64,000 nt of DNA from Rubritalea squalenifaciens DSM 18772 (GTDB taxonomy: Bacteria; Verrucomicrobiota; Verrucomicrobiia; Verrucomicrobiales; Akkermansiaceae): the NCBI RefSeq assembly GCF_900141815.1, contig NZ_FQYR01000003.1, positions 186,001 to 250,000 on the forward strand, given 5' to 3'. The notes beneath the pieces were generated by a model, which had not been told where the DNA came from, ran no database searches, and saw only the letters and a program-made list of their open reading frames with translations. The number at the start of each line of letters is the position of its first letter. Position 1 is the first letter of the stretch. Of this stretch, positions 1 to 64,000 are shown piece after piece. The position numbers and the translations under genes were made by a program.

Positions 1-410
1 AGATATAGGCTGGCCGATTTTTCTGCTGAGTCGTGCAAGCGCTTGAGTAGGTCATGCGCTTGCCCTCTGCTGAAGAGCTGGATGGTGAAGGCTGGGATGA
101 GAAAGGAATGAAACTTATGCTCGAAGTCGAAGATTTCTAAAGCATCAGCGTGGTGTACTTTCGGGGTAAGTAGTTGTTCTTTGGCGCTAGTTTCTAGCAA
201 TTGAATCATATCCTGAGAGAACTCCATGCCCTCTACGTCAAATCCCTCTGCGATCAGGGGGAGAAGTAGTCTGCCTGAGCCGCATCCTATTTCCAGAGTT
301 TTACCGGGATGTTCTTTGAGGAATGTTTGGAGTAGAGGGAGTTCGCTGGTGTTGTCCTCTTCTGAGTTCCAGAAGTGGTCGTGCAGTTCAGCTTCAAGTG
401 ACTGGTACAT
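1..410 (-). CDS. SAM-dependent methyltransferase, partial (C-terminus beyond the left edge)
   Basis: An open frame starts at ATG 410-408 and runs off the left edge after about 136 codons. It begins MYQSLEAELHDHFW and carries the glycine-rich SAM-binding motif LEIGCGSGRLLLPL near residues 38-51, followed by the acidic end of the second strand (VEGMEFS, residues 59-65), as in class I Rossmann methyltransferases. The substrate cannot be told. It lies 11 bases after the stop of the antiporter gene on the same strand, so the two are probably cotranscribed. The translation is mine from the reverse complement; the frame is unambiguous but the C-terminal part is missing. Confidence 0.8.
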   Translation of the reverse strand, partial: MYQSLEAELHDHFWNSEEDNTSELPLLQTFLKEHPGKTLEIGCGSGRLLLPLIAEGFDVEGMEFSQDMIQLLETSAKEQLLTPKVHHADALEIFDFEHKFHSFLIPAFTIQLFSRGQAHDLLKRLHDSAEKSASLY

Positions 411-421
411 GGGGAGGAGTG

Positions 422-2338
422 TTAGGGGAGGTAGATTTCCTTTTGTTCGTCGAAGGGAATGGAGACATCCACCTCGGATCCAGCATTGTAGTTCTCGCTT
501 GGGAAAGTGAGGAAATAAATGGTAGAGCCAAGATTTGGCTTTTTCATGTCATTGGCTGCCGGGCGGAGACCGCGATCTTCAGAGTGAATAAAGAGCGGAA
601 TGGCATCTGGATTGATGTTGAGAAAGTCCTCATACGTGAATTGTTCAGTCAGTGAGGTCTTCTTCACGATCATTCCATCAGCGCTCATGTTGGCCAGCTC
701 CTTGTGATTGGGGCGGCCAGGGAATAGGATGCGTCCTCTCATGTGAGCGGCGACGGCTGTGGTGTGATGGCTCTTGTCATCCCGTGGAGCTACTTGCCAG
801 ACATCCGCTGAGCTGAAAATGTGAGTGAACTCATGAGCGGCCAAGCTGTTAACCTCGTCGTTGTGGGTGCAGGCGACAAGTTGCCCAAGTCCGCTGAAGT
901 CAAGCTCCTCCTCCACATATTCGGAGAGGATATTGGCTCTTTTCGCGGGAATGCCATCCATGGTGGCTGCGGCCACATTCGAGTAGTTGGTATCAAGCAT
1001 GAGGACGTCATGGCCGTCTTCTCTGAGAGCAAAGGCAATCTTACGAGCCCAGCTATCGGCACCAGCAAAGAGCACACCGCGAGGGTTTCGGGAGGCGAGC
1101 TTCAGTTTGTTAGCCAGTGGGGCTGCCAGGAGACCATAAAATGCCACGGTTCCGATGATGACGATAAAGACGACAGGAACCATAGTCTCTGCCTGAGAGG
1201 CTACTTCGATTGGAAGATTTGACTCTGGCTTGCTGGCTGAGTGCTCCAGCTCGAGCGCAAAGATGGCGGTCACCGCAGCCGCAACAATACCCCTTGGAGC
1301 CAAGAAGGCTAGGAAGAGCCTCTCTTTGAAGGAGGTCTGCTTGGTGAAAATATTGGCGATAAAGATGGAGGCTGGACGGATGAGGATGATCAGGAAGGCC
1401 AGGAACGCCAGACCAACGGGCAGAGCGTTGATGAGGCTTTCTGATTTCACTCGCCCAGAGAGGACGATGAAGAGAATGGAGATGATCAAGGTGCGTAGCG
1501 TTTCCTTGAATTCCAGGATGTGCTTCACGGATACTGATTTCTGGTTGGCCAGAGCGATACCCATCACTGTCACAGTGAGAAGGCCTGCTTCCTTTTGGAT
1601 AGCATTAGAGGCTACGAAGGCGATGCAGACCACAGACAGAAGGAAGACTGAGTGAAGGAAGTCCGGGATGAGATGGTTGCGCAGGAGGATCTCAATGAGT
1701 TTCGCAATGATGAAAGCAAGGACGATACCCACTAAAAGTGTGACGCCTAGGGAATAAAGGATAGCGGACTTTGCGGCTTCAACATCTCCAGCCAAGGCTG
1801 CCTGGAATACAAAAACCGCCATAATGGCACCAATAGGGTCCACCACAATACCTTCCCATTTTACAATGGAAGCCATCTTGCGAGATGGCTTGATGTGGCG
1901 AATTAGCGGGGCAATCACGGTTGGACCGGTGACCACCAGGATAGAGCCGAGGATGGCTGCAATTCTCCAGTTCCATTCAAAGATGTAGACTCCTACCGCT
2001 GTCGTGATGAGGAAGGAGACCGCCACACCTATCGTGCATAGGCGGATTACGGGGGCTCCGCTCTGTTTGAGTTCGGAGAACTTGAGGGTGAGGCCGCCTT
2101 CAAACAGAATGATGGCTACGCAGATACCTACTGCTGAGAGTAGCATACTCTCACCTGAGGCTCCCGGTAGGAAGTGATCAATATTGACACCCAGCAATTG
2201 CCCGGCCCCGAAACCGAAGGCTAAGAGCAGAAGGATGGATGGGAGCTTGAATCTCCATGCCAGCCACTGGGCCAGAATTCCGAGACCAAGCACCATGGTA
2301 ACAAAACCGGAGAAATTGATATTTTCGAATTCGAACAT
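422..2338 (-). CDS. CPA1-family sodium/proton antiporter with C-terminal Rossmann domain (NhaP-like)
   Basis: 638 residues. Roughly the first 400 are a bundle of about twelve hydrophobic segments with CPA1 landmarks: FEGGLTL near residue 80, VVTGPTVIAPLIRHIKPSR near 135, and WEGIVVDPIGA near 163, which holds the acidic residues expected for ion exchange. Residues about 408-520 form a TrkA-N/RCK-like Rossmann fold (GVLFAGADSWARKIA, then VLMLDTN), which in this family senses ligand or redox state. It should exchange Na+ or K+ for H+ across the inner membrane. The start is ATG 2338-2336, with no obvious Shine-Dalgarno sequence. The ion preferred cannot be read from sequence. Confidence 0.85.
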   Translation of the reverse strand: MFEFENINFSGFVTMVLGLGILAQWLAWRFKLPSILLLLAFGFGAGQLLGVNIDHFLPGASGESMLLSAVGICVAIILFEGGLTLKFSELKQSGAPVIRLCTIGVAVSFLITTAVGVYIFEWNWRIAAILGSILVVTGPTVIAPLIRHIKPSRKMASIVKWEGIVVDPIGAIMAVFVFQAALAGDVEAAKSAILYSLGVTLLVGIVLAFIIAKLIEILLRNHLIPDFLHSVFLLSVVCIAFVASNAIQKEAGLLTVTVMGIALANQKSVSVKHILEFKETLRTLIISILFIVLSGRVKSESLINALPVGLAFLAFLIILIRPASIFIANIFTKQTSFKERLFLAFLAPRGIVAAAVTAIFALELEHSASKPESNLPIEVASQAETMVPVVFIVIIGTVAFYGLLAAPLANKLKLASRNPRGVLFAGADSWARKIAFALREDGHDVLMLDTNYSNVAAATMDGIPAKRANILSEYVEEELDFSGLGQLVACTHNDEVNSLAAHEFTHIFSSADVWQVAPRDDKSHHTTAVAAHMRGRILFPGRPNHKELANMSADGMIVKKTSLTEQFTYEDFLNINPDAIPLFIHSEDRGLRPAANDMKKPNLGSTIYFLTFPSENYNAGSEVDVSIPFDEQKEIYLP

Positions 2339-2779
2339 AGAATATGAGAAGCGAGGAGAGGTTGAACGAGGGTAGTCCTATCGCACAAGAGCTATTTTGG
2401 GGCAGAGAGGTGATGAATCATCAATCCATGGTAGGCATAGCAAGTGGGATGCCTAGTAAAGAGTGCCAAGTAGGGAGGGGTGATATTTTGGAGGTAAAGG
2501 TGTCCATGTCTATGGGCTGCATAGTGGTGCAAGAACTAGCAGATGGCTACGGGAAATTTTCAGATCTGCCGAAATGTATTTCGTTTGTATACGCAAAGTC
2601 ATGAGTTTGTGAGGTTTGTTCAAAAAAGTTACACTTAATGAAAATAAATGATGCATGGTTGCTTGACGTGGGTGGGTGACTTAGACAGTCTGCTAGGGCG
2701 TTAGCTATGTCTGTCATAATATGAGAGTCTTAGCGTACCCAAAACCCATCACATCCACTGGAGCAGATACTAGAAACCC
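2339..2779. other. Intergenic region between divergent antiporter and secretion genes
   Basis: This 441-base stretch separates the antiporter (minus) from the first GspE gene (plus). Its only notable open frame (2344-2604) has no recognisable domain and starts almost at the antiporter start, so I do not call it. A possible sigma70 promoter for the secretion genes lies at 2607-2635; the rest holds nothing I can identify. Confidence 0.5.
2607..2635 (+). promoter_or_regulatory. Candidate sigma70 promoter upstream of the first GspE gene
   Basis: TTGTGA (2607-2612) and TACACT (2630-2635) are separated by 17 bases, an acceptable -35/-10 pair. It would give a leader of about 140 bases before the GTG start at 2780. 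Pattern match only; chance occurrence is quite possible. Confidence 0.35.
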
Positions 2780-4447
2780 GTGTATTCCAACGAAGATTAT
2801 CTACTAGAGCTGATCGCCGAGTCTGGGCTGATCAGTCCCGATGAAATTGCCGAGACGAGAGCCAGTCTGACTGGTTCTCAGAGTGCAATTGAGAAGTTAA
2901 TTAGCGACCATCGCCTTAACGAGGAGCAAGTAGCACAAGTCTGTGCACAGAGTTCTAGCATGGACTTTGTAGACTTGAGTTCTCACTCATTTAGCCCTGA
3001 TATTTTTGAGGCTGTCAGTGAGGATGTAGCGAGACGCTTTAATGCGGTGCCTGTTTATGATGACGGCATGAGCCTTATGGTGGCGATTGCTGATCCACTC
3101 AATTTTGAGGTGCTGGATACTTTGCCGCATGTCATTGGTAGAGAGATTACTCCGGTATGTGCTACTCCATCGGCCATTACGAATGCGATCAATGCACATT
3201 ATGGCGGACCTACTGATTATGGTGGGGACATTGCCCAAGGGGTCAGTTTGGTTGGAGAAGGGGAAAATGTAGATCCTGATGAGGCTCCTGTGATCAAGCT
3301 TGTGTCCAGTATCTTGACTGAAGCCCTTCAGATGAGAACGAGTGATATTCACATCGAACCGCTGGAGACAACCTTGCGTGTACGCTACCGCGTTGATGGT
3401 AAGCTCGTCGAGGTGGCGAATCATCCTAAGAAGCTTTTGCCTGCGATTATTGCACGTCTCAAAGTGATGAGTGGTACCATGAGTATCGCGGAGAAGCGCT
3501 TACCGCAGGATGGTCGTATCCAGTTGAGCGTGGGAGACAAAGAGGTGGACCTTCGTGTGTCCAGTGTTCCGAGTAACCACGGTGAAAGTATCGTTATGCG
3601 TATTCTGGATAAGTCAGCCTTGATGCTGGGTCTTCCGGAATTGGGCTTCCTCTCTGACGATCAGGAGGTTTTCCAGAATTACATCACGCTTCCAGACGGT
3701 ATCATTCTAGTTACTGGTCCGACGGGTTCTGGTAAGACAACAACTCTCTATGGCTGCTTGAACTACATCAACAAGCCTGACCGCAAGATCATTACCGTAG
3801 AGGATCCGGTGGAATATGAAATGCCGGGTATTAACCAGGTCATGGTGAAGACGGATATCGGGATGACTTTCGCGGCAGCACTTCGTGCCATGCTTCGTCA
3901 GGCGCCTAACATCATCATGGTGGGTGAGATTCGAGATGCTGAGACTGCGAATATTGCGATCAACGCGTCACTTACCGGTCACTTGGTGCTCTCCACACTG
4001 CACACCAATGATGCTCCAAGTGCGGTAGCGCGTTTGGCGGATATCGGTGTGAAGCGCTTCCTGATTGCCTCTGCTTTACGAGCTGTATTGGCACAACGTC
4101 TGGTGCGTAAGCTTTGCCAGAACTGTAAGCAGCCGATGCCGCTAACAGATAAGGAGATGCGTCTACTGAATATTGATGCTAGTCGTGCTTTCGATAGCAC
4201 AATCTGTGGTCCTCAGGGCTGTGATCAGTGCCGTAACTTGGGTTACAGAGGTCGAGCCGGTATCTTCGAGATCTTTGCTGTAGATGAAGAAGTAGGTAAT
4301 ATGATCAATGATAACCTGACCTCTCCACAGCTGCGTAAGCGGGCTCGAGAGTTGGGTATGCGCACGATGCGTGAGGATGGAATCCGTAAGGTGCTTGCTG
4401 GTATGACCTCTGCACAGGAAGTACTTGCAGTAAGTAATGCGGACTAA
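2780..4447 (+). CDS. gspE: GspE/PilB-type secretion ATPase, first paralogue
   Basis: 555 residues with a GTG start. An N-terminal MshEN-like (T2SSE_N) region of about 150 residues is followed by the hexameric ATPase core: Walker A GPTGSGKTTT near residue 313, the acidic box around VEDPVEYEMPGINQV, the Walker B region IIMVGEIRDAET, and the His box LSTLHTNDAPSA near 405. A tetracysteine zinc element (LCQNCK near 446, GCDQCRNLGYRG near 481) is present, as in GspE. It acts at the cytoplasmic face of the inner membrane, powering pseudopilus assembly. It is 44 bases upstream of a second GspE of the same length, so this is a tandem paralogue pair; which one drives secretion cannot be told. Confidence 0.92.
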   Translation: MYSNEDYLLELIAESGLISPDEIAETRASLTGSQSAIEKLISDHRLNEEQVAQVCAQSSSMDFVDLSSHSFSPDIFEAVSEDVARRFNAVPVYDDGMSLMVAIADPLNFEVLDTLPHVIGREITPVCATPSAITNAINAHYGGPTDYGGDIAQGVSLVGEGENVDPDEAPVIKLVSSILTEALQMRTSDIHIEPLETTLRVRYRVDGKLVEVANHPKKLLPAIIARLKVMSGTMSIAEKRLPQDGRIQLSVGDKEVDLRVSSVPSNHGESIVMRILDKSALMLGLPELGFLSDDQEVFQNYITLPDGIILVTGPTGSGKTTTLYGCLNYINKPDRKIITVEDPVEYEMPGINQVMVKTDIGMTFAAALRAMLRQAPNIIMVGEIRDAETANIAINASLTGHLVLSTLHTNDAPSAVARLADIGVKRFLIASALRAVLAQRLVRKLCQNCKQPMPLTDKEMRLLNIDASRAFDSTICGPQGCDQCRNLGYRGRAGIFEIFAVDEEVGNMINDNLTSPQLRKRARELGMRTMREDGIRKVLAGMTSAQEVLAVSNAD

Positions 4448-4491
4448 TTTGAAGAGGGAAGACACTAGATAAAACTCAAAAGCCTAATTTC

Positions 4492-6159
4492 ATGGACAAT
4501 CAGCAAGTAATTGACCTTTTCAGCTCTCGCGGCATGGTGGACAAATTTTTGGCCCAGGACATGCTGCAATCAATCGAGGTAACCGGTAAAACTATTGCCG
4601 AGACTCTCAAAGATTTCGACATCATCGGCCACAAAGATGAGATCTGGCCAGTCATCGCCAGTGAACTCGGCGCGGAGATGGTGGATCTCTCAGACTGGAC
4701 TCCTCCTCAGGAGCTCCTAGCTCTCCTTCCTAGCGGGATGGCTCGTCTGCACGGGGCTCTGCCTGTCAACGTTGGCCCGGAAGGGTTACACGTATGTCTC
4801 GTAGATCCTCTTAATCCTCAGGCAGCGGAAGACCTTCGCTTCGCGCTGGGTAGAGAAATTATCCTCGCCGTGGCACCGGACTACATTGTCGAGGAAAAGA
4901 TTAACGAATGTTATGGTGGTGAGAGCCAAGCCATGGATGACCTGTTAGGTCAGCTGGATGATGCCAGCTCTGGGAATCCTCAGGATGCTCAATCCGAAGC
5001 GAATTCTGCTCCAATCATCCGTTATGTAGACCTCGTTCTCTATCAGGCGATTAAGGAGAAGGCATCTGATATTCACTTCGAGCCGTTTGAGAAGGATTTC
5101 AAGATTCGTTATCGTGTGGATGGATCTCTCTTTGAGATGGCTCCGCCTCCGTCACATCTGGCCAAAGCTATCATCTCTCGTGTGAAGGTGATGTCTAACA
5201 TGAACATTGCGGAGACTCGCGTTCCTCAGGATGGCAGGATTGTGAAGCAGATCGGTGAGCGCCAGGTCGATATGCGTGTATCATCCTTGCCGACACAGCA
5301 TGGTGAGTCCGTCGTACTTCGTGTTCTTGACCGTAGTAACGTAAACCTTGATATTGAGAGTGTTGGTCTACCAGAAAATATCTATGAGTATGTGGTCGAT
5401 ACCATTGAGAAGCCTAACGGCATCTTCATTGTTACTGGGCCTACTGGTGCCGGTAAAACAACCACGCTCTATGCGGCTCTTAGGAAGATCAATACCATTG
5501 ATTCCAAGCTGCTAACAGCTGAGGATCCTGTGGAATATGATATCGATGGTATTATTCAGGTTCCTGTGAATGAAGCGATTGGTCTAGATTTCGCGAGAGT
5601 TCTTCGAGCCTTCCTTCGTCAAGACCCCGACCGTATTTTGGTGGGTGAGATTCGAGATAAAGAAACTGCGCAAATTGCCATTCAGGCCTCCCTGACTGGT
5701 CACTTGGTTCTCTCTACTCTGCACACGAATGATGCGCCGGGTGCGGTAACGCGTTTGGTGGATATGGGTACTGAGCCCTTCCTGGTAGCAGCCTCTCTAG
5801 AAGGTGTGCTAGCCCAGCGATTGGTGCGTACCATCTGTAGTAGCTGTCGTGCACCGTATGATCCAAGTGAGGCGATTCTGTCTCAGTTGGGGCTCTCTCC
5901 ACACGAGTTGGGGGACAAAGAGTTCTACACCGGTAAGGGGTGTGATGTCTGTGGTACTAGTGGTTATAAGGGGCGAAAAGGTCTCTTCGAACTCTTGGAT
6001 ATTACGGATCCAATTCGTGAAATGATCACGGACAGAGCTCCGACCGTTGTACTGAAACAAAAGGCAATTGAGTTGGGAATGCGTACTCTTCGTGAGGATG
6101 GTCTGCGTAATATTTACGATGGGTCAACCACTATTGAAGAGGTGCTGAAATACACTTAA
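4492..6159 (+). CDS. gspE: GspE/PilB-type secretion ATPase, second paralogue
   Basis: 555 residues. Same architecture as its upstream neighbour: N-terminal MshEN-like region, then the ATPase core with Walker A GPTGAGKTTT near residue 316, the Walker B region ILVGEIRDKET, the His box TLHTNDAPGA, and a zinc tetracysteine (CSSC and CDVC). Residues 155-165 form an acidic, Ser/Gln-rich linker. The two proteins align throughout in my reading but are clearly diverged, so this is an old duplication. It is followed after 92 bases by a GspF-type gene, suggesting an E-E-F assembly module. It could equally be called PilB-like. Confidence 0.92.
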   Translation: MDNQQVIDLFSSRGMVDKFLAQDMLQSIEVTGKTIAETLKDFDIIGHKDEIWPVIASELGAEMVDLSDWTPPQELLALLPSGMARLHGALPVNVGPEGLHVCLVDPLNPQAAEDLRFALGREIILAVAPDYIVEEKINECYGGESQAMDDLLGQLDDASSGNPQDAQSEANSAPIIRYVDLVLYQAIKEKASDIHFEPFEKDFKIRYRVDGSLFEMAPPPSHLAKAIISRVKVMSNMNIAETRVPQDGRIVKQIGERQVDMRVSSLPTQHGESVVLRVLDRSNVNLDIESVGLPENIYEYVVDTIEKPNGIFIVTGPTGAGKTTTLYAALRKINTIDSKLLTAEDPVEYDIDGIIQVPVNEAIGLDFARVLRAFLRQDPDRILVGEIRDKETAQIAIQASLTGHLVLSTLHTNDAPGAVTRLVDMGTEPFLVAASLEGVLAQRLVRTICSSCRAPYDPSEAILSQLGLSPHELGDKEFYTGKGCDVCGTSGYKGRKGLFELLDITDPIREMITDRAPTVVLKQKAIELGMRTLREDGLRNIYDGSTTIEEVLKYT

Positions 6160-6251
6160 GCAGATAAACGCTGTAGTATTCATGTTTTCTCTTTCCACCT
6201 CGCAATAATTTATTCACATTCCATCAAAATCCAAAAACCATCATTTGATAC

Positions 6252-7550
6252 ATGGCTAATTTTCAATACATAGCTCTAGATGCCAAAGGTGATCAGACCA
6301 CTGGCACCGTTCAAGCCGGCAATGAGGCCGAAGCTATCGCCCAGCTCCGTGCCAACGGACTCTATCCAACTCAAGTTGTTGAGGAAGGTAAGGGTTCACT
6401 TGGTACAGCAGCCAAAGGTAAAGCGAAGAAGGCACCGGCAGTTGCCACTAAGGGTAAAGGTAAAGCCCGTCCACGTAAGGCTAAAGGCGGTAAACTAAAG
6501 CCCAAAGTGCTGATGATCTTCACTCGTCAGCTCGCGACGCTAATTGACTCTGGTCTTCCGCTTCTTCGAAGCTTGACCGTGCTTGGTAAGCAGGAGCCAA
6601 ACCCAGTCCTGAAAAATACTTTGAACTCTCTTGCCGACTCCGTGCAGGGTGGTTCTACATTCTCCGAGAGTCTTGCTCAGCACCCGAAGATTTTCAACAA
6701 GCTCTTCGTAAACATGGTGAAAGCCGGTGAGCTGGGTGGTGTTCTCGAAGTTGTACTGACACGTCTTGCTGAGTACATGGAGAAAGCCAACAAGCTGAAG
6801 AACAAGATTGTATCAGCGATGGTTTATCCGCTGATCGTTCTTTTCATTGCGGTAGCGATTCTTGTGTTCCTGATGTTGGTCATCGTTCCTAAGTTCAAGG
6901 AAATGTTTGCTGATCAGGATAATGCTGAGCTGCCAATGATCTCTCAAATGGTCTTTGGTTTCTCTGATAAGATGATTGCTGCTACCTTTGGTATACCAAA
7001 TGCCGTCTGGATCTTCCTCTTTGTCGCAGCCGTATTTGGTGTCTTCAAGGCCTGGTCCAACACAGACGGTGGACGTAAGTCAGTCGATGCTTTCAAGCTG
7101 AAGATGCCACTGTTCGGTGACATCCAGCGTAAGAGCGCTATTGCTCGATTCAGTCGTACACTGGGTACCCTGGTGACCTCTGGTGTGCCTATTCTGCAGG
7201 CCCTGAGCATTACTCGTGAGACAGCAGGTAATGTGATTGTGTCTGATGCGATCGACAAGGTGCATGATGCGGTTAAAGAGGGTGAGTCCATTGTGGCTCC
7301 TCTTCAGGCAAGTAAGGTATTCCCTGCAATGGTGATCAGTATGGTCGACGTTGGTGAGGAGACTGGTCAGCTTCCAGAAATGCTTCTGAAGATTGCTGAC
7401 GTTTATGATGATGAGGTGGATAACTCCGTTACCGCTCTGACGTCCATTCTTGAGCCGTTGATGATTGTCTTCTTGGCCTTGGTCGTGGGTTCGATTGTAT
7501 TTGCATTGTTCCTACCATTGATTAAGATGATTCAGGCCATGGGTCAGTAA
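6252..7550 (+). CDS. gspF: GspF/PilC-type inner-membrane platform protein, first paralogue
   Basis: 432 residues. It starts with the family's N-terminal strand (FQYIALDAKGDQTTGTVQA). A Lys/Ala/Gly-rich linker at about residues 50-82 comes before two T2SSF helical domains (about 85-205 and 290-400). Three membrane segments are visible, near 190-215, 250-270 and 402-428. GspF binds the GspE ATPase and pseudopilins and forms the core of the inner-membrane platform. The basic linker is longer and more repetitive than usual. A strong hairpin terminator follows, so E-E-F may be one transcript. Confidence 0.92.
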   Translation: MANFQYIALDAKGDQTTGTVQAGNEAEAIAQLRANGLYPTQVVEEGKGSLGTAAKGKAKKAPAVATKGKGKARPRKAKGGKLKPKVLMIFTRQLATLIDSGLPLLRSLTVLGKQEPNPVLKNTLNSLADSVQGGSTFSESLAQHPKIFNKLFVNMVKAGELGGVLEVVLTRLAEYMEKANKLKNKIVSAMVYPLIVLFIAVAILVFLMLVIVPKFKEMFADQDNAELPMISQMVFGFSDKMIAATFGIPNAVWIFLFVAAVFGVFKAWSNTDGGRKSVDAFKLKMPLFGDIQRKSAIARFSRTLGTLVTSGVPILQALSITRETAGNVIVSDAIDKVHDAVKEGESIVAPLQASKVFPAMVISMVDVGEETGQLPEMLLKIADVYDDEVDNSVTALTSILEPLMIVFLALVVGSIVFALFLPLIKMIQAMGQ

Positions 7551-7572
7551 AATCAACGAGTTAACAACTTTC

Positions 7573-7609
7573 AAAACTGCGGTCTCGGTTGGTTCTGGTC
7601 CGCAGTTTT
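7573..7609 (+). terminator. Rho-independent terminator after first gspF
   Basis: Perfect 10-bp stem AAAACTGCGG/CCGCAGTTTT with a 17-base loop, running straight into T residues. It separates the E-E-F unit from the pseudopilin gene 28 bases downstream, so that gene may depend on readthrough or on its own promoter. Confidence 0.75.
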
Positions 7610-7637
7610 TTTCTGAAAATTTAAAACAATAGAGACA

Positions 7638-8111
7638 ATGAAAACCCAAAAGAAATTGTTAAAGAAGGGCTTCACCTTGGTCGAAATCATGGCCGTTATT
7701 GCCATCATTGCGATTCTGGCTGGCGTTGGCTTTGGAACCTTCGTTCTGGTGAACCAGAACGCTGCCGAAAAAGAGACCAAAATTATTATAGAGAACGTTA
7801 GTTCTCAGCTAGAAGTTCTGAAAAATGAAGGAATAGCTCTTCCGGATGGTGATGGTGGGGAAAATAGCACTCGTGAGCTTGTTGAGCTTCTCAATGAGGG
7901 AATTGACGGCACTCCAATGATCGCCCAGCTTGATCCAGACTACAGTGGTAAAGGGAAGCTGGTGGACGATAATGGCATCCTCTTGGACGCTTGGGGGAAT
8001 CCTGTGCGCTACCGCTATCCCGGCACCATGAATAACATGGAGGATGGATTTGATCTCTGGTCAGAAGGCAAAGAGGCCGATGAAGACAAGGATGATGTGA
8101 AAAACTGGTAA
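7638..8111 (+). CDS. GspG-like type IV pseudopilin
   Basis: 157 residues. It opens with a short basic leader and the prepilin cleavage motif: KKG at residues 9-11 followed by FTLVEIMAVIAIIAILAGVG, with the conserved Glu at +5. This is followed by a soluble domain ending in LDAWGNPVRYRYPG and an acidic D/E-rich tail resembling the GspG calcium site. A prepilin peptidase, absent from this window, would cleave after Gly11. It is the second GspG-like protein in the locus (compare 20121-20570) and may be the main subunit of a separate pseudopilus or a pilin-like filament. A terminator follows. Confidence 0.88.
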   Translation: MKTQKKLLKKGFTLVEIMAVIAIIAILAGVGFGTFVLVNQNAAEKETKIIIENVSSQLEVLKNEGIALPDGDGGENSTRELVELLNEGIDGTPMIAQLDPDYSGKGKLVDDNGILLDAWGNPVRYRYPGTMNNMEDGFDLWSEGKEADEDKDDVKNW

Positions 8112-8142
8112 ACTCAGTTCAGAACATCTTTTCAATTTTGTT

Positions 8143-8168
8143 AAAAGGCGGCTGAAAAGCCGCCTTTT
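8143..8168 (+). terminator. Rho-independent terminator after the first pseudopilin gene
   Basis: An 11-bp perfect stem AAAAGGCGGCT/AGCCGCCTTTT closes a GAAA tetraloop and ends in T residues, 32 bases after the pseudopilin stop. A textbook intrinsic terminator. Confidence 0.9.
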
Positions 8169-8289
8169 CTTGTGGTGGTTTTCCGTGAATCTTCTTTACA
8201 TATGAGTTAGTATGGAGTTTCTCACTTTCAGGATTTTTTGTTGATAGCGTCTCCCCAGTCGTGAAGACGCGCAGAAATTCCGCCAGTTC

Positions 8290-8295
8290 TATAAT
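8290..8295 (+). promoter_or_regulatory. Possible -10 element upstream of the disordered-protein gene
   Basis: A perfect TATAAT lies about 105 bases before the ATG at 8400, downstream of a terminator, where a new promoter is expected. I see no matching -35 at 16-18 bases, so this is tentative. The rest of 8169-8399 shows nothing else I recognise. Confidence 0.35.
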
Positions 8296-8399
8296 ATGTG
8301 TCCCAATTCAAGTGCTGCGTAACGCGCCTTATTCGGATGCCAGATAGAGATAACGATTAAGCCCAGCACAGCATCGAAAGATGGATGTGCCCCTATTCA

Positions 8400-9308
8400 A
8401 TGAGTAATTCAGAGGAAACTGCGCCAACAGCCGCAGAGAAAAAAGAGACATCTCAAACCGTAACTGCTGATAACGCTCCAAAGTCTACTTCTGAGACTAA
8501 GCCAGCAGAGAAGGTGGAAAAGTCTGAGTCTGTAAAAGGAGATGCTGAAAAGCCTGCTCCAAAGACAAAAAAGAAAACAGCAAAGAAAGCTTCCAGAAAA
8601 AAGGCTCAGCGAGCTAAAGAGGGTGCCGATACACAATCTGAAGCGAAAGCCGAAGAGGCCTCCAAGGCACCAGCTTCTGAAGCCTCAGCTGAGCGCAAGG
8701 AGCCTATCCAGGGTGTCAGAGACACCCGCACTAAGAAGGAAGAGTCCGAAGCCAGACCTGAGGCTCGTCAGTCCAATGACGAGCAGCGAGATTCCAGAGA
8801 TCAGGATGGTGATGTTTCCCAGCAAGGAGCCAAGCGTAACCGCCGTGGACGCCGTGGTCGTAAATCTGCTGATCAGCCAGTTCAGCAGCCGAAGCCAGTG
8901 GTCAAGGTGGATCACAAGAAGATGAGCAAGAAGGCTTGGAAGATCTTCCTCGGAGAAGTGAATGAGGAAGGTCTTGCCCTGATCGGGGATAAGGAGGCCA
9001 AAGAGCTTGCCAAGAGAAGTTTCCGATTGGCTGAGCTATTCCTCGAGGAGGAATCCCGACGTTTGCCAAATGCCGAGCCTAAGCGTGACAATGATTCTCG
9101 CAGGGAGAATGAGTCCAGAAGGGAAAGGTCATCCAAGGAGAAAACCGAGCCTGTAAAGCCTGAAAAGAAAGCTGAGCCTGCAGAGGCCGAGTCAAAACAG
9201 GAGCAGCCGGTAGACAAGGTGGAGAAAGCTGTTTTAGAAGCTCCTGAAAAAGACCAGGCTCCGGCCGTGGTTGAGAGTGGAGACAAGCAGGAAGCTCCTG
9301 CTGAGTAG
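8400..9308 (+). CDS. Unrecognised Lys/Glu/Ala-rich disordered protein with a basic RG patch
   Basis: About 302 residues from ATG 8400; an in-frame ATG at 8385 adds only MCPYS. Nearly the whole protein is low-complexity Lys/Glu/Ala/Pro/Ser, with no signal peptide or membrane segment. Two parts stand out: an arginine-glycine patch RNRRGRRGRKS near residue 145, and one ordered-looking block (about 168-220) from VDHKKMSKKAWKIF to RSFRLAELFLEEESRR. The basic patch would suit nucleic acid or ribosome binding, but that is inference. It is bounded by terminators and sits between two halves of the secretion locus, so a role in secretion is not implied. Real gene judged by consistent coding character. 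Confidence 0.6.
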   Translation: MSNSEETAPTAAEKKETSQTVTADNAPKSTSETKPAEKVEKSESVKGDAEKPAPKTKKKTAKKASRKKAQRAKEGADTQSEAKAEEASKAPASEASAERKEPIQGVRDTRTKKEESEARPEARQSNDEQRDSRDQDGDVSQQGAKRNRRGRRGRKSADQPVQQPKPVVKVDHKKMSKKAWKIFLGEVNEEGLALIGDKEAKELAKRSFRLAELFLEEESRRLPNAEPKRDNDSRRENESRRERSSKEKTEPVKPEKKAEPAEAESKQEQPVDKVEKAVLEAPEKDQAPAVVESGDKQEAPAE

Positions 9309-9333
9309 TCTTTTCCATACTAGATTTATAAGT

Positions 9334-9368
9334 AAGCTGGAGTTGGCGAGTAGCCACTTCAGCTTTTT
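9334..9368 (+). terminator. Rho-independent terminator before the third gspE
   Basis: The interrupted stem AAGCTG-G-AGT-T-GGC pairs with GCC-ACT-T-CAGCTT around a GAGTA loop and ends in a run of six T. It lies 25 bases after the disordered-protein gene. Confidence 0.7.
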
Positions 9369-9474
9369 TATGTACTTGGGGGAGCATGAAGGCCAATTTT
9401 TCTTAATAAATGTGCAACTTCACCCTCAGTTGTGTGTTGCATAGCGGGCGTAACTCGCTAGAAATTTATTTACG

Positions 9475-11211
9475 ATGGCTGAAGTAATGGAAATAGACCG
9501 TCAATCCCGTTGGCTCATTGAGGCCGTGATGGCGGCAGGGGGGACTGATGAAGCGCAGGTTTCTGAGGTGGTGCTGGATGCCAAGAAGAAGGGCTTGTCG
9601 CTCATTGACGCCGTTTTGGATGCGGGTGTCGTCGGGGAAGAAGAATTTTTGAGGGAGGTGTCAGCCAGATTAGCGCTGCCATGGCATGAAGGGGATTTGC
9701 TGGGCGAAAATGTCAAGGAGCTCAAGGCTGCCTGTGGACCTGCACTCGCGATTAGGCATCGTGTGGTGCCATTAGAGCTTAACAAGGATCAGATCACGCT
9801 AGCTTGCTATGATCCTCTAGCGCTAGAAGCCAGGCAGATTCTCAGTCGCAGATTGCCATACAGCATCAAGTGGGTGATGAGTGAACGGCGTAAGATACGC
9901 ACCACGCTCGGAGCCATTTATGGTGTGGGGGCTGATACTTTCGAGAAGCTGCTCGAGGGCCGTGACGTGGACTTCGAGAACATGGCTGACAAGGATGAAG
10001 CCAGCGTTCTTGACGAGGATGATTCTGACGAGGCCAGCGTGTTGAGATTTGTAAACCAGATTATCCGTGAGGGTCTGCTGCAGAAAGCGACCGATATCCA
10101 CATCGAGCCTCAGCATGATATTCTACGTATTCGTTATCGTGTGGATGGTCATTTGATGGACGTGCCTGTACCGGAACGCATCAATGCCTTGCAGTCCTCT
10201 GTGATTGCTCGTCTTAAAATCATGTCTCGCCTAGATGTGGCGGAGCGCAGGGTGCCTCAGGATGGCCGTATCAACCTGAAGCTGGAAGGGAAGTCGATCG
10301 ATGTTCGTGTTGCCACGATTCCATCGGTGGAAGGTGAGACGGTTAGTCTACGCTTGCTCAACCAGGAGCGCTACTCGCTCGATCAACTCGGGATGGAAAA
10401 TTCCGTCAGAAAGGTGATTGATGAAGTTCTAAGTTTGAGTAACGGAGTGATTCTCGCCACAGGTCCTACGGGTTCTGGTAAGTCGACGAGCCTCTATTGC
10501 TTTTTGGACCACCTGAATAAGCCGGAAACACGCACGGTGACTATCGAGGATCCTGTGGAAAACAAGCTACCCGGGATCGTCCAGATTGCGGTGAAGCCGG
10601 AGGTCGGCTTGACCTTTGCCAAAGGTTTGAGATCCATCCTTCGTGCGGATCCAAACATTGTGATGGTAGGTGAGATTCGTGATACGGAAACTGCGGAGAT
10701 TGCTATCCGAGCATCACTCACAGGTCACTTGGTATTCAGTACACTGCATACCAATACAGCCATTGGCGGCATCAGTCGTCTGCTGGATATGGATATTGAG
10801 CCATTCCTCGTAGCAGCGTCTGTTCGAGCCTTCTTGGCTCAGCGCCTGGTGAGAAAGCTATGTCCGAAGTGCAAGGTGCCGATGGATAATTTTGGTGAGG
10901 AAGATAAGGTAGCTCTGGGAATTCCCCTCGAGCTGGATGGTCAGCCATACCGAGCTGTCGGCTGTGGTGATTGCCGCCAGACTGGCTACAGTGGCCGAAT
11001 CGCCATTTATGAGATTTGTCAGGTTTCTGATGCGATCCAGGACATGATCACTCACGGCGCCGACGAGAACAAGATTCTGCGTCAGGCAACCAAAGAGGGA
11101 TTTGAGCCGATGCGTACCTACGGGTGGAGGAAAGTCATGAAGGGAGTGACGAGTATTGAAGAAGTTTTGTCTTCTACTCAGACAGGTTTGGGCGCCAGAG
11201 CCGTTGAATAA
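9475..11211 (+). CDS. gspE: GspE-type secretion ATPase, third paralogue, heading the E-F-K-L-M-X-D operon
   Basis: 578 residues. The MshEN-like N-terminal domain (about 1-150) is followed by an acidic linker (DKDEASVLDEDDSDEAS) and the ATPase core: Walker A GPTGSGKSTS near residue 330, Walker B NIVMVGEIRDTET, His box FSTLHTNTAIGG, and a zinc tetracysteine (CPKC, CGDC). It is followed after 17 bases by gspF and then by K-, L-, M- and D-type genes without terminators. Position therefore makes it the best candidate for the true type II secretion motor of the three GspE copies here. Confidence 0.93.
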   Translation: MAEVMEIDRQSRWLIEAVMAAGGTDEAQVSEVVLDAKKKGLSLIDAVLDAGVVGEEEFLREVSARLALPWHEGDLLGENVKELKAACGPALAIRHRVVPLELNKDQITLACYDPLALEARQILSRRLPYSIKWVMSERRKIRTTLGAIYGVGADTFEKLLEGRDVDFENMADKDEASVLDEDDSDEASVLRFVNQIIREGLLQKATDIHIEPQHDILRIRYRVDGHLMDVPVPERINALQSSVIARLKIMSRLDVAERRVPQDGRINLKLEGKSIDVRVATIPSVEGETVSLRLLNQERYSLDQLGMENSVRKVIDEVLSLSNGVILATGPTGSGKSTSLYCFLDHLNKPETRTVTIEDPVENKLPGIVQIAVKPEVGLTFAKGLRSILRADPNIVMVGEIRDTETAEIAIRASLTGHLVFSTLHTNTAIGGISRLLDMDIEPFLVAASVRAFLAQRLVRKLCPKCKVPMDNFGEEDKVALGIPLELDGQPYRAVGCGDCRQTGYSGRIAIYEICQVSDAIQDMITHGADENKILRQATKEGFEPMRTYGWRKVMKGVTSIEEVLSSTQTGLGARAVE

Positions 11212-11228
11212 GGTAAGCAATTGGATTG

Positions 11229-12470
11229 ATGTCTAAGATCTTCAAGTACATCGCTATTGATGGCTCAGGTCAGAAACAGACCGGGGACCTGACTGCGGCT
11301 AGCCGTGGTGAGGCCATGCGTCTGCTTCAAGGGCGAGGCTTTCAGCCGACACAGATCAAGGATGCAGGTGAAGCAAAGGTAAAGAAGGTCAAGGCTAGTA
11401 CAGCTGACGAGCCATCCAGCGGCCCTCTGACCCTGAAAAAGCAGGAGATCATCGCTTTTACCGAGGAGCTTAGTGAATTGCTTGAGGCTGGGCTGCCACT
11501 AGAACCCGCCTTGGCTTCGATGGAAGCCAGGGAGGAAAAAGGTCAGATCAAGTATTTGTCTGGTAGGCTCAGGAAGTGGGTGACCGAAGGTACTCCTCTC
11601 TATGAGGCGATGAAGCGAGTATCGCCTGATTTCGACCAGCTTTATTGTAACCTGGTGAGGGCTGGTGAAGCGAGTGGTAGTCTACAAACGATCTTGCGCC
11701 AGCATGGTACCTACATGAAGGAACAGCAGGAGCTGAAATCACGCCTGAAGTTGGCTTTGATTTACCCAACCTGCCTGACTTTGGCCTGTGTTGCCTTGGC
11801 CTTGGTATTCATCTTCTTCTTATTGCCTCGCATTACAGTCCTTCTGGAAGGGATGCCTGGCTCAGAGATGCCAATCGGTGTAAAGATTTCCACCTTTATT
11901 GGAGACTTCCTCAGAGCTCACTGGCTGAAAACGATCCTGTTTTTCTGTGCCATAGCCGTGGGGATCAAAGTCTGGCTCACCAAGGAAGAGAATTTAAGAA
12001 AGTGGGACGAGTGGAAGTTAAGCATTCCGCTCTATGGCAATGTGATCCGCTATGGTTTCTATGTTCAGTGGTTGCAGACTTTGGCAAACTTGGTTTCTAA
12101 CGGAGTACCTTTGGTTCAGGCTCTTAAGTTGACAGAGCAAACGGTGACTAACCGCTATTACAAGGAGAGGCTGACAAGTATTACCGAGCGAGTGAGTGAT
12201 GGTTACAAACTCACGCGATCCATGCAAGCGACCGCAATGTTTGCGCCCAATATGATCGACTTGATCGGAGTGGGGGAGAATACAGGTAAGCTGTCTCGTG
12301 CCTTGGAGCGTGCCTCGGCTTACTACGACAAGCACCTCAGTGCACTATTGGCTAGTCTGCTAGGGACGATCACTCCAGTGGTGCTCGTTCTGATGGCTGT
12401 TCTTGTAGGAGGATTCTCCTACACGATGATTCAGGCGATTTACCAAACCATCAATAACATCAAGAGCTAG
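11229..12470 (+). CDS. gspF: GspF-type inner-membrane platform protein, second paralogue
   Basis: 413 residues from ATG 11229; an in-frame TTG lies one codon earlier. The N-terminal strand (FKYIAIDGSGQKQTGDL) and a short Lys-rich linker come before two T2SSF domains. There are membrane segments near residues 175-200 and 238-255, and a C-terminal one (SLLGTITPVVLVLMAVLVGG). It lacks the long basic linker of the first GspF in this window. It should form the inner-membrane platform with the ATPase encoded immediately upstream. GspK starts 5 bases after its stop. Confidence 0.92.
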   Translation: MSKIFKYIAIDGSGQKQTGDLTAASRGEAMRLLQGRGFQPTQIKDAGEAKVKKVKASTADEPSSGPLTLKKQEIIAFTEELSELLEAGLPLEPALASMEAREEKGQIKYLSGRLRKWVTEGTPLYEAMKRVSPDFDQLYCNLVRAGEASGSLQTILRQHGTYMKEQQELKSRLKLALIYPTCLTLACVALALVFIFFLLPRITVLLEGMPGSEMPIGVKISTFIGDFLRAHWLKTILFFCAIAVGIKVWLTKEENLRKWDEWKLSIPLYGNVIRYGFYVQWLQTLANLVSNGVPLVQALKLTEQTVTNRYYKERLTSITERVSDGYKLTRSMQATAMFAPNMIDLIGVGENTGKLSRALERASAYYDKHLSALLASLLGTITPVVLVLMAVLVGGFSYTMIQAIYQTINNIKS

Positions 12471-12475
12471 TACCT

Positions 12476-13420
12476 ATGATGCAAAAAAATACCCCACATC
12501 AGCAGAGAGGATTCGCCCTAGTGGCGGTCCTGTGGGTTATTTTGATTTTATCGGGTATCATGGTGGCCACGCTAAGTCTTGTTAAGGTGGAAGCCGACAC
12601 GGTGTCTAACGAAGTGAACTCCTATCAAGCTCTGATGGAGGCACACACTGGACTCAGTTATGCTGTTCATCCTGGTATTGAGCGTGATGATCCTATCCTG
12701 GCTGCCGAGAATCCGGAGTATGATGCTGCATACAAGGTTCTGATTTCGCCGGAGGCCGTTCGTTTTAATATCAATACCATTCTACAGCGCCGTGATAAGG
12801 CTCTGATGCGAAATATATTCAAACATTGGGGGATGGAGGAGAACGAGGCGTCTTCGCTCACGGATGCTCTCATTGACTGGGTGGATCGTGGCGACACAGC
12901 AGAGCTAAATGGTGCCGAAAAAAGTTGGTACGAGGAGCAGGGCTTTACTGACCGCCCCTACAACGGACCGTTTACGGATATTGAGGATATGAGGCTGGTC
13001 AAGGGGTTTTGGGCTGCAGAAAAGTTGCGCTCAGACTGGCGTGATTGGTTTACCCTGCGAAGTGAAGGTGGCTTGGACATTCATGAGGCTAAGCCGGAGC
13101 TCATAGCTGTAGCGGCTGAGATTAATGTTTCTGAAGCAGAAGATTATCAAGCAGAAGTAAAAGGTGATGACGGTCTATTTGCTACCGAAGATGACCGTAA
13201 TTATCCAAGTGTAGATGCCGCACTAACCGCTATGGCATCTCCTGGGGGAAATAGAAGAGCTGCGATTGCTGCCAGATTCGTCACCAAGGGGAACATATTA
13301 AGAATTGAGAGCGTAGGGCGCTCGGGTAATTTTCAGGCCAGCATTATTGCGACAGTACAGCGCCAGGGGGCCAAGCCTAACATTTTAGACTATCAAGAAC
13401 GCATTTCAGAGAGTGAGTAA
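12476..13420 (+). CDS. gspK: GspK-like minor pseudopilin
   Basis: 314 residues. After a short polar leader comes QQRGFALVAVLWVILILSG, a prepilin motif; as is typical of GspK, the usual +5 Glu is absent (Ala/Val there). The soluble part contains the GspK alpha-helical region, with FNINTILQRRDKALMRNIF and ALIDWVDRGDTAELNGAE, the latter resembling the SAM-like fold sequence DWxDxD. GspK caps the pseudopilus tip with GspI and GspJ. Here gspI and gspJ are on the opposite strand 6 kb away. The end overlaps the next gene by 8 bases. Confidence 0.85.
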   Translation: MMQKNTPHQQRGFALVAVLWVILILSGIMVATLSLVKVEADTVSNEVNSYQALMEAHTGLSYAVHPGIERDDPILAAENPEYDAAYKVLISPEAVRFNINTILQRRDKALMRNIFKHWGMEENEASSLTDALIDWVDRGDTAELNGAEKSWYEEQGFTDRPYNGPFTDIEDMRLVKGFWAAEKLRSDWRDWFTLRSEGGLDIHEAKPELIAVAAEINVSEAEDYQAEVKGDDGLFATEDDRNYPSVDAALTAMASPGGNRRAAIAARFVTKGNILRIESVGRSGNFQASIIATVQRQGAKPNILDYQERISESE

Positions 13421-14645
13421 AACAACGACAACAATCATTCTTCCAGCCGAGGATTCGGGCTGGGAAGTATGGCAAGACCAGCAAGGTGTCCTCCAGAAGG
13501 TACGCACGCTTAAAGCTGTGCTATCCAAAGACCAGACGTCCTCGGGAGAGAGGCTGGCTCTGCCTGTCCGTGCTGTGGCAACCATGCCGATCAGAGTAGC
13601 TTCGAGCGATGAGGCTCTCTACCGTGGTGCCGCCCAGCTGGAGTTGGAGAAGGCTGGATTGCTGATCAATGCCGAGGGAGAGAGCTGGGATTGTACCATG
13701 ATTGCCGATCAGGGGGCAGGCTCTATTGTTGCAGGTTATGCCTTGTTAGAGGATATGCTGGATCCTGAGTCTGTGATCCAAGATGTGGTATTGGATTACT
13801 CTCCTCGCTGTTATCCCGTCGATACCGCAGATCTGATTGTTTGTCTCAAGGAGCAGGGCGAGTGGGCTCTTGTCTGCTACAGCCAGGGTAAGCCGTTTTA
13901 CACAGAGCCGCTAGGGAAAGATTTTATCGGCGCTTTGGAGCCAGCGGTGAAACAGCTCGAAGTACAGCTGATGCTGTCAGGAGTTGAGTTTGAGCCTCAG
14001 AGTATCCAGATTTGGACTAGTGATGCTCCGCAGCTTGATGAGTCAGTAAGTGTGCAGTTGACTGCTGAGACGGGACTTCCGGTGGTCATTGACCAAAGGC
14101 CTGTACCAGCTGTCTCTGAGCAGGGACTTAAGATCAGAACGGAAGGGATGATCGGGTGGAAGCAGAAGCAGCAAGCTGGATCCCGTGCTCGTGTCTGGTT
14201 CTTGGGGGTCGCCTTGATGTACTTGGTTGCTGCAGGCTATGTCTTCCTGAAGTGGAAGAATCTGAACGACCAGATTGCAGACCAAGACCACATCATCAAA
14301 ACCTATCAGGGGTCATACGGGGAGAAAACTCTTCACGATGATAAGTGGGAAGAATTGCACAATCTGGTCAGGCAAGACTGGCCGTTGGCCGTCTATCAGC
14401 GATGCAAGGAGCTCTTGCCTCCAGGTAACCGCATCAAATTTGATATGGTGGAGATGCAGGATGGTAGGGTGATTTTATCCGGATCATCAGCGGAGCTGGA
14501 TCCAATCAATGATTACATCCCGAAGCTTAAGGCTGACGAGATGTTCAAAGAATTGGAGTGGCTCACACCCATGCCAGCAAGAAACCGCGGTAATGACCAG
14601 CGTTGGTATTTTAAGTTTGAAGCGAAGAAGGAGGAGGTACTCTAA
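13413..14645 (+). CDS. GspL/PilM-like assembly protein with one membrane segment
   Basis: 410 residues from a GTG that overlaps gspK by 8 bases. Residues about 1-245 look like the degenerate actin-like cytoplasmic domain of GspL or PilM (the RAVATMPIRVASSDEALYRGAAQLELEKAG region). A single membrane helix at about 260-281 (VWFLGVALMYLVAAGYVFLK) is followed by a periplasmic part of about 125 residues. This layout matches GspL, or a PilM-PilN fusion. It would link the GspE ATPase to the inner-membrane complex. Its stop overlaps the next ATG by one base (TAATG), indicating translational coupling. The family call rests on position plus layout. Confidence 0.7.
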   Translation: MSKTTTTIILPAEDSGWEVWQDQQGVLQKVRTLKAVLSKDQTSSGERLALPVRAVATMPIRVASSDEALYRGAAQLELEKAGLLINAEGESWDCTMIADQGAGSIVAGYALLEDMLDPESVIQDVVLDYSPRCYPVDTADLIVCLKEQGEWALVCYSQGKPFYTEPLGKDFIGALEPAVKQLEVQLMLSGVEFEPQSIQIWTSDAPQLDESVSVQLTAETGLPVVIDQRPVPAVSEQGLKIRTEGMIGWKQKQQAGSRARVWFLGVALMYLVAAGYVFLKWKNLNDQIADQDHIIKTYQGSYGEKTLHDDKWEELHNLVRQDWPLAVYQRCKELLPPGNRIKFDMVEMQDGRVILSGSSAELDPINDYIPKLKADEMFKELEWLTPMPARNRGNDQRWYFKFEAKKEEVL

Positions 14646-15187
14646 TGGCTGGTTTAAGTGATAGAGAGCGAAAGATGGGCGTGGCGGTTATCGCGATCAT
14701 CGTCGTATTTGGGCACGTCTTTGGTAGTAAGAAGCTGGTGGATGCTTTTAATACGAAAAAGGCAGAATTAGCGAAACTTGAGCAGGAAGCGCGTGTTCTA
14801 GTTGAGGGTGGCGACACCGAGGGCATCCTAGAAGATAAACAATGGCTGGCTGAGCATGAACCCGAACCTCAGACTTATGAAGATGTACAGACCGAGCTGC
14901 AGAAGTTTTTAGAGACTTCCTGCACTCAGGCTGGCTTGACGCCATTTGGGGTAGAGCTGAAGAAGGATATTGATGCCGAGCTGGGGCTTTTCGGAAACTA
15001 CCGCAGGGTGCGCATCCAGATTTCCGCCAAGGGAGATCAACAGCAAATTGTCCAGTGGCTTGTCAAAATACATCAACCTGAAAACTTCAGGGCCCTGACC
15101 TATCTGAAGCTTGAGGCTGACAAGAAAGAGGAGGGTGTGGTTATTTGTCATATTATTGCAGATCAATGGCTTGTGCCTGAATTTTAA
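14645..15187 (+). CDS. GspM/PilO-like inner-membrane protein
   Basis: 180 residues. A short cytoplasmic N-terminus, one membrane helix (about 12-30, MGVAVIAIIVVFGHVFG), a coiled-coil stretch (about 32-55), and a periplasmic domain with the ferredoxin-like pattern of GspM/PilO (FLETSCTQAGLTPFG, later QQIVQWLVKIHQPENFR). It should pair with the GspL-like protein to form the periplasmic ring of the platform. It overlaps the upstream stop by one base, and the next gene follows within 17 bases. The sequence is not diagnostic alone. Confidence 0.7.
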   Translation: MAGLSDRERKMGVAVIAIIVVFGHVFGSKKLVDAFNTKKAELAKLEQEARVLVEGGDTEGILEDKQWLAEHEPEPQTYEDVQTELQKFLETSCTQAGLTPFGVELKKDIDAELGLFGNYRRVRIQISAKGDQQQIVQWLVKIHQPENFRALTYLKLEADKKEEGVVICHIIADQWLVPEF

Positions 15188-15204
15188 GAGTGCTAGGTAT
15201 AACT

Positions 15205-15936
15205 ATGAGAAAAATATTTAATCTAATCATGATATCTGCTTTTTGTGGGTATCAGGCTAAAGCGGACTTGCCGCCGAAGCCCAGCTACAAGGATTTCGCG
15301 AAGCTGACGCAGAACTCTCCGTTTGGCGTGAAAAAGTCGGCGCCGGTGCAGGCTCCGGTGGTGGCTCCTCCAGCGAATACAACACTGATGCTGACTGGAG
15401 TCACGAAATTGGCTGATGGCTGGAGTGTTGGTGTGTCAGACAAGAAAAACCCTACCCGGGGAGTGATTTCTCTTAGCAGCAATCAGTCTGTTGAGGGCAT
15501 CTCTATCGTCAATGTGGAGCAAGATCCTGACAACTATCGTAATACCAAAGTAACGGTGAAGCAGGGTGGTGCCACCTACACACTGAAATTTGATTCCGCT
15601 GAAGTGGAAAAAGGGATCCAAGAATCCGCCAAACAGAGTCAGCAAGCAGTCCAGAAACTTGAGCAACAGGCAGCAGCCCCACAAGCCCAGCCTCAGCCAG
15701 TCCAGGGAGATCAGGGCAGTGAGGAATACAAGCGTGCCAGAGAGGAAATGATGCGTGAAGCTGCTGAGCTACGCAAGATGCGTGAGAGCGGTAATACTGG
15801 TGATGATTACCAGAAACGCAGACAGGCCTTGATGGAAAAAGCGAATGAGCTGCGTCGTGACTGGCGTAGCAGACGCCGAGGAGGGGATCAAGCCAGCCCC
15901 GGTGGTAACGATGGCGGAGATAGAAGACGCCGATAG
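15205..15936 (+). CDS. Secreted protein of the secretion operon, possible GspC/PilP-like linker
   Basis: About 243 residues from ATG 15205; a GTG at 15190 would spoil the signal peptide. A cleavable signal (MRKIFNLIMISAFCGYQAKA) is followed by a motif close to ones seen before GspC/PilP HR domains (FAKLTQNSPFG), and a small beta-rich domain (about 55-130, from LMLTGVTKLADGWSVGV to ATYTLKFD). A coiled coil and a very basic Arg-rich C-terminus (RRDWRSRRRGGD) complete it. Its place between the M-like gene and secretin suggests it connects inner-membrane platform and secretin, the role of GspC, which is otherwise missing. That role is inference. Confidence 0.6.
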   Translation: MRKIFNLIMISAFCGYQAKADLPPKPSYKDFAKLTQNSPFGVKKSAPVQAPVVAPPANTTLMLTGVTKLADGWSVGVSDKKNPTRGVISLSSNQSVEGISIVNVEQDPDNYRNTKVTVKQGGATYTLKFDSAEVEKGIQESAKQSQQAVQKLEQQAAAPQAQPQPVQGDQGSEEYKRAREEMMREAAELRKMRESGNTGDDYQKRRQALMEKANELRRDWRSRRRGGDQASPGGNDGGDRRRR

Positions 15937-15994
15937 ACTCAAGCAGGCCTTTACACCTTTTTAAGAATAGAATTTTTAATCAACCCATAGATTT

Positions 15995-18337
15995 ATGAGA
16001 TACACATTGATGATGTTTGCGCTGGCAGGAGCACTGCAGGCTCAGCAACCCGGCGGAGGACAGCCTCCCGTGGTGCCGGAGCAACCTCCAGCCGTGGATG
16101 AGCCAGCTCAGCCTCAGCCTCCAGCCCCAGCTGCTCAAGGTCAACAGCCTGCGAGACCGGGTGGGCAAGCAGCTGCCGCGGGAGTCAACGTTGATCCCGG
16201 GGACCAGATTCTCGAGAATGGCATGCAGGAGATTCTCATTCCTGGTGACCGCATCGCTGAGTTGTATCGGAAGTTTACTGGTAAGCGAGTGATCTTTACT
16301 CAGGCGGCGATCGCTAAGAAGATCACGGTCAATCAGCCAGGGCGTATGACCTACCGTGAAGCGGCTCAAATCCTGGAAAAAACGGCTTTGCTTGAAGGTT
16401 TGGTATTTGTGCCGAGTGGTGAGCATGAAGTGAAGCTGGTGATGCCTCAGAATGGTAAAGCGTTTAAGGTGTACACAGAACTAGCTGACTTGCCGGTAGG
16501 GGATGAGATCGTGACCTATGTGATGAGCTTCAAGCACATTGCAACGGATGAGGCGATGAATGTGTTCCAGACTGTAGTGAAGCAGTTTCACCCCAATGGC
16601 TCCATTGTTCCAGTTGCCAATACAGCCACCCTCTTGATTACGGAGAATACTGCGATTATCCGCACTCTGATTAAGTTGAAGCAGCAGATTGATATTCCGC
16701 AGGAAATCTTTAAGCGCCAGACCATTTACCTCGAAAATGGTGATGCCGAGCAAGTCGCTGAAGAGGTTCAGACGATTCTTGATTTCAGTGCCCAGTTTAA
16801 CGTGGGGAAGGAAGGGGTGGTAAACAATGCTCCTCAAGGAGGCAACAACGCGAACAACCGTAATAACAACAATAATAACCGCCGTAACAACGGGAGAAAT
16901 GCCAGCACCGCTGGTGAGAACGGTGTGTTGGTGAAGCCGATTGCGCGTACCAATAGTATTCTCATTATCGCGAGACCTATCGACATCGAGTACGCGAAAG
17001 GGATTATCGAGGAATTTGACCGCCCATCTCGTAGTCAGAACTACTACAAGCGCCGTCTGCATTTCCTCTCCGTGTCTGAGTTTCTAGAGGTTGCTAGAAA
17101 TGCCATTCAGCGTGGTAACAACAGTGTTTCCGATGAGGGAAGCGGCGGTGGTGGCCGTGGTAACACGGGCCGTAATAGTGGTGGCCTTACTACCGGCGGT
17201 GGTCAAGGTGGACAGGGGCAGGGTGGTGCCAGTCTATCAGAAAACGATCTGCGCAGTGAAACTCCAGAGGATGATCTGATTGGTAAGACGCACATCATCG
17301 CGCACAACTCGATAAATACAATCATCGTGAATGGTCCGCCGCAGAGCATCAAGATCATTGATGACTTGATCAATGAGATGGATATTTCCTCTGAGCAAGT
17401 TCAGATTACAGCTATCTTTGGTCGCTATAATCTCAATGGGGATTTGGATTTCGGTGTGGATTTTGCCCGCACCTATCAGACGACTCGTGGAGCTGATAGT
17501 GGTTTTGCGATCAACAACCGTACAGGTTATCCTGTACTGCTGGATCCTTCCACCTTGACCGATGCTGCGGCTCTCAATACCGCCGCTGTAGGAGGCTTGT
17601 CTATCTATGGGCAAATTGGGGAACACTTCTTCCCGACCCTCAGGGCGATGGAGAGTACCGGCCGTTTCAAGGTGTTGGCAAAACCGACAGTCTTCACGAC
17701 CAATAACAAGAAAGCTACTCTGTCATCCGGTCAGCGCATTGCGGTACCTACGAATACGCTGTCTCAGAACGTAGGGGTGGGTGGCAACGTGTCTCAGAGT
17801 ACCAATATCGAGTATGAGGATGTGGTGCTGAAGCTTGAAGTCATTCCTTTGGTCAATTCCGAAAACGAGGTGACCCTGACGATTGCGTTCAAAAACGATA
17901 CGGTGTCCGGCTCACAATTGATCGACGGAAACGAAGTCCCGACTATTAGTACCGAAGAATTGGTGACTTCTGTGACCGTACCGAATAAAGGTACCGTGGT
18001 GCTTGGTGGTCTCATTACCGAGACTAATAGTACGGCTGTCTCCGGTATTCCGATTCTCAGCCGCATACCGGGTCTCGGTAGGCTGTTCTCATCAGAGAGG
18101 ACATCCGAATCCAGAGATGAACTCGTGATCTTCATTCAACCACGCATCGTGAGTGGTCCAGGTTCTCTGGGAGAGCTCCAGGATTTCAACCGTTCCCAGT
18201 CACGTTTGGCTGATGAGCTGATGCCGGAGTCTGGAGTGTTGCCTCCACTTCCAGATAAGCAGCCTGTGCAGATGGCTCCACAGCCAGTGAAGAAGAGCAG
18301 CAACTCTTCCTCTCGTTTCAGAGGTTTGAGACGATAA
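15995..18337 (+). CDS. gspD: Type II secretion secretin
   Basis: 780 residues. A short signal peptide (MRYTLMMFALAGALQA) precedes a Pro/Gln-rich stretch. N0/N1-type domains follow (PGDRIAELYRKFTGKRVIF near residue 85; YVMSFKHIATDEAMNVFQ near 170), then further N domains and the secretin core. The core shows the family signature VPNKGTVVLGGLITETN and GIPILSRIPGLGRLFSSER near 665-705. It forms the outer-membrane channel. Two low-complexity inserts are unusual: Asn/Arg-rich at about 283-305 and Gly-rich at about 383-412, both between or within N domains. A terminator follows the stop. Confidence 0.93.
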   Translation: MRYTLMMFALAGALQAQQPGGGQPPVVPEQPPAVDEPAQPQPPAPAAQGQQPARPGGQAAAAGVNVDPGDQILENGMQEILIPGDRIAELYRKFTGKRVIFTQAAIAKKITVNQPGRMTYREAAQILEKTALLEGLVFVPSGEHEVKLVMPQNGKAFKVYTELADLPVGDEIVTYVMSFKHIATDEAMNVFQTVVKQFHPNGSIVPVANTATLLITENTAIIRTLIKLKQQIDIPQEIFKRQTIYLENGDAEQVAEEVQTILDFSAQFNVGKEGVVNNAPQGGNNANNRNNNNNNRRNNGRNASTAGENGVLVKPIARTNSILIIARPIDIEYAKGIIEEFDRPSRSQNYYKRRLHFLSVSEFLEVARNAIQRGNNSVSDEGSGGGGRGNTGRNSGGLTTGGGQGGQGQGGASLSENDLRSETPEDDLIGKTHIIAHNSINTIIVNGPPQSIKIIDDLINEMDISSEQVQITAIFGRYNLNGDLDFGVDFARTYQTTRGADSGFAINNRTGYPVLLDPSTLTDAAALNTAAVGGLSIYGQIGEHFFPTLRAMESTGRFKVLAKPTVFTTNNKKATLSSGQRIAVPTNTLSQNVGVGGNVSQSTNIEYEDVVLKLEVIPLVNSENEVTLTIAFKNDTVSGSQLIDGNEVPTISTEELVTSVTVPNKGTVVLGGLITETNSTAVSGIPILSRIPGLGRLFSSERTSESRDELVIFIQPRIVSGPGSLGELQDFNRSQSRLADELMPESGVLPPLPDKQPVQMAPQPVKKSSNSSSRFRGLRR

Positions 18338-18366
18338 GAGTTCTCTTTCTAGATTAACGATTCTGC

Positions 18367-18400
18367 AAACGGCCCGGTGCATCATGCATCGGGCCGTTTT
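18367..18400. terminator. Terminator between gspD and the convergent gspJ
   Basis: AAACGGCCCG pairs with CGGGCCGTTT, with a further TGCA/TGCA inner stem, followed by T on the plus strand. It can serve gspD, and less strongly (only TTTGC on the other side) the minus-strand pseudopilin operon. Confidence 0.8.
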
Positions 18401-18540
18401 CATTGGAGATAGAATGTGATTCCTTTGGTCTCTTGAGTGATGGGGAAGTAACGCTTTAAGCGAGAGAATCCGTGAAGTATGGCAAGAAGCCCTTTATGGG
18501 GAACGTGCTCCTGAAGGGTTTTCAGGCGATCAAAAGAGAG

Positions 18541-19200
18541 CTAGCGGCGGTTACTCCGGCCGCCATTTTGGTTGCCTCCACTGATTCTACTTGGATCAGG
18601 GCGAGGAGGAGCCCAGAAGGTGGCGCTTAGTGGAGCCGTAGTATCGTTGCCGTCTACGTCATTGTTGAGGCGTACAATCGTAGGGCGGCCTGTTTGCCAT
18701 TCGTTGACCCAATCTTGTTCGGTGGGGGAGTAGACTTGCCAATAAAGCTCCCCGAGCGTGTTGATGAGCTCATGGCTGCTGAAGGTGACGTCGTCTGAGT
18801 CAGAGCTTGCTGGAGCTGTCTCGAAATGGGCAATCAGGCGTGAAGTGTTGTCTGAGTTGTTGACCACTTCCAGTCTGAGCAAGGCTGCTTTCTGTTCTCT
18901 ACCTAGGGCGGTGAAGTAGACACCTGGATTTTCTATGTAGAGTTCTAGATTTCCGTCCTCAGACTCCTGTAGGGCAAACTGAGCGTCCGAGGGGAGATTC
19001 ATGAAGAGCTTCTCAATGAAGCTGGTGGCTGCCTCCTTGTGTCTGGCCTCTTTCTGCGTGATGGAAATAGCCTCACTGAGGCCCATGCAGGTGTTGATAA
19101 TCATGAAGATGATCCCAATCAGAACAGATGCGATTGCAAGTGAGAGCAGAGTCTCAAAAAGGGTGAAACCGCGTGATCTGTTATGGTGAAGAATAATCAA
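18541..19200 (-). CDS. gspJ: GspJ-like minor pseudopilin
   Basis: 219 residues from a TTG start at 19200-19198; no ATG precedes the prepilin motif. SRGFTLFETLLSLAIASVLIG has the cleavage Gly and +5 Glu. The soluble domain ends in a Gly/Asn/Arg-rich tail. Length and last position in a G-H-I-J array match GspJ, a pseudopilus tip subunit acting with GspI and GspK. It lies 9 bases after the gspI-like stop and in the same reading frame. After its TAG the same frame stays open for another 46 codons. Confidence 0.8.
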   Translation of the reverse strand: MIILHHNRSRGFTLFETLLSLAIASVLIGIIFMIINTCMGLSEAISITQKEARHKEAATSFIEKLFMNLPSDAQFALQESEDGNLELYIENPGVYFTALGREQKAALLRLEVVNNSDNTSRLIAHFETAPASSDSDDVTFSSHELINTLGELYWQVYSPTEQDWVNEWQTGRPTIVRLNNDVDGNDTTAPLSATFWAPPRPDPSRISGGNQNGGRSNRR

Positions 19201-19209
19201 AATCTGCTG

Positions 19210-19623
19210 CTACTGGGTAAGAGGGTAATAATGAATGGTCTCAAGCTCGTTTGTGGTTTGCTCACTACTAAGGGAGTCTTCCAGCGTTATTCTGATTTTG
19301 TAGAGACGGGGAAGAATGTGCTCATCAGCATCGGTTGCTTCAAATTCAGTGACTTGAATGCGAGCTCTGGTGTGATCGTTAATTTCAACTACCTCATCTC
19401 GTACGAACTCGCTTTCAGGGACTGGTGTGGTGAGAGTCTGAGTCATTAGGTTACGCAGTGTCCTTGTAGAATCCAGTTCTTGAGTCATTGTCTGGGACAG
19501 CTCTGCAGTCCTGTTGAGTGCAATGACGATACTGGTGACCGCAATCGAGAAAATGGCAAATGCGAGAAGCACTTCCATGAGCATGAAGCCTGCGGGTTGC
19601 GTCCTATTGATTTGCTTCTTCAT
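19210..19623 (-). CDS. gspI: GspI-like minor pseudopilin
   Basis: 137 residues from ATG 19623; a TTG lies one codon upstream. The N-terminus PAGFMLMEVLLAFAIFSIAVTS is a prepilin sequence with +5 Glu, followed by a small soluble domain of about 100 residues, the usual GspI size. It overlaps the end of the upstream gspH-like gene by 20 bases, implying translational coupling in the G-H-I-J operon. GspI nucleates the pseudopilus tip with J and K. Confidence 0.8.
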   Translation of the reverse strand: MKKQINRTQPAGFMLMEVLLAFAIFSIAVTSIVIALNRTAELSQTMTQELDSTRTLRNLMTQTLTTPVPESEFVRDEVVEINDHTRARIQVTEFEATDADEHILPRLYKIRITLEDSLSSEQTTNELETIHYYPLTQ

Positions 19624-20146
19624 CAAGATCGATAAAATTGCCAGTTATGGGGTTCACGGTCATTTCAAATGAGGATCCGCCATCTTCTAAACGAAACGAA
19701 AAAACTTCACAAATGCCAGATCGTGCAAAAACCCAGATGACAGGGTCCTCGCGTTCAGTCATGGTTACCCATTCTCCATTTTCGCGTTTACAGGAGAGAA
19801 TGGTGCCTTCGGGAATGTCCACGAGAGCAATGTCTGAGCTGGGCTGAATGCGAGACAGGTCCGCGGTCTGATCAATCAATTCAGTGACCCAAATGGCATC
19901 ATGCCTGATGATGGCATAGTGTGGACGCCCGAGAGTAGACGAACGCCTCAGTGTGGAGGTAGCCGTGGCTTCAATTGCCCCCTGAGTCTCAATGATCTCA
20001 TCGGAGGTATTCGCCGAGAATGCAAAAAAAGCGGAACCCATAAGCACCGAGATAAGAGCCAAGGTGATAATGAGTTCCAGTAAGGTGAAGCCTGAATGGG
20101 CTTTTTTGATAGGGAGGCGATTAGTCCTCAGAGCTGATGTCATCAT
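19604..20146 (-). CDS. gspH: GspH-like minor pseudopilin
   Basis: 180 residues from ATG 20146, chosen because AAGGAAGG precedes it at 5 bases; an alternative ATG at 20173 adds nine residues. The motif HSGFTLLELIITLALISVLMG is a prepilin cleavage site and helix. The globular part (about 120 residues) ends in VNPITGNFIDLD, like the GspH C-terminal strand. It overlaps the gspG stop by 26 bases. The order G-H-I-J matches classical type II secretion operons, supporting the assignment. Confidence 0.8.
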   Translation of the reverse strand: MMTSALRTNRLPIKKAHSGFTLLELIITLALISVLMGSAFFAFSANTSDEIIETQGAIEATATSTLRRSSTLGRPHYAIIRHDAIWVTELIDQTADLSRIQPSSDIALVDIPEGTILSCKRENGEWVTMTEREDPVIWVFARSGICEVFSFRLEDGGSSFEMTVNPITGNFIDLDEEANQ

Positions 20147-20570
20147 CTGTGCCTTCCTTGCCGTCTTGGCCAACGCTGATTAGTTCGTAAGAATTAGGGC
20201 CGCCAGCTCCAGGCATTTTGTAGATGTATGGGTTCTTCCAAGGGTCAAGGGGAACCTCCTTGAGCATGCCCTCATTTGGATAGCGTTTTGGGACTGGAGG
20301 CTTGGTTGGCTTGTTCACCAGAGCCTCGAGGCCCTGATCTGTAGTCGGGTAGCGCCCGGAGAGAGTCTTGTATTGGGTAAGTGCCGCACCGATAGCTTTG
20401 ATGTCATTGTCGGCCTGTTGGATTTTAGCACTTTCGTCGAAGCCCTTCATGAGTCCAATGACACCGCCGGCCAAAACGGCAATGATGGCCATGACCATGA
20501 CCATTTCCATGAGAGTGAAGCCGCGGGAGAGATTCTGAGGTTTTGTAAGGAGTGGTGAGTTTTTTCTCAT
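20121..20570 (-). CDS. gspG: GspG major pseudopilin
   Basis: 149 residues. The leader ends in SRG, followed by FTLMEMVMVMAIIAVLAGGV with +5 Glu. The soluble domain is the canonical GspG: IGAALTQYKTLSGRYPTTDQGLEAL, VPLDPWKNPYIYKMPG, and an aspartate-rich calcium loop near the C-terminus (GQDGKEGTDDD). It is the main subunit of the pseudopilus piston and heads the H-I-J operon. It starts divergently from infA with about 250 bases between them. It is closer to textbook GspG than the pseudopilin at 7638-8111. Confidence 0.94.
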   Translation of the reverse strand: MRKNSPLLTKPQNLSRGFTLMEMVMVMAIIAVLAGGVIGLMKGFDESAKIQQADNDIKAIGAALTQYKTLSGRYPTTDQGLEALVNKPTKPPVPKRYPNEGMLKEVPLDPWKNPYIYKMPGAGGPNSYELISVGQDGKEGTDDDISSED

Positions 20571-20683
20571 AGGTATGAATTAATCGATTGTGGAACGTAT
20601 TGTCAAACGTCTGATGACGTATGGCGCACACGGGGTGGGTAGGCCAACTCGCGTATCTATTAAACGTCGCAGAGGGGGGATAG

Positions 20684-20712
20684 TTGCGCAAAGATTTTTC
20701 CTAGTTTATACT
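20684..20712 (+). promoter_or_regulatory. infA: Candidate sigma70 promoter for infA
   Basis: TTGCGC (20684-20689) and TATACT (20707-20712) are exactly 17 bases apart, in the region between divergent gspG and infA. The spacing and -10 are good. Transcription would begin about 100 bases before the infA ribosome-binding site. Confidence 0.5.
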
Positions 20713-20826
20713 AATAATTTCCCAAATAAGTATTGCGAATTACGGGGAAATAAAGAAGATGCGCGGCCAGCACCTTATCCTTAAGGATGTAGTGCGGATT
20801 CAACGAACCAACAAAGGAGAATAGTT

Positions 20827-21147
20827 ATCGCAGGAAAACCAAGAAAAGGGGGCGGAGGACGCCCAGGAGGACGCGGCGGCCGTGGTGGCCGTGGTGCAGG
20901 ACGTCGTTTCAAGAAGAAGGAAGACGACGGACGCGAGGACAAATCTGTGGAGATCGAAGGTACGATCAAAACAGTACTTGCAGGTACTATGTTCAAGGTA
21001 GAGCTTGCATCTGGGCACGAGGTTCTTGCCCACATTTCTGGTAAAATGCGTAAGCGTTTCATCCGTTTGGTTGTCGGTGACCGCGTGAAGATGGAGATGT
21101 CTCCATACGATACCTCTAAGGCTCGTATCACTTACCGTATCGGGTAA
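20827..21147 (+). CDS. infA: Translation initiation factor IF-1 with RG-rich N-terminal extension; start uncertain (non-ATG 20827 or GTG 20947)
   Basis: The S1/OB-fold core is clear: [20 protein letters not shown], then [17 protein letters not shown] and [16 protein letters not shown]-1 binds the 30S A site during initiation. A GTG at 20947 (GAGGA seven bases upstream) gives 66 residues but cuts off EDKS, which matches the KEDN-like start of ordinary IF-1. The same frame is open upstream and encodes a Gly/Arg-rich stretch ([19 protein letters not shown]). AAAGGAG at 20813-20819 is spaced seven bases from ATC 20827. No ATG, GTG or TTG lies between the upstream stop at 20782 and 20947. I give the long form, as inference; the core is certain. 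Confidence 0.85.
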
Positions 21148-21152
21148 TTTTT

Positions 21153-21503
21153 ATGATTCGCATCTACGGATATCAAGGTTGCGGAACTTGTCGTAAGGCC
21201 TACAAGTGGCTTGAAGAGCAAGGTCTTGAGTTCGAAAAAGTTGCTATTCGGGAAACTCCTCCGAGCCGTGAGGAGTTCGCTATGGCGCTATCCAAGTATG
21301 AGAGTATTCGCAAGCTCTTCAATACATCCGGCATGGACTATCGTTCCATGGGGCTCAAGGATAGTTTGCCAGGTATGAGTGACGAGGACGCGCTTGATTT
21401 GCTGGGTTCTAACGGGAATCTCGTGAAGAGGCCGTTTGTTATCTCAGGAAGTACGGCTTTAGTCGGTTTCAATGAGGGGGATTGGTCCTCGGCTCTGCTT
21501 TAA
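21153..21503 (+). CDS. ArsC/Spx-family thioredoxin-fold protein
   Basis: 116 residues starting 5 bases after infA. It has the family N-terminus IRIYGYQGCGTCRKAYKWLEEQ, with a CGTC pair (Cys10, Cys13), and the C-terminal LVKRPFVISGSTALVGF resembling the ArsC/YffB RP loop. Members include arsenate reductase, YffB and Spx. With a CxxC and only about 115 residues it is nearer YffB/Spx than classical ArsC. Redox substrate unknown. Probably cotranscribed with infA. Confidence 0.85.
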   Translation: MIRIYGYQGCGTCRKAYKWLEEQGLEFEKVAIRETPPSREEFAMALSKYESIRKLFNTSGMDYRSMGLKDSLPGMSDEDALDLLGSNGNLVKRPFVISGSTALVGFNEGDWSSALL

Positions 21504-21545
21504 GGGCAGAAAACTGGTGCACGGGTCGTTTTGATCTGGTAGAAC

Positions 21546-23366
21546 ATGGCGATGTTTGAAACTTGGCAGCAAATCTTTTTGGCCGTTCTAACGGTTCTTG
21601 TGTTTGGTGCCTTTGTGAAAGAATGGCTCTCGGCGGAGCTTGTAGCTCTAGTGGCCTTAGTTGCCTGTGTTTTTGCGGGTGTTCTCAGCGTGAAGCCGGG
21701 TGAGACCAATAACGCGCTGCTGGTATTTGCACATCCAGCCCCCATTACGGTAGCGTGCATGTTTATTCTCAGTGCTGCCTTGGAGAGGACTGGAGTGATT
21801 GAGTCTCTGGGGGTGTGGTTTGAAAAGGTGGCGGGTTCTAGCCCAATGCGCATGCTGGTCATGCTGATGCTGATTGTGGTTGGTCTATCCGGATTCGTGA
21901 ATAACACTCCGGTGGTGGTGGTTTTCATGCCAATCATCATGGGGATTTGCCGGCGCAAGAATTATAAGGCCTCGAGGTTCCTGATTCCCTTGTCCTATGC
22001 GGCGGTGGCTGGTGGAACGATGACGATTATTGGTACCTCAACCAATTTGGTGGCTGCTGGAATAGCCAGTAAGTCCATGACCCCATTTACCATGTTTGAA
22101 ATCACCCCGATGGGCTTGATTTTTGCAGGGATTACGATGGTGTACATGCTGACTCTTGGCCGTAAGCTGTTGCCGGACAGGGTGACTCTGGCTGCACTGA
22201 TCGATAGTGATACTGGTAGAGAGTTCATCACGCATGCATTTGTTAAAGAAGGCTCACCACTTGCTGGTAAGTTGTTTCCAGATACGGAAATCTCGAAGCT
22301 GAAGAAGGCCAGGGTGTTGGAGGTGGTCCGTGATGGAGAGCGTCTGCGATGCCCTCTGCCTGAAGTGAAGTTTGAAGTAGGTGATGAGATTATCTTCAAG
22401 GGTGTCATTGAGGGCTTGATGGGGATCTCTGATACCGAAGGGATTGATATCCGGGGGAACGAGAAGTTTGGTCTGGGTGATATCCGTACGGAGTCAGCTG
22501 TATTGATGGAAGGTATCCTGGGGCCGGAGTCTTCTCTGGCTGGAAAGAATCTCAAGGAGTTGAATTTTCGTCAGCGATTTGGGGTGATCATCCTGGCGGT
22601 TCACAGACGTGGGCGAAACCTGAGGGAGAAGTTTGAGGATGAGCGTCTTGCCTTTGGTGATACCTTACTAGTTCAAGGTCCTAGGGAGAGAATGCGTCGT
22701 CTGTTCCAGCAAAAGGATTTCATTAACTTGAGTGAGCCAAAGCATCAGGTTCTGCGGACTCGGAAAGCTCCAATCGTATTGGCTGCATTAGGTTTGTTTG
22801 TGATCATGGGGGCTCTTGGGGGGAATTTTGGAATTCCTCAGTTGCCAACGGTTCAGTTGGCCTTGGCTAGTGCCTTGCTTGTTTTGGTAACCCGCTGTCT
22901 GGATCCTCATGAGGCGTTCCAGTCTATCGAGTGGAAAGTCATCTTCATGATTTGTGGTATGCTGGGGCTGGGAATGGCGATGGACCAGAGTGGCTTGGCT
23001 GCAAATATCGCGAAGTGCACAGTTGGGGTGATCGGACATGATAATCCTTACCTCATGCTCTCGGTCTTTTATCTTCTCTCGGCGATTTTGACCGAACTGA
23101 TTTCCAATAATGCGGTAGCAGCTCTGCTTACGCCCCTGGGGATGTATGTGGCCTCTCAGATGGGGGTGGATGCCCGGCCATTTGTTGTAGCAGTCATGTT
23201 TGGTGCCTCTGCCAGTTTCTCAACGCCGATTGGTTACCAGACTAATACTTTTGTTTATGGTGCAGGTGGTTACAAGTTTGGTGATTTCTTCCGCGTAGGC
23301 TTCCCTCTTGCGGTGATTTTGTGGCTGACAGCTAGTTTGGTCATCCCGATTCTTTGGCCGTTTTAA
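21546..23366 (+). CDS. SLC13/DASS-type permease with two RCK_C domains
   Basis: 606 residues. N-terminal membrane segments (about 1-205) include NTPVVVVFMPIIMGICRR and GTMTIIGTSTNLVAAGI, the SNT-type motif of sodium-coupled anion carriers. Residues about 215-390 are two RCK_C (TrkA-C) domains (EGSPLAGKLFPDTEISKLKKA; LGPESSLAGKNLKELNFRQ). Membrane segments resume at about 405, with a second signature around NNAVAALLTPLGMYVASQ. This layout is common in putative sulfate, phosphate or dicarboxylate transporters. The substrate is not determinable. Confidence 0.88.
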   Translation: MAMFETWQQIFLAVLTVLVFGAFVKEWLSAELVALVALVACVFAGVLSVKPGETNNALLVFAHPAPITVACMFILSAALERTGVIESLGVWFEKVAGSSPMRMLVMLMLIVVGLSGFVNNTPVVVVFMPIIMGICRRKNYKASRFLIPLSYAAVAGGTMTIIGTSTNLVAAGIASKSMTPFTMFEITPMGLIFAGITMVYMLTLGRKLLPDRVTLAALIDSDTGREFITHAFVKEGSPLAGKLFPDTEISKLKKARVLEVVRDGERLRCPLPEVKFEVGDEIIFKGVIEGLMGISDTEGIDIRGNEKFGLGDIRTESAVLMEGILGPESSLAGKNLKELNFRQRFGVIILAVHRRGRNLREKFEDERLAFGDTLLVQGPRERMRRLFQQKDFINLSEPKHQVLRTRKAPIVLAALGLFVIMGALGGNFGIPQLPTVQLALASALLVLVTRCLDPHEAFQSIEWKVIFMICGMLGLGMAMDQSGLAANIAKCTVGVIGHDNPYLMLSVFYLLSAILTELISNNAVAALLTPLGMYVASQMGVDARPFVVAVMFGASASFSTPIGYQTNTFVYGAGGYKFGDFFRVGFPLAVILWLTASLVIPILWPF

Positions 23367-23529
23367 AGCGTTGTGCGTACTTAGGCTCTCTTGATAATCT
23401 GGGTTTTGGCTTTACCCGAATCACTCTTCACGTTAGAAAGGGGGTATTGTCGATTTATGTTGTTACATGATTCTCAATGAGATAGCGGCTGAGTTGATCG
23501 TTTTCTTGAGGTGCTGTGACATTCAGTAA

Positions 23530-24882
23530 ATGGCAATTCTTTGCTACAGGATGAAAGGAAAGAAGAAAAAGATCCCAAGTATCAGTGAGCGGGAATTGGC
23601 GGAGCTCAGGGCCTCTTATGAGAAGGTGCTGAAGGAGAGGGATGTGGCTACGAGTAAGCTTGAGGAGACGAAGGAGGCTATCGAGGCGCTCAAGAAAAAG
23701 CATGGTAACCTGGAGCATGTATTGGGAGATCTCGTTTCTGGCTTGCAGCAGGAAGTTGATAGGCGTGATGCCAGAATTCACAAGCTGGAGGATCATGGGG
23801 AGGAAGCTGAGCATGATGAGGGCGGTGATCTGGTGGGGGCTCAGTCAAGTTATCTGGGGGTGGGGCAGCAAACGCCTGAGCAGGCATTTCAGGATCTCTT
23901 GGCTGAGTCTGGACTGGTGCGTTCCAGGGGGGAAGGAGCTCGTTCCCTTGGAGATACGTGGGAGGATGAAGAGGACGAAGTGAGAGGTTCATCGGGTATG
24001 AAGTGGCTGCTTATTCTTGGAGGTGTGGCGGTGTTAGGTGTGGGGGTTGCAGCGGCACAGTTGTGGTTGGGTGAAGGGGGGAAAGAGAGTGATAACTCAA
24101 ATGTGTCAGGCGCCGTGTTTGGTGATGCCAGTGGGGAAGAGATTGAACGGCTTATCGAGGAGCAGCTGAAGGCCAGTAAGAATAGGGCTGAAACTGTCCA
24201 AAAGTTGTTTAAGAGCTTTTTTGAGGAACAGGATTTGGAAGCAAAGTCAGCCATGTGTGTGAATCCACGAAGAACCATGCAGCACATGAGAGATCTAGTT
24301 GATAGGGGTGTGGCGGCTATTCCTGCTGAAACTGAGATTGAGGAGCTCAAAGTGGCGGAAAATCAGATCATTTTGCCAGACGGAAACAAGGCCTGGAAGG
24401 TGAGTCTCAGGCTACAGGGCGAGACAGATCAGCGTGTGACTTATGTGTACGAGCTGGAGGACGGGGAGCTGATGATAGATTGGGAGACGTTCGTGAGGTA
24501 TCAAAGTATCCCATGGGAAGAGTTTATTGATGCCAAGCCTTCTGGGGTACATGAGATGCATGTTCTTGTGGGGACTGGGGGAGATGAGAGTTCGGAGTAC
24601 CCGCTAGGGAAATATTTTGGGGTTCGCCTGAGGGGGTGGGATCACGGAGCAGCTAGATGGGTGCAGGCCTACATGCCGAGGGATCACCCGGACGCAGCCT
24701 CATTCACCAGTAAGCTGAGTAATCTAAGTGAGAGTGCGGACGCTTATGGCTTGCCCTATCAGTATGCTCACTATGTTTTACGAGTCAGATATAGCTCCGA
24801 TGAGCAGAATTCTCTCAAAACATTGATGATTGATAGTGTGGTTTCAGACTCATTCACTTATCAGAGTGATCTTGAGGAATGA
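23530..24882 (+). CDS. Unrecognised coiled-coil membrane protein
   Basis: 450 residues; a second ATG at 23551 may be the real start. A basic N-terminus leads into a coiled coil (about 18-90, heptad-like, from SERELAELRASYEKV to LQQEVDRRDARIHKLED), then an acidic stretch, and one membrane helix at about 158-180 (MKWLLILGGVAVLGVGVAAAQLW). The C-terminal 270 residues are probably periplasmic and compact, including an alpha+beta part with VTYVYELEDGELMIDWETFVRY. This part resembles general SnoaL/NTF2-like layouts only loosely. The function is unknown. It is not in an obvious operon; a bidirectional terminator follows. Confidence 0.7.
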   Translation: MAILCYRMKGKKKKIPSISERELAELRASYEKVLKERDVATSKLEETKEAIEALKKKHGNLEHVLGDLVSGLQQEVDRRDARIHKLEDHGEEAEHDEGGDLVGAQSSYLGVGQQTPEQAFQDLLAESGLVRSRGEGARSLGDTWEDEEDEVRGSSGMKWLLILGGVAVLGVGVAAAQLWLGEGGKESDNSNVSGAVFGDASGEEIERLIEEQLKASKNRAETVQKLFKSFFEEQDLEAKSAMCVNPRRTMQHMRDLVDRGVAAIPAETEIEELKVAENQIILPDGNKAWKVSLRLQGETDQRVTYVYELEDGELMIDWETFVRYQSIPWEEFIDAKPSGVHEMHVLVGTGGDESSEYPLGKYFGVRLRGWDHGAARWVQAYMPRDHPDAASFTSKLSNLSESADAYGLPYQYAHYVLRVRYSSDEQNSLKTLMIDSVVSDSFTYQSDLEE

Positions 24883-24897
24883 GGAAATCCTGAGCAC

Positions 24898-24931
24898 AAA
24901 AAAAGCTCCCTGAAGTTCAGGGAGCTTTTTT
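24898..24931. terminator. Bidirectional terminator between the coiled-coil gene and purA
   Basis: GCTCCCTG/CAGGGAGC stem with an AAGTT loop, flanked by A7 on one side and T6 on the other, so it can end transcription of both converging genes. Confidence 0.9.
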
Positions 24932-24957
24932 GGATAAATCGTATGGATTGAGGCAGA

Positions 24958-26226
24958 TTAGACAATGATGGTCTGCTCGCGGCCAGGGCCGTTACCAATG
25001 TACTTGATTGGTGCGTCTACGAGTTCGCTGAGGCGGTTGAGGTATGCCTTGGCGTTCTCAGGAAGCTCATCCCAAGAGCGTGCTTTGCTGGTGTCTTCCA
25101 GCCAGCCCGGCATTTCTTCATAGATGGCGGTAGCCTTATCCCACTGGTCGCGGTTTGCAGGTGGGAATTCGTGGCGCTCACCGTCGATGTCATAGGCGAC
25201 ACAGATTTTCAGGGTTTCGCGCTCATCGAGACCATCAAGGATAGTAACGGCAAGATCAGTCACGCCGTTTACCATGACGGCAAAACGGAGTAGTACTGTA
25301 TCGAGCCAGCCGCAGCGGCGTGGGCGGCCAGTCGTGGCGCCGAATTCCATGCCTTTGTTGTGGAAGTAGTCAGAGATTTCCTGGTTTTCGGTAGGCATTG
25401 GTCCGGAACCAACACGGGTGGTGTAAGCCTTGCATACACCGACAACGCGCTGGATGGCGTGTGGTGGAAGGCCGGAGCCAGTGCAGGCGCCGCCGGCGGT
25501 GGTGTTGGAGGAAGTGACGAACGGGTAGGTACCGAAGTCAACATCAAGGAAGGAGCCTTGGGCGCCTTCGAAAAGGATGGTCTTACCTTCTTTCCAGGCC
25601 TTGTGAAGCGTTGGGATGGTGTTGGTGACGTGTGGGCGCAGGCGTTCGATCGCCGGGCGAACTTCGTCGAGAACCTGATCCACGGTGAAGGTTGGCAGGT
25701 CGAATTTTTTGAGGCGCTCGTTGACGTTTTCAAGGCGCACTGCGAGGAGGTCGCGTGCAGTCTTTTCACAGAGCATATCGGCGAGGCGGAGACCGCAGCG
25801 GTTGGCCTTGTCAGCATAGGTTGGACCGATGCCGCGCTTGGTGGTTCCGATCTTGTTGTTGCCGAGTGCCGCTTCACGGGCCGCATCAAGCTCACGGTGG
25901 TAGGGAAGTACTACGTGTGCGCGATCTGAGATGAGGAGCTTCTCAGGAGAAACTACAATGCCTTGCTCTTCTAGTGTGGTGATCTCTTTGCAGAGGCCCA
26001 CTGGATCCATAACGACACCGTTGCCGATGACGCATGTCTTGTCTCCCCAGAGAATGCCGGATGGGACCAGGTGAAGGATGTATTTCTTGTTGTTCGCGAT
26101 GACGGTGTGACCAGCGTTGTTGCCGCCTTGGCCACGGGCTACGATGTCAGCTGTTTCCGTAAGGTAATCAACGATCTTGCCTTTCCCTTCGTCTCCCCAC
26201 TGGAGACCGCAGATGATAGTATTCAT
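24958..26226 (-). CDS. purA: Adenylosuccinate synthetase
   Basis: 422 residues, the normal size. It has the phosphate loop QWGDEGKGK at residues 9-17, GQGGNNAGHT with the catalytic histidine, IGTTKRGIGPTY, FEGAQGSFLDVDFGTYPFVTSSNT, and GRPRRCGWLD. It joins IMP and aspartate using GTP, the first step from IMP to AMP, in the cytoplasm. It lies downstream of carA on the same strand, so purine and pyrimidine genes are side by side. A weak hairpin between them may reduce readthrough. Confidence 0.98.
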   Translation of the reverse strand: MNTIICGLQWGDEGKGKIVDYLTETADIVARGQGGNNAGHTVIANNKKYILHLVPSGILWGDKTCVIGNGVVMDPVGLCKEITTLEEQGIVVSPEKLLISDRAHVVLPYHRELDAAREAALGNNKIGTTKRGIGPTYADKANRCGLRLADMLCEKTARDLLAVRLENVNERLKKFDLPTFTVDQVLDEVRPAIERLRPHVTNTIPTLHKAWKEGKTILFEGAQGSFLDVDFGTYPFVTSSNTTAGGACTGSGLPPHAIQRVVGVCKAYTTRVGSGPMPTENQEISDYFHNKGMEFGATTGRPRRCGWLDTVLLRFAVMVNGVTDLAVTILDGLDERETLKICVAYDIDGERHEFPPANRDQWDKATAIYEEMPGWLEDTSKARSWDELPENAKAYLNRLSELVDAPIKYIGNGPGREQTIIV

Positions 26227-26270
26227 GTTCTACTCGTTTTGAAATGGTGTGGCGTCTGAAACGCAATAAA

Positions 26271-26293
26271 TGCCGTTCCATGAGGCAACGGCA
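26271..26293 (-). terminator. Weak hairpin between carA and purA
   Basis: TGCCGTT pairs with AACGGCA across a 9-base loop. On the minus strand it is followed by TTTATT, so it may act as a partial terminator or an attenuator ahead of purA. Confidence 0.35.
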
Positions 26294-26322
26294 CTTATGT
26301 GATAGTTCTGAAGAGTTTCCAG

Positions 26323-27480
26323 TTACTTGGCTGAGAAGTTTTCGATCATCTCAGCGAATTCGTCGAAGAAGTACTTCGCGTCGTTCGGTCCGGGAGCTGC
26401 TTCAGGGTGATACTGTACGGAGAAGGCTGGATAAGTCTTGTGACGGAAGCCTTCAACCGTGTCGTCGTTGAGGTTGATGTGGGTGATTTCCACGTCGTCC
26501 GGCAGGCTGTCTGGGTCAGTAGCAAAGCCGTGGTTCTGAGCGGTAATGGAAATCTTGCCGGTTCGGAGATCCTTGACCGGTTGGTTGCCGCCACGGTGGC
26601 CGAACTTCAGTTTGTAGGTCGTGCCGCCGAAGGCGTGGGTGAGGATCTGGTGGCCGAGGCAAATGCCAAAGATTGGCTTCTTGCCGAGGAGCTTCTTCAC
26701 CTCTGCGTGAATGTAATCGAGAGCGGCCGGGTCGCCTGGGCCGTTGGAGAGGAAGATTCCGTCCGGGTTAAGAGCGAGCACTTCTTCAGCGGTGGCGCGG
26801 GAGTTGACGACTTCGATGTCGAAGCCTGCCTGGCGCATGCTGCGGAGAATGTTGTATTTGATACCAAAGTCGAATGCTACCAGCTTGTATTTTGCCTCAG
26901 GAAGTTCTTCGTAGTAGCCCTCGCGGTCTTGAGATGGGCTAGGGATATTCCAGAGGCGTGATTCTTTGTCCCAGTGGTAGTTGGACTCGGTGGAGACTTC
27001 TTTCACAAAGTCTGAGCCTTCCATTGGTGGGGCATCATTGGCAGCTTTGACTGCTTCTTCGGCTGAAAGCTCTGTGGAGATACAGCAGCGCATGGCGCCT
27101 GCTGTACGCAGGTGCTTGGTGAGCGCGCGAGTGTCTACACCCTCGATACCGATGATTTGGTGCTCTGCAAAATACTCTGGGAGTGTCTGGCGTGATCGGA
27201 AGTTGGAGGCGATTGGTGAAAGTTCACCGATGACCAGACCTCGGACATGAGGAGAGGAGGACTCGGCGTCCTCAGGATTAACTCCGTAGTTGCCGATCAG
27301 TGGGTAGGTCATTGTAACTACCTGACCACGATAGGATGGATCGGTGATGATCTCCTGGTATCCGGTCATGGAGGTATTGAAGCAGATCTCCCCGGTTGTG
27401 GTTCCGGTGTGTCCAAATGCTTCACCTTCAAAGGTTCGGCCGTCTTCTAATGCGAGTATGGCTTTGGTAGTAGCTTTCAT
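26323..27480 (-). CDS. carA: Carbamoyl-phosphate synthase small (glutaminase) subunit
   Basis: 385 residues. The N-terminal CarA domain shows ALEDGRTFEGEAFG, FNTSMTGYQEIITDPSY and IEGVDTRALTKHLR. The class I glutamine amidotransferase domain (about 190-380) has the nucleophile in FGICLGHQILTHAFGG, and the His/Glu pair in VQYHPEAAPGP. It releases ammonia from glutamine for the large subunit CarB, which is not in this window, to make carbamoyl phosphate for arginine and pyrimidines. The gene is separated from the coiled-coil pair upstream by about 140 bases with a likely terminator. Confidence 0.97.
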   Translation of the reverse strand: MKATTKAILALEDGRTFEGEAFGHTGTTTGEICFNTSMTGYQEIITDPSYRGQVVTMTYPLIGNYGVNPEDAESSSPHVRGLVIGELSPIASNFRSRQTLPEYFAEHQIIGIEGVDTRALTKHLRTAGAMRCCISTELSAEEAVKAANDAPPMEGSDFVKEVSTESNYHWDKESRLWNIPSPSQDREGYYEELPEAKYKLVAFDFGIKYNILRSMRQAGFDIEVVNSRATAEEVLALNPDGIFLSNGPGDPAALDYIHAEVKKLLGKKPIFGICLGHQILTHAFGGTTYKLKFGHRGGNQPVKDLRTGKISITAQNHGFATDPDSLPDDVEITHINLNDDTVEGFRHKTYPAFSVQYHPEAAPGPNDAKYFFDEFAEMIENFSAK

Positions 27481-27555
27481 AGGCGCCGTAGCGGGCGCAG
27501 GTTAGGGATGCTTACTTGTGTGTGCAAGCGGGAAAAGGTACGATTTTAAGTCAGT

Positions 27556-27589
27556 AAAAAAGAAGCCCCAAAAATCAAAGCTTTTAGGG
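27556..27589 (-). terminator. Probable terminator after the coiled-coil anchor pair
   Basis: On the minus strand an imperfect stem (CCCTAAAA with TTTTTGGGG) is followed by CTTC and six T residues, 34 bases after the stop of the 111-residue protein. The stem is weak but the T-run is good. Confidence 0.4.
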
Positions 27590-27622
27590 TTGTTTCTGAC
27601 TTAATTTCAGTAGGTTGGGTTC

Positions 27623-27958
27623 CTAGAGGGCGCTGCTGATTTCCTTATAAATCCACAGGGAAACGAAAATGATCGCTGCCGCAAGCATGATGAAGAGCAC
27701 TGCACTGCGTGCTTGGTGTCTGCGCTCATTGCGAATCTCGCCTTTAGTGAGGCGATCAATAAAGTCTTTTTCCCGCTGCATGTGTGCCAGTTCGTCTGGC
27801 GCGGGCAAGGTTTGCATGCGTTCCTCTTCTTCGCGCTGAAGCTTCTCCGGGGCTTCTTTGATGAAGCCCTGGATTTCCTCGATCTTGGCCCTGAGCTCAG
27901 CTTCCTGGCGGGCGTATTCCTCGAGTTCTTCTTGCTTGGATGATTTACGAAACGGCAT
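27623..27958 (-). CDS. Small coiled-coil protein with C-terminal membrane anchor
   Basis: 111 residues. A long acidic/basic helix (about 6-75: KQEELEEYARQEAELRAKIEEI onwards) is likely a coiled coil, followed by a single C-terminal hydrophobic helix (about 87-105, VLFIMLAAAIIFVSLWIY). The bulk would face the cytoplasm, tail-anchored. It is 9 bases downstream of another protein of the same design, so the two may form a membrane-bound coiled-coil complex. No family recognised. Confidence 0.65.
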   Translation of the reverse strand: MPFRKSSKQEELEEYARQEAELRAKIEEIQGFIKEAPEKLQREEEERMQTLPAPDELAHMQREKDFIDRLTKGEIRNERRHQARSAVLFIMLAAAIIFVSLWIYKEISSAL

Positions 27959-27967
27959 GGGGAAGTG

Positions 27968-28603
27968 TTACTTCATCCAGTACGCGGCAAGTGCCAAAAG
28001 TCCAAGAATAATTAGAGGCAAGTTGAATGCCAGACCTTGTTTGAAGGAGGCGCCAAATTCGCTTGATCCTGAGGAAGAGATGGAAGTTTTCTTTTTGGCG
28101 GAGAATACACCTGCGCGGCGGCTGCCGGCAAAATGCTGCATCGCTTCTTCGTACTCGTCCTCGGCGTGGTCGAGCATGGAGATCGCACGGTCCAGCTGGT
28201 TCTTGAGTTCTTCGCGGGTCCAGTTGTTGGGGCTGATCTCATCGATCTTCTTTTGATGCTCGGCAAAGCATTGACGAGTCTGCTCCAGATCCTGCATCTC
28301 CTGGCGCATTTCGAAGAGCTCGCGGTCGATGGCGGTCAGGGCAGAGGTAAGTCTATCGCTGATATCATTCTGGCCGTGGATGAACTCTTCTTTGCGCTCA
28401 TTGAGCTCTTGGAGTTCGAGCTTCTGACGCTCGATTGACTCTTGCTGCTGGCGCAGTTTCTCGAGTTCGATCTGGGCGGCATGGAGTTTGCCTTCGAAAT
28501 CTTCGGAAAGCGGAGACTGGCCAGATGCGGAATCGGTGCGCATCTCCATTTGTGTCTCGGCGATTTTCAATCGTTGGGGGCGTGTTTCCGTGAGTCTGGA
28601 CAT
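27968..28603 (-). CDS. Coiled-coil protein with C-terminal membrane anchor
   Basis: 211 residues. Residues about 35-155 are a continuous, Glu/Gln/Leu-rich coiled coil (KLHAAQIELEKLRQQQES onwards), interrupted by SPNNW near 128. A Ser/Gly-rich linker leads to one hydrophobic C-terminal helix (about 192-209, LPLIILGLLALAAYWM). No signal peptide, so it is probably tail-anchored with the coil in the cytoplasm. It is the first gene of a two-gene unit with the similar 111-residue protein. Function unknown. Confidence 0.7.
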   Translation of the reverse strand: MSRLTETRPQRLKIAETQMEMRTDSASGQSPLSEDFEGKLHAAQIELEKLRQQQESIERQKLELQELNERKEEFIHGQNDISDRLTSALTAIDRELFEMRQEMQDLEQTRQCFAEHQKKIDEISPNNWTREELKNQLDRAISMLDHAEDEYEEAMQHFAGSRRAGVFSAKKKTSISSSGSSEFGASFKQGLAFNLPLIILGLLALAAYWMK

Positions 28604-28851
28604 ATTGGGAAAAGGTTATACTGCTGCTAGGAGAAAATATATCAGCAAGTATAGGGGTTTGGCCAGCGAATATTTAATTTTTCTTGACTATTTTTTGGAG
28701 GTAGAATGCAGTCAGAGAATCGGGAGCTTGTCTAGTGATGGTGAGTTGCTAGAAAATTATGTTAGAGTGAGTTCTGGATAGAGTCAGGAAAGTGGCGTAA
28801 TTTTTTGTGATCGCTTCTTGCGGAAAGGCGTTAGTAGCTTAGTTTTGATAC

Positions 28852-30042
28852 ATGTTGCTACCTGATTACCTTCATGAAGACGTGATGTTAAATCCCGAGA
28901 CTCGCAAGTTTCCAGAGTTCTCCGTGGTGAAGCTGATGAACACGGTATTTGAGCCTACTCAGGGCTGTAAGGTTTGTATCTTAACGGATTTTGATGAGCC
29001 TCAGAAGTGGATGAAGGGATTTGCCTTCTTGGAAAACGAGGAGTTTAGCGTCCAGCGTAAAGCTTATGAAGAGTTCTACGAGGCTTTCAAGAATGGAGCG
29101 ATGGAGGAACTGGGAATGACCGGGGGTGAGATGTATGCTTATTACTGCACCCATGGCTCTAACTTGGATCTTCGAGACGAGGTGTTCGATGTGGAGGGGA
29201 ATCAGCTGTCCTTGGACAAAGATATCTACTCTAACTACGATATCGTCCTCTGTATCTCCACCTGGAGTGCAACTGCTCCACTCACAGCCAAGTGCAAGGA
29301 ATTTGGGTTCCGAGGAGCCACGATGCACGGGATGAATGATGTGATTTTGTCCTCAGGCTTGGCGGTGGATTATAATGAAGTTTCCGCCGATGCGGAGAAA
29401 ATCCGCCTGGCGATGACTAAGGCTGACTCTATCGAGATTGATTTTACCCTAGAAGATGGCCGTGTATTGACCGCATGGCTTGGACTTGGTCAGCAAGAGG
29501 CGCAGAAGTCCCACGGCCTTTGCAAGGGGAAGACGCCAGATGTGGCTAACCTGCCAGCTGGAGAGATTTACTATGTGCCGGAGGATGCCCACGGCGAGTT
29601 CCCAATGAAGTACGAAGACGGTACTCTTGGAGTTTTGACGGTGAAAGACCGCAATATCATCAAGTCCACACTGATCGAGGGGGATCAGGCGACGATTGAT
29701 GCCCACAACGAACGCCTTAAGGATGACCCTATGACTGGAACACTGGGCGAACTTGGTTTTGGGACTCAGGTCTTGCCCGTCTCAGGCCAAGATATCCAAG
29801 ATGAGAAGGTGCTCGGTACTTGTCATTTAGCCACTGGACGAGACGATCATTTGGGCGGTGACATTGTGCCAGAGATGTTCAAGAAGCATGAGAATAGCAC
29901 TCATGACGATATACTCTTTGCTCCGCACAAGACGCCGAATTTTGACATCAGCGAAGTGCGAATGAAACGCGGAGATCAGGAAGAGGTGATTATTCAGCAT
30001 TTCCGTCCAAGTGCGTACATTATGAATGCCCTGACCAAGTAG
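28852..30042 (+). CDS. M29 aminopeptidase-like protein
   Basis: 396 residues, cytoplasmic, no signal. The C-terminal half has sequence typical of the M29/AmpS and NicX-like metallohydrolases: ELGFGTQVLPVSGQDIQDEK, then LGTCHLATGRDDHLGGD, with the acidic and histidine residues that bind two metals in that group; YCTHGSNLDLRDEV in the middle resembles the family's substrate-binding part. M29 enzymes remove N-terminal residues; NicX relatives open pyridine rings. I cannot separate these, and the N-terminal 120 residues are not typical. Monocistronic, with its own terminator. Confidence 0.55.
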   Translation: MLLPDYLHEDVMLNPETRKFPEFSVVKLMNTVFEPTQGCKVCILTDFDEPQKWMKGFAFLENEEFSVQRKAYEEFYEAFKNGAMEELGMTGGEMYAYYCTHGSNLDLRDEVFDVEGNQLSLDKDIYSNYDIVLCISTWSATAPLTAKCKEFGFRGATMHGMNDVILSSGLAVDYNEVSADAEKIRLAMTKADSIEIDFTLEDGRVLTAWLGLGQQEAQKSHGLCKGKTPDVANLPAGEIYYVPEDAHGEFPMKYEDGTLGVLTVKDRNIIKSTLIEGDQATIDAHNERLKDDPMTGTLGELGFGTQVLPVSGQDIQDEKVLGTCHLATGRDDHLGGDIVPEMFKKHENSTHDDILFAPHKTPNFDISEVRMKRGDQEEVIIQHFRPSAYIMNALTK

Positions 30043-30066
30043 AGGGTCTGTAGCATCAGTTTTTAG

Positions 30067-30101
30067 AAAGGGCTTCGGGTTTTGGACTCGGAGCCCTTTT
30101 T
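30067..30101 (+). terminator. Rho-independent terminator after the M29-like gene
   Basis: AAAGGGCT-T-CG pairs with CG-G-AGCCCTTT around a 13-base loop, ending in T5, 25 bases after the stop. Confidence 0.85.
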
Positions 30102-30212
30102 GTATTCGGGGAGCAGATTGCTAGAACTGAGGATTCTGATAGTTCATGCTTTTCTGAGAGCTGTAAGTCTGTTTATTATAATGCGCTAGGTCTGTTTTGT
30201 AGCGGATGTATT

Positions 30213-31823
30213 ATGCTGAAATCAGGAAAGAACATCATCCAGCTCGTTATCGCTCTCGCTGTGTTGTCAGTGTTTGTGCTCTTTGTCTTGTCCAATGAGG
30301 AAAGGTTTCAGCGAAATGGTGAGAAGGATACGGAGAGTTACGGTCAGCAGCTGGCCCCATATTTGTGGGACGTGAACGTCGAGACGGCCCAGGAGTATGT
30401 AGAAGCGGTTGGGAAGCAGAACAACTTTCATTACGTCGAGGTGCATCACAGTGACGGGGAGCTCTTTGTGAAGAATGCAATGGTCGAAGCCGACGAGGGG
30501 CTAGATGGTTTGATGAGGGCCATGGGCTTGATGCGTGAGAGCCATTTCCTGAGTCCCATAGAGTATCAGGGGAGAGAGATCGGAGTGATCAAGACAGCCC
30601 GCGATAACAAGAATATCTACACCTATATGTACATGCTGCCGGTCGCAGTACTTCTTTTCACGGTCATTCTGCTGTTCAGAACTTTGGTGAAAGACAGGAA
30701 CATGAGGACGGATATGGAGCTCGATCTGAACGAGAGTAGGCATCGGCTCCATGCGGTGATGGCCGGTACCCCGGTGATCGTTTTTTCAATGGATCAGAGT
30801 GGTGTCTTTCTCAAATGTGATGGCAAAGGGCTGTCCAAAATCGGGCATGAAAGCAGTCAGTTCACCGGCAAATCCGTTGAAGAGTGCCAAGGTGAGCTAC
30901 CTATTACCCTGGAGGATTTTAAGAAAGCCATGGACGGAAAGATTTTTTCCCGGGTGCGTAAAGCTGGCAGCCATTCCTTTGAGACGTGTTACTTCCCGCT
31001 CATGCGCGAGGAGCGCCAGATTGGAGTCACTGGTGTATCTACGGATATCACCACGATACTGGATGCGGTTGCTCAACTGAGAGAGAAGGATAGTGAGCTG
31101 GATCAGGAAATGCAGTTGGCGAGGGAGGCCCACCAGTCGATCATGTCAACTGAGGTTCCTAGTGTAGACGGCTTGGAGATTGGGATGCTATTCAGGCCTT
31201 CACTGGCTGTGGGGGGAGATGTGGTGCGTTTTCACACAGGGGGGGGAAGTTCCATTGGGGTGACTATCTGCGATATTCGCGGTCATGGGGTGGCGGCTGC
31301 TTTGGTGTCCGCCGCATTTATTTATAAGCTGGATGAATTGCTAGGGGACTACCGTGACGATTTTGGAGCGCTGTATACTGAGCTGAACCAGCATGTGAAC
31401 CGTTATTTTCCTGCTGACCGTTATGCGGCGGCTGCCACCGTGAGGGTGGATGTGGAGGCAAAACAATTGCATTACGTCACTGGATCCAAGGAGCCTGTGG
31501 TTCTGATTCGAGCCAATGGCAAGGTGGAGCGTTTACTGGAGCCAACCTCGGTCTTGGGCAGTGTCATGAATAGCGACTATGAAGAGAAATGTGTCTCTCT
31601 GGAATCCGGAGATCACATCCTGCTCTATACTGACGGGCTTTACGATGTGCAGGATGCGCAGGGCTTGGAGCTGAACCGTCAACAAATGATCAAGTGGGTG
31701 CAGGCTGGATTAGGAGCAGAGCCTCAGGAGGTGGTGGATCAAGTCTATCGCAGGGCGGCTGAGTTTTCGGTGAATGGTAAGTTCCGCGACGATGTGGCGG
31801 CGGTTTTAATCAAAATTCAATAA
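30213..31823 (+). CDS. Membrane-bound PAS-SpoIIE/RsbU-type protein phosphatase
   Basis: 536 residues. One membrane helix at about 7-27, a periplasmic sensor part of about 105 residues, a second helix at about 136-158 (LPVAVLLFTVILLF), a PAS domain at about 170-290 (RLHAVMAGTPVIVFSMDQSG), and a PP2C-type SpoIIE domain from about 310 (GLEIGMLFRPSLAVGGDVV; TICDIRGHGVAAALVSA; ILLYTDGLYDV; FRDDVAAVLIK) with the metal-binding aspartates. Such proteins dephosphorylate anti-sigma antagonists or similar partners in response to a signal. The next gene, 4 bases downstream, encodes a periplasmic solute-binding protein, so the signal may be a bound ligand. Confidence 0.88.
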   Translation: MLKSGKNIIQLVIALAVLSVFVLFVLSNEERFQRNGEKDTESYGQQLAPYLWDVNVETAQEYVEAVGKQNNFHYVEVHHSDGELFVKNAMVEADEGLDGLMRAMGLMRESHFLSPIEYQGREIGVIKTARDNKNIYTYMYMLPVAVLLFTVILLFRTLVKDRNMRTDMELDLNESRHRLHAVMAGTPVIVFSMDQSGVFLKCDGKGLSKIGHESSQFTGKSVEECQGELPITLEDFKKAMDGKIFSRVRKAGSHSFETCYFPLMREERQIGVTGVSTDITTILDAVAQLREKDSELDQEMQLAREAHQSIMSTEVPSVDGLEIGMLFRPSLAVGGDVVRFHTGGGSSIGVTICDIRGHGVAAALVSAAFIYKLDELLGDYRDDFGALYTELNQHVNRYFPADRYAAAATVRVDVEAKQLHYVTGSKEPVVLIRANGKVERLLEPTSVLGSVMNSDYEEKCVSLESGDHILLYTDGLYDVQDAQGLELNRQQMIKWVQAGLGAEPQEVVDQVYRRAAEFSVNGKFRDDVAAVLIKIQ

Positions 31824-31827
31824 GTCG

Positions 31828-32610
31828 ATGAGGAGTTATGTTAAGGCAGAGAGGCTGGCAGGCCGGGTTTCATGGTCCTTCCTGTTTGTCATTTTGCTGG
31901 GCATGTGCCTGCGTGTTTCAGCCAAGGAAATCAAGATGGTGACGGTGGATTGGGCTCCATACTATTCACAGTCATTACCTCAAAAAGGCGTGATTTCTGA
32001 AATCGTGGATGAGGCCTTCAAGCGGGTAGGCCATACCACGCAGCTAGAGTTTCTTCCCTGGGAACGGGCGATGCGGTCAGCCCTGAGAGGGGACTACGAT
32101 GTTTTGATGGGGGCCTACTATTCTGAAATGCGTGAAGTGAAGCTGGAGTACAGCGACCCTATGTATGAGGTCGAGGTGGGGATCATTGCCCGCAAAGATC
32201 TGGAGGTGACCCATTACAAGAAGCTGGAAGATCTGACTTCGTATCGTTTTGGTATCGGGCTGGGTTGGGTAAATAGTCCGGAATTCGATACGGCCCATTT
32301 CTTGAGGAAGGAGGCGGTGTCTCGGCCGATCCTCAATCTCCGTAAAATGGAGAAGAGGCACATTGATATGACGGTCATGTCTACCAAGGTCTTTGAGTAT
32401 GAGCTGGCTCAGTCAGAGCTTGAGGGAAAGCTGGAGACCGTGGTGCTTCAGCCTCTGCTGGCCAAGAATCCTCTCTATGTCTGCGTGCCGCGAATCCACC
32501 CCAAATCCCACTCCATCATTGCTGATTTTAACCGAGGATTGAGGCTGCTCAAAAAAGATGGAAGCTATGCAAAAATACTTAAGAAACATGGGTTTGATAC
32601 TGAGCATTAA
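31828..32610 (+). CDS. Periplasmic solute-binding protein (SBP family 3-like)
   Basis: 260 residues with a long signal peptide (about 1-35, ending RVSA). The mature part begins KEIKMVTVDWAPYYSQSLPQ and has the two-lobe family 3 pattern: GVISEIVDEAFKRVGH, LEFLPWERAMRSALRGDYDVLMGAYYSEMR, later NRGLRLLKKDGSYAKILKKHG. Such proteins bind amino acids or similar small ligands. No ABC permease genes are nearby; instead it follows the PAS-SpoIIE phosphatase by 4 bases, so it is more likely a sensor partner than a transport component. That link is inference from adjacency. Confidence 0.85.
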   Translation: MRSYVKAERLAGRVSWSFLFVILLGMCLRVSAKEIKMVTVDWAPYYSQSLPQKGVISEIVDEAFKRVGHTTQLEFLPWERAMRSALRGDYDVLMGAYYSEMREVKLEYSDPMYEVEVGIIARKDLEVTHYKKLEDLTSYRFGIGLGWVNSPEFDTAHFLRKEAVSRPILNLRKMEKRHIDMTVMSTKVFEYELAQSELEGKLETVVLQPLLAKNPLYVCVPRIHPKSHSIIADFNRGLRLLKKDGSYAKILKKHGFDTEH

Positions 32611-32663
32611 TAAATGATGGAAATTTAGACAGAATTCCTTAGCTATGCGCTTATATTTGCATC

Positions 32664-33512
32664 ATGCACATACCTGTATCAAAAATTATCATGTCCTTGG
32701 TTTTTGCGCTGAGCCTTCCACTCGTCGCGGAGCCACCTGTCATTGACGACCATAAGTTGACCTCGGATCTTGGTGACAAGATTGGGAAGCTGGTGGAAGA
32801 GGAAAAGACGACACCGGGCGAAGACCTCTTCAAGCAGCTGGAGCGTACCAAGGCAGATCTTCAACTCAAGCAACCGAGCACCCAGGAATGCAAAAACGTT
32901 TATTCCGAGTGTGTGGATGGAGTGGGAATCATCGCCTCTGTCTACAAGTGTGGTAAGTGCGATAAGTGGCACCGCTCCGCTTGTGCGACTTGCTGGACGC
33001 TGACTGAAGACGGAATCATGGTGACCAACTACCACGTGTTTAAAAACAAGGATCATTCTGGTTTCGGCGTGTTGAGTCGCGATGGTCGCGTCGCTCCCGT
33101 TGTAGAAGTGCTGGCCGCTGACAAAGAGACGGACATTGCGATCTTCCGAGTGAAGGGTGAGGGCTTCAAAGCCCTCAAGTTGGGTGACTCCGAGGAAGTT
33201 GGGAATGACGTGCATATCATTGCTCACCCGGACGGCCGTTTCTTCACCTACACCGCCGGCAATGTATCCCGATACTATCAGCCACGAGGTAAATCAAATA
33301 CCGTGTGGATGGCTGTGACTGCAGAGTTTGCCAAGGGCTCTAGTGGTGGTCCAGTTCTGGACTCGGAGGGGAATGTGGTGGGCATGGTGGCGAACACGCA
33401 GTCCATTTATTATCACGGAATGGAGAAGAATGGAGAAGGCAAAGGACCCTTCCAGATGGTGATTCGCAATTGCGTTCCTGTTAGTTCCATCCGCAAATTG
33501 ATCAAAGAATAG
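32664..33512 (+). CDS. Secreted trypsin-like serine protease with CxxC pairs
   Basis: 282 residues with a signal peptide (about 1-22). After an acidic N-terminal helix region come two CxxC pairs (CGKC 96-99, CATC 107-110), then an S1-type protease fold: His124 in TNYHVF, Asp157 in ETDIAIF and Ser227 in GSSGGPVLD complete a DegP-like catalytic triad. No PDZ domain follows, so it is shorter than DegP/HtrA. Located in the periplasm or outside. The cysteine pairs resemble a zinc ribbon or two disulfides just before the catalytic domain, which is unusual. The preceding gene is 53 bases away. Confidence 0.88.
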   Translation: MHIPVSKIIMSLVFALSLPLVAEPPVIDDHKLTSDLGDKIGKLVEEEKTTPGEDLFKQLERTKADLQLKQPSTQECKNVYSECVDGVGIIASVYKCGKCDKWHRSACATCWTLTEDGIMVTNYHVFKNKDHSGFGVLSRDGRVAPVVEVLAADKETDIAIFRVKGEGFKALKLGDSEEVGNDVHIIAHPDGRFFTYTAGNVSRYYQPRGKSNTVWMAVTAEFAKGSSGGPVLDSEGNVVGMVANTQSIYYHGMEKNGEGKGPFQMVIRNCVPVSSIRKLIKE

Positions 33513-33560
33513 GCATCTCTCTTTGACTTGGGCAGCTTCGCGGGGTAGTTCTGGGGCACT

Positions 33561-34283
33561 ATGGTGCAGGACTACGAATCTGAGAAGCTGCTGAATGAAT
33601 ACCTCCTCATGCATTACGGCACGCATGAGGAGCTGATGCCCTGGGGCGTGGGCAGTCTGGCAGCCCATGATTTTGTGAGCCGTACCGTGACGTATTTTTC
33701 GCCCAAGCCTGTTAGGCTAAGCCTAGATTTGGGTTGTGCGGTAGGGAAGACAAGCTTCCTGCTCAGCCAGAGTTCGCAGAAGGTGATCGGGATTGATTTT
33801 TCCCAGAACTTCATCGATGCGGCGAATGTCATGAAGGAGAAGGGAAGCATGCCTTTCCGTTATCAAGAGGAGGGGGATATTTACACCGAGTCTGTGGCTC
33901 GCCTGCCAGAGAATGTGATGCCAGAGCGAGTGAGCTTTGCGCAAGGGGATGCTCTTAATCTGCCGGAAGGCTTCAAAGGCTTTGACCGTGTCCATGCCTC
34001 AAACCTGCTGTGCCGCCTGCCTGATCCAGAGAAGCTGCTAGAGCGGCTACCCTCTCTGCTTGCAGATAGTGGCGAAGTGGTTTTTGCGACGCCATTTTCC
34101 TGGTTGGAGCAGTACACTCCCAAGGAAAAATGGCCACAAGGAGACAGCTGGGAATGGCTGAAGGGCATCATGGAGAAGAATTTTACGCTTATACAGGATG
34201 CGGACGAACCCTTCCTGATCCGTGAGCACGCCCGAAAGTTCCAGCTCGGTATTTCCAAGATCAGTGCCTGGAAGAAGAAGTGA
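33561..34283 (+). CDS. OvoA C-terminal-type methyltransferase (putative 4-mercaptohistidine N1-methyltransferase), stand-alone
   Basis: 240 residues. It starts YESEKLLNEYLLMHYG and has LSLDLGCAVGKTSFLLSQSSQKVIGIDFSQ, FDRVHASNLLCRLPDPEKLLERL, and a C-terminal LIREHARKFQLGISKISAW. From memory these lines match the methyltransferase module normally fused to the C-terminus of the ovothiol sulfoxide synthase OvoA. Here there is no FGE-sulfatase/DinB sulfoxide synthase part and none in the window, so it is either the second half of a split pathway or a relative with another thiol-imidazole substrate. Its stop codon abuts the stop of convergent csaA with no base between. Confidence 0.75.
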   Translation: MVQDYESEKLLNEYLLMHYGTHEELMPWGVGSLAAHDFVSRTVTYFSPKPVRLSLDLGCAVGKTSFLLSQSSQKVIGIDFSQNFIDAANVMKEKGSMPFRYQEEGDIYTESVARLPENVMPERVSFAQGDALNLPEGFKGFDRVHASNLLCRLPDPEKLLERLPSLLADSGEVVFATPFSWLEQYTPKEKWPQGDSWEWLKGIMEKNFTLIQDADEPFLIREHARKFQLGISKISAWKKK

Positions 34284-34634
34284 TCAGATAAGTCTCGCTC
34301 CGAGTGGTGCATCAGCATCTGGGGTGGTCAAGATGATGTGGCCATCCTCGTCAGCAAAGCCAGTGACGAGGCACTCAGACATGAATTTGCCGATCTGTTT
34401 CTTCGGGAAATTGACCACGGCGACGATGCGTTTGCCGATGAGCTTCTCCGGTGTGTAGTGATGGGTGATCTGGGCGCTGGACTTGCGCTCGCCAATCTCT
34501 GGTCCGAAGTCGATCCAGAGTTTGTAAGCTGGATTGCGGGCTTCGGGGTAAAGCTGGGCGTCGATGATCTTGCCCACTCTCATGTCTACCTTGGTGAAGT
34601 CCTGCCAGTTGATGGTCTCGTTCGATTCGGTCAT
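34284..34634 (-). CDS. csaA: CsaA-type tRNA-binding-domain protein
   Basis: 116 residues, single EMAP-II-like OB fold: INWQDFTKVDMRVGKIIDA, AYKLWIDFGPEIGERKSSAQITHHY, GKRIVAVVNFPKKQIGKFMSECLVTGF, and LTTPDADAPLGARL at the C-terminus. CsaA has been described as a small dimeric chaperone or export factor and as a tRNA binder. The length is slightly above the usual 107-110 because of a short N-terminal tail. It lies downstream of the peroxiredoxin gene on the same strand but behind a strong terminator. Confidence 0.93.
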   Translation of the reverse strand: MTESNETINWQDFTKVDMRVGKIIDAQLYPEARNPAYKLWIDFGPEIGERKSSAQITHHYTPEKLIGKRIVAVVNFPKKQIGKFMSECLVTGFADEDGHIILTTPDADAPLGARLI

Positions 34635-34650
34635 GCGGCCAATGGAGCAT

Positions 34651-34683
34651 AAAAAAAGCCCACGCGCCAGTGGCGCATGGGCT
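34651..34683 (-). terminator. Rho-independent terminator after the peroxiredoxin gene
   Basis: On the minus strand AGCCCATGCGCC pairs with GGCGCGTGGGCT (one mismatch) and is followed by seven T. It lies 27 bases past the peroxiredoxin stop and just before csaA. Confidence 0.9.
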
Positions 34684-34710
34684 GAAAGTGATTTCGGAAT
34701 TTCCGGCTAC

Positions 34711-35337
34711 TTACTTGGAGAGGTAGGAGGAAACGCCTTCGTGGTTGGCTTGCATAGCGTCGGCACCTTTTTCCCAGTCCATTGGGCAGACTTCACCGTG
34801 CTGCTCGAAGTGCTGGAGAGCGTCGATTACGCGGAGGCACTCACGGATGGAGCGGCCGAGTGGCATGTCGTTCACCACCTGGTGGCGAACGATGCCTTCT
34901 TTGTCGATGAGGAAGAGACCACGGTAGGCAACGAGTTCGCCTTCGATCTCTACGTTGTCGTCTTCGTCGATGAATGTCTCACCAGCAAGAACGTCGTAGT
35001 CTTCTGAGATGGTCTTGTTGATGTCGGCTACGAGTGGGTAGGAAACGCCCTGGATGCCACCCTTGTTCTTAGGAGTGTTGAGCCATGCCCAGTGGGAGAA
35101 CTCAGAGTCTGTGGAGCAGCCGATTACCTGGACGTCGCGAGCTTCGAACTCAGCGATCTCTTCCTGGAAGCGGTGAAGCTCAGTAGGGCATACGAAAGTG
35201 AAGTCTTTCGGGTAGAAGAAGAGTACCACGTACTTCTTGCCAATGAACTGCTCGAGGGAGAAGTTCTCGATGATTGTTTCACCCTTAACAGCTTTTGCTG
35301 AGAAGGCCGGTGCTTTTTTACCTACAAGTACTGCCAT
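34711..35337 (-). CDS. Typical 2-Cys peroxiredoxin (AhpC/Prx1 type)
   Basis: 208 residues. The peroxidatic cysteine is Cys50 in FTFVCPTE, and the resolving cysteine is Cys184 in GEVCPMDW, the arrangement of typical 2-Cys peroxiredoxins. Arg in LGRSIRECLRVIDALQ completes the family pattern. It reduces hydrogen peroxide and organic peroxides in the cytoplasm. A short acidic insertion (FIDEDDNVEIEGE) after VLAGE is a small departure from standard AhpC. No AhpF or thioredoxin reductase gene is near, so its reductant is not indicated by context. Confidence 0.95.
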   Translation of the reverse strand: MAVLVGKKAPAFSAKAVKGETIIENFSLEQFIGKKYVVLFFYPKDFTFVCPTELHRFQEEIAEFEARDVQVIGCSTDSEFSHWAWLNTPKNKGGIQGVSYPLVADINKTISEDYDVLAGETFIDEDDNVEIEGELVAYRGLFLIDKEGIVRHQVVNDMPLGRSIRECLRVIDALQHFEQHGEVCPMDWEKGADAMQANHEGVSSYLSK

Positions 35338-35510
35338 AGTCTTAGTTTGTTGAAATTGATACTCAGCGTTTTACCGCCAAGACGCGGAGGACTTAGGACG
35401 AAACCACGGAATGTGCAAATAGTTTTTTAGAACAATTCTAAAATGAGAGGGGAATGTGCGCAGGGGATAAAAAGCTGGAACCAAATCTGCACAAATACGT
35501 AGTGTGAAGT

Positions 35511-36308
35511 ATGATGATGCGTCTCGTTGTGATATTCTCTCTGGTTCTAAGTACCATGCTATCAGCCTATGAACCGGATGATGTGAATGGAGTGGTTTCG
35601 GTATCTGTCGAAGATCGAGATCAACTGGTGTGGAAAGTCTCAGTGCATAACTTAAGCAAGCAGGACCTCACCTTTGAAATGATGGAAAATGTACCGAGAG
35701 GCTTGGCAATTGAATTCTGGGATGACGAAGAGGGGCTCGAGGTTCATGCAGATAATCTTGCGAAATTTCTGAATTTGGATGGGTTTCCAGCAAATTTACG
35801 TGAGATCAAAGCCCAAGAAAAAGTTACTTTTACATTAGATCTAAGACTAGTTTCTGCGACCAAAGAAGAGTACCTGGCAAAATGGAAACAGCAATGGAAG
35901 TCGGGGTATTTTAAATGCAGAGTCGTCTTTGGAAGGTATTCCTCAAGGATGTATGAGGTAGAGATCGATAGAAAAGTTTTGGAGAAAGAGGAGATCAAGC
36001 TGAAGGATTATGTGATCCCTATAGATGAAGATGCAGATACCGTCCTAAGGTCGGTGCAAACAGAGCAGATGAATCTGCAAACGTTTTTAGAAAGTCAGGG
36101 TATTTGCTTTGCTGAGGGAGCTAGTATCTCTTTGGATTCAGAGCAAAATGTATTAAAAATGCATAATAGCTACATGGCATCAGTGCATACGACGCAATTA
36201 GTAGCTTACCTCATGTTGGAGTTAACAAAGGAAGAGGTGACTGTTGAGAAAATGGTAGAGGAGCTGACTGGCGGGGATGAGAATAGTGAATGTTTTCCGA
36301 TCAAGTAA
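35511..36308 (+). CDS. Secreted protein with C-terminal EGAS motif, unrecognised
   Basis: 265 residues; a signal peptide (about 1-19, ending LSA) is followed by a beta-rich domain with the look of an immunoglobulin-like fold (VSVEDRDQLVWKVSVHNLSKQDLTFEM onwards). The C-terminal part has FLESQGICFAEGASISLDSE and then LKMHNSYMASVHTTQLV, a pattern repeated in the next gene (WLEREGVGFSEGASLLYER). Base composition is more AT-rich than the surroundings. It ends two bases before the next start, so the pair is one operon. Function unknown; envelope location is inferred from the signal. Confidence 0.7.
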   Translation: MMMRLVVIFSLVLSTMLSAYEPDDVNGVVSVSVEDRDQLVWKVSVHNLSKQDLTFEMMENVPRGLAIEFWDDEEGLEVHADNLAKFLNLDGFPANLREIKAQEKVTFTLDLRLVSATKEEYLAKWKQQWKSGYFKCRVVFGRYSSRMYEVEIDRKVLEKEEIKLKDYVIPIDEDADTVLRSVQTEQMNLQTFLESQGICFAEGASISLDSEQNVLKMHNSYMASVHTTQLVAYLMLELTKEEVTVEKMVEELTGGDENSECFPIK

Positions 36309-36309
36309 T

Positions 36310-37098
36310 ATGAGAAAATTTACAGCTGTAGTTTTATTCTATCTCTTAAGTTTCGCTAATCAGGTGATCGCTGATACCAAGGAGGGACTGATGGAGACGC
36401 GGAGCTGGAAGGTGCCTGCGGATTTCATGAGTCATTTGTTTGTTGGGCCGCCTGAAGAACAAAAAGAGAGAGAAAAGGAAAATCAGCTAGGGGGGGTACG
36501 GTGCAAGTTCTATAGTCCTCTGGTTACGATGTTTGAAGGGGCTTACAATATCGATTTTCCTGTAGGGTCCAGTATTCAATTTTCTCCAAACAGAGGTCTC
36601 ATTACAGTGAGAAATACCAAAGAGCGTTTGGTGGAGATAGATAGGCTTATTAAGTCTCTGCAAATCAAGGAGTATTTTATTCTGGATGATAAGCTTTTTA
36701 AACCACTGGACAGACTCGTGTCAAATGGGCGTGCGGAGTCGAGGAAGATCGAGAAGCTGCGATGGTATGTGTCTCCTGAAGTGGTAGATTACTATCTCAA
36801 ATTTATTGAGGAATCGGAGAAAAAGGAAGGTAAGATAAGTTCGGATGATCCATTTGGTACTGTAGAGCAGAAGAAGGAACCAAGAGTAATCAAGCTGATT
36901 TCAAGTAACGATCCAGTTTTTCGTGATTGGCTTGAACGAGAGGGAGTGGGGTTTTCTGAGGGAGCCTCATTGCTCTATGAGAGAAAGAATGGAATTCTGA
37001 CAAGTATCAATACAGAGCAAAGTGCATTCACGATAGAGCACACGTTCCTGAGTTTGGCAATAAAGTGGCAACAGGAACAGAAGAGGAGAGAAAAATAA
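36310..37098 (+). CDS. Secreted protein with two EGAS-type motif units, unrecognised
   Basis: 262 residues from ATG 36310, one base after the upstream stop; an earlier in-frame start would overlap the neighbour and place 11 residues before the signal peptide (MRKFTAVVLFYLLSFANQVIA). Two similar segments are visible: IDFPVGSSIQFSPNRGLITVRNT followed by a helix (ERLVEIDRLIKSLQI) near residue 85, and VGFSEGASLLYERKNGILTSINT followed by a helix near 220. Such beta-beta-alpha units resemble small N-domains (STN/secretin-N-like). Whether it meets the secretin complex is unknown. A terminator follows. Confidence 0.7.
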   Translation: MRKFTAVVLFYLLSFANQVIADTKEGLMETRSWKVPADFMSHLFVGPPEEQKEREKENQLGGVRCKFYSPLVTMFEGAYNIDFPVGSSIQFSPNRGLITVRNTKERLVEIDRLIKSLQIKEYFILDDKLFKPLDRLVSNGRAESRKIEKLRWYVSPEVVDYYLKFIEESEKKEGKISSDDPFGTVEQKKEPRVIKLISSNDPVFRDWLEREGVGFSEGASLLYERKNGILTSINTEQSAFTIEHTFLSLAIKWQQEQKRREK

Positions 37099-37099
37099 A

Positions 37100-37129
37100 A
37101 AAACGCTCCGTTGTTAGGCGGAGCGTTTT
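37100..37129. terminator. Bidirectional terminator between the EGAS pair and sodN
   Basis: Perfect 11-bp stem AAAACGCTCCG/CGGAGCGTTTT with an 8-base loop, flanked by A-run and T-run; it can serve both converging units. Confidence 0.85.
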
Positions 37130-37170
37130 GATTGGTGTTATGGAACTAAATGGTTCTTTGCCGGGATCCC

Positions 37171-37689
37171 TTAGTGGGAATGAGTGGTGCCGTCGGCGTG
37201 GGTGTGCGGCTTGACTTCCGCCTTGGCGGAGGCTTTGCCAACGTAGACGGCCTGAAACTCATCAAGGGCGGCGTGAAGCTTCTTGGCATTCTCCAGATCG
37301 GTGGTCTGCTTGCACTTCATGGCAAGGACGGTAATCTTGTGGAGAAGGGTGAGCTTCTTCGTGTAGGTAGCTGCGTCTTTTTCAGCTTCGTCCAGCTTGA
37401 CGCGCTGGGCGAGGAAGTACTTCGCGACAGTGTCCTGGATGTTCTGGGCGTGCTGTTCCTTGTTGTTGACCCAGCGTGTGAGCTGGTTGGCATTTTTTCC
37501 TGCGTCCTTGGAGAGCTCATTGATCTGGTTCATGGCCTTTTCAATGGTTTCCTGGTCCTTGTGCATGGTGACGAAGACGTTGTCGTCTGCGTAGATGCCG
37601 CAAGGAATCTGGCAATGGGCGGAGGCGAGTGGAGCAGCCGCTACGGATAACAAGGCGGAGCTCAGTGCGAATACTGTTTTTTTCATCAT
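37171..37689 (-). CDS. sodN: Nickel superoxide dismutase with Sec-type signal peptide
   Basis: 172 residues. A signal peptide (about 1-24, ending PLASA) is followed by HCQIPCGIYADD, the nickel hook of NiSOD (His1, Cys2, Cys6 and the Pro between). The four-helix part follows (MHKDQETIEKAMNQINEL, NQLTRWVNNKEQHAQNIQD, TLLHKITVLAMKCKQ), all in the known order. Cleavage after Ala24 would directly produce the His1 amino terminus that ligates nickel, so the enzyme is likely exported. A His-rich tail (HTHADGTTHSH) is extra. It dismutates superoxide. No separate SodX-type maturation protease is seen nearby. A second ATG lies one codon in. Confidence 0.92.
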   Translation of the reverse strand: MMKKTVFALSSALLSVAAAPLASAHCQIPCGIYADDNVFVTMHKDQETIEKAMNQINELSKDAGKNANQLTRWVNNKEQHAQNIQDTVAKYFLAQRVKLDEAEKDAATYTKKLTLLHKITVLAMKCKQTTDLENAKKLHAALDEFQAVYVGKASAKAEVKPHTHADGTTHSH

Positions 37690-37764
37690 AGATTTTTTTT
37701 AGTGGCTCAATAAACGAGCAATGACTGCACGATTTAGGTAGGAGTTTCCCTTAGTTCGTTAGAT

Positions 37765-38100
37765 TTACCAGAACTTAATCCTATTCCCAATTTTTGACAA
37801 TTCGGTGGGTAATTCTTGCGCATGGCTTCTGACATACCTGCCGGCTCTGCCTGCACGGTCTACGGCGGAGTCATAACTGTCATGGATTTGTTCTGCGATA
37901 CGTGCGAGTTCCTCACGCCTGGTAGTGGCGAGGAAGATTCCGATGCCTACGCCAGCGACAAATGCGCCGAGGGTGAAGGCGAGAGCGTTGTCTTGAACAT
38001 AGTTGTTTTTGCTCTTTTTCTCCTCATTTTGGGGGACCATCCTTGGATTGCCCCTGAAGTTGGAATGAGGGATCATTGTTTCTTGTTCAATCGAATGCAT
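37765..38100 (-). CDS. YtxH-like small membrane protein
   Basis: 111 residues. A polar N-terminus is followed by one glycine-rich membrane helix (about 40-60, LAFTLGAFVAGVGIGIFLATT) and an amphipathic tail (RREELARIAEQIHDSYDSAVDRAGRAGRYV). This design matches YtxH/DUF883-like stress-associated membrane proteins. The start could be internal (MIPHSNF or MVPQNEE). It lies upstream of sodN on the same strand, separated by about 75 bases. Confidence 0.65.
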   Translation of the reverse strand: MHSIEQETMIPHSNFRGNPRMVPQNEEKKSKNNYVQDNALAFTLGAFVAGVGIGIFLATTRREELARIAEQIHDSYDSAVDRAGRAGRYVRSHAQELPTELSKIGNRIKFW

Positions 38101-38234
38101 AGCACCCTACTATGGGGGATTGGGGGCGAGATGCAAATAGAAATCTGGTTAGATAAATGACACTCAGGTTAATATTCAGCTTGTGGTCAGTTTCTGTTGG
38201 CGGCGGGGCCGGATGAGGTTACAAATAGAGGCAT

Positions 38235-39929
38235 ATGCTTGATGTGCTCGCAGCAGGCGGTGCGGTACCGCCCTTTTTCATTCTCCTGACCCTGGTGCTC
38301 AGCTCAGTGGTCGTCGTTTCTTTGGTCTTCAGCCGGATGAGCCAGTCGCTGCTGGTGGGTTATTTCCTCTGTGGATTGATTCTAGCTAACAGCGGAGCTC
38401 TGGAATGGGCCGGGGTGGCGGATACGGGGGTGATCGGGGCCCTGTCCGAGATCGGTGTGGTGCTGCTGCTCTTTACGCTGGGGATTGAATTTTCTCTGGG
38501 CGAGCTGAAGTCCCTGAAAAAGCCGGCCTTGCTGGGGGGAGGTGTGCAGGTGGGGTTGACGATCATCGTGACGCTCGGGATAGCGATGCTGCTGGGGCTG
38601 CCCTTCAAGCATGCGTTGATGGTGGGCTTCGCGGTTTCGCTTTCTTCCACGGCGGTGAGTTTGAAAACCTTCCAGGATATGGGCTTGCCGGATAGTCCGC
38701 AGGGCAGGACGGCACTCGGTATTGCCATTTTCCAGGATCTGGCTGCGATTGTTTTCATGGTGCTGCTTCCCGCTCTGGGCGGTACGGATGAGGAAAGCGG
38801 CGGACTGATGATGGCGCTGGTCAAAGGAGGAGCCTTTATGCTGGGCATTGTGGTGCTGAGTAGGCATGGCTTCCCACAGATGCTGGATGCGGTGGCACGT
38901 ACCCGCAGCCGGGAGCTTTTTACCGTGACCGTTGTCGGCATGTGTGCGGCGGTGGCACTGGTGAGCGGCTTGCTGGGGCTGAGTCCCGCCCTCGGAGCTT
39001 TTGCCGCGGGGGTAGTGGTGAGTGAGTCCATTTACTCGCATCGGGTGTTGAGTGACATTCTGCCCTTCAAGGATCTCTTCCTGACGGTGTTCTTCGTTTC
39101 GGTAGGGCTTTTGATCGATCTGGATGAGGTAAAGGATCATTGGGCTCTGATTGCTGCGGCCACGGTAGGCATTCTCGTGCTGAAGGGTGCCATTGTGGCC
39201 TTTGCGGCAAAGCTGAGCGGGCTGCGGATGGGGAGCTGGCTGACCACGGCAGCTGCGCTGGCGAGCACGGGGGAATTCTCCATCGTGCTGCTCAACCGCG
39301 CGAGTGATTTTGAGATTCTGAGTTCCCAGTGGGAGCAGGTACTGTTAGCGAGTACCGCCATTTCCATGGGCCTGGTGCCCACTCTGATGAAGTCCAGCAT
39401 CGGCATCGTGCAAAAGATGCGCAAGCACCAGACTGCCGAGGCCTGCCGCAAAGATGTGGAAATGGGACTCGGTGGGCAGATCGAAGGTGTTTCCGATCAC
39501 ATCATCATCTGCGGCTATGGGCCAGTGGGGCGCAACCTACACGCCAACCTGCATCGGGCAAACGTGCGTGTGATCGTGCTGGAGATGAACCCGCTGACCG
39601 TCAAGGAACTCATGCAGAAGGGAGTGAAGTGTCTCTTTGCCGACGCTCGTGACCGTGAGGCGCTGGAGGTGGCTCATGTGGAGCGCGCTAGAGGCATCGC
39701 GATTACTTTCCCGGATAAAGAGGCGGCAATCGCCGCATTGCATACCGCACGTGAGATGAATCCAGGTATCGTGGTCTACGCGCGCTCCAAGTTCGCCCCT
39801 GAGGTCGAGGAGCTAGAGAGGGCCGGTGTGGATCACGTCCTCTACGACGAGGAACAGAGCGGTCTCGCCCTGACGAGAGCCGTCATGCGCTGTTACTCAG
39901 CGGATATCGAGCCGGACTGGGAGATTTGA
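38235..39929 (+). CDS. KefB/CPA2-family cation:proton antiporter with TrkA-N domain
   Basis: 564 residues. Twelve or so membrane segments in the first 385 residues include VLLLFTLGIEFSLGELKSLKKPAL, FAVSLSSTAVSLKTFQDMG and LGIAIFQDLAAIVFMVLLPAL, CPA2 landmarks with the QD pair of K+ efflux systems. Residues about 415-540 are a TrkA-N domain (HIIICGYGPVGRNLHANLH; FADARDREALEVAHVERARG). No TrkA-C domain. It probably exchanges K+ or Na+ for H+. It is the second antiporter with a Rossmann domain in the window, of a different superfamily branch from the one at the left edge. Confidence 0.88.
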   Translation: MLDVLAAGGAVPPFFILLTLVLSSVVVVSLVFSRMSQSLLVGYFLCGLILANSGALEWAGVADTGVIGALSEIGVVLLLFTLGIEFSLGELKSLKKPALLGGGVQVGLTIIVTLGIAMLLGLPFKHALMVGFAVSLSSTAVSLKTFQDMGLPDSPQGRTALGIAIFQDLAAIVFMVLLPALGGTDEESGGLMMALVKGGAFMLGIVVLSRHGFPQMLDAVARTRSRELFTVTVVGMCAAVALVSGLLGLSPALGAFAAGVVVSESIYSHRVLSDILPFKDLFLTVFFVSVGLLIDLDEVKDHWALIAAATVGILVLKGAIVAFAAKLSGLRMGSWLTTAAALASTGEFSIVLLNRASDFEILSSQWEQVLLASTAISMGLVPTLMKSSIGIVQKMRKHQTAEACRKDVEMGLGGQIEGVSDHIIICGYGPVGRNLHANLHRANVRVIVLEMNPLTVKELMQKGVKCLFADARDREALEVAHVERARGIAITFPDKEAAIAALHTAREMNPGIVVYARSKFAPEVEELERAGVDHVLYDEEQSGLALTRAVMRCYSADIEPDWEI

Positions 39930-39983
39930 TCTTTCTAACAGAATATGGTTGCCACACGATGATTTTTTGGGCAAAGGTGTAGT

Positions 39984-41720
39984 ATGGATAGAATAACAAG
40001 TTCTCTAGTAAAAGAATTTCTCAGTACTCAAGAGATGAAGACTTCAGGTGATGCTGTTGATTTTGAAAATTTTGCTAATTATGCCATTGTCGCGAATGAA
40101 TATCACAAAACATTTGATGTATTTAATGTGACTATCGGTGCTGGAGACGATACAGGCATTGATGGATTAGCTATTCTAGTGAATGGTCATTTGGTTGAGG
40201 ATAAAAATGAAATTGATGAGTTGGAGAAAATTAACGGTTCTCTGGATGTTACATATATTTTTATACAAGCTAAGACATCAACTTCATTTTCCTCTGCGGA
40301 GATGAGAACGTTTTACCACGGTGTAACAGATTTCTTCTCTGAGGATCCAAGGCTCAGGCGAAATGCAGATGTTAAAAAATTTGCGGAGATTTCAGATTAT
40401 CTTTTGTCCAAAGCTGCTAACTTTAAATCTAATCCTGTTTGTAAGGCCTTTTTTGTGACAACAGGTAAATTCAGAGAGGATCAAAATCTCTTAGCAGTAA
40501 TCAACAAAGCTCAGATTGAATTAGAAGATTACAATTTATTCAGTAGAATCGATTTGATTCCAATAGGTGCTGATGATTTAGCAAAACTTTATCGGAAGAC
40601 GATTAATCCCATTTCAAGAACTTTCACATTTTCTAATAAGGTGTCTCTGCCATCAATTGATGGTATAGATCAATCATACTTTGGGGTTGTGCCTTTTTCA
40701 GAATTTAAGAAATTGATAATGGATGACAATGATAGTCTTTTCAATGTCTTTGATGATAATGTTCGAGATTTCCAAGGTGAATCTAATCAAGTAAATAAAA
40801 AAATAGCTGAAACTCTAGGTGGAGATAACCCCAATCTCTTTAGCGTGTTAAATAATGGAGTAACTATTGTTGCGAATAAGTTGAAAACGTCTGTAAATTC
40901 GTTTTCTGTTGAGGATTACCAAATTGTTAACGGGTGTCAGACTAGTAACGTACTTTATGAACATAGGCATTTGGCTGCTCTGGATGGCGTTGATATTCCT
41001 GTTAGGCTGATTGTGACTACAGATGATGATGTGAAGTCTGAGATTACAATTTCTACAAACAGCCAGACAGCTATCAAAAAAGAGCAGCTGACTTCGATGA
41101 CAGATTTTCAACGTAAATTAGAGGCGTATTACAAAACTATCAAAGGCGATGGGCAGCTATATTATGAGAGGAGGGCAAAGCAATATAATTCAGACAAGTC
41201 AGTCGTTAAAAGGCGAGTTATAACTATTGCTAACCAGATAAAGAGTTTTTCATCGATTTTTTATAAAAATCCGCATATCGTCACTACATACTTTGGTTCA
41301 TTAGTGACTAAGATCAGAGATGAAAAAGCTGGTATATTTGAAGAGGATCATGCTTGTTCTCCTTATTACTTAGCTGGCTTGGCATACTACAGATTGGATT
41401 CTTTATTTAGCTCAGGTGAAGTAGATAAAAAATACCGAAAGGTTAAGTTTTATCTCATAATGCTAGTTCCAATGTTGACTTCTAAAGATAATATCCCCCA
41501 ACTTAATTCGTATAAGAAGATTGATCAGTATTGCGACGCAATAATTAAAAAACTAAATGACGATGCAGCTTGCAAAGAGGTTTTTAGATTGGCTGTCAAA
41601 ATCGTAGAAAATTCAGGAGTGGATGTTGAGGATAAACAGGCTCTGAAATCTCAAGGTATGACGAATGATATACTTAAGGCTTATAATGGAGAGAAGGTGT
41701 CAGGCATGGTTGTAAGTTAA
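39984..41720 (+). CDS. AIPR-family (abortive infection) protein
   Basis: 578 residues. The N-terminus has the pattern GAGDDTGIDGLAI (Asp60) and then YIFIQAKTS (Gln95-Ala-Lys97), which looks like a PD-(D/E)xK-type nuclease core in the QxK form. The AIPR signature follows: NLFSVLNNGVTIVANKL and YQIVNGCQTSNVLYEH near 285-330, then QTAIKKEQLTSM. AIPR proteins are implicated in phage resistance. The gene is strikingly more AT-rich than both neighbours, typical of horizontally acquired defence genes. It stands alone between an antiporter and icd with no integrase or repeats visible. Confidence 0.85.
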   Translation: MDRITSSLVKEFLSTQEMKTSGDAVDFENFANYAIVANEYHKTFDVFNVTIGAGDDTGIDGLAILVNGHLVEDKNEIDELEKINGSLDVTYIFIQAKTSTSFSSAEMRTFYHGVTDFFSEDPRLRRNADVKKFAEISDYLLSKAANFKSNPVCKAFFVTTGKFREDQNLLAVINKAQIELEDYNLFSRIDLIPIGADDLAKLYRKTINPISRTFTFSNKVSLPSIDGIDQSYFGVVPFSEFKKLIMDDNDSLFNVFDDNVRDFQGESNQVNKKIAETLGGDNPNLFSVLNNGVTIVANKLKTSVNSFSVEDYQIVNGCQTSNVLYEHRHLAALDGVDIPVRLIVTTDDDVKSEITISTNSQTAIKKEQLTSMTDFQRKLEAYYKTIKGDGQLYYERRAKQYNSDKSVVKRRVITIANQIKSFSSIFYKNPHIVTTYFGSLVTKIRDEKAGIFEEDHACSPYYLAGLAYYRLDSLFSSGEVDKKYRKVKFYLIMLVPMLTSKDNIPQLNSYKKIDQYCDAIIKKLNDDAACKEVFRLAVKIVENSGVDVEDKQALKSQGMTNDILKAYNGEKVSGMVVS

Positions 41721-41780
41721 ATTGGATCGCAGTTAGATGCGTTCGTTGTTGGTACAAATTGTAAGTTTTTTTTAATGAGA

Positions 41781-41815
41781 TAAAAAAATCCCGCGGCCAG
41801 ATGGACGCGGGATTT
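41781..41815. terminator. Terminator for icd, also usable by the AIPR gene
   Basis: Perfect 10-bp stem AAATCCCGCG/CGCGGGATTT with a 10-base loop. On the minus strand it is followed by seven T, and on the plus strand by TTTGTTTT-like sequence. Confidence 0.85.
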
Positions 41816-41843
41816 GTTTTGAATAGTTTGCGCTGGGCTGTGA

Positions 41844-44066
<2,223 letters not shown>

Positions 44067-44253
44067 TTAAGGGAAAAATTTGCGGTTCTGCTGAACCGTA
44101 AAGGTTTGATGCGGGGGGTTTAGGGGAAAATGAGGGGCGGGACAAGGATTTTAGGAGGGTCAATCTTGTACGGGAGTGTCAGTATTGGCAGATGGGTGAT
44201 TTTTTTGGAAATCGTGCTTGGAGATTCTTGGTTTTCTGGGGCATTTAATAGTC

Positions 44254-44994
44254 ATGGAAAGCGTGACTCCTAACAAATCCATGATCCCTAAAACGTGGGA
44301 CGTGCCGGCTATTTTCCGCAATCGCTTGGGCGAGGATGTGGGTAGGCAGAGATTGATGAAGGAGGAGGGGCACCTGCTGGTGGTTCTGCACGAGGTTCCG
44401 AAGGCCGAGGACAAGGGGAACCGCCAGGGCGTGATTTTCTGGGTAGACGGGATGGGGGAGTGGAAGTCCACGCCTTCCTCCGGGGGACGCAGTGAGCTGC
44501 GTGAGCTGGTGGAGCGCTACCGGGCGCGTATCAAGGCTCTGGATGACGAGCTGGAGAAGACCGAGAGCCCGAGTGAGATCCATGATGTGATCGATCAGGC
44601 TACGCCGGTGCTGCGTGCGGCTCGCAATATGCTGGTAGTCGTGCAGGAGCTGCGCCAGACGCTGAAGGACGATCTCAAGGTACTGGCCATTCGCGACCTC
44701 GCAGTGGCTGCGGAACGTGCTGCTGACCTGTTGGTGCAGGATGCCAAGAGCAGCCTGGATTTCCTGATCGCTAGATCTGCCGCCCAGCAGGCTGAAGCTG
44801 CAGCCAAGGCCACCAAGGAGGCACAGAAGCTCAACCGACTCGCTGCCTTCTTCTTCCCACTGATGACCCTCGCCGCCGTGTTCGGCATGAACCGCCCGAG
44901 CGAAATGGTCGGCTATGGCGGCGTGTGGGTAGTGTGCCTCTTTGGACTGATCCTAGGAGGGATCGTCTGGAGCGCTCTAAGGAATGGGAAGTAG
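44254..44994 (+). CDS. Membrane protein with CorA-like GMN motif
   Basis: 246 residues from ATG 44254 (an upstream in-frame ATG at 44218 is less likely). After an alpha/beta N-terminal region (WDVPAIFRNRLGEDVGRQRLM) comes a long helical stretch (about 85-195, Ala/Glu/Arg-rich), then two membrane helices: LAAFFFPLMTLAAVFGMNRP and a second at about 223-240. GMN after the first helix is the CorA-family signature for Mg2+ channels. The soluble part is shorter than in CorA and lacks clear homology, so this may be a CorA-like protein of a minimal type. Ion specificity is not shown. Confidence 0.65.
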   Translation: MESVTPNKSMIPKTWDVPAIFRNRLGEDVGRQRLMKEEGHLLVVLHEVPKAEDKGNRQGVIFWVDGMGEWKSTPSSGGRSELRELVERYRARIKALDDELEKTESPSEIHDVIDQATPVLRAARNMLVVVQELRQTLKDDLKVLAIRDLAVAAERAADLLVQDAKSSLDFLIARSAAQQAEAAAKATKEAQKLNRLAAFFFPLMTLAAVFGMNRPSEMVGYGGVWVVCLFGLILGGIVWSALRNGK

Positions 44995-45009
44995 GGGATA
45001 AACAAGCTT

Positions 45010-45954
45010 TTACAGTTCTCTTAGAATACCCACCGGGGGCATCTCAAGAAACACCTGTCTTGCTGACGATACAACCAATTTAAGGATGTTGTCTGGTACG
45101 GATGGAAGGTTCTCAGGGATATTGATTACAAATTTTGAATCCAACATGGGGTGTGATGGCAAAGTGGTTCCTAATCCAAATTTATTCCGGCAGGAGCGGA
45201 GAGCAAGTACAGTGAGAGGAAAGCAATTATGAGGATAACTATCGAATTCTAACAGACCTAGTTCTTTCTCCATTGAAGATTGTGTACGAAGAAAATATTC
45301 GTCACAAACATTAACGATTGTTTTGCTAAGCTTGTTGATGTCGTCCCAGTTTTCAAATAAATCACTATATAGTCCCAAATCAGGTAGATTATCTACATTG
45401 TCTTTAGGGGATAGTTTTTCATGTATGAGTAAATACAGTTTTATTACATATCCGGCGAACTCTTTGTCTTTTGGCCAGCCCGAAAATACCTTTCCCACGT
45501 AGTTTTTTCCAAAACACAGGTCAGTTTGACTGCGATAAATCCTTTCACCTAGCCATAATGCTTCACTCCACCGATTGAATGTTAGTAATAAGCAGAATAA
45601 TGGATAGGCAGTATAATAGTTAATATTTGATCTTGGTTCAGCTTCATTACGAAGGAGCAGGTCGTACCTCATTGTCATCAGAAATACGTGTAGGAACTTG
45701 TAATCCAACATCCGAGCTCCTGAAGAACTTACGTCACCAGTGTTATCCCACAATTCTTTTAGAAAGTAATTATGCCACCATACAGAGAGGTTCCGTAAGC
45801 GGGATGCTTGTAAGGTTATCGATTTAAGATCATAAGTATCGGATAATTCAAATATGGTGGATACCGAGTCATCAAGCAACCTAGCTTTGTTATCGTTTTT
45901 GTTTAGCCATCGGACTATTTCGTTATAGTTTTTAACTGGGGTAAAATGCTTCAT
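45010..45954 (-). CDS. Unrecognised AT-rich orphan protein
   Basis: 314 residues, no signal or convincing membrane segment, mostly helical and aromatic-rich (LRNLSVWWHNYFLKELWDN; YTAYPLFCLLLTFNRWSEALWLGERIYR). The repeat-like helices with Trp/Tyr would suit a TPR-like or all-alpha scaffold. Clearly lower GC than the genes on both sides. It lies 50 bases downstream of the toxin gene on the same strand, next to a toxin-antitoxin pair, so it may be imported cargo. I cannot assign a function. Confidence 0.6.
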   Translation of the reverse strand: MKHFTPVKNYNEIVRWLNKNDNKARLLDDSVSTIFELSDTYDLKSITLQASRLRNLSVWWHNYFLKELWDNTGDVSSSGARMLDYKFLHVFLMTMRYDLLLRNEAEPRSNINYYTAYPLFCLLLTFNRWSEALWLGERIYRSQTDLCFGKNYVGKVFSGWPKDKEFAGYVIKLYLLIHEKLSPKDNVDNLPDLGLYSDLFENWDDINKLSKTIVNVCDEYFLRTQSSMEKELGLLEFDSYPHNCFPLTVLALRSCRNKFGLGTTLPSHPMLDSKFVINIPENLPSVPDNILKLVVSSARQVFLEMPPVGILREL

Positions 45955-46004
45955 AGATAACGATGCTGTCTTAGCTTTAATTACTTCAAGGAGAGAGTTT
46001 TCTA

Positions 46005-46322
46005 TTAGATAGGAAAATAACTCTCCTTCGTCTGTAGGTGAAAGTCCATGTATTCGTGGAGGACGCGGGCGGTTTCTACGGTGCTGTTTTTGACCCGGTA
46101 GACGTAGTAGTGGTGCTGGACACGGTAGGTGCGGCAGCCTTCGGCTAGGTCGTCACGGCTCTTGCTGCCGATGCCGAATGGGTCTGCGGTGATCTCTTCC
46201 AGTGCTTTTGTTAGATAGCCTTTGTAAGTATCTAACTGCTCAATTCCCCATGTTTCGTAGGTATAGGCGTAGATGGAGATGAGGTCTTCCTCTGCGAGAA
46301 GGGAGAGTTTGTAATCAGCCAT
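46005..46322 (-). CDS. ParE/RelE-family toxin
   Basis: 105 residues. YKLSLLAEEDLISIYAYTYETWG, then GCRTYRVQHHYYVYRV, and a C-terminal VLHEYMDFH match the ParE branch of the RelE/ParE superfamily, in which toxins poison gyrase or cut mRNA. It starts 3 bases after the stop of the antitoxin gene. With the antitoxin upstream it forms a classic type II module. Confidence 0.88.
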   Translation of the reverse strand: MADYKLSLLAEEDLISIYAYTYETWGIEQLDTYKGYLTKALEEITADPFGIGSKSRDDLAEGCRTYRVQHHYYVYRVKNSTVETARVLHEYMDFHLQTKESYFPI

Positions 46323-46325
46323 GCT

Positions 46326-46595
46326 TTACGGCTGCTTAGCTTTCACTCTTGCGATGGCAGCCAATGCTAGGTCATCCATAGAGCGGGTGGAGATTTCTCC
46401 CTTGTCGAGCTGGGCGAAGCCTTCGTTCACGGCTTCTTTGACCTTCTTGTACTCGAGGAATTCCTGATACTCTTTCTCTGAAGTCATCACGACCGTGAGG
46501 CGACCATGTTTGGTGATGCCGACTGGGTGCTGGAGAGCGGAGTCGATGACCCGGCCCAGGTGCTGCTTGGCTTCGTTGGCGGTGAATGTTTCCAT
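46326..46595 (-). CDS. Phd/YefM-family antitoxin
   Basis: 89 residues from ATG 46595, chosen because AGAGGA lies upstream and METFTANEAKQHLGRVIDSAL is the normal Phd/YefM start; longer in-frame starts up to 46643 would run through the promoter and operator. KHGRLTVVMTSEKEYQEF is the second family motif. The N-terminal part binds DNA and the C-terminal tail wraps the toxin. It precedes the ParE-like gene by 3 bases, and autoregulation is expected at the palindrome just upstream. Confidence 0.88.
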   Translation of the reverse strand: METFTANEAKQHLGRVIDSALQHPVGITKHGRLTVVMTSEKEYQEFLEYKKVKEAVNEGFAQLDKGEISTRSMDDLALAAIARVKAKQP

Positions 46596-46610
46596 GGTGG
46601 TTCCTCTTTT

Positions 46611-46634
46611 CATCCAAATTAGATGTTTTGGATG
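46611..46634 (-). promoter_or_regulatory. Palindromic operator of the toxin-antitoxin operon
   Basis: A perfect inverted repeat CATCCAAA-N8-TTTGGATG lies 16-39 bases upstream of the antitoxin start. It overlaps a minus-strand promoter match (TTGCAA at 46643-46638, TAATTT at 46621-46616, 16-base spacer), the usual place for repression by an antitoxin-toxin complex. Confidence 0.65.
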
Positions 46635-46643
46635 ATTTTGCAA
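46616..46643 (-). promoter_or_regulatory. Candidate promoter of the toxin-antitoxin operon
   Basis: On the minus strand TTGCAA and TAATTT are 16 bases apart; transcription would begin near 46609, about 14 bases before the antitoxin ATG. The match is interleaved with the palindromic operator. Confidence 0.5.
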
Positions 46644-46651
46644 GCAGGGGT

Positions 46652-47245
46652 TTACGTCCTACTCGAGTTCTGCCAGACGATGTCGATCTGCCAGTCGAGT
46701 TTTTGGTAGAAGCTTTGGAGGGTGGACTGGGCGTTCTGGCGGGCGGCTTGGAAGTTTTCATCGGAGGCGGCAGTGGACTCGACGAGTTTCTGGGCCTGCT
46801 TCATGGCGGTATCGCGGAGGCGGGCTTCATTGTCCTTGTTGGTGAACCATTTCTTTTTCACCACATCGTAGGTGCGGCTGGCTTCGTGATCTACCCGAGC
46901 GGATGTGACCTGAGGCTGGGGCAGAGTGAGTGTGGCGGTACGCTGGACCTGATCGATCCGGGAAATGGTGGCCTTGCTGAGATCGATGGTCAGGAGGGCG
47001 TCTCCACGGATGATCCAGGTGCCTTTGTACTGGTCGTTCTCGCCTTCGAGGATGTCTGAGATGATGACCTTGGTGGAGACGAGCTCGGACATCTGCTGGA
47101 GTTCTTCCACGGTGGGGCCGGCGGAGAGGATCTCAGTAGGAGATTCATCGTAGAACTCCCGCTTCACAAAATAGAGACCGAAGAGCAGGACAGCGGCGAT
47201 GAGGATGGCCGCAAGGAGTCCGAGAGTCTGGTTGATTTTTAGCAT
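46652..47245 (-). CDS. DUF4230-family membrane-anchored protein
   Basis: 197 residues from ATG 47245, which starts at the membrane anchor (MLKINQTLGLLAAILIAAVLLFGLYFV); earlier in-frame starts up to 47380 run across a small gene. The periplasmic part has VSTKVIISDILEGENDQYKG, WIIRGDALLTIDLSKATI and a QPQVTSARVDHEASRTYDV region, which I recognise as DUF4230. Its biochemical role is not established. It follows the 55-residue membrane protein by 49 bases. Confidence 0.75.
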   Translation of the reverse strand: MLKINQTLGLLAAILIAAVLLFGLYFVKREFYDESPTEILSAGPTVEELQQMSELVSTKVIISDILEGENDQYKGTWIIRGDALLTIDLSKATISRIDQVQRTATLTLPQPQVTSARVDHEASRTYDVVKKKWFTNKDNEARLRDTAMKQAQKLVESTAASDENFQAARQNAQSTLQSFYQKLDWQIDIVWQNSSRT

Positions 47246-47294
47246 TGAGTATACGTACCCGTCGCTGTGGTGAAATGTTTCAAGAGGGAGGTGG

Positions 47295-47462
47295 CTACTC
47301 GACCGCTTCGTAACCCGTATTGATGCCTTTCCATTTGGCTGGGAGGGGTTCGCCCTGATTGGTGATGACGCCAGTAACATAGAGTCCTAACATGGCGAGC
47401 GCGGCCAGGATGAGGACGATGAGAAGAGCTTTCTTGGATTTGTTCGGTTTACCAGATTGCAC
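47295..47462 (-). CDS. Small membrane protein (55 residues)
   Basis: A GTG at 47462-47460 opens a frame of 55 codons: a basic N-terminus (QSGKPNKSKK), one membrane helix at about 12-33 (LLIVLILAALAMLGLYVTGVI), and a short tail rich in Pro/Trp/Gly (EPLPAKWKGINTGYEAVE). It lies just upstream of the DUF4230 gene in the same direction. No ATG start and no clear Shine-Dalgarno sequence are seen, so it is a reasonable but unproven gene. Confidence 0.5.
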   Translation of the reverse strand: MQSGKPNKSKKALLIVLILAALAMLGLYVTGVITNQGEPLPAKWKGINTGYEAVE

Positions 47463-47690
47463 AAATCAGGACGCTAACAGGCTTTTCGCGTTTTACAATG
47501 AATGAATGCTGACGGTCTGGATCTCTCGGTTAAGCTACTAGTTGCGCAGCTTAGGGGCAAATTGTGCTCCTGTATTGTGCCGGGGCTGGATTTTGTGTTC
47601 AGTCGTTCGCGGCACAAGTCCACTCCTTGTGCTCAAGCGCAGTAGGTGCAAGCCTGCTAGCAAATTCACGCATTCTCATCGATACATCAC

Positions 47691-49682
47691 ATGATTAAAA
47701 AAACTGTTTTCAGTTGTCTTGTGTTCACCGCTTCCGCCTTCGTGTCAGCGGGTGAACCATGTTCCATTATTCCCATGCCTGCCCAAGTGGCGGTGAAGCA
47801 AGGCCATTTCACGATCAGCCAGGATACGGTGATTGTGGCTCCGGAGTCCTTGGCCACAGAGGCTGCGGCTCTTCGTGACAGGCTTGCTCCTGCCACTGGA
47901 TTGAACTTGGAAATCAAAGGGCAAGCAGCAGGTCCACAGATCAAGCTGGCTCTGGATAAAAGTTTGCGAGAGCTGGGCCGTGAGGGATACCGCTTGGATG
48001 TGGTGGAGAAAGGAATCGTGATCAGGGCAGCTGATCCTGCAGGCGCCTTCTACGGGGTCATGTCTCTGCTCCAGCTTCTGCCTGCGGAGGTGGTTTCGAA
48101 GCAAGCTGTAGAAGCCAAGTGGGAGGTTCCTTTTGTTTCGATCCAGGACAAGCCTCGCTTTGCTTGGCGGGCATTCATGCTGGATGAGGCGCGTTATTTT
48201 AAAGGTGAGCAGGAGGTTCTCAAGCTGATCGACCAGATGGCGGCGCTCAAGATGAACGTCTTTCACTGGCATTTGACCGATGACCAAGGCTGGCGCATCG
48301 AAATCAAGAAGTACCCGAAACTGACCTCAGTAGGAAGCAAGCGGAAGGACACCCAGATTGGTGGGTGGAACAGCAAGAACTACTCCGGTGAACCTCATGA
48401 AGGCTACTACACGCAGGAACAGATCAAAAAGATCGTGGCGTATGCGCAGGACAGGCACATCACCATTGTGCCGGAAATTGGGATGCCAGGACATGCCCAG
48501 GCAGCTATTGCAGCGTATCCTTGGTTAGGTACGAAGAATGAAGAGGTCGAGGTTTCCACTAGATTTGGTAAGCACTTCCACACCTACAACCCGGCTAGTG
48601 ATAAGGTGTACCAGGCGATGTACGATATCTTCGACGAAGTCATTGCCCTTTTCCCTTCACCGATCATCCACATCGGTGGTGACGAGGTGCGCTACGATCA
48701 CTGGAAAGAAAGCGAAGAGGTGAAAGCACTGATGAAGCGTGAGAAGCTGAAGACCAATGCCGACGTGCAGATCTACTTCACCAACAGGATTGCCAAGATC
48801 GTGGAGTCCAAGAAACGCAACATCATGGGCTGGAATGAGATCATGGGGGTCAACGTCCACGGTGGCTTGAATGCTGGCGATGAGGCCGAGGCGGCAAAGC
48901 TTTCGCCAGATACTGTCGTCCATTTCTGGAAGGGTAGCATGGAGCTGGCCAAGCAGGCCGTGAAGGACGGCCACCGCATTGTGAACTCCGTGCACTCATC
49001 TACTTATCTGGACTATGGTTACGGCTCTATTTCCCTGCAGAAAGCCTATTCCTTTGATCCGGTCATCAAGGGGCTAACGAAGGATGAGGAGAAGAATATC
49101 ATCGGTACCGGTTGCCAGATGTGGGGGGAGTGGATCCCGACGGTGGAGCGTATGGAGCAGCAGATCTATCCGCGCTTGGCAGCTTATGCTGAGGTGGGCT
49201 GGACTCCACTGGAGCAGAAGGATTACGCTTCTTTCAAGGAGCGTATGAAAGGGCAGCTGAAGCGATGGGATCTCCAAGGTATCCACTATGCCAAGGACCA
49301 GGTGGCCAAGATTTCCAAGGAGGATTTCTTCAACCATGTGAAGATTGACGAATGGAAGCCGGCACAGGTGACCGAGGAGTGGAAGGAAGTGGAGTTCCAG
49401 ACTGCCGGGCAGTTCAAAAATGCCGGAGTGTACGAGGTGGTGTTCCTCTATGAGAAAGGCCTCCATGCGCTGGAGGTGAGCGAGGTCTCACTCTGTGAAG
49501 ACGGTAAGGCTGTGTCCGTGGACAAACACAATGCCTTCAGTGGTGGTCAGCTCAAGGATATCGTCTACAAACTAAAGCTGGAGAAGGTGAAGCCTGGAGC
49601 CAGCTATACCCTGCGCGCCAAAATCAAGGGCTCCGGCGGTACGGATTCCCTCGGGGTGATCAAGATCCGTGCAGCGGAGTAA
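47691..49682 (+). CDS. GH20 beta-N-acetylhexosaminidase, secreted
   Basis: 663 residues with a signal peptide (about 1-20). A GH20b-type N-terminal domain (IIPMPAQVAVKQGHFTISQD) is followed by the catalytic TIM barrel: FAWRAFMLDEARYFKG, MNVFHWHLTDDQGWRIEIKKYP, and HIGGDEVRYDHW, whose Asp331-Glu332 pair is the family's catalytic dyad (substrate-assisted mechanism). A beta domain of about 110 residues closes the protein. It should release N-acetylglucosamine or N-acetylgalactosamine from glycans in the periplasm or outside, fitting a polysaccharide or mucin-type glycan user. A bidirectional terminator follows. Confidence 0.95.
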   Translation: MIKKTVFSCLVFTASAFVSAGEPCSIIPMPAQVAVKQGHFTISQDTVIVAPESLATEAAALRDRLAPATGLNLEIKGQAAGPQIKLALDKSLRELGREGYRLDVVEKGIVIRAADPAGAFYGVMSLLQLLPAEVVSKQAVEAKWEVPFVSIQDKPRFAWRAFMLDEARYFKGEQEVLKLIDQMAALKMNVFHWHLTDDQGWRIEIKKYPKLTSVGSKRKDTQIGGWNSKNYSGEPHEGYYTQEQIKKIVAYAQDRHITIVPEIGMPGHAQAAIAAYPWLGTKNEEVEVSTRFGKHFHTYNPASDKVYQAMYDIFDEVIALFPSPIIHIGGDEVRYDHWKESEEVKALMKREKLKTNADVQIYFTNRIAKIVESKKRNIMGWNEIMGVNVHGGLNAGDEAEAAKLSPDTVVHFWKGSMELAKQAVKDGHRIVNSVHSSTYLDYGYGSISLQKAYSFDPVIKGLTKDEEKNIIGTGCQMWGEWIPTVERMEQQIYPRLAAYAEVGWTPLEQKDYASFKERMKGQLKRWDLQGIHYAKDQVAKISKEDFFNHVKIDEWKPAQVTEEWKEVEFQTAGQFKNAGVYEVVFLYEKGLHALEVSEVSLCEDGKAVSVDKHNAFSGGQLKDIVYKLKLEKVKPGASYTLRAKIKGSGGTDSLGVIKIRAAE

Positions 49683-49694
49683 GTAGTTAGAATT

Positions 49695-49735
49695 AGAGGG
49701 GCGGTGTGGCTTAGTTGCTACACCGCCTCTTTTGT
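49695..49735. terminator. Bidirectional terminator after the hexosaminidase gene
   Basis: GCGGTGTGGC pairs with GCTACACCGC (one mismatch), extended by AGAGG/CCTCT, with a T-rich tail on the plus side; it lies between two converging genes. Confidence 0.8.
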
Positions 49736-49745
49736 TTGAGAGGTA

Positions 49746-51188
49746 CTACGGGGTGACGAGGATGCGGTAGAAATTTTCGCCACTTGTTAGTGGGGTGGTG
49801 AAGAGAAGCTGGGTGGAGTCGTCTGATGCCTGATGCGGGGCAGAGATGGACCAGCCTGCAGAGGTGCGGGTGGCGAGGGTGGTCCAATCCAGTGAGTCGA
49901 GGCTAGAGGAGTGCTGGATTTCCAGGGTCACGGAGTTGAGATTGTTCTGGTGAGGGAGGGTGAGTGTGAGGTCCGAGCTGTCGCTGCTGATGATATCAGG
50001 CCGGGACTCGGGATTGGCTGGGTTGGTGCCGGTGAGAGCCTCGATGAGGTTACTCACACCGTCGTTGTCCGAATCTGCGCTGAGATCCGGTGCGGGGGAG
50101 TTGGCGTTGTCGCCGAGGTAAGCCCCGGCACCAGTGGCGGGGAGATTGGTAGCGGTGTTGTTTTCAAAGGCCAGAGGTAAGGCCGCCAGAGTTTCCTCGG
50201 TGATGGCGGGGTCCGGGCGCTGGAAGCGGTAATAGTCTACGTAGGCGATGAGGTCGGGATTGAAAGAAGCTCCATCGAGCACCGAGTAGTTGTGCTGGAA
50301 CTGGGAGGCATGGTCTCCGCTGTTGTAGTAGACGTTACTCATGCTACTCCAGTCCGTGTAGGTGGTGAGTCCTACTTGGAGAGTCTGGCCGAAATTTGGA
50401 AATTGCTGCTGGGGAACTGAGGGGCTCTCAATGTAGCGGTTTTCCACGATCCATGGGCCGTCATCGTGTTTGCGCATGGTGACGATGGTATTGCCGACGC
50501 GTACCATCTGGAGAGTGACGTATTGGGCGGAGGCGTTGTCAGCAGGGACGCCGTGAGTGTTGTAGTAGAGAGTGGATGTGCCGTTGGAGGTGGTTTTGAC
50601 CTCGTACTGCCAGGTGTTGGGGTTTCCGGCACAACCGAAGGATAGGAAGAGGTAGTTTTCTCCGTCAGGTGTCCAGTCGGTAGTGTAGTGGCCAGGCTGT
50701 CCTTCCGCTGGAGATGGGTAGGTGGGCGTGCCGGCTGGGGCGGGATCTGGAGCTGCTGAGCTGATATTTCTGGGATTGCGGACGAAGATGCCGGCGAGGG
50801 AAAAGGCTCGGGATGGAGGGCCGGATTGCTCGGAGAATGTGCCGTCGTTTGGCAGGGTGCTGTTGGTGCCGCGGCGAGTGACGCGCATGCGGGTGGTGAG
50901 GACGAAGTCCCCGGTGATTTCCTTGTAGACGAGGACGCCTTTGAGGTCGGCATACCAGGAGGATGTGTGCGGGGCCATCACCATGTGACCAGGAGCATAG
51001 CTGGGATTAAAATCCCACAGCTCCAGCTGGTCGGCATCCCACCCTTCAGTCTGATATAGGCGGCTCCATTGGGGCTGAGTGAGTGAGGTGGTGAACTCAT
51101 CGCCGAGGGCTTGGAGATCATCAGCCTGGAGGGAGGCAGACGCGTGGAAAACAAGGAGGCTGGATAGCAGAGGTCTAGTGAATGACAT
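49746..51188 (-). CDS. Secreted protein with lectin-like domain, TSP3-type repeat and C-terminal beta domain
   Basis: 480 residues with a signal peptide (about 1-22). Residues about 25-310 look like a concanavalin-type beta sandwich (WDFNPSYAPGHMVMAPHTSSWYADLKG; TGDFVLTTRMRV; YLFLSFGCAGNPNTWQYEVK), close to DUF1349/LamG-like folds. Then comes a calcium-type repeat DLSADSDNDGVSNLIEALTG and a final beta domain ending in SGENFYRILV, a tail I associate with secreted verrucomicrobial proteins. Probably extracellular glycan binding; no catalytic residues recognised. Confidence 0.7.
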   Translation of the reverse strand: MSFTRPLLSSLLVFHASASLQADDLQALGDEFTTSLTQPQWSRLYQTEGWDADQLELWDFNPSYAPGHMVMAPHTSSWYADLKGVLVYKEITGDFVLTTRMRVTRRGTNSTLPNDGTFSEQSGPPSRAFSLAGIFVRNPRNISSAAPDPAPAGTPTYPSPAEGQPGHYTTDWTPDGENYLFLSFGCAGNPNTWQYEVKTTSNGTSTLYYNTHGVPADNASAQYVTLQMVRVGNTIVTMRKHDDGPWIVENRYIESPSVPQQQFPNFGQTLQVGLTTYTDWSSMSNVYYNSGDHASQFQHNYSVLDGASFNPDLIAYVDYYRFQRPDPAITEETLAALPLAFENNTATNLPATGAGAYLGDNANSPAPDLSADSDNDGVSNLIEALTGTNPANPESRPDIISSDSSDLTLTLPHQNNLNSVTLEIQHSSSLDSLDWTTLATRTSAGWSISAPHQASDDSTQLLFTTPLTSGENFYRILVTP

Positions 51189-51366
51189 GAGGTTTTGTCT
51201 TTCTGAGGGTTGATGCGGGATTTGAGAGTTGAGTTTTCGGGGTTAGGGGCTTAGTACCCTGTCAGTCTGGAGAGACGGGCAGAGCATTTTTTGTCCCATA
51301 GAACCTATTTAGGGGCTAGATTATCTCAGGTAACGAAAAAAAATCCTATCCAAATAAATCGTCACG

Positions 51367-52332
51367 ATGCCGACAGTGGAAGAAAAAGAAATCAGACTGG
51401 AGTTTGAGACTCCACAGTTTTTGCATGCACTCTTCGCTAACGAGCCGAAGGAGCTCAGGTACATGGAGGATAAGCTGGGTGTGAAAGCCGTGACGCGTGA
51501 AGGTTGGATGCTGCTCAAGGGTGAGCATGCGGCTGTCGAGCAGGCGAAGCAGGCCATGCTGGATCTGGAAGAGGCTCGCCGCAGCGGCTCGGATATTTCC
51601 GCCAAGGATTTCCGCATGGCCATCGATGTGGCTGGCACCGGAGGTGAGACCGGAGTGGCGGACATGGGCAAGGTGAAGTTACTAGGCTCCAGCGGGCGCA
51701 AGCCCGTGGTGCCCCGCACGCCTCAGCAGGTACGCTACATCGAGGCGATGGCGGACCACGACGTGATTTTCGGGCTCGGGCCAGCAGGTACCGGCAAGAC
51801 CTATTTGGCAATGGCGATGGCGCTGAGCATGCTCAAGGCGCGCCTGATCAGCCGGATTGTGCTGACGCGTCCTGCCGTGGAGGCTGGCGAGGCGCTGGGC
51901 TTCCTGCCCGGTGATTTACAGGAGAAGGTAGCTCCCTACCTGCGCCCTCTCTACGATGCCATGCACGATATGCTCGATCCTGAACAGGGTAAACGCTACA
52001 TGGAAGACGGTACGATTGAAATTGCACCTCTGGCTTACATGCGCGGTAGAACGCTTTCCAATGCCTTCATCATCATGGATGAGGCTCAAAACACGACCCA
52101 GGAGCAGATGCTGATGATGCTAACCCGTATCGGTGAGGGCTCAGTCTGTGTGGTCACGGGGGATACGTCCCAGATCGACCTGAAGAAGGGCGTGCCGAGT
52201 GGCTTGTTAGAGGCCGAGCGTATCCTGAAAGGGGTGGATGGCGTGTCCTTCTTACGCTTCACGGGGAGCGACGTGGTACGTCACCCTGTGGTGTCCCGCA
52301 TCATCTCTGCTTACGAGAAGGGGCGGGAGTAG
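51367..52332 (+). CDS. phoH: PhoH-family ATPase
   Basis: 321 residues. An N-terminal KH-like part (about 1-100) comes before the PhoH core: QVRYIEAMADHDVIFGLGPAGTGKTYLAMAMA with the Walker A near residue 138, RPAVEAGEALGFLPGDLQEKVAPYLRPLYD, the Walker B-like FIIMDEAQNTTQEQMLMMLTRIG, and CVVTGDTSQIDL. PhoH-like proteins bind RNA and, in many bacteria, travel with ybeY and the 7TM-HD gene; here those two lie 3-5 kb downstream rather than adjacent. Cytoplasmic. Confidence 0.95.
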   Translation: MPTVEEKEIRLEFETPQFLHALFANEPKELRYMEDKLGVKAVTREGWMLLKGEHAAVEQAKQAMLDLEEARRSGSDISAKDFRMAIDVAGTGGETGVADMGKVKLLGSSGRKPVVPRTPQQVRYIEAMADHDVIFGLGPAGTGKTYLAMAMALSMLKARLISRIVLTRPAVEAGEALGFLPGDLQEKVAPYLRPLYDAMHDMLDPEQGKRYMEDGTIEIAPLAYMRGRTLSNAFIIMDEAQNTTQEQMLMMLTRIGEGSVCVVTGDTSQIDLKKGVPSGLLEAERILKGVDGVSFLRFTGSDVVRHPVVSRIISAYEKGRE

Positions 52333-52403
52333 TTTAGTTTTTCTTGTAATAGGGGGAGTCATTCTTCTCATGATATGGCAAGGTGCTCTTGTACCCACTC
52401 ATT

Positions 52404-53918
52404 ATGAAAAGACTGCTTCTATTTCTGCTACTGATCACCTCGGTTGTTGCCAAACCTCTCACGCCGAACATTGTATTTATTCTAACAGATGATCAGGGGT
52501 GGACGGATCTGGAGGGCTTCAATGAGTACAGTAGCAAGTACTATCAGACTCCTGTCTTGAAGAAGCTGGCAGCGGAAGGGTTTTGTTTTCAAAGAGCCTA
52601 CGTCGAGCCTGTCTGTTCACCTACACGGGCAGATATTCTGACCGGTCTGTATCCGACCCGCCATCACATGTACACGGTGACGGATCCCAAGGACTCAGCC
52701 AAGCATCAGCTTGGAAGACGCAAGAATGAGAGACAGCTGGACACAAAGTTTACTACCATCAGCGAGTTGCTCTCCAAGCAGGGATATCGCTGCGCGCAGA
52801 TCGGAAAATGGCATTTGGGTAAGGCTGGCACAGATACGGGCCCGAAGGCACGTGGATTTGAGATCACCTATGGGGGGAGTTCGCAGGGGATGCCTGGGGG
52901 TGGCAAGAGTTCCACGACTGGGCCGCAAGGTCCGAAAGGTGGGAAATACTGGGCGGCTGAGGATGGATCTTTTCCGTTTCTGGCAAATCTCCCGGCCAAT
53001 GGAAAGAAGGGTCAGTATCTCACCGACCGACTGACTGACGAGGCGCTGAAGGCAATGGAGGTGATGAAGGCGGAACCCTTCTTCCTGTATTTTCCGCATT
53101 ATGGAGTGCACGCCCCAGTGCAGGCTCCGCAGTCAGACATCGATCTCTATAAGAACCAAAAGAAAGATCCCAAGCATCCGGGTCACAAGAATGCGGACTA
53201 TGCGGGAATGGTTAGCTCTATTGATCGCAGTGTGGAACGAGTGGTGAAGTATCTGGAGGAGACGGAGGATCCGCGTAGTCCCGGGAAAAAGCTGATCGAG
53301 AATACCTTTCTCGTATTCATGAGTGACAATGGCGCGACCAGCCGGACGGATAACCTTCCGCTGGTCGGTAAAAAAGCGACTCCCTATGAGGGTGGCGTAC
53401 GTGTGCCTCTCATTATCAAATGGAAGGACTATCGTGGAGGTACCGAGACTCCGGTACATGCGGTTGATTTCTTTGCGACGATCGGTGAGCTGTGTGGGGT
53501 TAAGTCTCTGCCTGAGACAGACGGCGTTTCCATCCTTCCCTTGTTAGAAGGGAAGGAGATCGAGGAAAGAGGGCTCTTCAGGCATCAACCCGTGCATGTC
53601 TCAGGGGCTCCATCCTCCACGATTATCAAGGGTAGGTACAAGCTGCTCCTTCAATACAATAGCCCGGACTCCAAGAAATACCTGGGCTACGGTCACTATG
53701 AGTTTTACGACCTGGAGTCACCAGAGGGTGAGCAGCTCAATCTGGCCGAGGGGTTAGACCTGGCTGCACCAGCCCTGGATCAAGCATTCAAAAACAAGCA
53801 GCACAAGGAGGTGTTTCTACAGCTGGCCAAAGAACTCAATCAGTGGCTAGCGGATACTGACGCCGCCTTGCCCTATGAGAAGGGGACTAAGAAACCTGTC
53901 AAATTACCCAAATGGTAA
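52404..53918 (+). CDS. Secreted sulfatase (formylglycine-type arylsulfatase family)
   Basis: 504 residues from ATG 52404; an upstream GTG at 52383 would precede the signal peptide (MKRLLLFLLLITSVVA). NIVFILTDDQGW holds the first metal-binding Asp pair (29-30). CSPTRADILTG gives the C-x-P-x-R motif with Cys71 as the residue converted to formylglycine, and GKWHLG and FLVFMSDNGA complete the family pattern. It removes sulfate from glycans or aryl sulfates in the periplasm or outside. With the GH20 enzyme nearby it suggests use of sulfated amino-sugar glycans. An anaerobic or FGE-type maturase is not in this window. Confidence 0.93.
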   Translation: MKRLLLFLLLITSVVAKPLTPNIVFILTDDQGWTDLEGFNEYSSKYYQTPVLKKLAAEGFCFQRAYVEPVCSPTRADILTGLYPTRHHMYTVTDPKDSAKHQLGRRKNERQLDTKFTTISELLSKQGYRCAQIGKWHLGKAGTDTGPKARGFEITYGGSSQGMPGGGKSSTTGPQGPKGGKYWAAEDGSFPFLANLPANGKKGQYLTDRLTDEALKAMEVMKAEPFFLYFPHYGVHAPVQAPQSDIDLYKNQKKDPKHPGHKNADYAGMVSSIDRSVERVVKYLEETEDPRSPGKKLIENTFLVFMSDNGATSRTDNLPLVGKKATPYEGGVRVPLIIKWKDYRGGTETPVHAVDFFATIGELCGVKSLPETDGVSILPLLEGKEIEERGLFRHQPVHVSGAPSSTIIKGRYKLLLQYNSPDSKKYLGYGHYEFYDLESPEGEQLNLAEGLDLAAPALDQAFKNKQHKEVFLQLAKELNQWLADTDAALPYEKGTKKPVKLPKW

Positions 53919-53924
53919 TCCGGC

Positions 53925-54689
53925 CTACTGCATGATGGATTTGATCAGCTCTGCCTCGGCGGGTTCCATTTTCTGGTCTTCCACCAGCTTGTCGAGGCGC
54001 TTGTAGAAGCCGCGCAGGGCATCGGGGACGAGCTCGGGCTGCAGCTCCATCAGGCTGGAGGCTGCGTGGTTCAGGTCATCGATGGCGATGCCTCTGGATT
54101 TGAACAGTGTTCTGAGTACGGAGGAGTTGAACTCCGGACCGCGGTTGCTTTCGTCATAGAGGCGCTCCACGATGAGCGGAATGTCCTCGGCTTCGACTCT
54201 GGTGAGCGATTTCTCCAGGATGTCATCGAGGTAGTCCTGGCTCTGAAGGGAGCTGAGGCTGAGGCGGAATTGCTCTACGGGAGGTCGGATGCAGGTAAGC
54301 ATGCTGTGCTTGAGCGTCTCCGGGTAGTGGTCACTGCTCAGGTCTACTTTTCTGACGATGCTCTCGGCGAGGCGGGGTGATTGCTCTTCGACGTTCTTGA
54401 GCATTTGTCCGACTTGCGCTGCTTCCTCCTCAGTGAGTGGTCGGTCTAGATCGTCCAGCAGGTCGGCGACTTGCTGGACGTAGTCGAATTCCAGATTGGG
54501 CTCTGATGAGCGCTCCATGAGATTGTTTAGGCGCGATTGCTGGTGGAAAGTGCGCGCGCTTTGGGTTCGGGATGGAGCTGTCTGGGAGGTCTTGCCTTTG
54601 CTCTCATTCTGTGAGGTCGTGGAGTCTTGTTTCTCGCTACAGCTGGTGCAGAAAATGAGGGCAAGAGGTAGGGTGAGATAGGGCTTCAT
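53925..54689 (-). CDS. Putative lipoprotein, helical, unrecognised
   Basis: 254 residues from ATG 54689, chosen because it begins the signal MKPYLTLPLALIFCTSCSEK; a longer in-frame start at 54749 would bury it. Cys17 could be the lipidated residue (TSC, a loose lipobox). After a Ser/Gln linker the remainder is helical and resembles HEAT-like stacking (VADLLDDLDRPLTEEEAAQVGQML onwards; LKHSMLTCIRPPVEQFR). It converges on the sulfatase gene with only 6 bases between stops. Function unknown. Confidence 0.65.
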   Translation of the reverse strand: MKPYLTLPLALIFCTSCSEKQDSTTSQNESKGKTSQTAPSRTQSARTFHQQSRLNNLMERSSEPNLEFDYVQQVADLLDDLDRPLTEEEAAQVGQMLKNVEEQSPRLAESIVRKVDLSSDHYPETLKHSMLTCIRPPVEQFRLSLSSLQSQDYLDDILEKSLTRVEAEDIPLIVERLYDESNRGPEFNSSVLRTLFKSRGIAIDDLNHAASSLMELQPELVPDALRGFYKRLDKLVEDQKMEPAEAELIKSIMQ

Positions 54690-55066
54690 AGAGTGAGTGT
54701 TTTGCGCAGTCGAGGAGAGAGACTGGATGCTTCTCTCTGCTGCGTCCATGGTAAAAATGGAACATTACGGTGAGATTACAGGTGGTTTGGAGGAACAAAA
54801 TGGAGTGCAGAACTAGCTCTTTTTCAGGGTAAATTGCCCTGATTGCTGGACTTTATGGCTATTTTTTTCAGCTATCTAGATGGGCATGGTTACCTAGATA
54901 ATTCTAGGTTTTGGCTTCCAGGTGTGACAAAATGGCGCGTTAAGGCGAAAGGAAGGGTTGCTATCTGGCGCCAGAGGGATTAGATGTTGGGAAGAAAGAG
55001 GGCGCAGAAGTCGGCTAAGTCGGTGAACGCGCTCTTTTGCATGTTAACCAACCCTAAAGCAAATCA
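54690..55066. other. Intergenic leader region of the 7TM-HD/ybeY operon
   Basis: This 377-base stretch has no supported gene. It holds two hairpins: CAGGG/CCCTG at 54825-54841, and AAAGAG(GG)CGC/GCGCTCTTT at 54995-55037 followed by one more T. The second lies 29 bases before the pgpH-like start and could be an attenuator. Otherwise AT-rich and featureless to me. Confidence 0.4.
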
Positions 55067-56767
55067 GTGGGATTCATTGATGCCATCAAACGCTGGAGAC
55101 TAGCCCAGAAGGGTATGTCCTCCGGTAAAAAACGTCGTACACAAGAACGTGCGGTCGCTGGATCTATTGATCGTAGTCTAGGAGTAAGAATACTCCTGTA
55201 CGTGATCTTCATTGTGACCAGTGCTGCGCTGGTGTACCAGGTGCCGTCAGAAAGACTGATCGTGGGGAGCACCCGCTCTGCTGTCTTTGTGCACATCATC
55301 ATGTCTCTGGGGCTGGTGACGCTATTTGACATGCAGCACCTGCATCGGGTCCGGAATGGCCGTGTCTCCCTGGTGTTTGGTAGTATTCTGTTTCACTTGT
55401 GCCTGATCGAGTTCGTCAGCTTCATGGCCTTCAGCAACGGCAAGGACCCGAACTACGGGGTGCTATTGATTCCTTTCGCCTTTGCTCCTTTGGTGAACTC
55501 CGTCCTTCTAGGAAGACTGAGCGGCATGTTTACGACCTATGTGGTCACCCTCTTGGGGGCTTTGATCGTCCCCCAGGCCTATTTACTGCAGTACATGGTG
55601 ATCAGCTTGATTTCCGGGATTACGGTGGTTCTGATGACGAAGAATGTCCGCCGCCGCGGAGCTCTGCTGAGAGCAGGTTTTTACGCCGGTGTGGTGGTTC
55701 TGATTCTGGCCGTCGTGTTTGGCATGATCCAGATGCCTGAAACCACACAGCTCTGGAGAACCTTTGGTATCAAGGCAGCTATTGCCCTGGGTGTGAGTAT
55801 CCTGATGGCTATGGCGGTGAGTGGTATCTTGCCGGCACTGGAGAGCATGTTCGGGGTGACCACGGATATCAGTTGGCTGGAAATGAGTGACCTGAACCAC
55901 AAGCTGCTTCGTCAGATGCAGCTGGAAGCACCGGGAACCTTCCATCACAGCCTGATCGTAGCCTCACTGGCCGAGGCTGCAGCGGAGCAGGTGGGCGCGA
56001 ATGCCACGATGTGCCGTGTCTGTTCCTATTTCCATGACATCGGCAAGCTCAAGAAGCCGACCTATTTCATCGAGAACCAGGGGGATGAGAATCCTCATGA
56101 CAACCTTACGCCGACGATGTCCGCGCTGGTCATCATTGCCCACGTGAAAGATGGGGTAGACATGGCGATGAAGCACAAGCTGAATCCCGCGATCGTGGAT
56201 GTGATCCGTGAGCATCATGGTGATTCCCTCGTCTACTACTTCTACCACAAGGCGAAGGAACTTCGCAAAGATGGAGAGGAAAAAGTGGAGAAGGGGCTCG
56301 AGAAGATCGAGGACATTCCGGAAGTAGAGGAAGAGAATTTCCGCTATCCAGGACCACGCCCGCGCACACCGGAGAGTGGTATTATTTCCCTGGCGGACTG
56401 TGTGGAGAGTGCCTCCCGCACCCTTGGTAAGCCTACGCCGGCCCGTATCCAGTCTTTGGTCGATGACATCGTGATGAAGCGTGTGAACGAAGGCATGCTG
56501 GATGACACTGGCCTGACTCTGCGCGACATCAAGAAGATCCGTGAGAGCTTCGCCAAGACCCTGCGCAGCATGCTACACAGCCGCATTGATTATCCTAAGG
56601 AAGAAGACGCCGCTGCGGATGAGGAAATGCGCAAGGCTGGTCGCCCGGCCGCCAAGCAGAAGAAGGTGGAGGCTGTGGAGATCGATCTGGATGAGCCTCA
56701 GCCGAATCCGAAACGCAATCCTGCGCTTGAGCGCAAGAAGACCAAGCGCGTAGCGAAGGCTTCCTAA
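55067..56767 (+). CDS. pgpH: 7TM-HD family phosphodiesterase (PgpH/YqfF-like), lacking the extracellular domain
   Basis: 566 residues from a GTG. A basic N-terminus is followed by one membrane helix (about 45-63) and then a bundle of seven helices (about 75-265), and the HD domain: FHHSLIVASLAEAAAEQVG, SYFHDIGKLKKPTYFIENQ, then IREHHGDSLVYYFYHKA with catalytic histidines and HD pair. PgpH hydrolyses cyclic di-AMP. The large extracellular 7TMR-HDED domain found in Bacillus YqfF between the first two helices is missing, which explains the shorter length (about 710 in Bacillus). Residues 510-566 form a charged tail. ybeY follows 13 bases downstream. Confidence 0.88.
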   Translation: MGFIDAIKRWRLAQKGMSSGKKRRTQERAVAGSIDRSLGVRILLYVIFIVTSAALVYQVPSERLIVGSTRSAVFVHIIMSLGLVTLFDMQHLHRVRNGRVSLVFGSILFHLCLIEFVSFMAFSNGKDPNYGVLLIPFAFAPLVNSVLLGRLSGMFTTYVVTLLGALIVPQAYLLQYMVISLISGITVVLMTKNVRRRGALLRAGFYAGVVVLILAVVFGMIQMPETTQLWRTFGIKAAIALGVSILMAMAVSGILPALESMFGVTTDISWLEMSDLNHKLLRQMQLEAPGTFHHSLIVASLAEAAAEQVGANATMCRVCSYFHDIGKLKKPTYFIENQGDENPHDNLTPTMSALVIIAHVKDGVDMAMKHKLNPAIVDVIREHHGDSLVYYFYHKAKELRKDGEEKVEKGLEKIEDIPEVEEENFRYPGPRPRTPESGIISLADCVESASRTLGKPTPARIQSLVDDIVMKRVNEGMLDDTGLTLRDIKKIRESFAKTLRSMLHSRIDYPKEEDAAADEEMRKAGRPAAKQKKVEAVEIDLDEPQPNPKRNPALERKKTKRVAKAS

Positions 56768-56780
56768 GCGAGACAGATTC

Positions 56781-57224
56781 ATGTTGGAGGTCTATAATAA
56801 CCAGGAAGCCATCGAGCTTTCCGACGCACTTTTGGAATGGCTGGAGGACTGCGGGCAGCGCGCCTATCCTTTGGCGCTCAGAAACCCTGCCAATGGTGGC
56901 GGAGTGCTGCCTGAGCTGGATTTCGTGGAGATCAGTCTGGTGGACGATGAAACCATTGATCTGGTGCACCGCGACTTCATGGATATCCCCGGTGCTACGG
57001 ATGTGATCACCTTTGCCCACGGCGAAATCGTCATTAGCACGGAGACCGCCCGCAGCTACGCGGAGGAGTACGGTAATAGCTTCGAGCGTGAGCTGCTGCT
57101 CTACATCATCCACGGTTTGCTCCACCTCTCCGGCCACGAGGACGCCGTCCCTGAGGAACGCAAGACCATGGAAAGTATCCAGAACACCATCCTCAAAGAG
57201 GTGTACACGGAGTTTTGCCAATGA
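56781..57224 (+). CDS. ybeY: Endoribonuclease YbeY (rRNA maturation)
   Basis: 147 residues. FVEISLVDDETIDLVHRDFMDIPGATDVITFAHGEIVIS is the conserved YbeY body. The zinc site is HGLLHLSGHED near residue 111, matching H-x3-H-x5-[H/D] with Asp in the third ligand position. YbeY trims the 3' end of 16S rRNA and takes part in ribosome quality control. It is coupled to the 7TM-HD gene upstream, a common pair, and its TGA overlaps the ATG of the next small gene (ATGA). Confidence 0.93.
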   Translation: MLEVYNNQEAIELSDALLEWLEDCGQRAYPLALRNPANGGGVLPELDFVEISLVDDETIDLVHRDFMDIPGATDVITFAHGEIVISTETARSYAEEYGNSFERELLLYIIHGLLHLSGHEDAVPEERKTMESIQNTILKEVYTEFCQ

Positions 57225-57625
57225 ATGTGGTTTTATCCAATTGGCTCATGGAAATCAGAAATGAGTCTGACCTGGATGTATGGTACATCTCAAAGGAGAG
57301 TGTTGATGCAAGTGTGCCCGAGTGGGTGGAATTTCTGCAGGAGGTATCTATCCTCAGAAAAGAGAAGTGGGGAGATGAGCTGCTCACATATGCATGGCAT
57401 GATGGACAAGCCTGTCAGTTACGTTTCGCTTCTATTCTCAACAGAGATGACGAGTTGCCATTTGGGTGTGACATAGAGCGGGTGTCGGACGCTACAGAAA
57501 TTCTATCAAGTTGGCTTTCGCTGCCAGCACATATCTCGTGGACAGAATTAGAAGGTGCTGACGCAAGTGATTCTGAGGGAGTAGAAGAGAAGTCTCTGAA
57601 TAAGCTTAAAGTGTGGAGTTTATAA
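57221..57625 (+). CDS. Small acidic protein, unrecognised
   Basis: 134 residues from ATG 57221, which overlaps the ybeY stop as ATGA; a TTG two codons earlier is less likely. It is acidic, with no signal or membrane segment. Visible parts are ESDLDVWYISKESVDASVPEWVEFLQEV and PFGCDIERVSDATEILSSWLSLPAH. I do not recognise a family; it may be an immunity-type or accessory protein. Overlap suggests translational coupling with ybeY. Confidence 0.6.
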   Translation: MNVVLSNWLMEIRNESDLDVWYISKESVDASVPEWVEFLQEVSILRKEKWGDELLTYAWHDGQACQLRFASILNRDDELPFGCDIERVSDATEILSSWLSLPAHISWTELEGADASDSEGVEEKSLNKLKVWSL

Positions 57626-57643
57626 TGATGTTAGAACGCAGGA

Positions 57644-57790
57644 ATGATCGCAGAACTCAAACAGAAGGCGATAGATAATGTTGATGCAGGTCATCGTACG
57701 GCAGCAGATGTTGAGCTACTGATGAACGTTTTCCAAAATGCGGTGTCCTATTGCTGGAGTCTTGATGGACTATATGAACAAGAGAGCTGA
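57644..57790 (+). CDS. Short acidic protein (48 residues), unrecognised
   Basis: ATG 57644 opens a 49-codon frame: MIAELKQKAIDNVDAGHRTAADVELLMNVF and onward, ending at TGA 57790. CAGG precedes the start closely. It lies 18 bases after the upstream stop and 6 bases before the next start, a tight operon fit, and the translation has normal protein character (two helices). Too short to place in a family. Confidence 0.5.
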   Translation: MIAELKQKAIDNVDAGHRTAADVELLMNVFQNAVSYCWSLDGLYEQES

Positions 57791-57796
57791 GGGGGG

Positions 57797-58090
57797 ATGA
57801 ATAGGAAAAAGAACGTCAAGAAAGCCCCAGAATGTCCTCACTGTAGGAGTTCGACTTCGGTTAAATACATAGGAAAGCGCTATGCGGTATACCCAGCAGG
57901 ATGCGTTGCCATGATCAGTCTGCCTTTTGCAGCATTGCATCAGGCTCAACAGCCAGTCATCTACAGCTGCGAAACATGCGAGAAGGAATTTGGCGTCAGG
58001 TCTTGGATCGCTTCGATGTGCCAATTCATTTTGTTTGTGTTGCTCGCCACCATCGGGTTGGTCATATTAGCTGTATTCTTTGGTTTTTAA
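57797..58090 (+). CDS. Small zinc-ribbon-like protein with C-terminal membrane helices
   Basis: 97 residues after a strong ribosome-binding sequence (GGGGGG). Two CxxC pairs (ECPHC near 12-16 and SCETCEKEF near 57-61) flank a hydrophobic stretch (about 33-48), and one further membrane helix lies at about 76-95. This looks like a membrane-attached rubredoxin/zinc-ribbon type domain. The next gene begins directly after its stop. No function assigned. Confidence 0.65.
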   Translation: MNRKKNVKKAPECPHCRSSTSVKYIGKRYAVYPAGCVAMISLPFAALHQAQQPVIYSCETCEKEFGVRSWIASMCQFILFVLLATIGLVILAVFFGF

Positions 58091-58432
58091 GTGAGTGATG
58101 TGAAGATGATCAACGAGCGCGAGAAAAAACTCCTGGCCAAGCTGCAGAAGAGGCAAGTTTGGTTGTATGGGAAAGAGGCCCACGACAGCTTGCTGATCCG
58201 GCAAGAGGTTCGTGTGCAGTTTGGTTTGGTAATCGTGTTCGGCGTTTGGCTGGTAACGAGATTGCTAGGCTATGTGGATACGGAGCGGCAGACTCCTAAT
58301 ACATGGGTAGTGGTGCTCAATGCTGGAGTCGTGGTGATGTGTCTGGTCGAGGCGATCCGGGCAGAGATCTTGCGCAGCAAGATTGAGGATGAGCTTCAGC
58401 AGCAGGTGGTCAAGGCTGAGTCTGGGGACTAG
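58091..58432 (+). CDS. Small membrane protein with two helices, unrecognised
   Basis: 113 residues from a GTG immediately after the preceding stop. A basic N-terminal helix (NEREKKLLAKLQKRQVWL) precedes two membrane helices (about 45-62, VIVFGVWLVTRLLG; and 72-90) and a charged C-terminal helix (EILRSKIEDELQQQVV). It appears to be the last gene of the small-protein run after ybeY. No homologue recalled. Confidence 0.6.
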   Translation: MSDVKMINEREKKLLAKLQKRQVWLYGKEAHDSLLIRQEVRVQFGLVIVFGVWLVTRLLGYVDTERQTPNTWVVVLNAGVVVMCLVEAIRAEILRSKIEDELQQQVVKAESGD

Positions 58433-58481
58433 AGGATCTTGTTGGACGCTTTAGATATCGGCTGTTTAGCTATTGTGTGAG

Positions 58482-58973
58482 ATGATCAAGGGTACGGTAA
58501 GTGTGTTAGAGTCTCTCTCGAAGTGGTATGTCTTCGGTGTAGGAGATCAGGCGGCTGAGGTCTGCATCGCCGGGGAGGAACACTACCGGTTGATCTACCG
58601 TTATCATTTGGAGGGGTTCAAGTCCTGTCCGGAGTTTGTGCTTTGTGATCTGGAGGGGAGTCAACTGCGGCGGTGGAGGTTCCAGATAGGTATGTTGCGT
58701 ACCCATCTGGATCTGAGCGAGGAGTCGGATTTTCCCATGAGCTATGTGGTGGGGATGTTTGGCCGACGTTACTTTAAGACGAAGGAAGGCAAGATCCCGT
58801 CCTATTTTCTGATCAAGGAACAGTCGCGCTCGTTTGAACTAGATGGCATGCATTTCGAGCACCGCGATTACCAGAGCAAGATTTCCTTCCGCTGCCCGCC
58901 TGAGCGTCTACAGCAGGCCATCATCATGGCCCATCTACTCTTCCAGCCACCGCTCATGGAGCAGAACGGGTGA
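58482..58973 (+). CDS. Unrecognised soluble protein
   Basis: 163 residues from ATG 58482; a TTG at 58473 adds MCE. No signal. It is beta-rich with many aromatics (KWYVFGVGDQAAEVCIAG; CPEFVLCDLEGSQLRRWRF; SFELDGMHFEHRDYQSKISFRCPPER). A PilZ- or LURP-like barrel is imaginable, but I see no signature, so the function is open. It lies about 50 bases after the preceding gene. Confidence 0.55.
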   Translation: MIKGTVSVLESLSKWYVFGVGDQAAEVCIAGEEHYRLIYRYHLEGFKSCPEFVLCDLEGSQLRRWRFQIGMLRTHLDLSEESDFPMSYVVGMFGRRYFKTKEGKIPSYFLIKEQSRSFELDGMHFEHRDYQSKISFRCPPERLQQAIIMAHLLFQPPLMEQNG

Positions 58974-59074
58974 GAGAAGCATGGTGTTTTTTGCACATCA
59001 ACTTAGTGGACAATTTTCCAATTTGTTAGTAAAAGTGTGGGGTTAAGTTTTTTAACTTCAATGTGTAAAGTGTT

Positions 59075-60991
59075 ATGAGTGTTCGTGTTTATATTCAGTC
59101 AGTAGTGTGTGCCTGTTCCATGGCTGCTATCCCGGCTCAGGCCGACAGTGGTAGTTTGCAGGATGTGCTAGATCCTCAAAATCCCTTGCCAAAAGCAACC
59201 ATCTATACGGCCAAGGAGATCATAACCATGAACCCTGACCAGCCTAAGGCGACAGCAGTAGCCGTGGTGGGAGATCGGATTCTGGCAGTAGGGTCGCTTG
59301 ATCAATTACAGCAGGCCGCGGGCGATCAGCCTATCAAGGTAGACGAGACTTTTGCAGACAAGGTGATTGTTCCAGGGTTCATTGCCCAGCACGATCATCC
59401 CTTGCTGTCAGCTCTCACCATGACATCTCACATTATTTCCATCGAGGATTGGGTCTTACCCGGTGGCACCATTCCCGCAGCCAAGAGTGCCGCAGAGTAT
59501 ATGGAAAGACTGAAGGCCGTGCATTCTGAAATGAAGCAACCTGATGCGCTGCTGCTCACCTGGGGCTACCACCATTATTTCCATGGGGACATGAGTCGTG
59601 AGATGCTGGATAAAGTGAGTGATACCAGGCCTATCGTAGTCTGGCACCGCTCGGCCCACGAATTTTATTTGAATACCAAAGCTCTGGAACTCATTGGCTT
59701 GGATGAGGCCTTTGTATCGGCCATGCCGGAAGCTGCCAAGAAGCAGGCCGACCTGAAGAAAGGTCATTTTTATGAGGCCGGCATGTTCGCGATCCTACCA
59801 AAGCTGATGCCTGTGATGGTCACTCCCGAGCGTTTTCAGCAAGGCCTGGAGCTAACCAGAGACTATTTCCATGCTAATGGCGTGACCCTAGGCTGCGAGC
59901 CCGGGGGGCTCTTCTCCAAGAAGCTGCAGGATGCTCAGAATGCTGTCTTCTCTCGTCCGGAAACACCCTTCCGCTATTACTTCATCCCGGATGGGAAGTC
60001 GCTCTACGCGATGTATCCGGACACGACCATCACAGAGACTGAGAAAATCCTGAACTGGGGGCAAGGGATGACGAGCATGGTGCCGAAGCAGATCAAGCTC
60101 TTTGCCGATGGTGCCGTGTACTCCCAGCTGATGCAGGTGCGAGAACCCTATCTGGATGGCCACCACGGTGAGTGGATCATGCCGCCCAAAGATTTCGCAA
60201 ACGCGTTTCGCATCTATTGGAATGCTGGCTACCAGATCCATATCCACGTCACCGGGGACAAAGGTGTGGATATGGTGCTGGATAATCTGGAGGCTAACAT
60301 GCGCCGTTTTCCGCGCTATGATCACCGTACGGTGCTGGTGCATTTCTCACTCTCTCAGAAAGACCAGATCGAGCGTATCAAGAGGCTGGGGGCGATCGTC
60401 AGTGGAAATCCCTACTACGTGACCATGCTGGCGGACAAGTACAGCGAGAAGGGGCTAGGGGCTGAGCGCGCGGACAACATGGTGCGTATGGGGGATGTGG
60501 AACGGGCTGGCATATCCTATTCCTACCACTCGGACATGCCGATGGCTCCAAGCCAGCCGCTCTTCCTGATGGACTGTGCGGTGAATCGCAAGACAGTCTC
60601 TGGCCGCGTAGCTGGTGAGAACCAGCGTAATACCCGTGAAGGTGCCCTGAGGGCAGTGACGTTGGAGGCGGCCTTCTCTTTGGGGATGGAGAAAGAGGTA
60701 GGTAGCATCGTGTCCGGCAAGCTGGCAAACTTTACGGTGCTGGAGGATAATCCGGTGACCTGTGCGGCGGAGAAAATTAAGAGTATCCCAGTATGGGGGA
60801 CGGTGCACGAAGGTCGTGTGCTTCCCGTGCCAAAGGCGAAAGATACCAAGCAAGCCGCCTCAGGTCCCTCTGCGAATGAAGCCACGCTCAAAGTACTGCA
60901 GCTGCACGCGGAACACGATGGCTGTAGCCATGGTGGTGACATCTGCACCCTGAACCATCTCATCGGCAAGGCGATGTTCCCGGATGAGTAA
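59075..60991 (+). CDS. Secreted YtcJ-like amidohydrolase (Amidohydro_3)
   Basis: 638 residues with a signal peptide (about 1-23, ending PAQA). ATIYTAKEIITMNPDQPKATAVAVVGDRILAVGS is the composite-domain start of amidohydrolases. VIVPGFIAQHDHPLLS carries the metal-binding HxH. IHIHVTGDKGVDMVLDN and VLVHFSLSQKDQIERI hold later histidines, and ISYSYHSDMPMAPSQPL contains the last acidic ligand. YtcJ-like enzymes hydrolyse N-acyl or formamide-type substrates. A C-terminal extension ends in HAEHDGCSHGGDICTLNHLIG, a Cys/His cluster I have not seen in this family. Export is unusual for the group. Stands alone. Confidence 0.85.
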   Translation: MSVRVYIQSVVCACSMAAIPAQADSGSLQDVLDPQNPLPKATIYTAKEIITMNPDQPKATAVAVVGDRILAVGSLDQLQQAAGDQPIKVDETFADKVIVPGFIAQHDHPLLSALTMTSHIISIEDWVLPGGTIPAAKSAAEYMERLKAVHSEMKQPDALLLTWGYHHYFHGDMSREMLDKVSDTRPIVVWHRSAHEFYLNTKALELIGLDEAFVSAMPEAAKKQADLKKGHFYEAGMFAILPKLMPVMVTPERFQQGLELTRDYFHANGVTLGCEPGGLFSKKLQDAQNAVFSRPETPFRYYFIPDGKSLYAMYPDTTITETEKILNWGQGMTSMVPKQIKLFADGAVYSQLMQVREPYLDGHHGEWIMPPKDFANAFRIYWNAGYQIHIHVTGDKGVDMVLDNLEANMRRFPRYDHRTVLVHFSLSQKDQIERIKRLGAIVSGNPYYVTMLADKYSEKGLGAERADNMVRMGDVERAGISYSYHSDMPMAPSQPLFLMDCAVNRKTVSGRVAGENQRNTREGALRAVTLEAAFSLGMEKEVGSIVSGKLANFTVLEDNPVTCAAEKIKSIPVWGTVHEGRVLPVPKAKDTKQAASGPSANEATLKVLQLHAEHDGCSHGGDICTLNHLIGKAMFPDE

Positions 60992-61056
60992 TTAGACGCA
61001 AATGAATAGAGAGGTCTCCTTTCCTCTGAGTAGATGGTGAATGGGGTTAGAATGTG

Positions 61057-61461
61057 ATGAGTGCGAAAGATATAGCGGATCTTTTTCTGGAAGGGACTGG
61101 TAAGATTGAATTCTACTGGAACTTCTACACCGTCACCTTGCTAGCCTTGTTTGGCTGGTTCGTGACCTCCAGCCCCAGCATGAATGTTAGACTCAAGTGT
61201 CTGCTGACGGTGGCTTATCTGGGCTTTGCGGCGATGAATCTACTGGGGTTGTGGGGATCCTATGCCTTTACGGAGGCGATTCGGCATGACCTGCTGAGCA
61301 TGCCCATTCCTGAAATGCCGCACACCCGGGCAGCCTTGCTCGCGAAAAGCTATGAATCCCAGCGCAACTGGGGCCTCGCCGTCCATCTGCTGGTCGATGC
61401 CTTCGTGCTGCTGGTTATCTGGAGGTGTAAGTCAGGCAAGGATGTGTCTCATGTCGCGTAG
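61057..61461 (+). CDS. Small membrane protein with three helices, unrecognised
   Basis: 134 residues from ATG 61057 (a GTG lies one codon upstream). Membrane helices at about 20-38, 47-68 and 104-122 flank a short loop with conserved-looking MPHTRAALLAKSYESQRNW. No catalytic motif is recognised. It lies 65 bases after the amidohydrolase and ahead of a set of small envelope genes. Confidence 0.6.
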   Translation: MSAKDIADLFLEGTGKIEFYWNFYTVTLLALFGWFVTSSPSMNVRLKCLLTVAYLGFAAMNLLGLWGSYAFTEAIRHDLLSMPIPEMPHTRAALLAKSYESQRNWGLAVHLLVDAFVLLVIWRCKSGKDVSHVA

Positions 61462-61532
61462 TCCAAGCTACGAGGTCCTACTGAGAGCGCGCGTTCTTGA
61501 ATCGGGTCTACTCTCTTGCTAAGTAGTCGCTG

Positions 61533-61841
61533 ATGAAATGTGGGTTCCTGGCTTTCCTCTCTACTGTGGCACTTGCTGGCTGTAGTGGTACCCGGTCGAT
61601 GACGTATGTCGAATTCTCGGAGGAAGCTCGCGGTGCCTACCAGCGGACCTTGCATCAATCCTTTGTGGCCCAGACTTACTATATCGGCTCAGAGGGGGAG
61701 CTTGATTACTATCTTGTCGAGACGCCTTTGCATTCGAAAACATACGGGGTGACTCAGGCATCAGCCCCGCCCATGGAGAGATTTCCGCTGAATGCGGAGA
61801 AACGGGTCGAGACGAAGCGGGTGGTATTTGGAGCGGAGTAG
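61533..61841 (+). CDS. Small lipoprotein, unrecognised
   Basis: 102 residues. MKCGFLAFLSTVALAGCSGT is a lipoprotein signal with a good lipobox LAGC (Cys17), giving an 86-residue mature protein of mainly beta character (TYVEFSEEARGAYQRTLHQ; GELDYYLVETPLHSKTYGV). Envelope location is therefore likely. It has no recognised family. It sits 72 bases after the three-helix protein. Confidence 0.65.
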   Translation: MKCGFLAFLSTVALAGCSGTRSMTYVEFSEEARGAYQRTLHQSFVAQTYYIGSEGELDYYLVETPLHSKTYGVTQASAPPMERFPLNAEKRVETKRVVFGAE

Positions 61842-61865
61842 ATTTCTTCTTGGACGGGTGGGCTG

Positions 61866-62267
61866 ATGCTGTTAGTTCATGAGAGTCCTGTTATCCGATC
61901 TATGTATCCTAAAATCCTCCGCCGCGTATTGTTTGTCTTTGGTCTCTTACTCCTGCTGAGACCAGTTGGGGGGCTGTTCACGACAGCTCATTTGCATGCT
62001 CCGGGGTGGGACGGGAGTTTTTTCATTACCCAGGAAATGGCAGCAGAGGAATATCTCGCCAAGACTCCAGCGATGGAGGAACTGGCCAAGCGCAACGAGG
62101 AGTTTCGTCAAGAGTATGATCTGCAGTATGATCGCAGTGATCGGAAGCTGAACATGGTCCTAGGCTACGTCCATCGCTCAGACATCCTTCTGTTGATCGC
62201 AGGCCTTCTGATGATCCTAGCGTCAGTGGCGATGAGGAAGATGGAGGCGAGTTTGGAACAACGATGA
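61866..62267 (+). CDS. Small membrane protein with two helices, unrecognised
   Basis: 133 residues; ATG 61902 (MYPKILRR) is a possible shorter start. A first membrane helix at about 20-38 (VLFVFGLLLLLRPVGGLF), an acidic periplasmic stretch (EYLAKTPAMEELAKRNEEFRQ), then a second helix at about 107-123 (ILLLIAGLLMILASVAM). The stop overlaps the start of the following gene by 4 bases (ATGA), so both are made together. Confidence 0.6.
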   Translation: MLLVHESPVIRSMYPKILRRVLFVFGLLLLLRPVGGLFTTAHLHAPGWDGSFFITQEMAAEEYLAKTPAMEELAKRNEEFRQEYDLQYDRSDRKLNMVLGYVHRSDILLLIAGLLMILASVAMRKMEASLEQR

Positions 62268-62536
62268 AAGCATGGCAGGATAGGTTTTTCCGACTCAACC
62301 GTGAGCATGAGGTGGAGTTGGTGGGGAGTTCTCCCGAGAAGGTGATCGAGGTGCTAGAAAATCTGGGTTGGGGCTCTGAGACATCTGCGTGGTATCCGGA
62401 TCTGGAGGTTACCTATTTTCGCAAAGGGGAAGAGGAGATGTTTCTGGTTCTCGAAACCTATTTCGATCCCAAGCTAACTGGCCAAGATGAAGAGGTTCGT
62501 GAGGTGCAGGAGGCTTTGGAAAACAGTGGGAGTTGA
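62264..62536 (+). CDS. Small soluble protein, unrecognised
   Basis: 90 residues, overlapping the upstream gene by 4 bases. It is acidic with a compact alpha/beta pattern: EHEVELVGSSPEKVIEVLENLG, then LEVTYFRKGEEEMFLVLETYFDP. No motif recognised. Coupling to the two-helix membrane protein suggests a shared role. Confidence 0.55.
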   Translation: MKAWQDRFFRLNREHEVELVGSSPEKVIEVLENLGWGSETSAWYPDLEVTYFRKGEEEMFLVLETYFDPKLTGQDEEVREVQEALENSGS

Positions 62537-62567
62537 TTGAGCTTATTTATTGGAGGGTGAAGGGGGA

Positions 62568-62701
62568 ATGAGTGGTCAATTACATAAACCTTCAGGCGAG
62601 ACAGACGGAGCGCGTGTGCTGGGGGAGTTTGTGGTTGGATTTTTTTGATTGCGGCTGTTAGTACTGCGGTGTGGCGTTTGATAGATCCAAATACAAAATA
62701 G
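62568..62701 (+). pseudogene. Small membrane protein gene with an apparent frameshift at a T7 run
   Basis: ATG 62568, preceded by AGGGGG, opens a 26-codon frame (MSGQLHKPSGETDGARVLGE and onward) that stops at TGA 62646-62648 just after seven T residues (62640-62646). Reading on in the -1 frame across the T-run continues as LIAAVSTAVWRLIDPNTK to TAG 62701, extending the hydrophobic segment into a full membrane helix. A one-base indel, a sequencing error in the homopolymer, or slippage would explain it. Uncertain because the product is short. Confidence 0.4.
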
Positions 62702-62905
62702 TCAGAGCGAGTGATGTAAGTCACCGTGACGGTATTGGTGTGGAGATATACCGCGATGGGCATATGGTCTGTGAGATTTTTAGAGATGATACGGATCGGA
62801 CAAGGACCGTGTGGCTGGCTAAGCAAGATGCCGCTTGAGGCGCTGGAGGGTTTTATTGAGATCTTTAAGGAGAGGGTTGATTGGGAGTTTACTAGCTATG
62901 AATAA
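62671..62905 (+). pseudogene. Small soluble protein gene interrupted by a +1 frame change
   Basis: GTG 62671 opens 55 codons containing SDVSHRDGIGVEIYRDG and VCEIFRDDTDRT, stopping at TGA 62836-62838. The adjacent frame, with its own ATG at 62828, continues sensibly (MPLEALEGFIEIFKERVDWE onwards) to TAA 62905, which overlaps the next gene's ATG at 62898 by 8 bases. The joined protein (about 75 residues) resembles a family of small proteins I recall from the PVC group, with a DGxxxE...EIFRDD...LPLEALEW pattern. Frameshift, error or two coupled mini-genes are possible. Confidence 0.45.
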
Positions 62906-63491
62906 AGCAGCGGAGATTTTACAGGAGCATATCAGTGCGATATGGGATGCGGATGATGGTATGCCCAGAGATTATGTAATGGGGTCTCCATTGGGAATGG
63001 CTTTGAACCATATTCATGATTCGGATTCTGAGGCTCTGAGGTGGCTAAGTTATTTTGTGGCTCGCAGGGCATTGCCTTGCTGGGAGTCTTTGTGTGAGGA
63101 ATCGCGGCCAAGAGATGTGCTGGAGATTATTGGGGAGTCATTTCATCGTGGTTTAAATATATCTGATGAAGAATGCAGACCTATTATATCACCCCATCGT
63201 GATTGCCTATATAGTGCTACACAGGGGGCCGCGGATGCTGTGATGCATGCTTCTTGTTATCTCAAGGATGGAAATGTAATGGATGCGATCTATGGTTTGA
63301 GTAGTGCGGATTTAGCTTATGATCATATGTTACTTGAGGATGAATTTCGCAAATGGCTTATTGAGGTGGCGGTTCCTGTTTCTTTTGAGCATCGTGAAAT
63401 GAGCTATGAAGAGCGGGGAGCATTTCGGGTCTCTCAATGTGGGGTGAAGGCTACGATGATGGAACCGATCATTGTTAATTTATCCTTTTAG
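62898..63491 (+). CDS. Unrecognised soluble protein
   Basis: 197 residues from ATG 62898, which overlaps the end of the preceding (shifted) small gene; an earlier in-frame TTG at 62835 lies inside that gene. It is helical and acidic, with no signal (MNKAAEILQEHISAIWDADDG; LNHIHDSDSEALRWLSYFVARRALPCWESL). Cysteines are frequent but unpatterned. Such orphan helical proteins next to small EIFRDD-type proteins may be immunity-like, but I have no direct evidence. Confidence 0.55.
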   Translation: MNKAAEILQEHISAIWDADDGMPRDYVMGSPLGMALNHIHDSDSEALRWLSYFVARRALPCWESLCEESRPRDVLEIIGESFHRGLNISDEECRPIISPHRDCLYSATQGAADAVMHASCYLKDGNVMDAIYGLSSADLAYDHMLLEDEFRKWLIEVAVPVSFEHREMSYEERGAFRVSQCGVKATMMEPIIVNLSF

Positions 63492-63504
63492 GTCAGAAAT
63501 TGCT

Positions 63505-63547
63505 GTGGGGTAGTCCCCCCACTTTAGTTTTGACTATCTGTGGGGGG
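63505..63547 (+). promoter_or_regulatory. Mutually exclusive G/C hairpins before the FAD-dehydrogenase gene
   Basis: GTGGGG (63505-63510), CCCCCCAC (63515-63522) and GTGGGGGG (63540-63547) can pair two ways: the middle arm with the first (6 bp) or with the third (8 bp perfect). Competing hairpins of this kind are typical of attenuators. It lies 20 bases before ATG 63568 and could also hide the ribosome-binding site. Confidence 0.4.
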
Positions 63548-63567
63548 TGGAGCATGAGTTTTGGGGT

Positions 63568-64000
63568 ATGGCTGAGGCGCGTGTAGAACTGGTTGATATT
63601 ATTCTGGCTTTGGAGAATTCCGAGGATGAGGCGGCACGCAAGCGTGCGGTCTGCCGCAAGCTGGGGGTGAAGCCGGAGCGCGTGCAGGAGATGCGCCTGC
63701 AGAAGCATTCCATCGATGCGCGTAAGAAGCAGATCAAGGTGCAGCTGCGCATGGAGGTGGGGATCGATGGTCCTCTGCCGGAGTACGTGCAGCCGGTGCC
63801 TAGCTATCCTGCCCTTAAAGGGGATGAGAAGCGCGTGGTGATCGTGGGCTGCGGGCCTGCGGGGATTTTCGCGGCGCTGCGCAGCATTGAGCTGGGCGTG
63901 AAGCCTATCATTGTGGAGCGCGGCAAGGATGCGAGTACGCGCCGATTCGACCTGGGGCCGATCATGAAGGAGGGCCGGGTGATCGAGGATTCAAACTACT
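63568..64000 (+). CDS. FAD-dependent dehydrogenase, partial (C-terminus beyond the right edge)
   Basis: The open frame runs from ATG 63568 off the right edge (144 codons). An N-terminal alpha/beta domain (about 1-85: RKRAVCRKLGVKPERVQEMRLQKHSIDARKKQIK) precedes a Rossmann dinucleotide-binding motif (VVIVGCGPAGIFAALRSIELG near residue 92) with VERG at the second strand end, then RRFDLGPIMKEGRV. From memory this order matches the COG2509-type FAD-dependent dehydrogenase family (about 520 residues). The substrate is unknown. Preceded by the competing hairpins. Confidence 0.8.
   Translation, partial: MAEARVELVDIILALENSEDEAARKRAVCRKLGVKPERVQEMRLQKHSIDARKKQIKVQLRMEVGIDGPLPEYVQPVPSYPALKGDEKRVVIVGCGPAGIFAALRSIELGVKPIIVERGKDASTRRFDLGPIMKEGRVIEDSNY

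Follow-up and report, generated by a model that had tools for sequence, protein, structure and literature searches.

The locus raises the question of where translation of a bacterial infA gene begins. Within the window (the whole stretch of DNA analysed, 64,000 nucleotides), a forward-strand frame is closed upstream only by a TAA at 20782–20784 and runs open through ATC 20827 and GTG 20947 to its stop codon at 21145–21147, with ATG, GTG and TTG all absent from it between that TAA and GTG 20947. The Shine-Dalgarno (SD) word AAAGGAG at 20813–20819 lies 7 nt before ATC 20827–20829, the proposed start, which would be read as fMet. An earlier note on this DNA had claimed both the open frame and the SD spacing, and both were confirmed. 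On the best reading of the comparisons presented here, infA would be a second initiation-factor gene with the AUH start (AUU, AUC or AUA) known from infC.

The gene is infA, coding bacterial IF-1. Its core (residues 38–106 with the stop codon, 20938–21147, forward strand) matches the IF-1 model TIGR00008 over residues 38–104 with 90.9 bits (cut-off 61.15) and PF01176 with 79.1 bits (cut-off 30.2), while 12 solved IF-1 chains of 71–87 amino acids align from residue 36 on. Translation from AUC 20827 would give an IF-1 of 106 residues whose first 37 or so, rich in Gly, Arg and Lys, form a basic tail ahead of this core (the extension, residues 2–37, 20830–20937).

The codon aligned with ATC 20827 among relatives

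A first search recovered infA from 56 of 58 genomes, and within the family of the window the gene is present in 184 of 195 genomes, the other 11 giving no infA match. Start codons were read in one infA gene per genome for 174 genomes of the order, 154 of them among the 184 family genomes with a match, and 173 genes were counted; the excluded gene (L213) contains unreadable letters and shows ATC GCG. The AUH codon was picked by context patterns within the infA frame and the 82 ATG rows were assigned collectively by rule, which divided the 173 genes into 90 of AUH type, 82 of ATG type and one of neither, counts that come from mutually related genomes and stand without P values. Because AUH was sought in the infA frame only, its position in frame is partly by construction, while the codon test of the extension is unaffected. 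AT[ACT] aligned with the ATC of the window in 90/173 genes, as ATC in 75, ATT in 8 and ATA in 7. One gene (L212) was classed as ATG-type, its candidate AUH start falling in seemingly non-coding upstream DNA. The gene of neither type (L172, genome G147) has no AUH start in context and no ATG before the core, and its contig is possibly chimeric.

AUH-type infA is distributed over 13 genera of the window's family and occurs as well in a second family, in three genomes from two genera. Among the bearers is Akkermansia (genus g3; L036, isolate Lapin-015), where the gene begins AAGGAG-AATCCT-ATC AGC CCG; a 400-base stretch of another genome of that genus (L215, G103) is letter-identical in Akkermansia muciniphila L036. 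ATG-type genes are found in genera g7, g10 and g13, much of g3 and families f2–f5, and on this distribution the AUH codon of infA is dispensable in evolution. A single genus can even mix the types at the aligned place, with ATT CCC AGT in L233 versus ATG CCT AGC in L234. When the two labels were mapped on an IF-2 tree of 30 rows, the AUH label needed at least two changes and the second AUH family grouped with ATG families, a pattern for which two gains, or one gain with losses, are both possible histories. Across the rest of the phylum 60 regions were fetched, of which 55 were readable; AUH-only infA was not found there, all 55 having ATG, GTG or TTG no more than 25 codons ahead of the core, counted as available codons and not as proven starts.

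Thirty of the 90 AUH-type genes lack ATG, GTG and TTG altogether from the in-frame stop as far as the IF-1 core. An in-frame stop ends at most 6 nt upstream of the AUH codon in 22, the distance being 3 nt in 20 of them and 6 nt in the other two. Judged by this comparison, the kept AUH codon is likely to be the start of infA, the case being strong but comparative in kind.

infC and a candidate check by IF-3

In infC, AUU, AUC and AUA start codons serve autogenous control, the textbook case of a factor policed by its own product, and IF-1 is a helper of IF-3. The infC (IF-3) start from this set and its autogenous control were reportedly described by Butler et al. in 1987 (as referenced in PMC9845219).

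The infC gene of the window's own genome (L128, contig C3) reads TAGGAGGAT-AAAGCC-ATA GCA and has, besides, an ATG just two codons short of its conserved core. Among 29 readable infC loci of 30 fetched, 23, own genome included, have an AUH codon 12–22 codons before the core with Ala or Ser encoded next, and four of these 23 genes are without any standard start. ATG two codons before the core occurs in 17/29, again including the own genome, and for this reason an AUH start of infC is likely, rather than proved, in the relatives and less sure in the own genome. Between the AUH codon and the core, 33 of 53 differences fall on third positions and 20 on first plus second positions (six overlapping pairs). 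The parallel with infC that had been drawn for this locus at the outset is strengthened by the ATA GCA placed after TAGGAGGAT, but is imperfect, given the ATG so close to the infC core. By comparison, infB of the own genome has an ATG start, and ATG comes first among the standard codons of the infB frame in 24 of 29 relatives and is among those listed in 28. The wording of the two genes is also alike, ATA GCA AAA CCA of infC resembling the first infA codons, ATC GCA GGA AAA CCA.

The favoured reading, to which a probability of about 0.57 is given, is that infA starts at AUC 20827, a codon disfavoured by IF-3 as in infC, and that IF-3 limits IF-1 synthesis in this way; the start is argued from compared sequences and the feedback from analogy. 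IF3 is described as excluding weak third-base pairs (PMC10158994), and AUU, AUC and AUA would be excluded because their third pairs are weak. AUC belongs to this set, the one used by infC for self-control. Were infA under the same check as infC, IF-3, with IF-1 helping, would therefore hold down both factors: initiation on infA and infC would fall when IF-3 is abundant, and both would rise when it is scarce, keeping two fidelity factors in step.

A plausible but clearly less probable account keeps AUH as the true start and makes of it a fixed brake on IF-1 synthesis, without IF-3/IF-1 feedback. It fits the retention of the codon in 90 genomes, as well as results from S. aureus, where AUA and AUU starts cut yield by themselves; in that species the AUA start of infC was detected by Ribo-Ret and in poor medium three other AUA/AUU starts reached about 10% of the expression obtained with AUG (PMC13009471). 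Feedback, on the other hand, is favoured by the identity of the AUH set with that of infC in a gene encoding the partner of IF-3, which is an argument from fitness for purpose.

For the reading with IF-3 feedback, infC is the closest known system. Both are initiation-factor genes, and infA has a kept AUH start with an SD upstream in the window, while the ATA GCA of the own infC is similarly placed; the product of infA, however, is IF-1, so that any IF-3 control would act across genes. Chloroplast infA, with a UUG start (Hirose et al., 1999, as cited in PMC9845219), is the same gene with its expression lowered by a weak start codon; UUG, however, counts among the standard alternative starts of bacteria and not among the AUH codons, and the part of PMC9845219 available mentions no extension. 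The staphylococcal genes ccpN and cvfC1 share a conserved AUA/AUU start, a strong SD and lower yield (PMC13009471); they are not initiation factors, and the evidence there comes from Ribo-Ret and reporters as against sequence comparison here. ATC and ATT starts are also mentioned for other genes in E. coli N-terminomics (PMC13245402). A search of titles and abstract openings, a weak one with subscription journals thinly covered, found no earlier report of an AUH start in bacterial infA. If the reading is true, the single-gene curiosity of infC becomes a circuit, a device kept in 13 genera of one family and in another family, with Akkermansia among them; the translation machinery would then seem to restrict how much of its own components is made. 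The natural variants (AUC, AUA, AUU and AUG, with and without SD) could serve to test the purpose of start-codon discrimination.

Initiation context and entry from upstream

Throughout the genus of the window (11/11 genomes) AAGGAG stands 5–7 nt before the AUH codon. Over the order, an SD-like word is found in 53 of 90 AUH-type infA genes versus 2 of 82 ATG-type ones, mostly 5–7 nt upstream where present. A strong SD would make the weak AUC usable, with initiation in the cell presumably at a lower yield. An SD-like word is lacking in 37/90 AUH-type genes, and SD is therefore no explanation for initiation in those 37; Akkermansia is described as SD-scarce (PMC10783764). The second contextual feature is T directly 5′ of the codon. 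The window has TT at 20825–20826, and T at position −1 is found in 88 of 90 AUH-type versus 40 of 82 ATG-type genes. It is seldom seen in infC, and this near-constant −1 T sets infA apart from infC, as do the 37 genes without an SD-like word.

The initiator tRNA of the own genome (L421:1501–1577, contig C3) carries the loop CTCATAA, with A37 and A38; pairing of these two bases with U at −1 and −2 is conceivable and would help the AUC. This genome has 41 tRNA matches, 40 of them called by ARAGORN; three have CAT, L421 being the initiator. The three CAT tRNAs were read base by base; a special initiator tRNA with another anticodon may exist in addition, and no tRNA-Ile(GAT) was seen.

The usual initiator tRNA has the anticodon stem GGG/CCC. 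That of L421 is AGG/CCT and departs from the three G-C pairs. A search for the exact GGGCTCATAACCC arm found it in none of the 17 genomes covered, and two pattern searches for the initiator arm recovered no initiator tRNA, while a third, shorter pattern gave a match in 51 of 56 genomes. A 3′ fragment of initiator tRNA (L434, C3:120385–120439) is separated by about 21 kb from the intact copy at C3:99548–99621 and might be the leftover of an integrated element.

Upstream of the SD, a candidate promoter region at 20733–20761 (forward strand; TTGCGA with a weak −10 about 17 nt on), picked by eye with the upstream regions of the genus, would give infA a leader of about 60 nt. TATTTT-like words in the genera that lack an SD raised the idea of a leaderless mRNA beginning at the AUC, which was set aside, since promoter-like blocks are seen by eye about 70–100 nt upstream. 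Folding of the leader at 91 loci gave genus mean z values of −1.3 to 1.2, with nothing beyond shuffles and no common hairpin, and no known RNA family reached its gathering score in window 20000–22000.

A wider proposal is tentative and, taken whole, unlikely. It joins IF-1 and IF-3 of this order in a single feedback loop through start codons, both genes being AUH. In that loop an eIF1A-like basic tail would tune initiation at such codons, and the roughly two-fifths of AUH genes without SD would work from AUC or AUU by relying on the U before the codon and on the initiator tRNA loop. The N-terminal tail of yeast eIF1A is reported to favour poor start codons; eIF1A is homologous to IF-1 and carries, ahead of its fold, an unstructured basic tail (PMC5756025), which the basic tail of the infA product recalls. 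The product of infA differs in being of the bacterial IF-1 family, the eIF-1A model TIGR00523 scoring 26.4 bits against it, below the cut-off of 102.9.

Improbable is the idea that AT[ACT] is an ordinary isoleucine codon, with a near-cognate codon just before it as the true start of the protein. The AUH codons are exactly the isoleucine codons, and a stop 3 nt upstream leaves a single codon for such a start, for example GTT, CTT or ATT. Over the 90 genes the codon 5′ of AUH is GTT in 33, ATT in 24, CCT in 9 and CTT in 8, with others in the remainder, and the exact AUH codon is ambiguous in the 24 because the preceding ATT is itself AT[ACT]. In 25/90, however, the preceding codon is CCT, ACT, CAT, GCT, AAT, GCC or ACC; furthermore, the AUH place holds AT[ACT] in 90/90 (by selection) and ATG in relatives, and the SD spacing, mostly 5–7 nt, suits the AUH codon.

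Still more improbable is an entry from an upstream frame, with ribosomes passing into infA through a frameshift or after stopping and restarting. The stop 3 nt before AUH in 20 genomes could suit a restart, and in 42–43 of the 90 genes a shifted frame offers at least one standard codon from which the path is open. In the window and at 10 other loci, however, no frame has a standard start from which the AUH codon can be reached without a stop, and the short upstream frame that L019 has in frame with infA does not recur in L018, a close relative. For the window this candidate was rejected on that ground.

The extension and the GTG codon

Evolution of the extension was examined by a codon test on 27 hand-chosen within-genus pairs (1139 codons). 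In the infA frame pS is 0.349 and pN 0.050, giving a pN/pS of 0.14, while the same DNA read in the two shifted frames gives 2.24 and 2.25; for the IF-1 core the ratio is 0.03. The 427 differences in the extension comprise 310 at third positions and 117 at first plus second positions. The Gly/Arg-rich extension proposed in the earlier note is therefore real, and the comparison with relatives that it had suggested finds conservation continuing past GTG 20947 as far as the AUH codon. Its further claim, that translation begins at a non-ATG codon upstream of the GTG, is well supported by this protein-like evolution up to the AUH codon and by AT[ACT] in 90 genomes.

The codon at 20947–20949 is poorly kept, being GTG in 14 of the 90 AUH-type genes (mostly GTC, GTT, ATT, GTA or ATC in the others) and in 3 of the 11 genomes of the genus, window included. 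Because the extension is protein-like and GTG is kept in only 14/90, the start of infA is placed upstream of it. A start at GTG 20947, with a 66-residue IF-1 and an untranslated open frame upstream, has GAGGA before it in the window and yields a form that still passes the IF-1 models, but it is very improbable and was rejected as the main start, all the more as residues 38–40, just before the GTG, already match the IF-1 model and the solved chains. In the window this GTG may act as a minor second start. With an AUH start upstream, gene finders confined to ATG, GTG and TTG are bound to put the infA start of these bacteria in the wrong place or to overlook it.

Some observations concern the surroundings of the gene and its relatives within the genome. 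By eye, four ORFs with pseudopilin-like N-termini (GFTLMEM, GFTLLEL) adjoin infA on the minus strand (18541–20570), and infA is followed at 21153–23366 by an ArsC/Spx-like frame and then a large membrane transporter-like frame. A second IF-1-like gene, divergent and with an ATG start, is found on another contig of the own genome (C8, L002:1495–1716); its product of 73 amino acids is 35% identical and scores 38.3 bits with TIGR00008, below the cut-off of 61.15. A weak second IF-1 match was obtained in 20 genomes of the first search, own genome included. Directly downstream of the divergent gene lies selB (L002, 1755 onward; TIGR00475, 272 bits).
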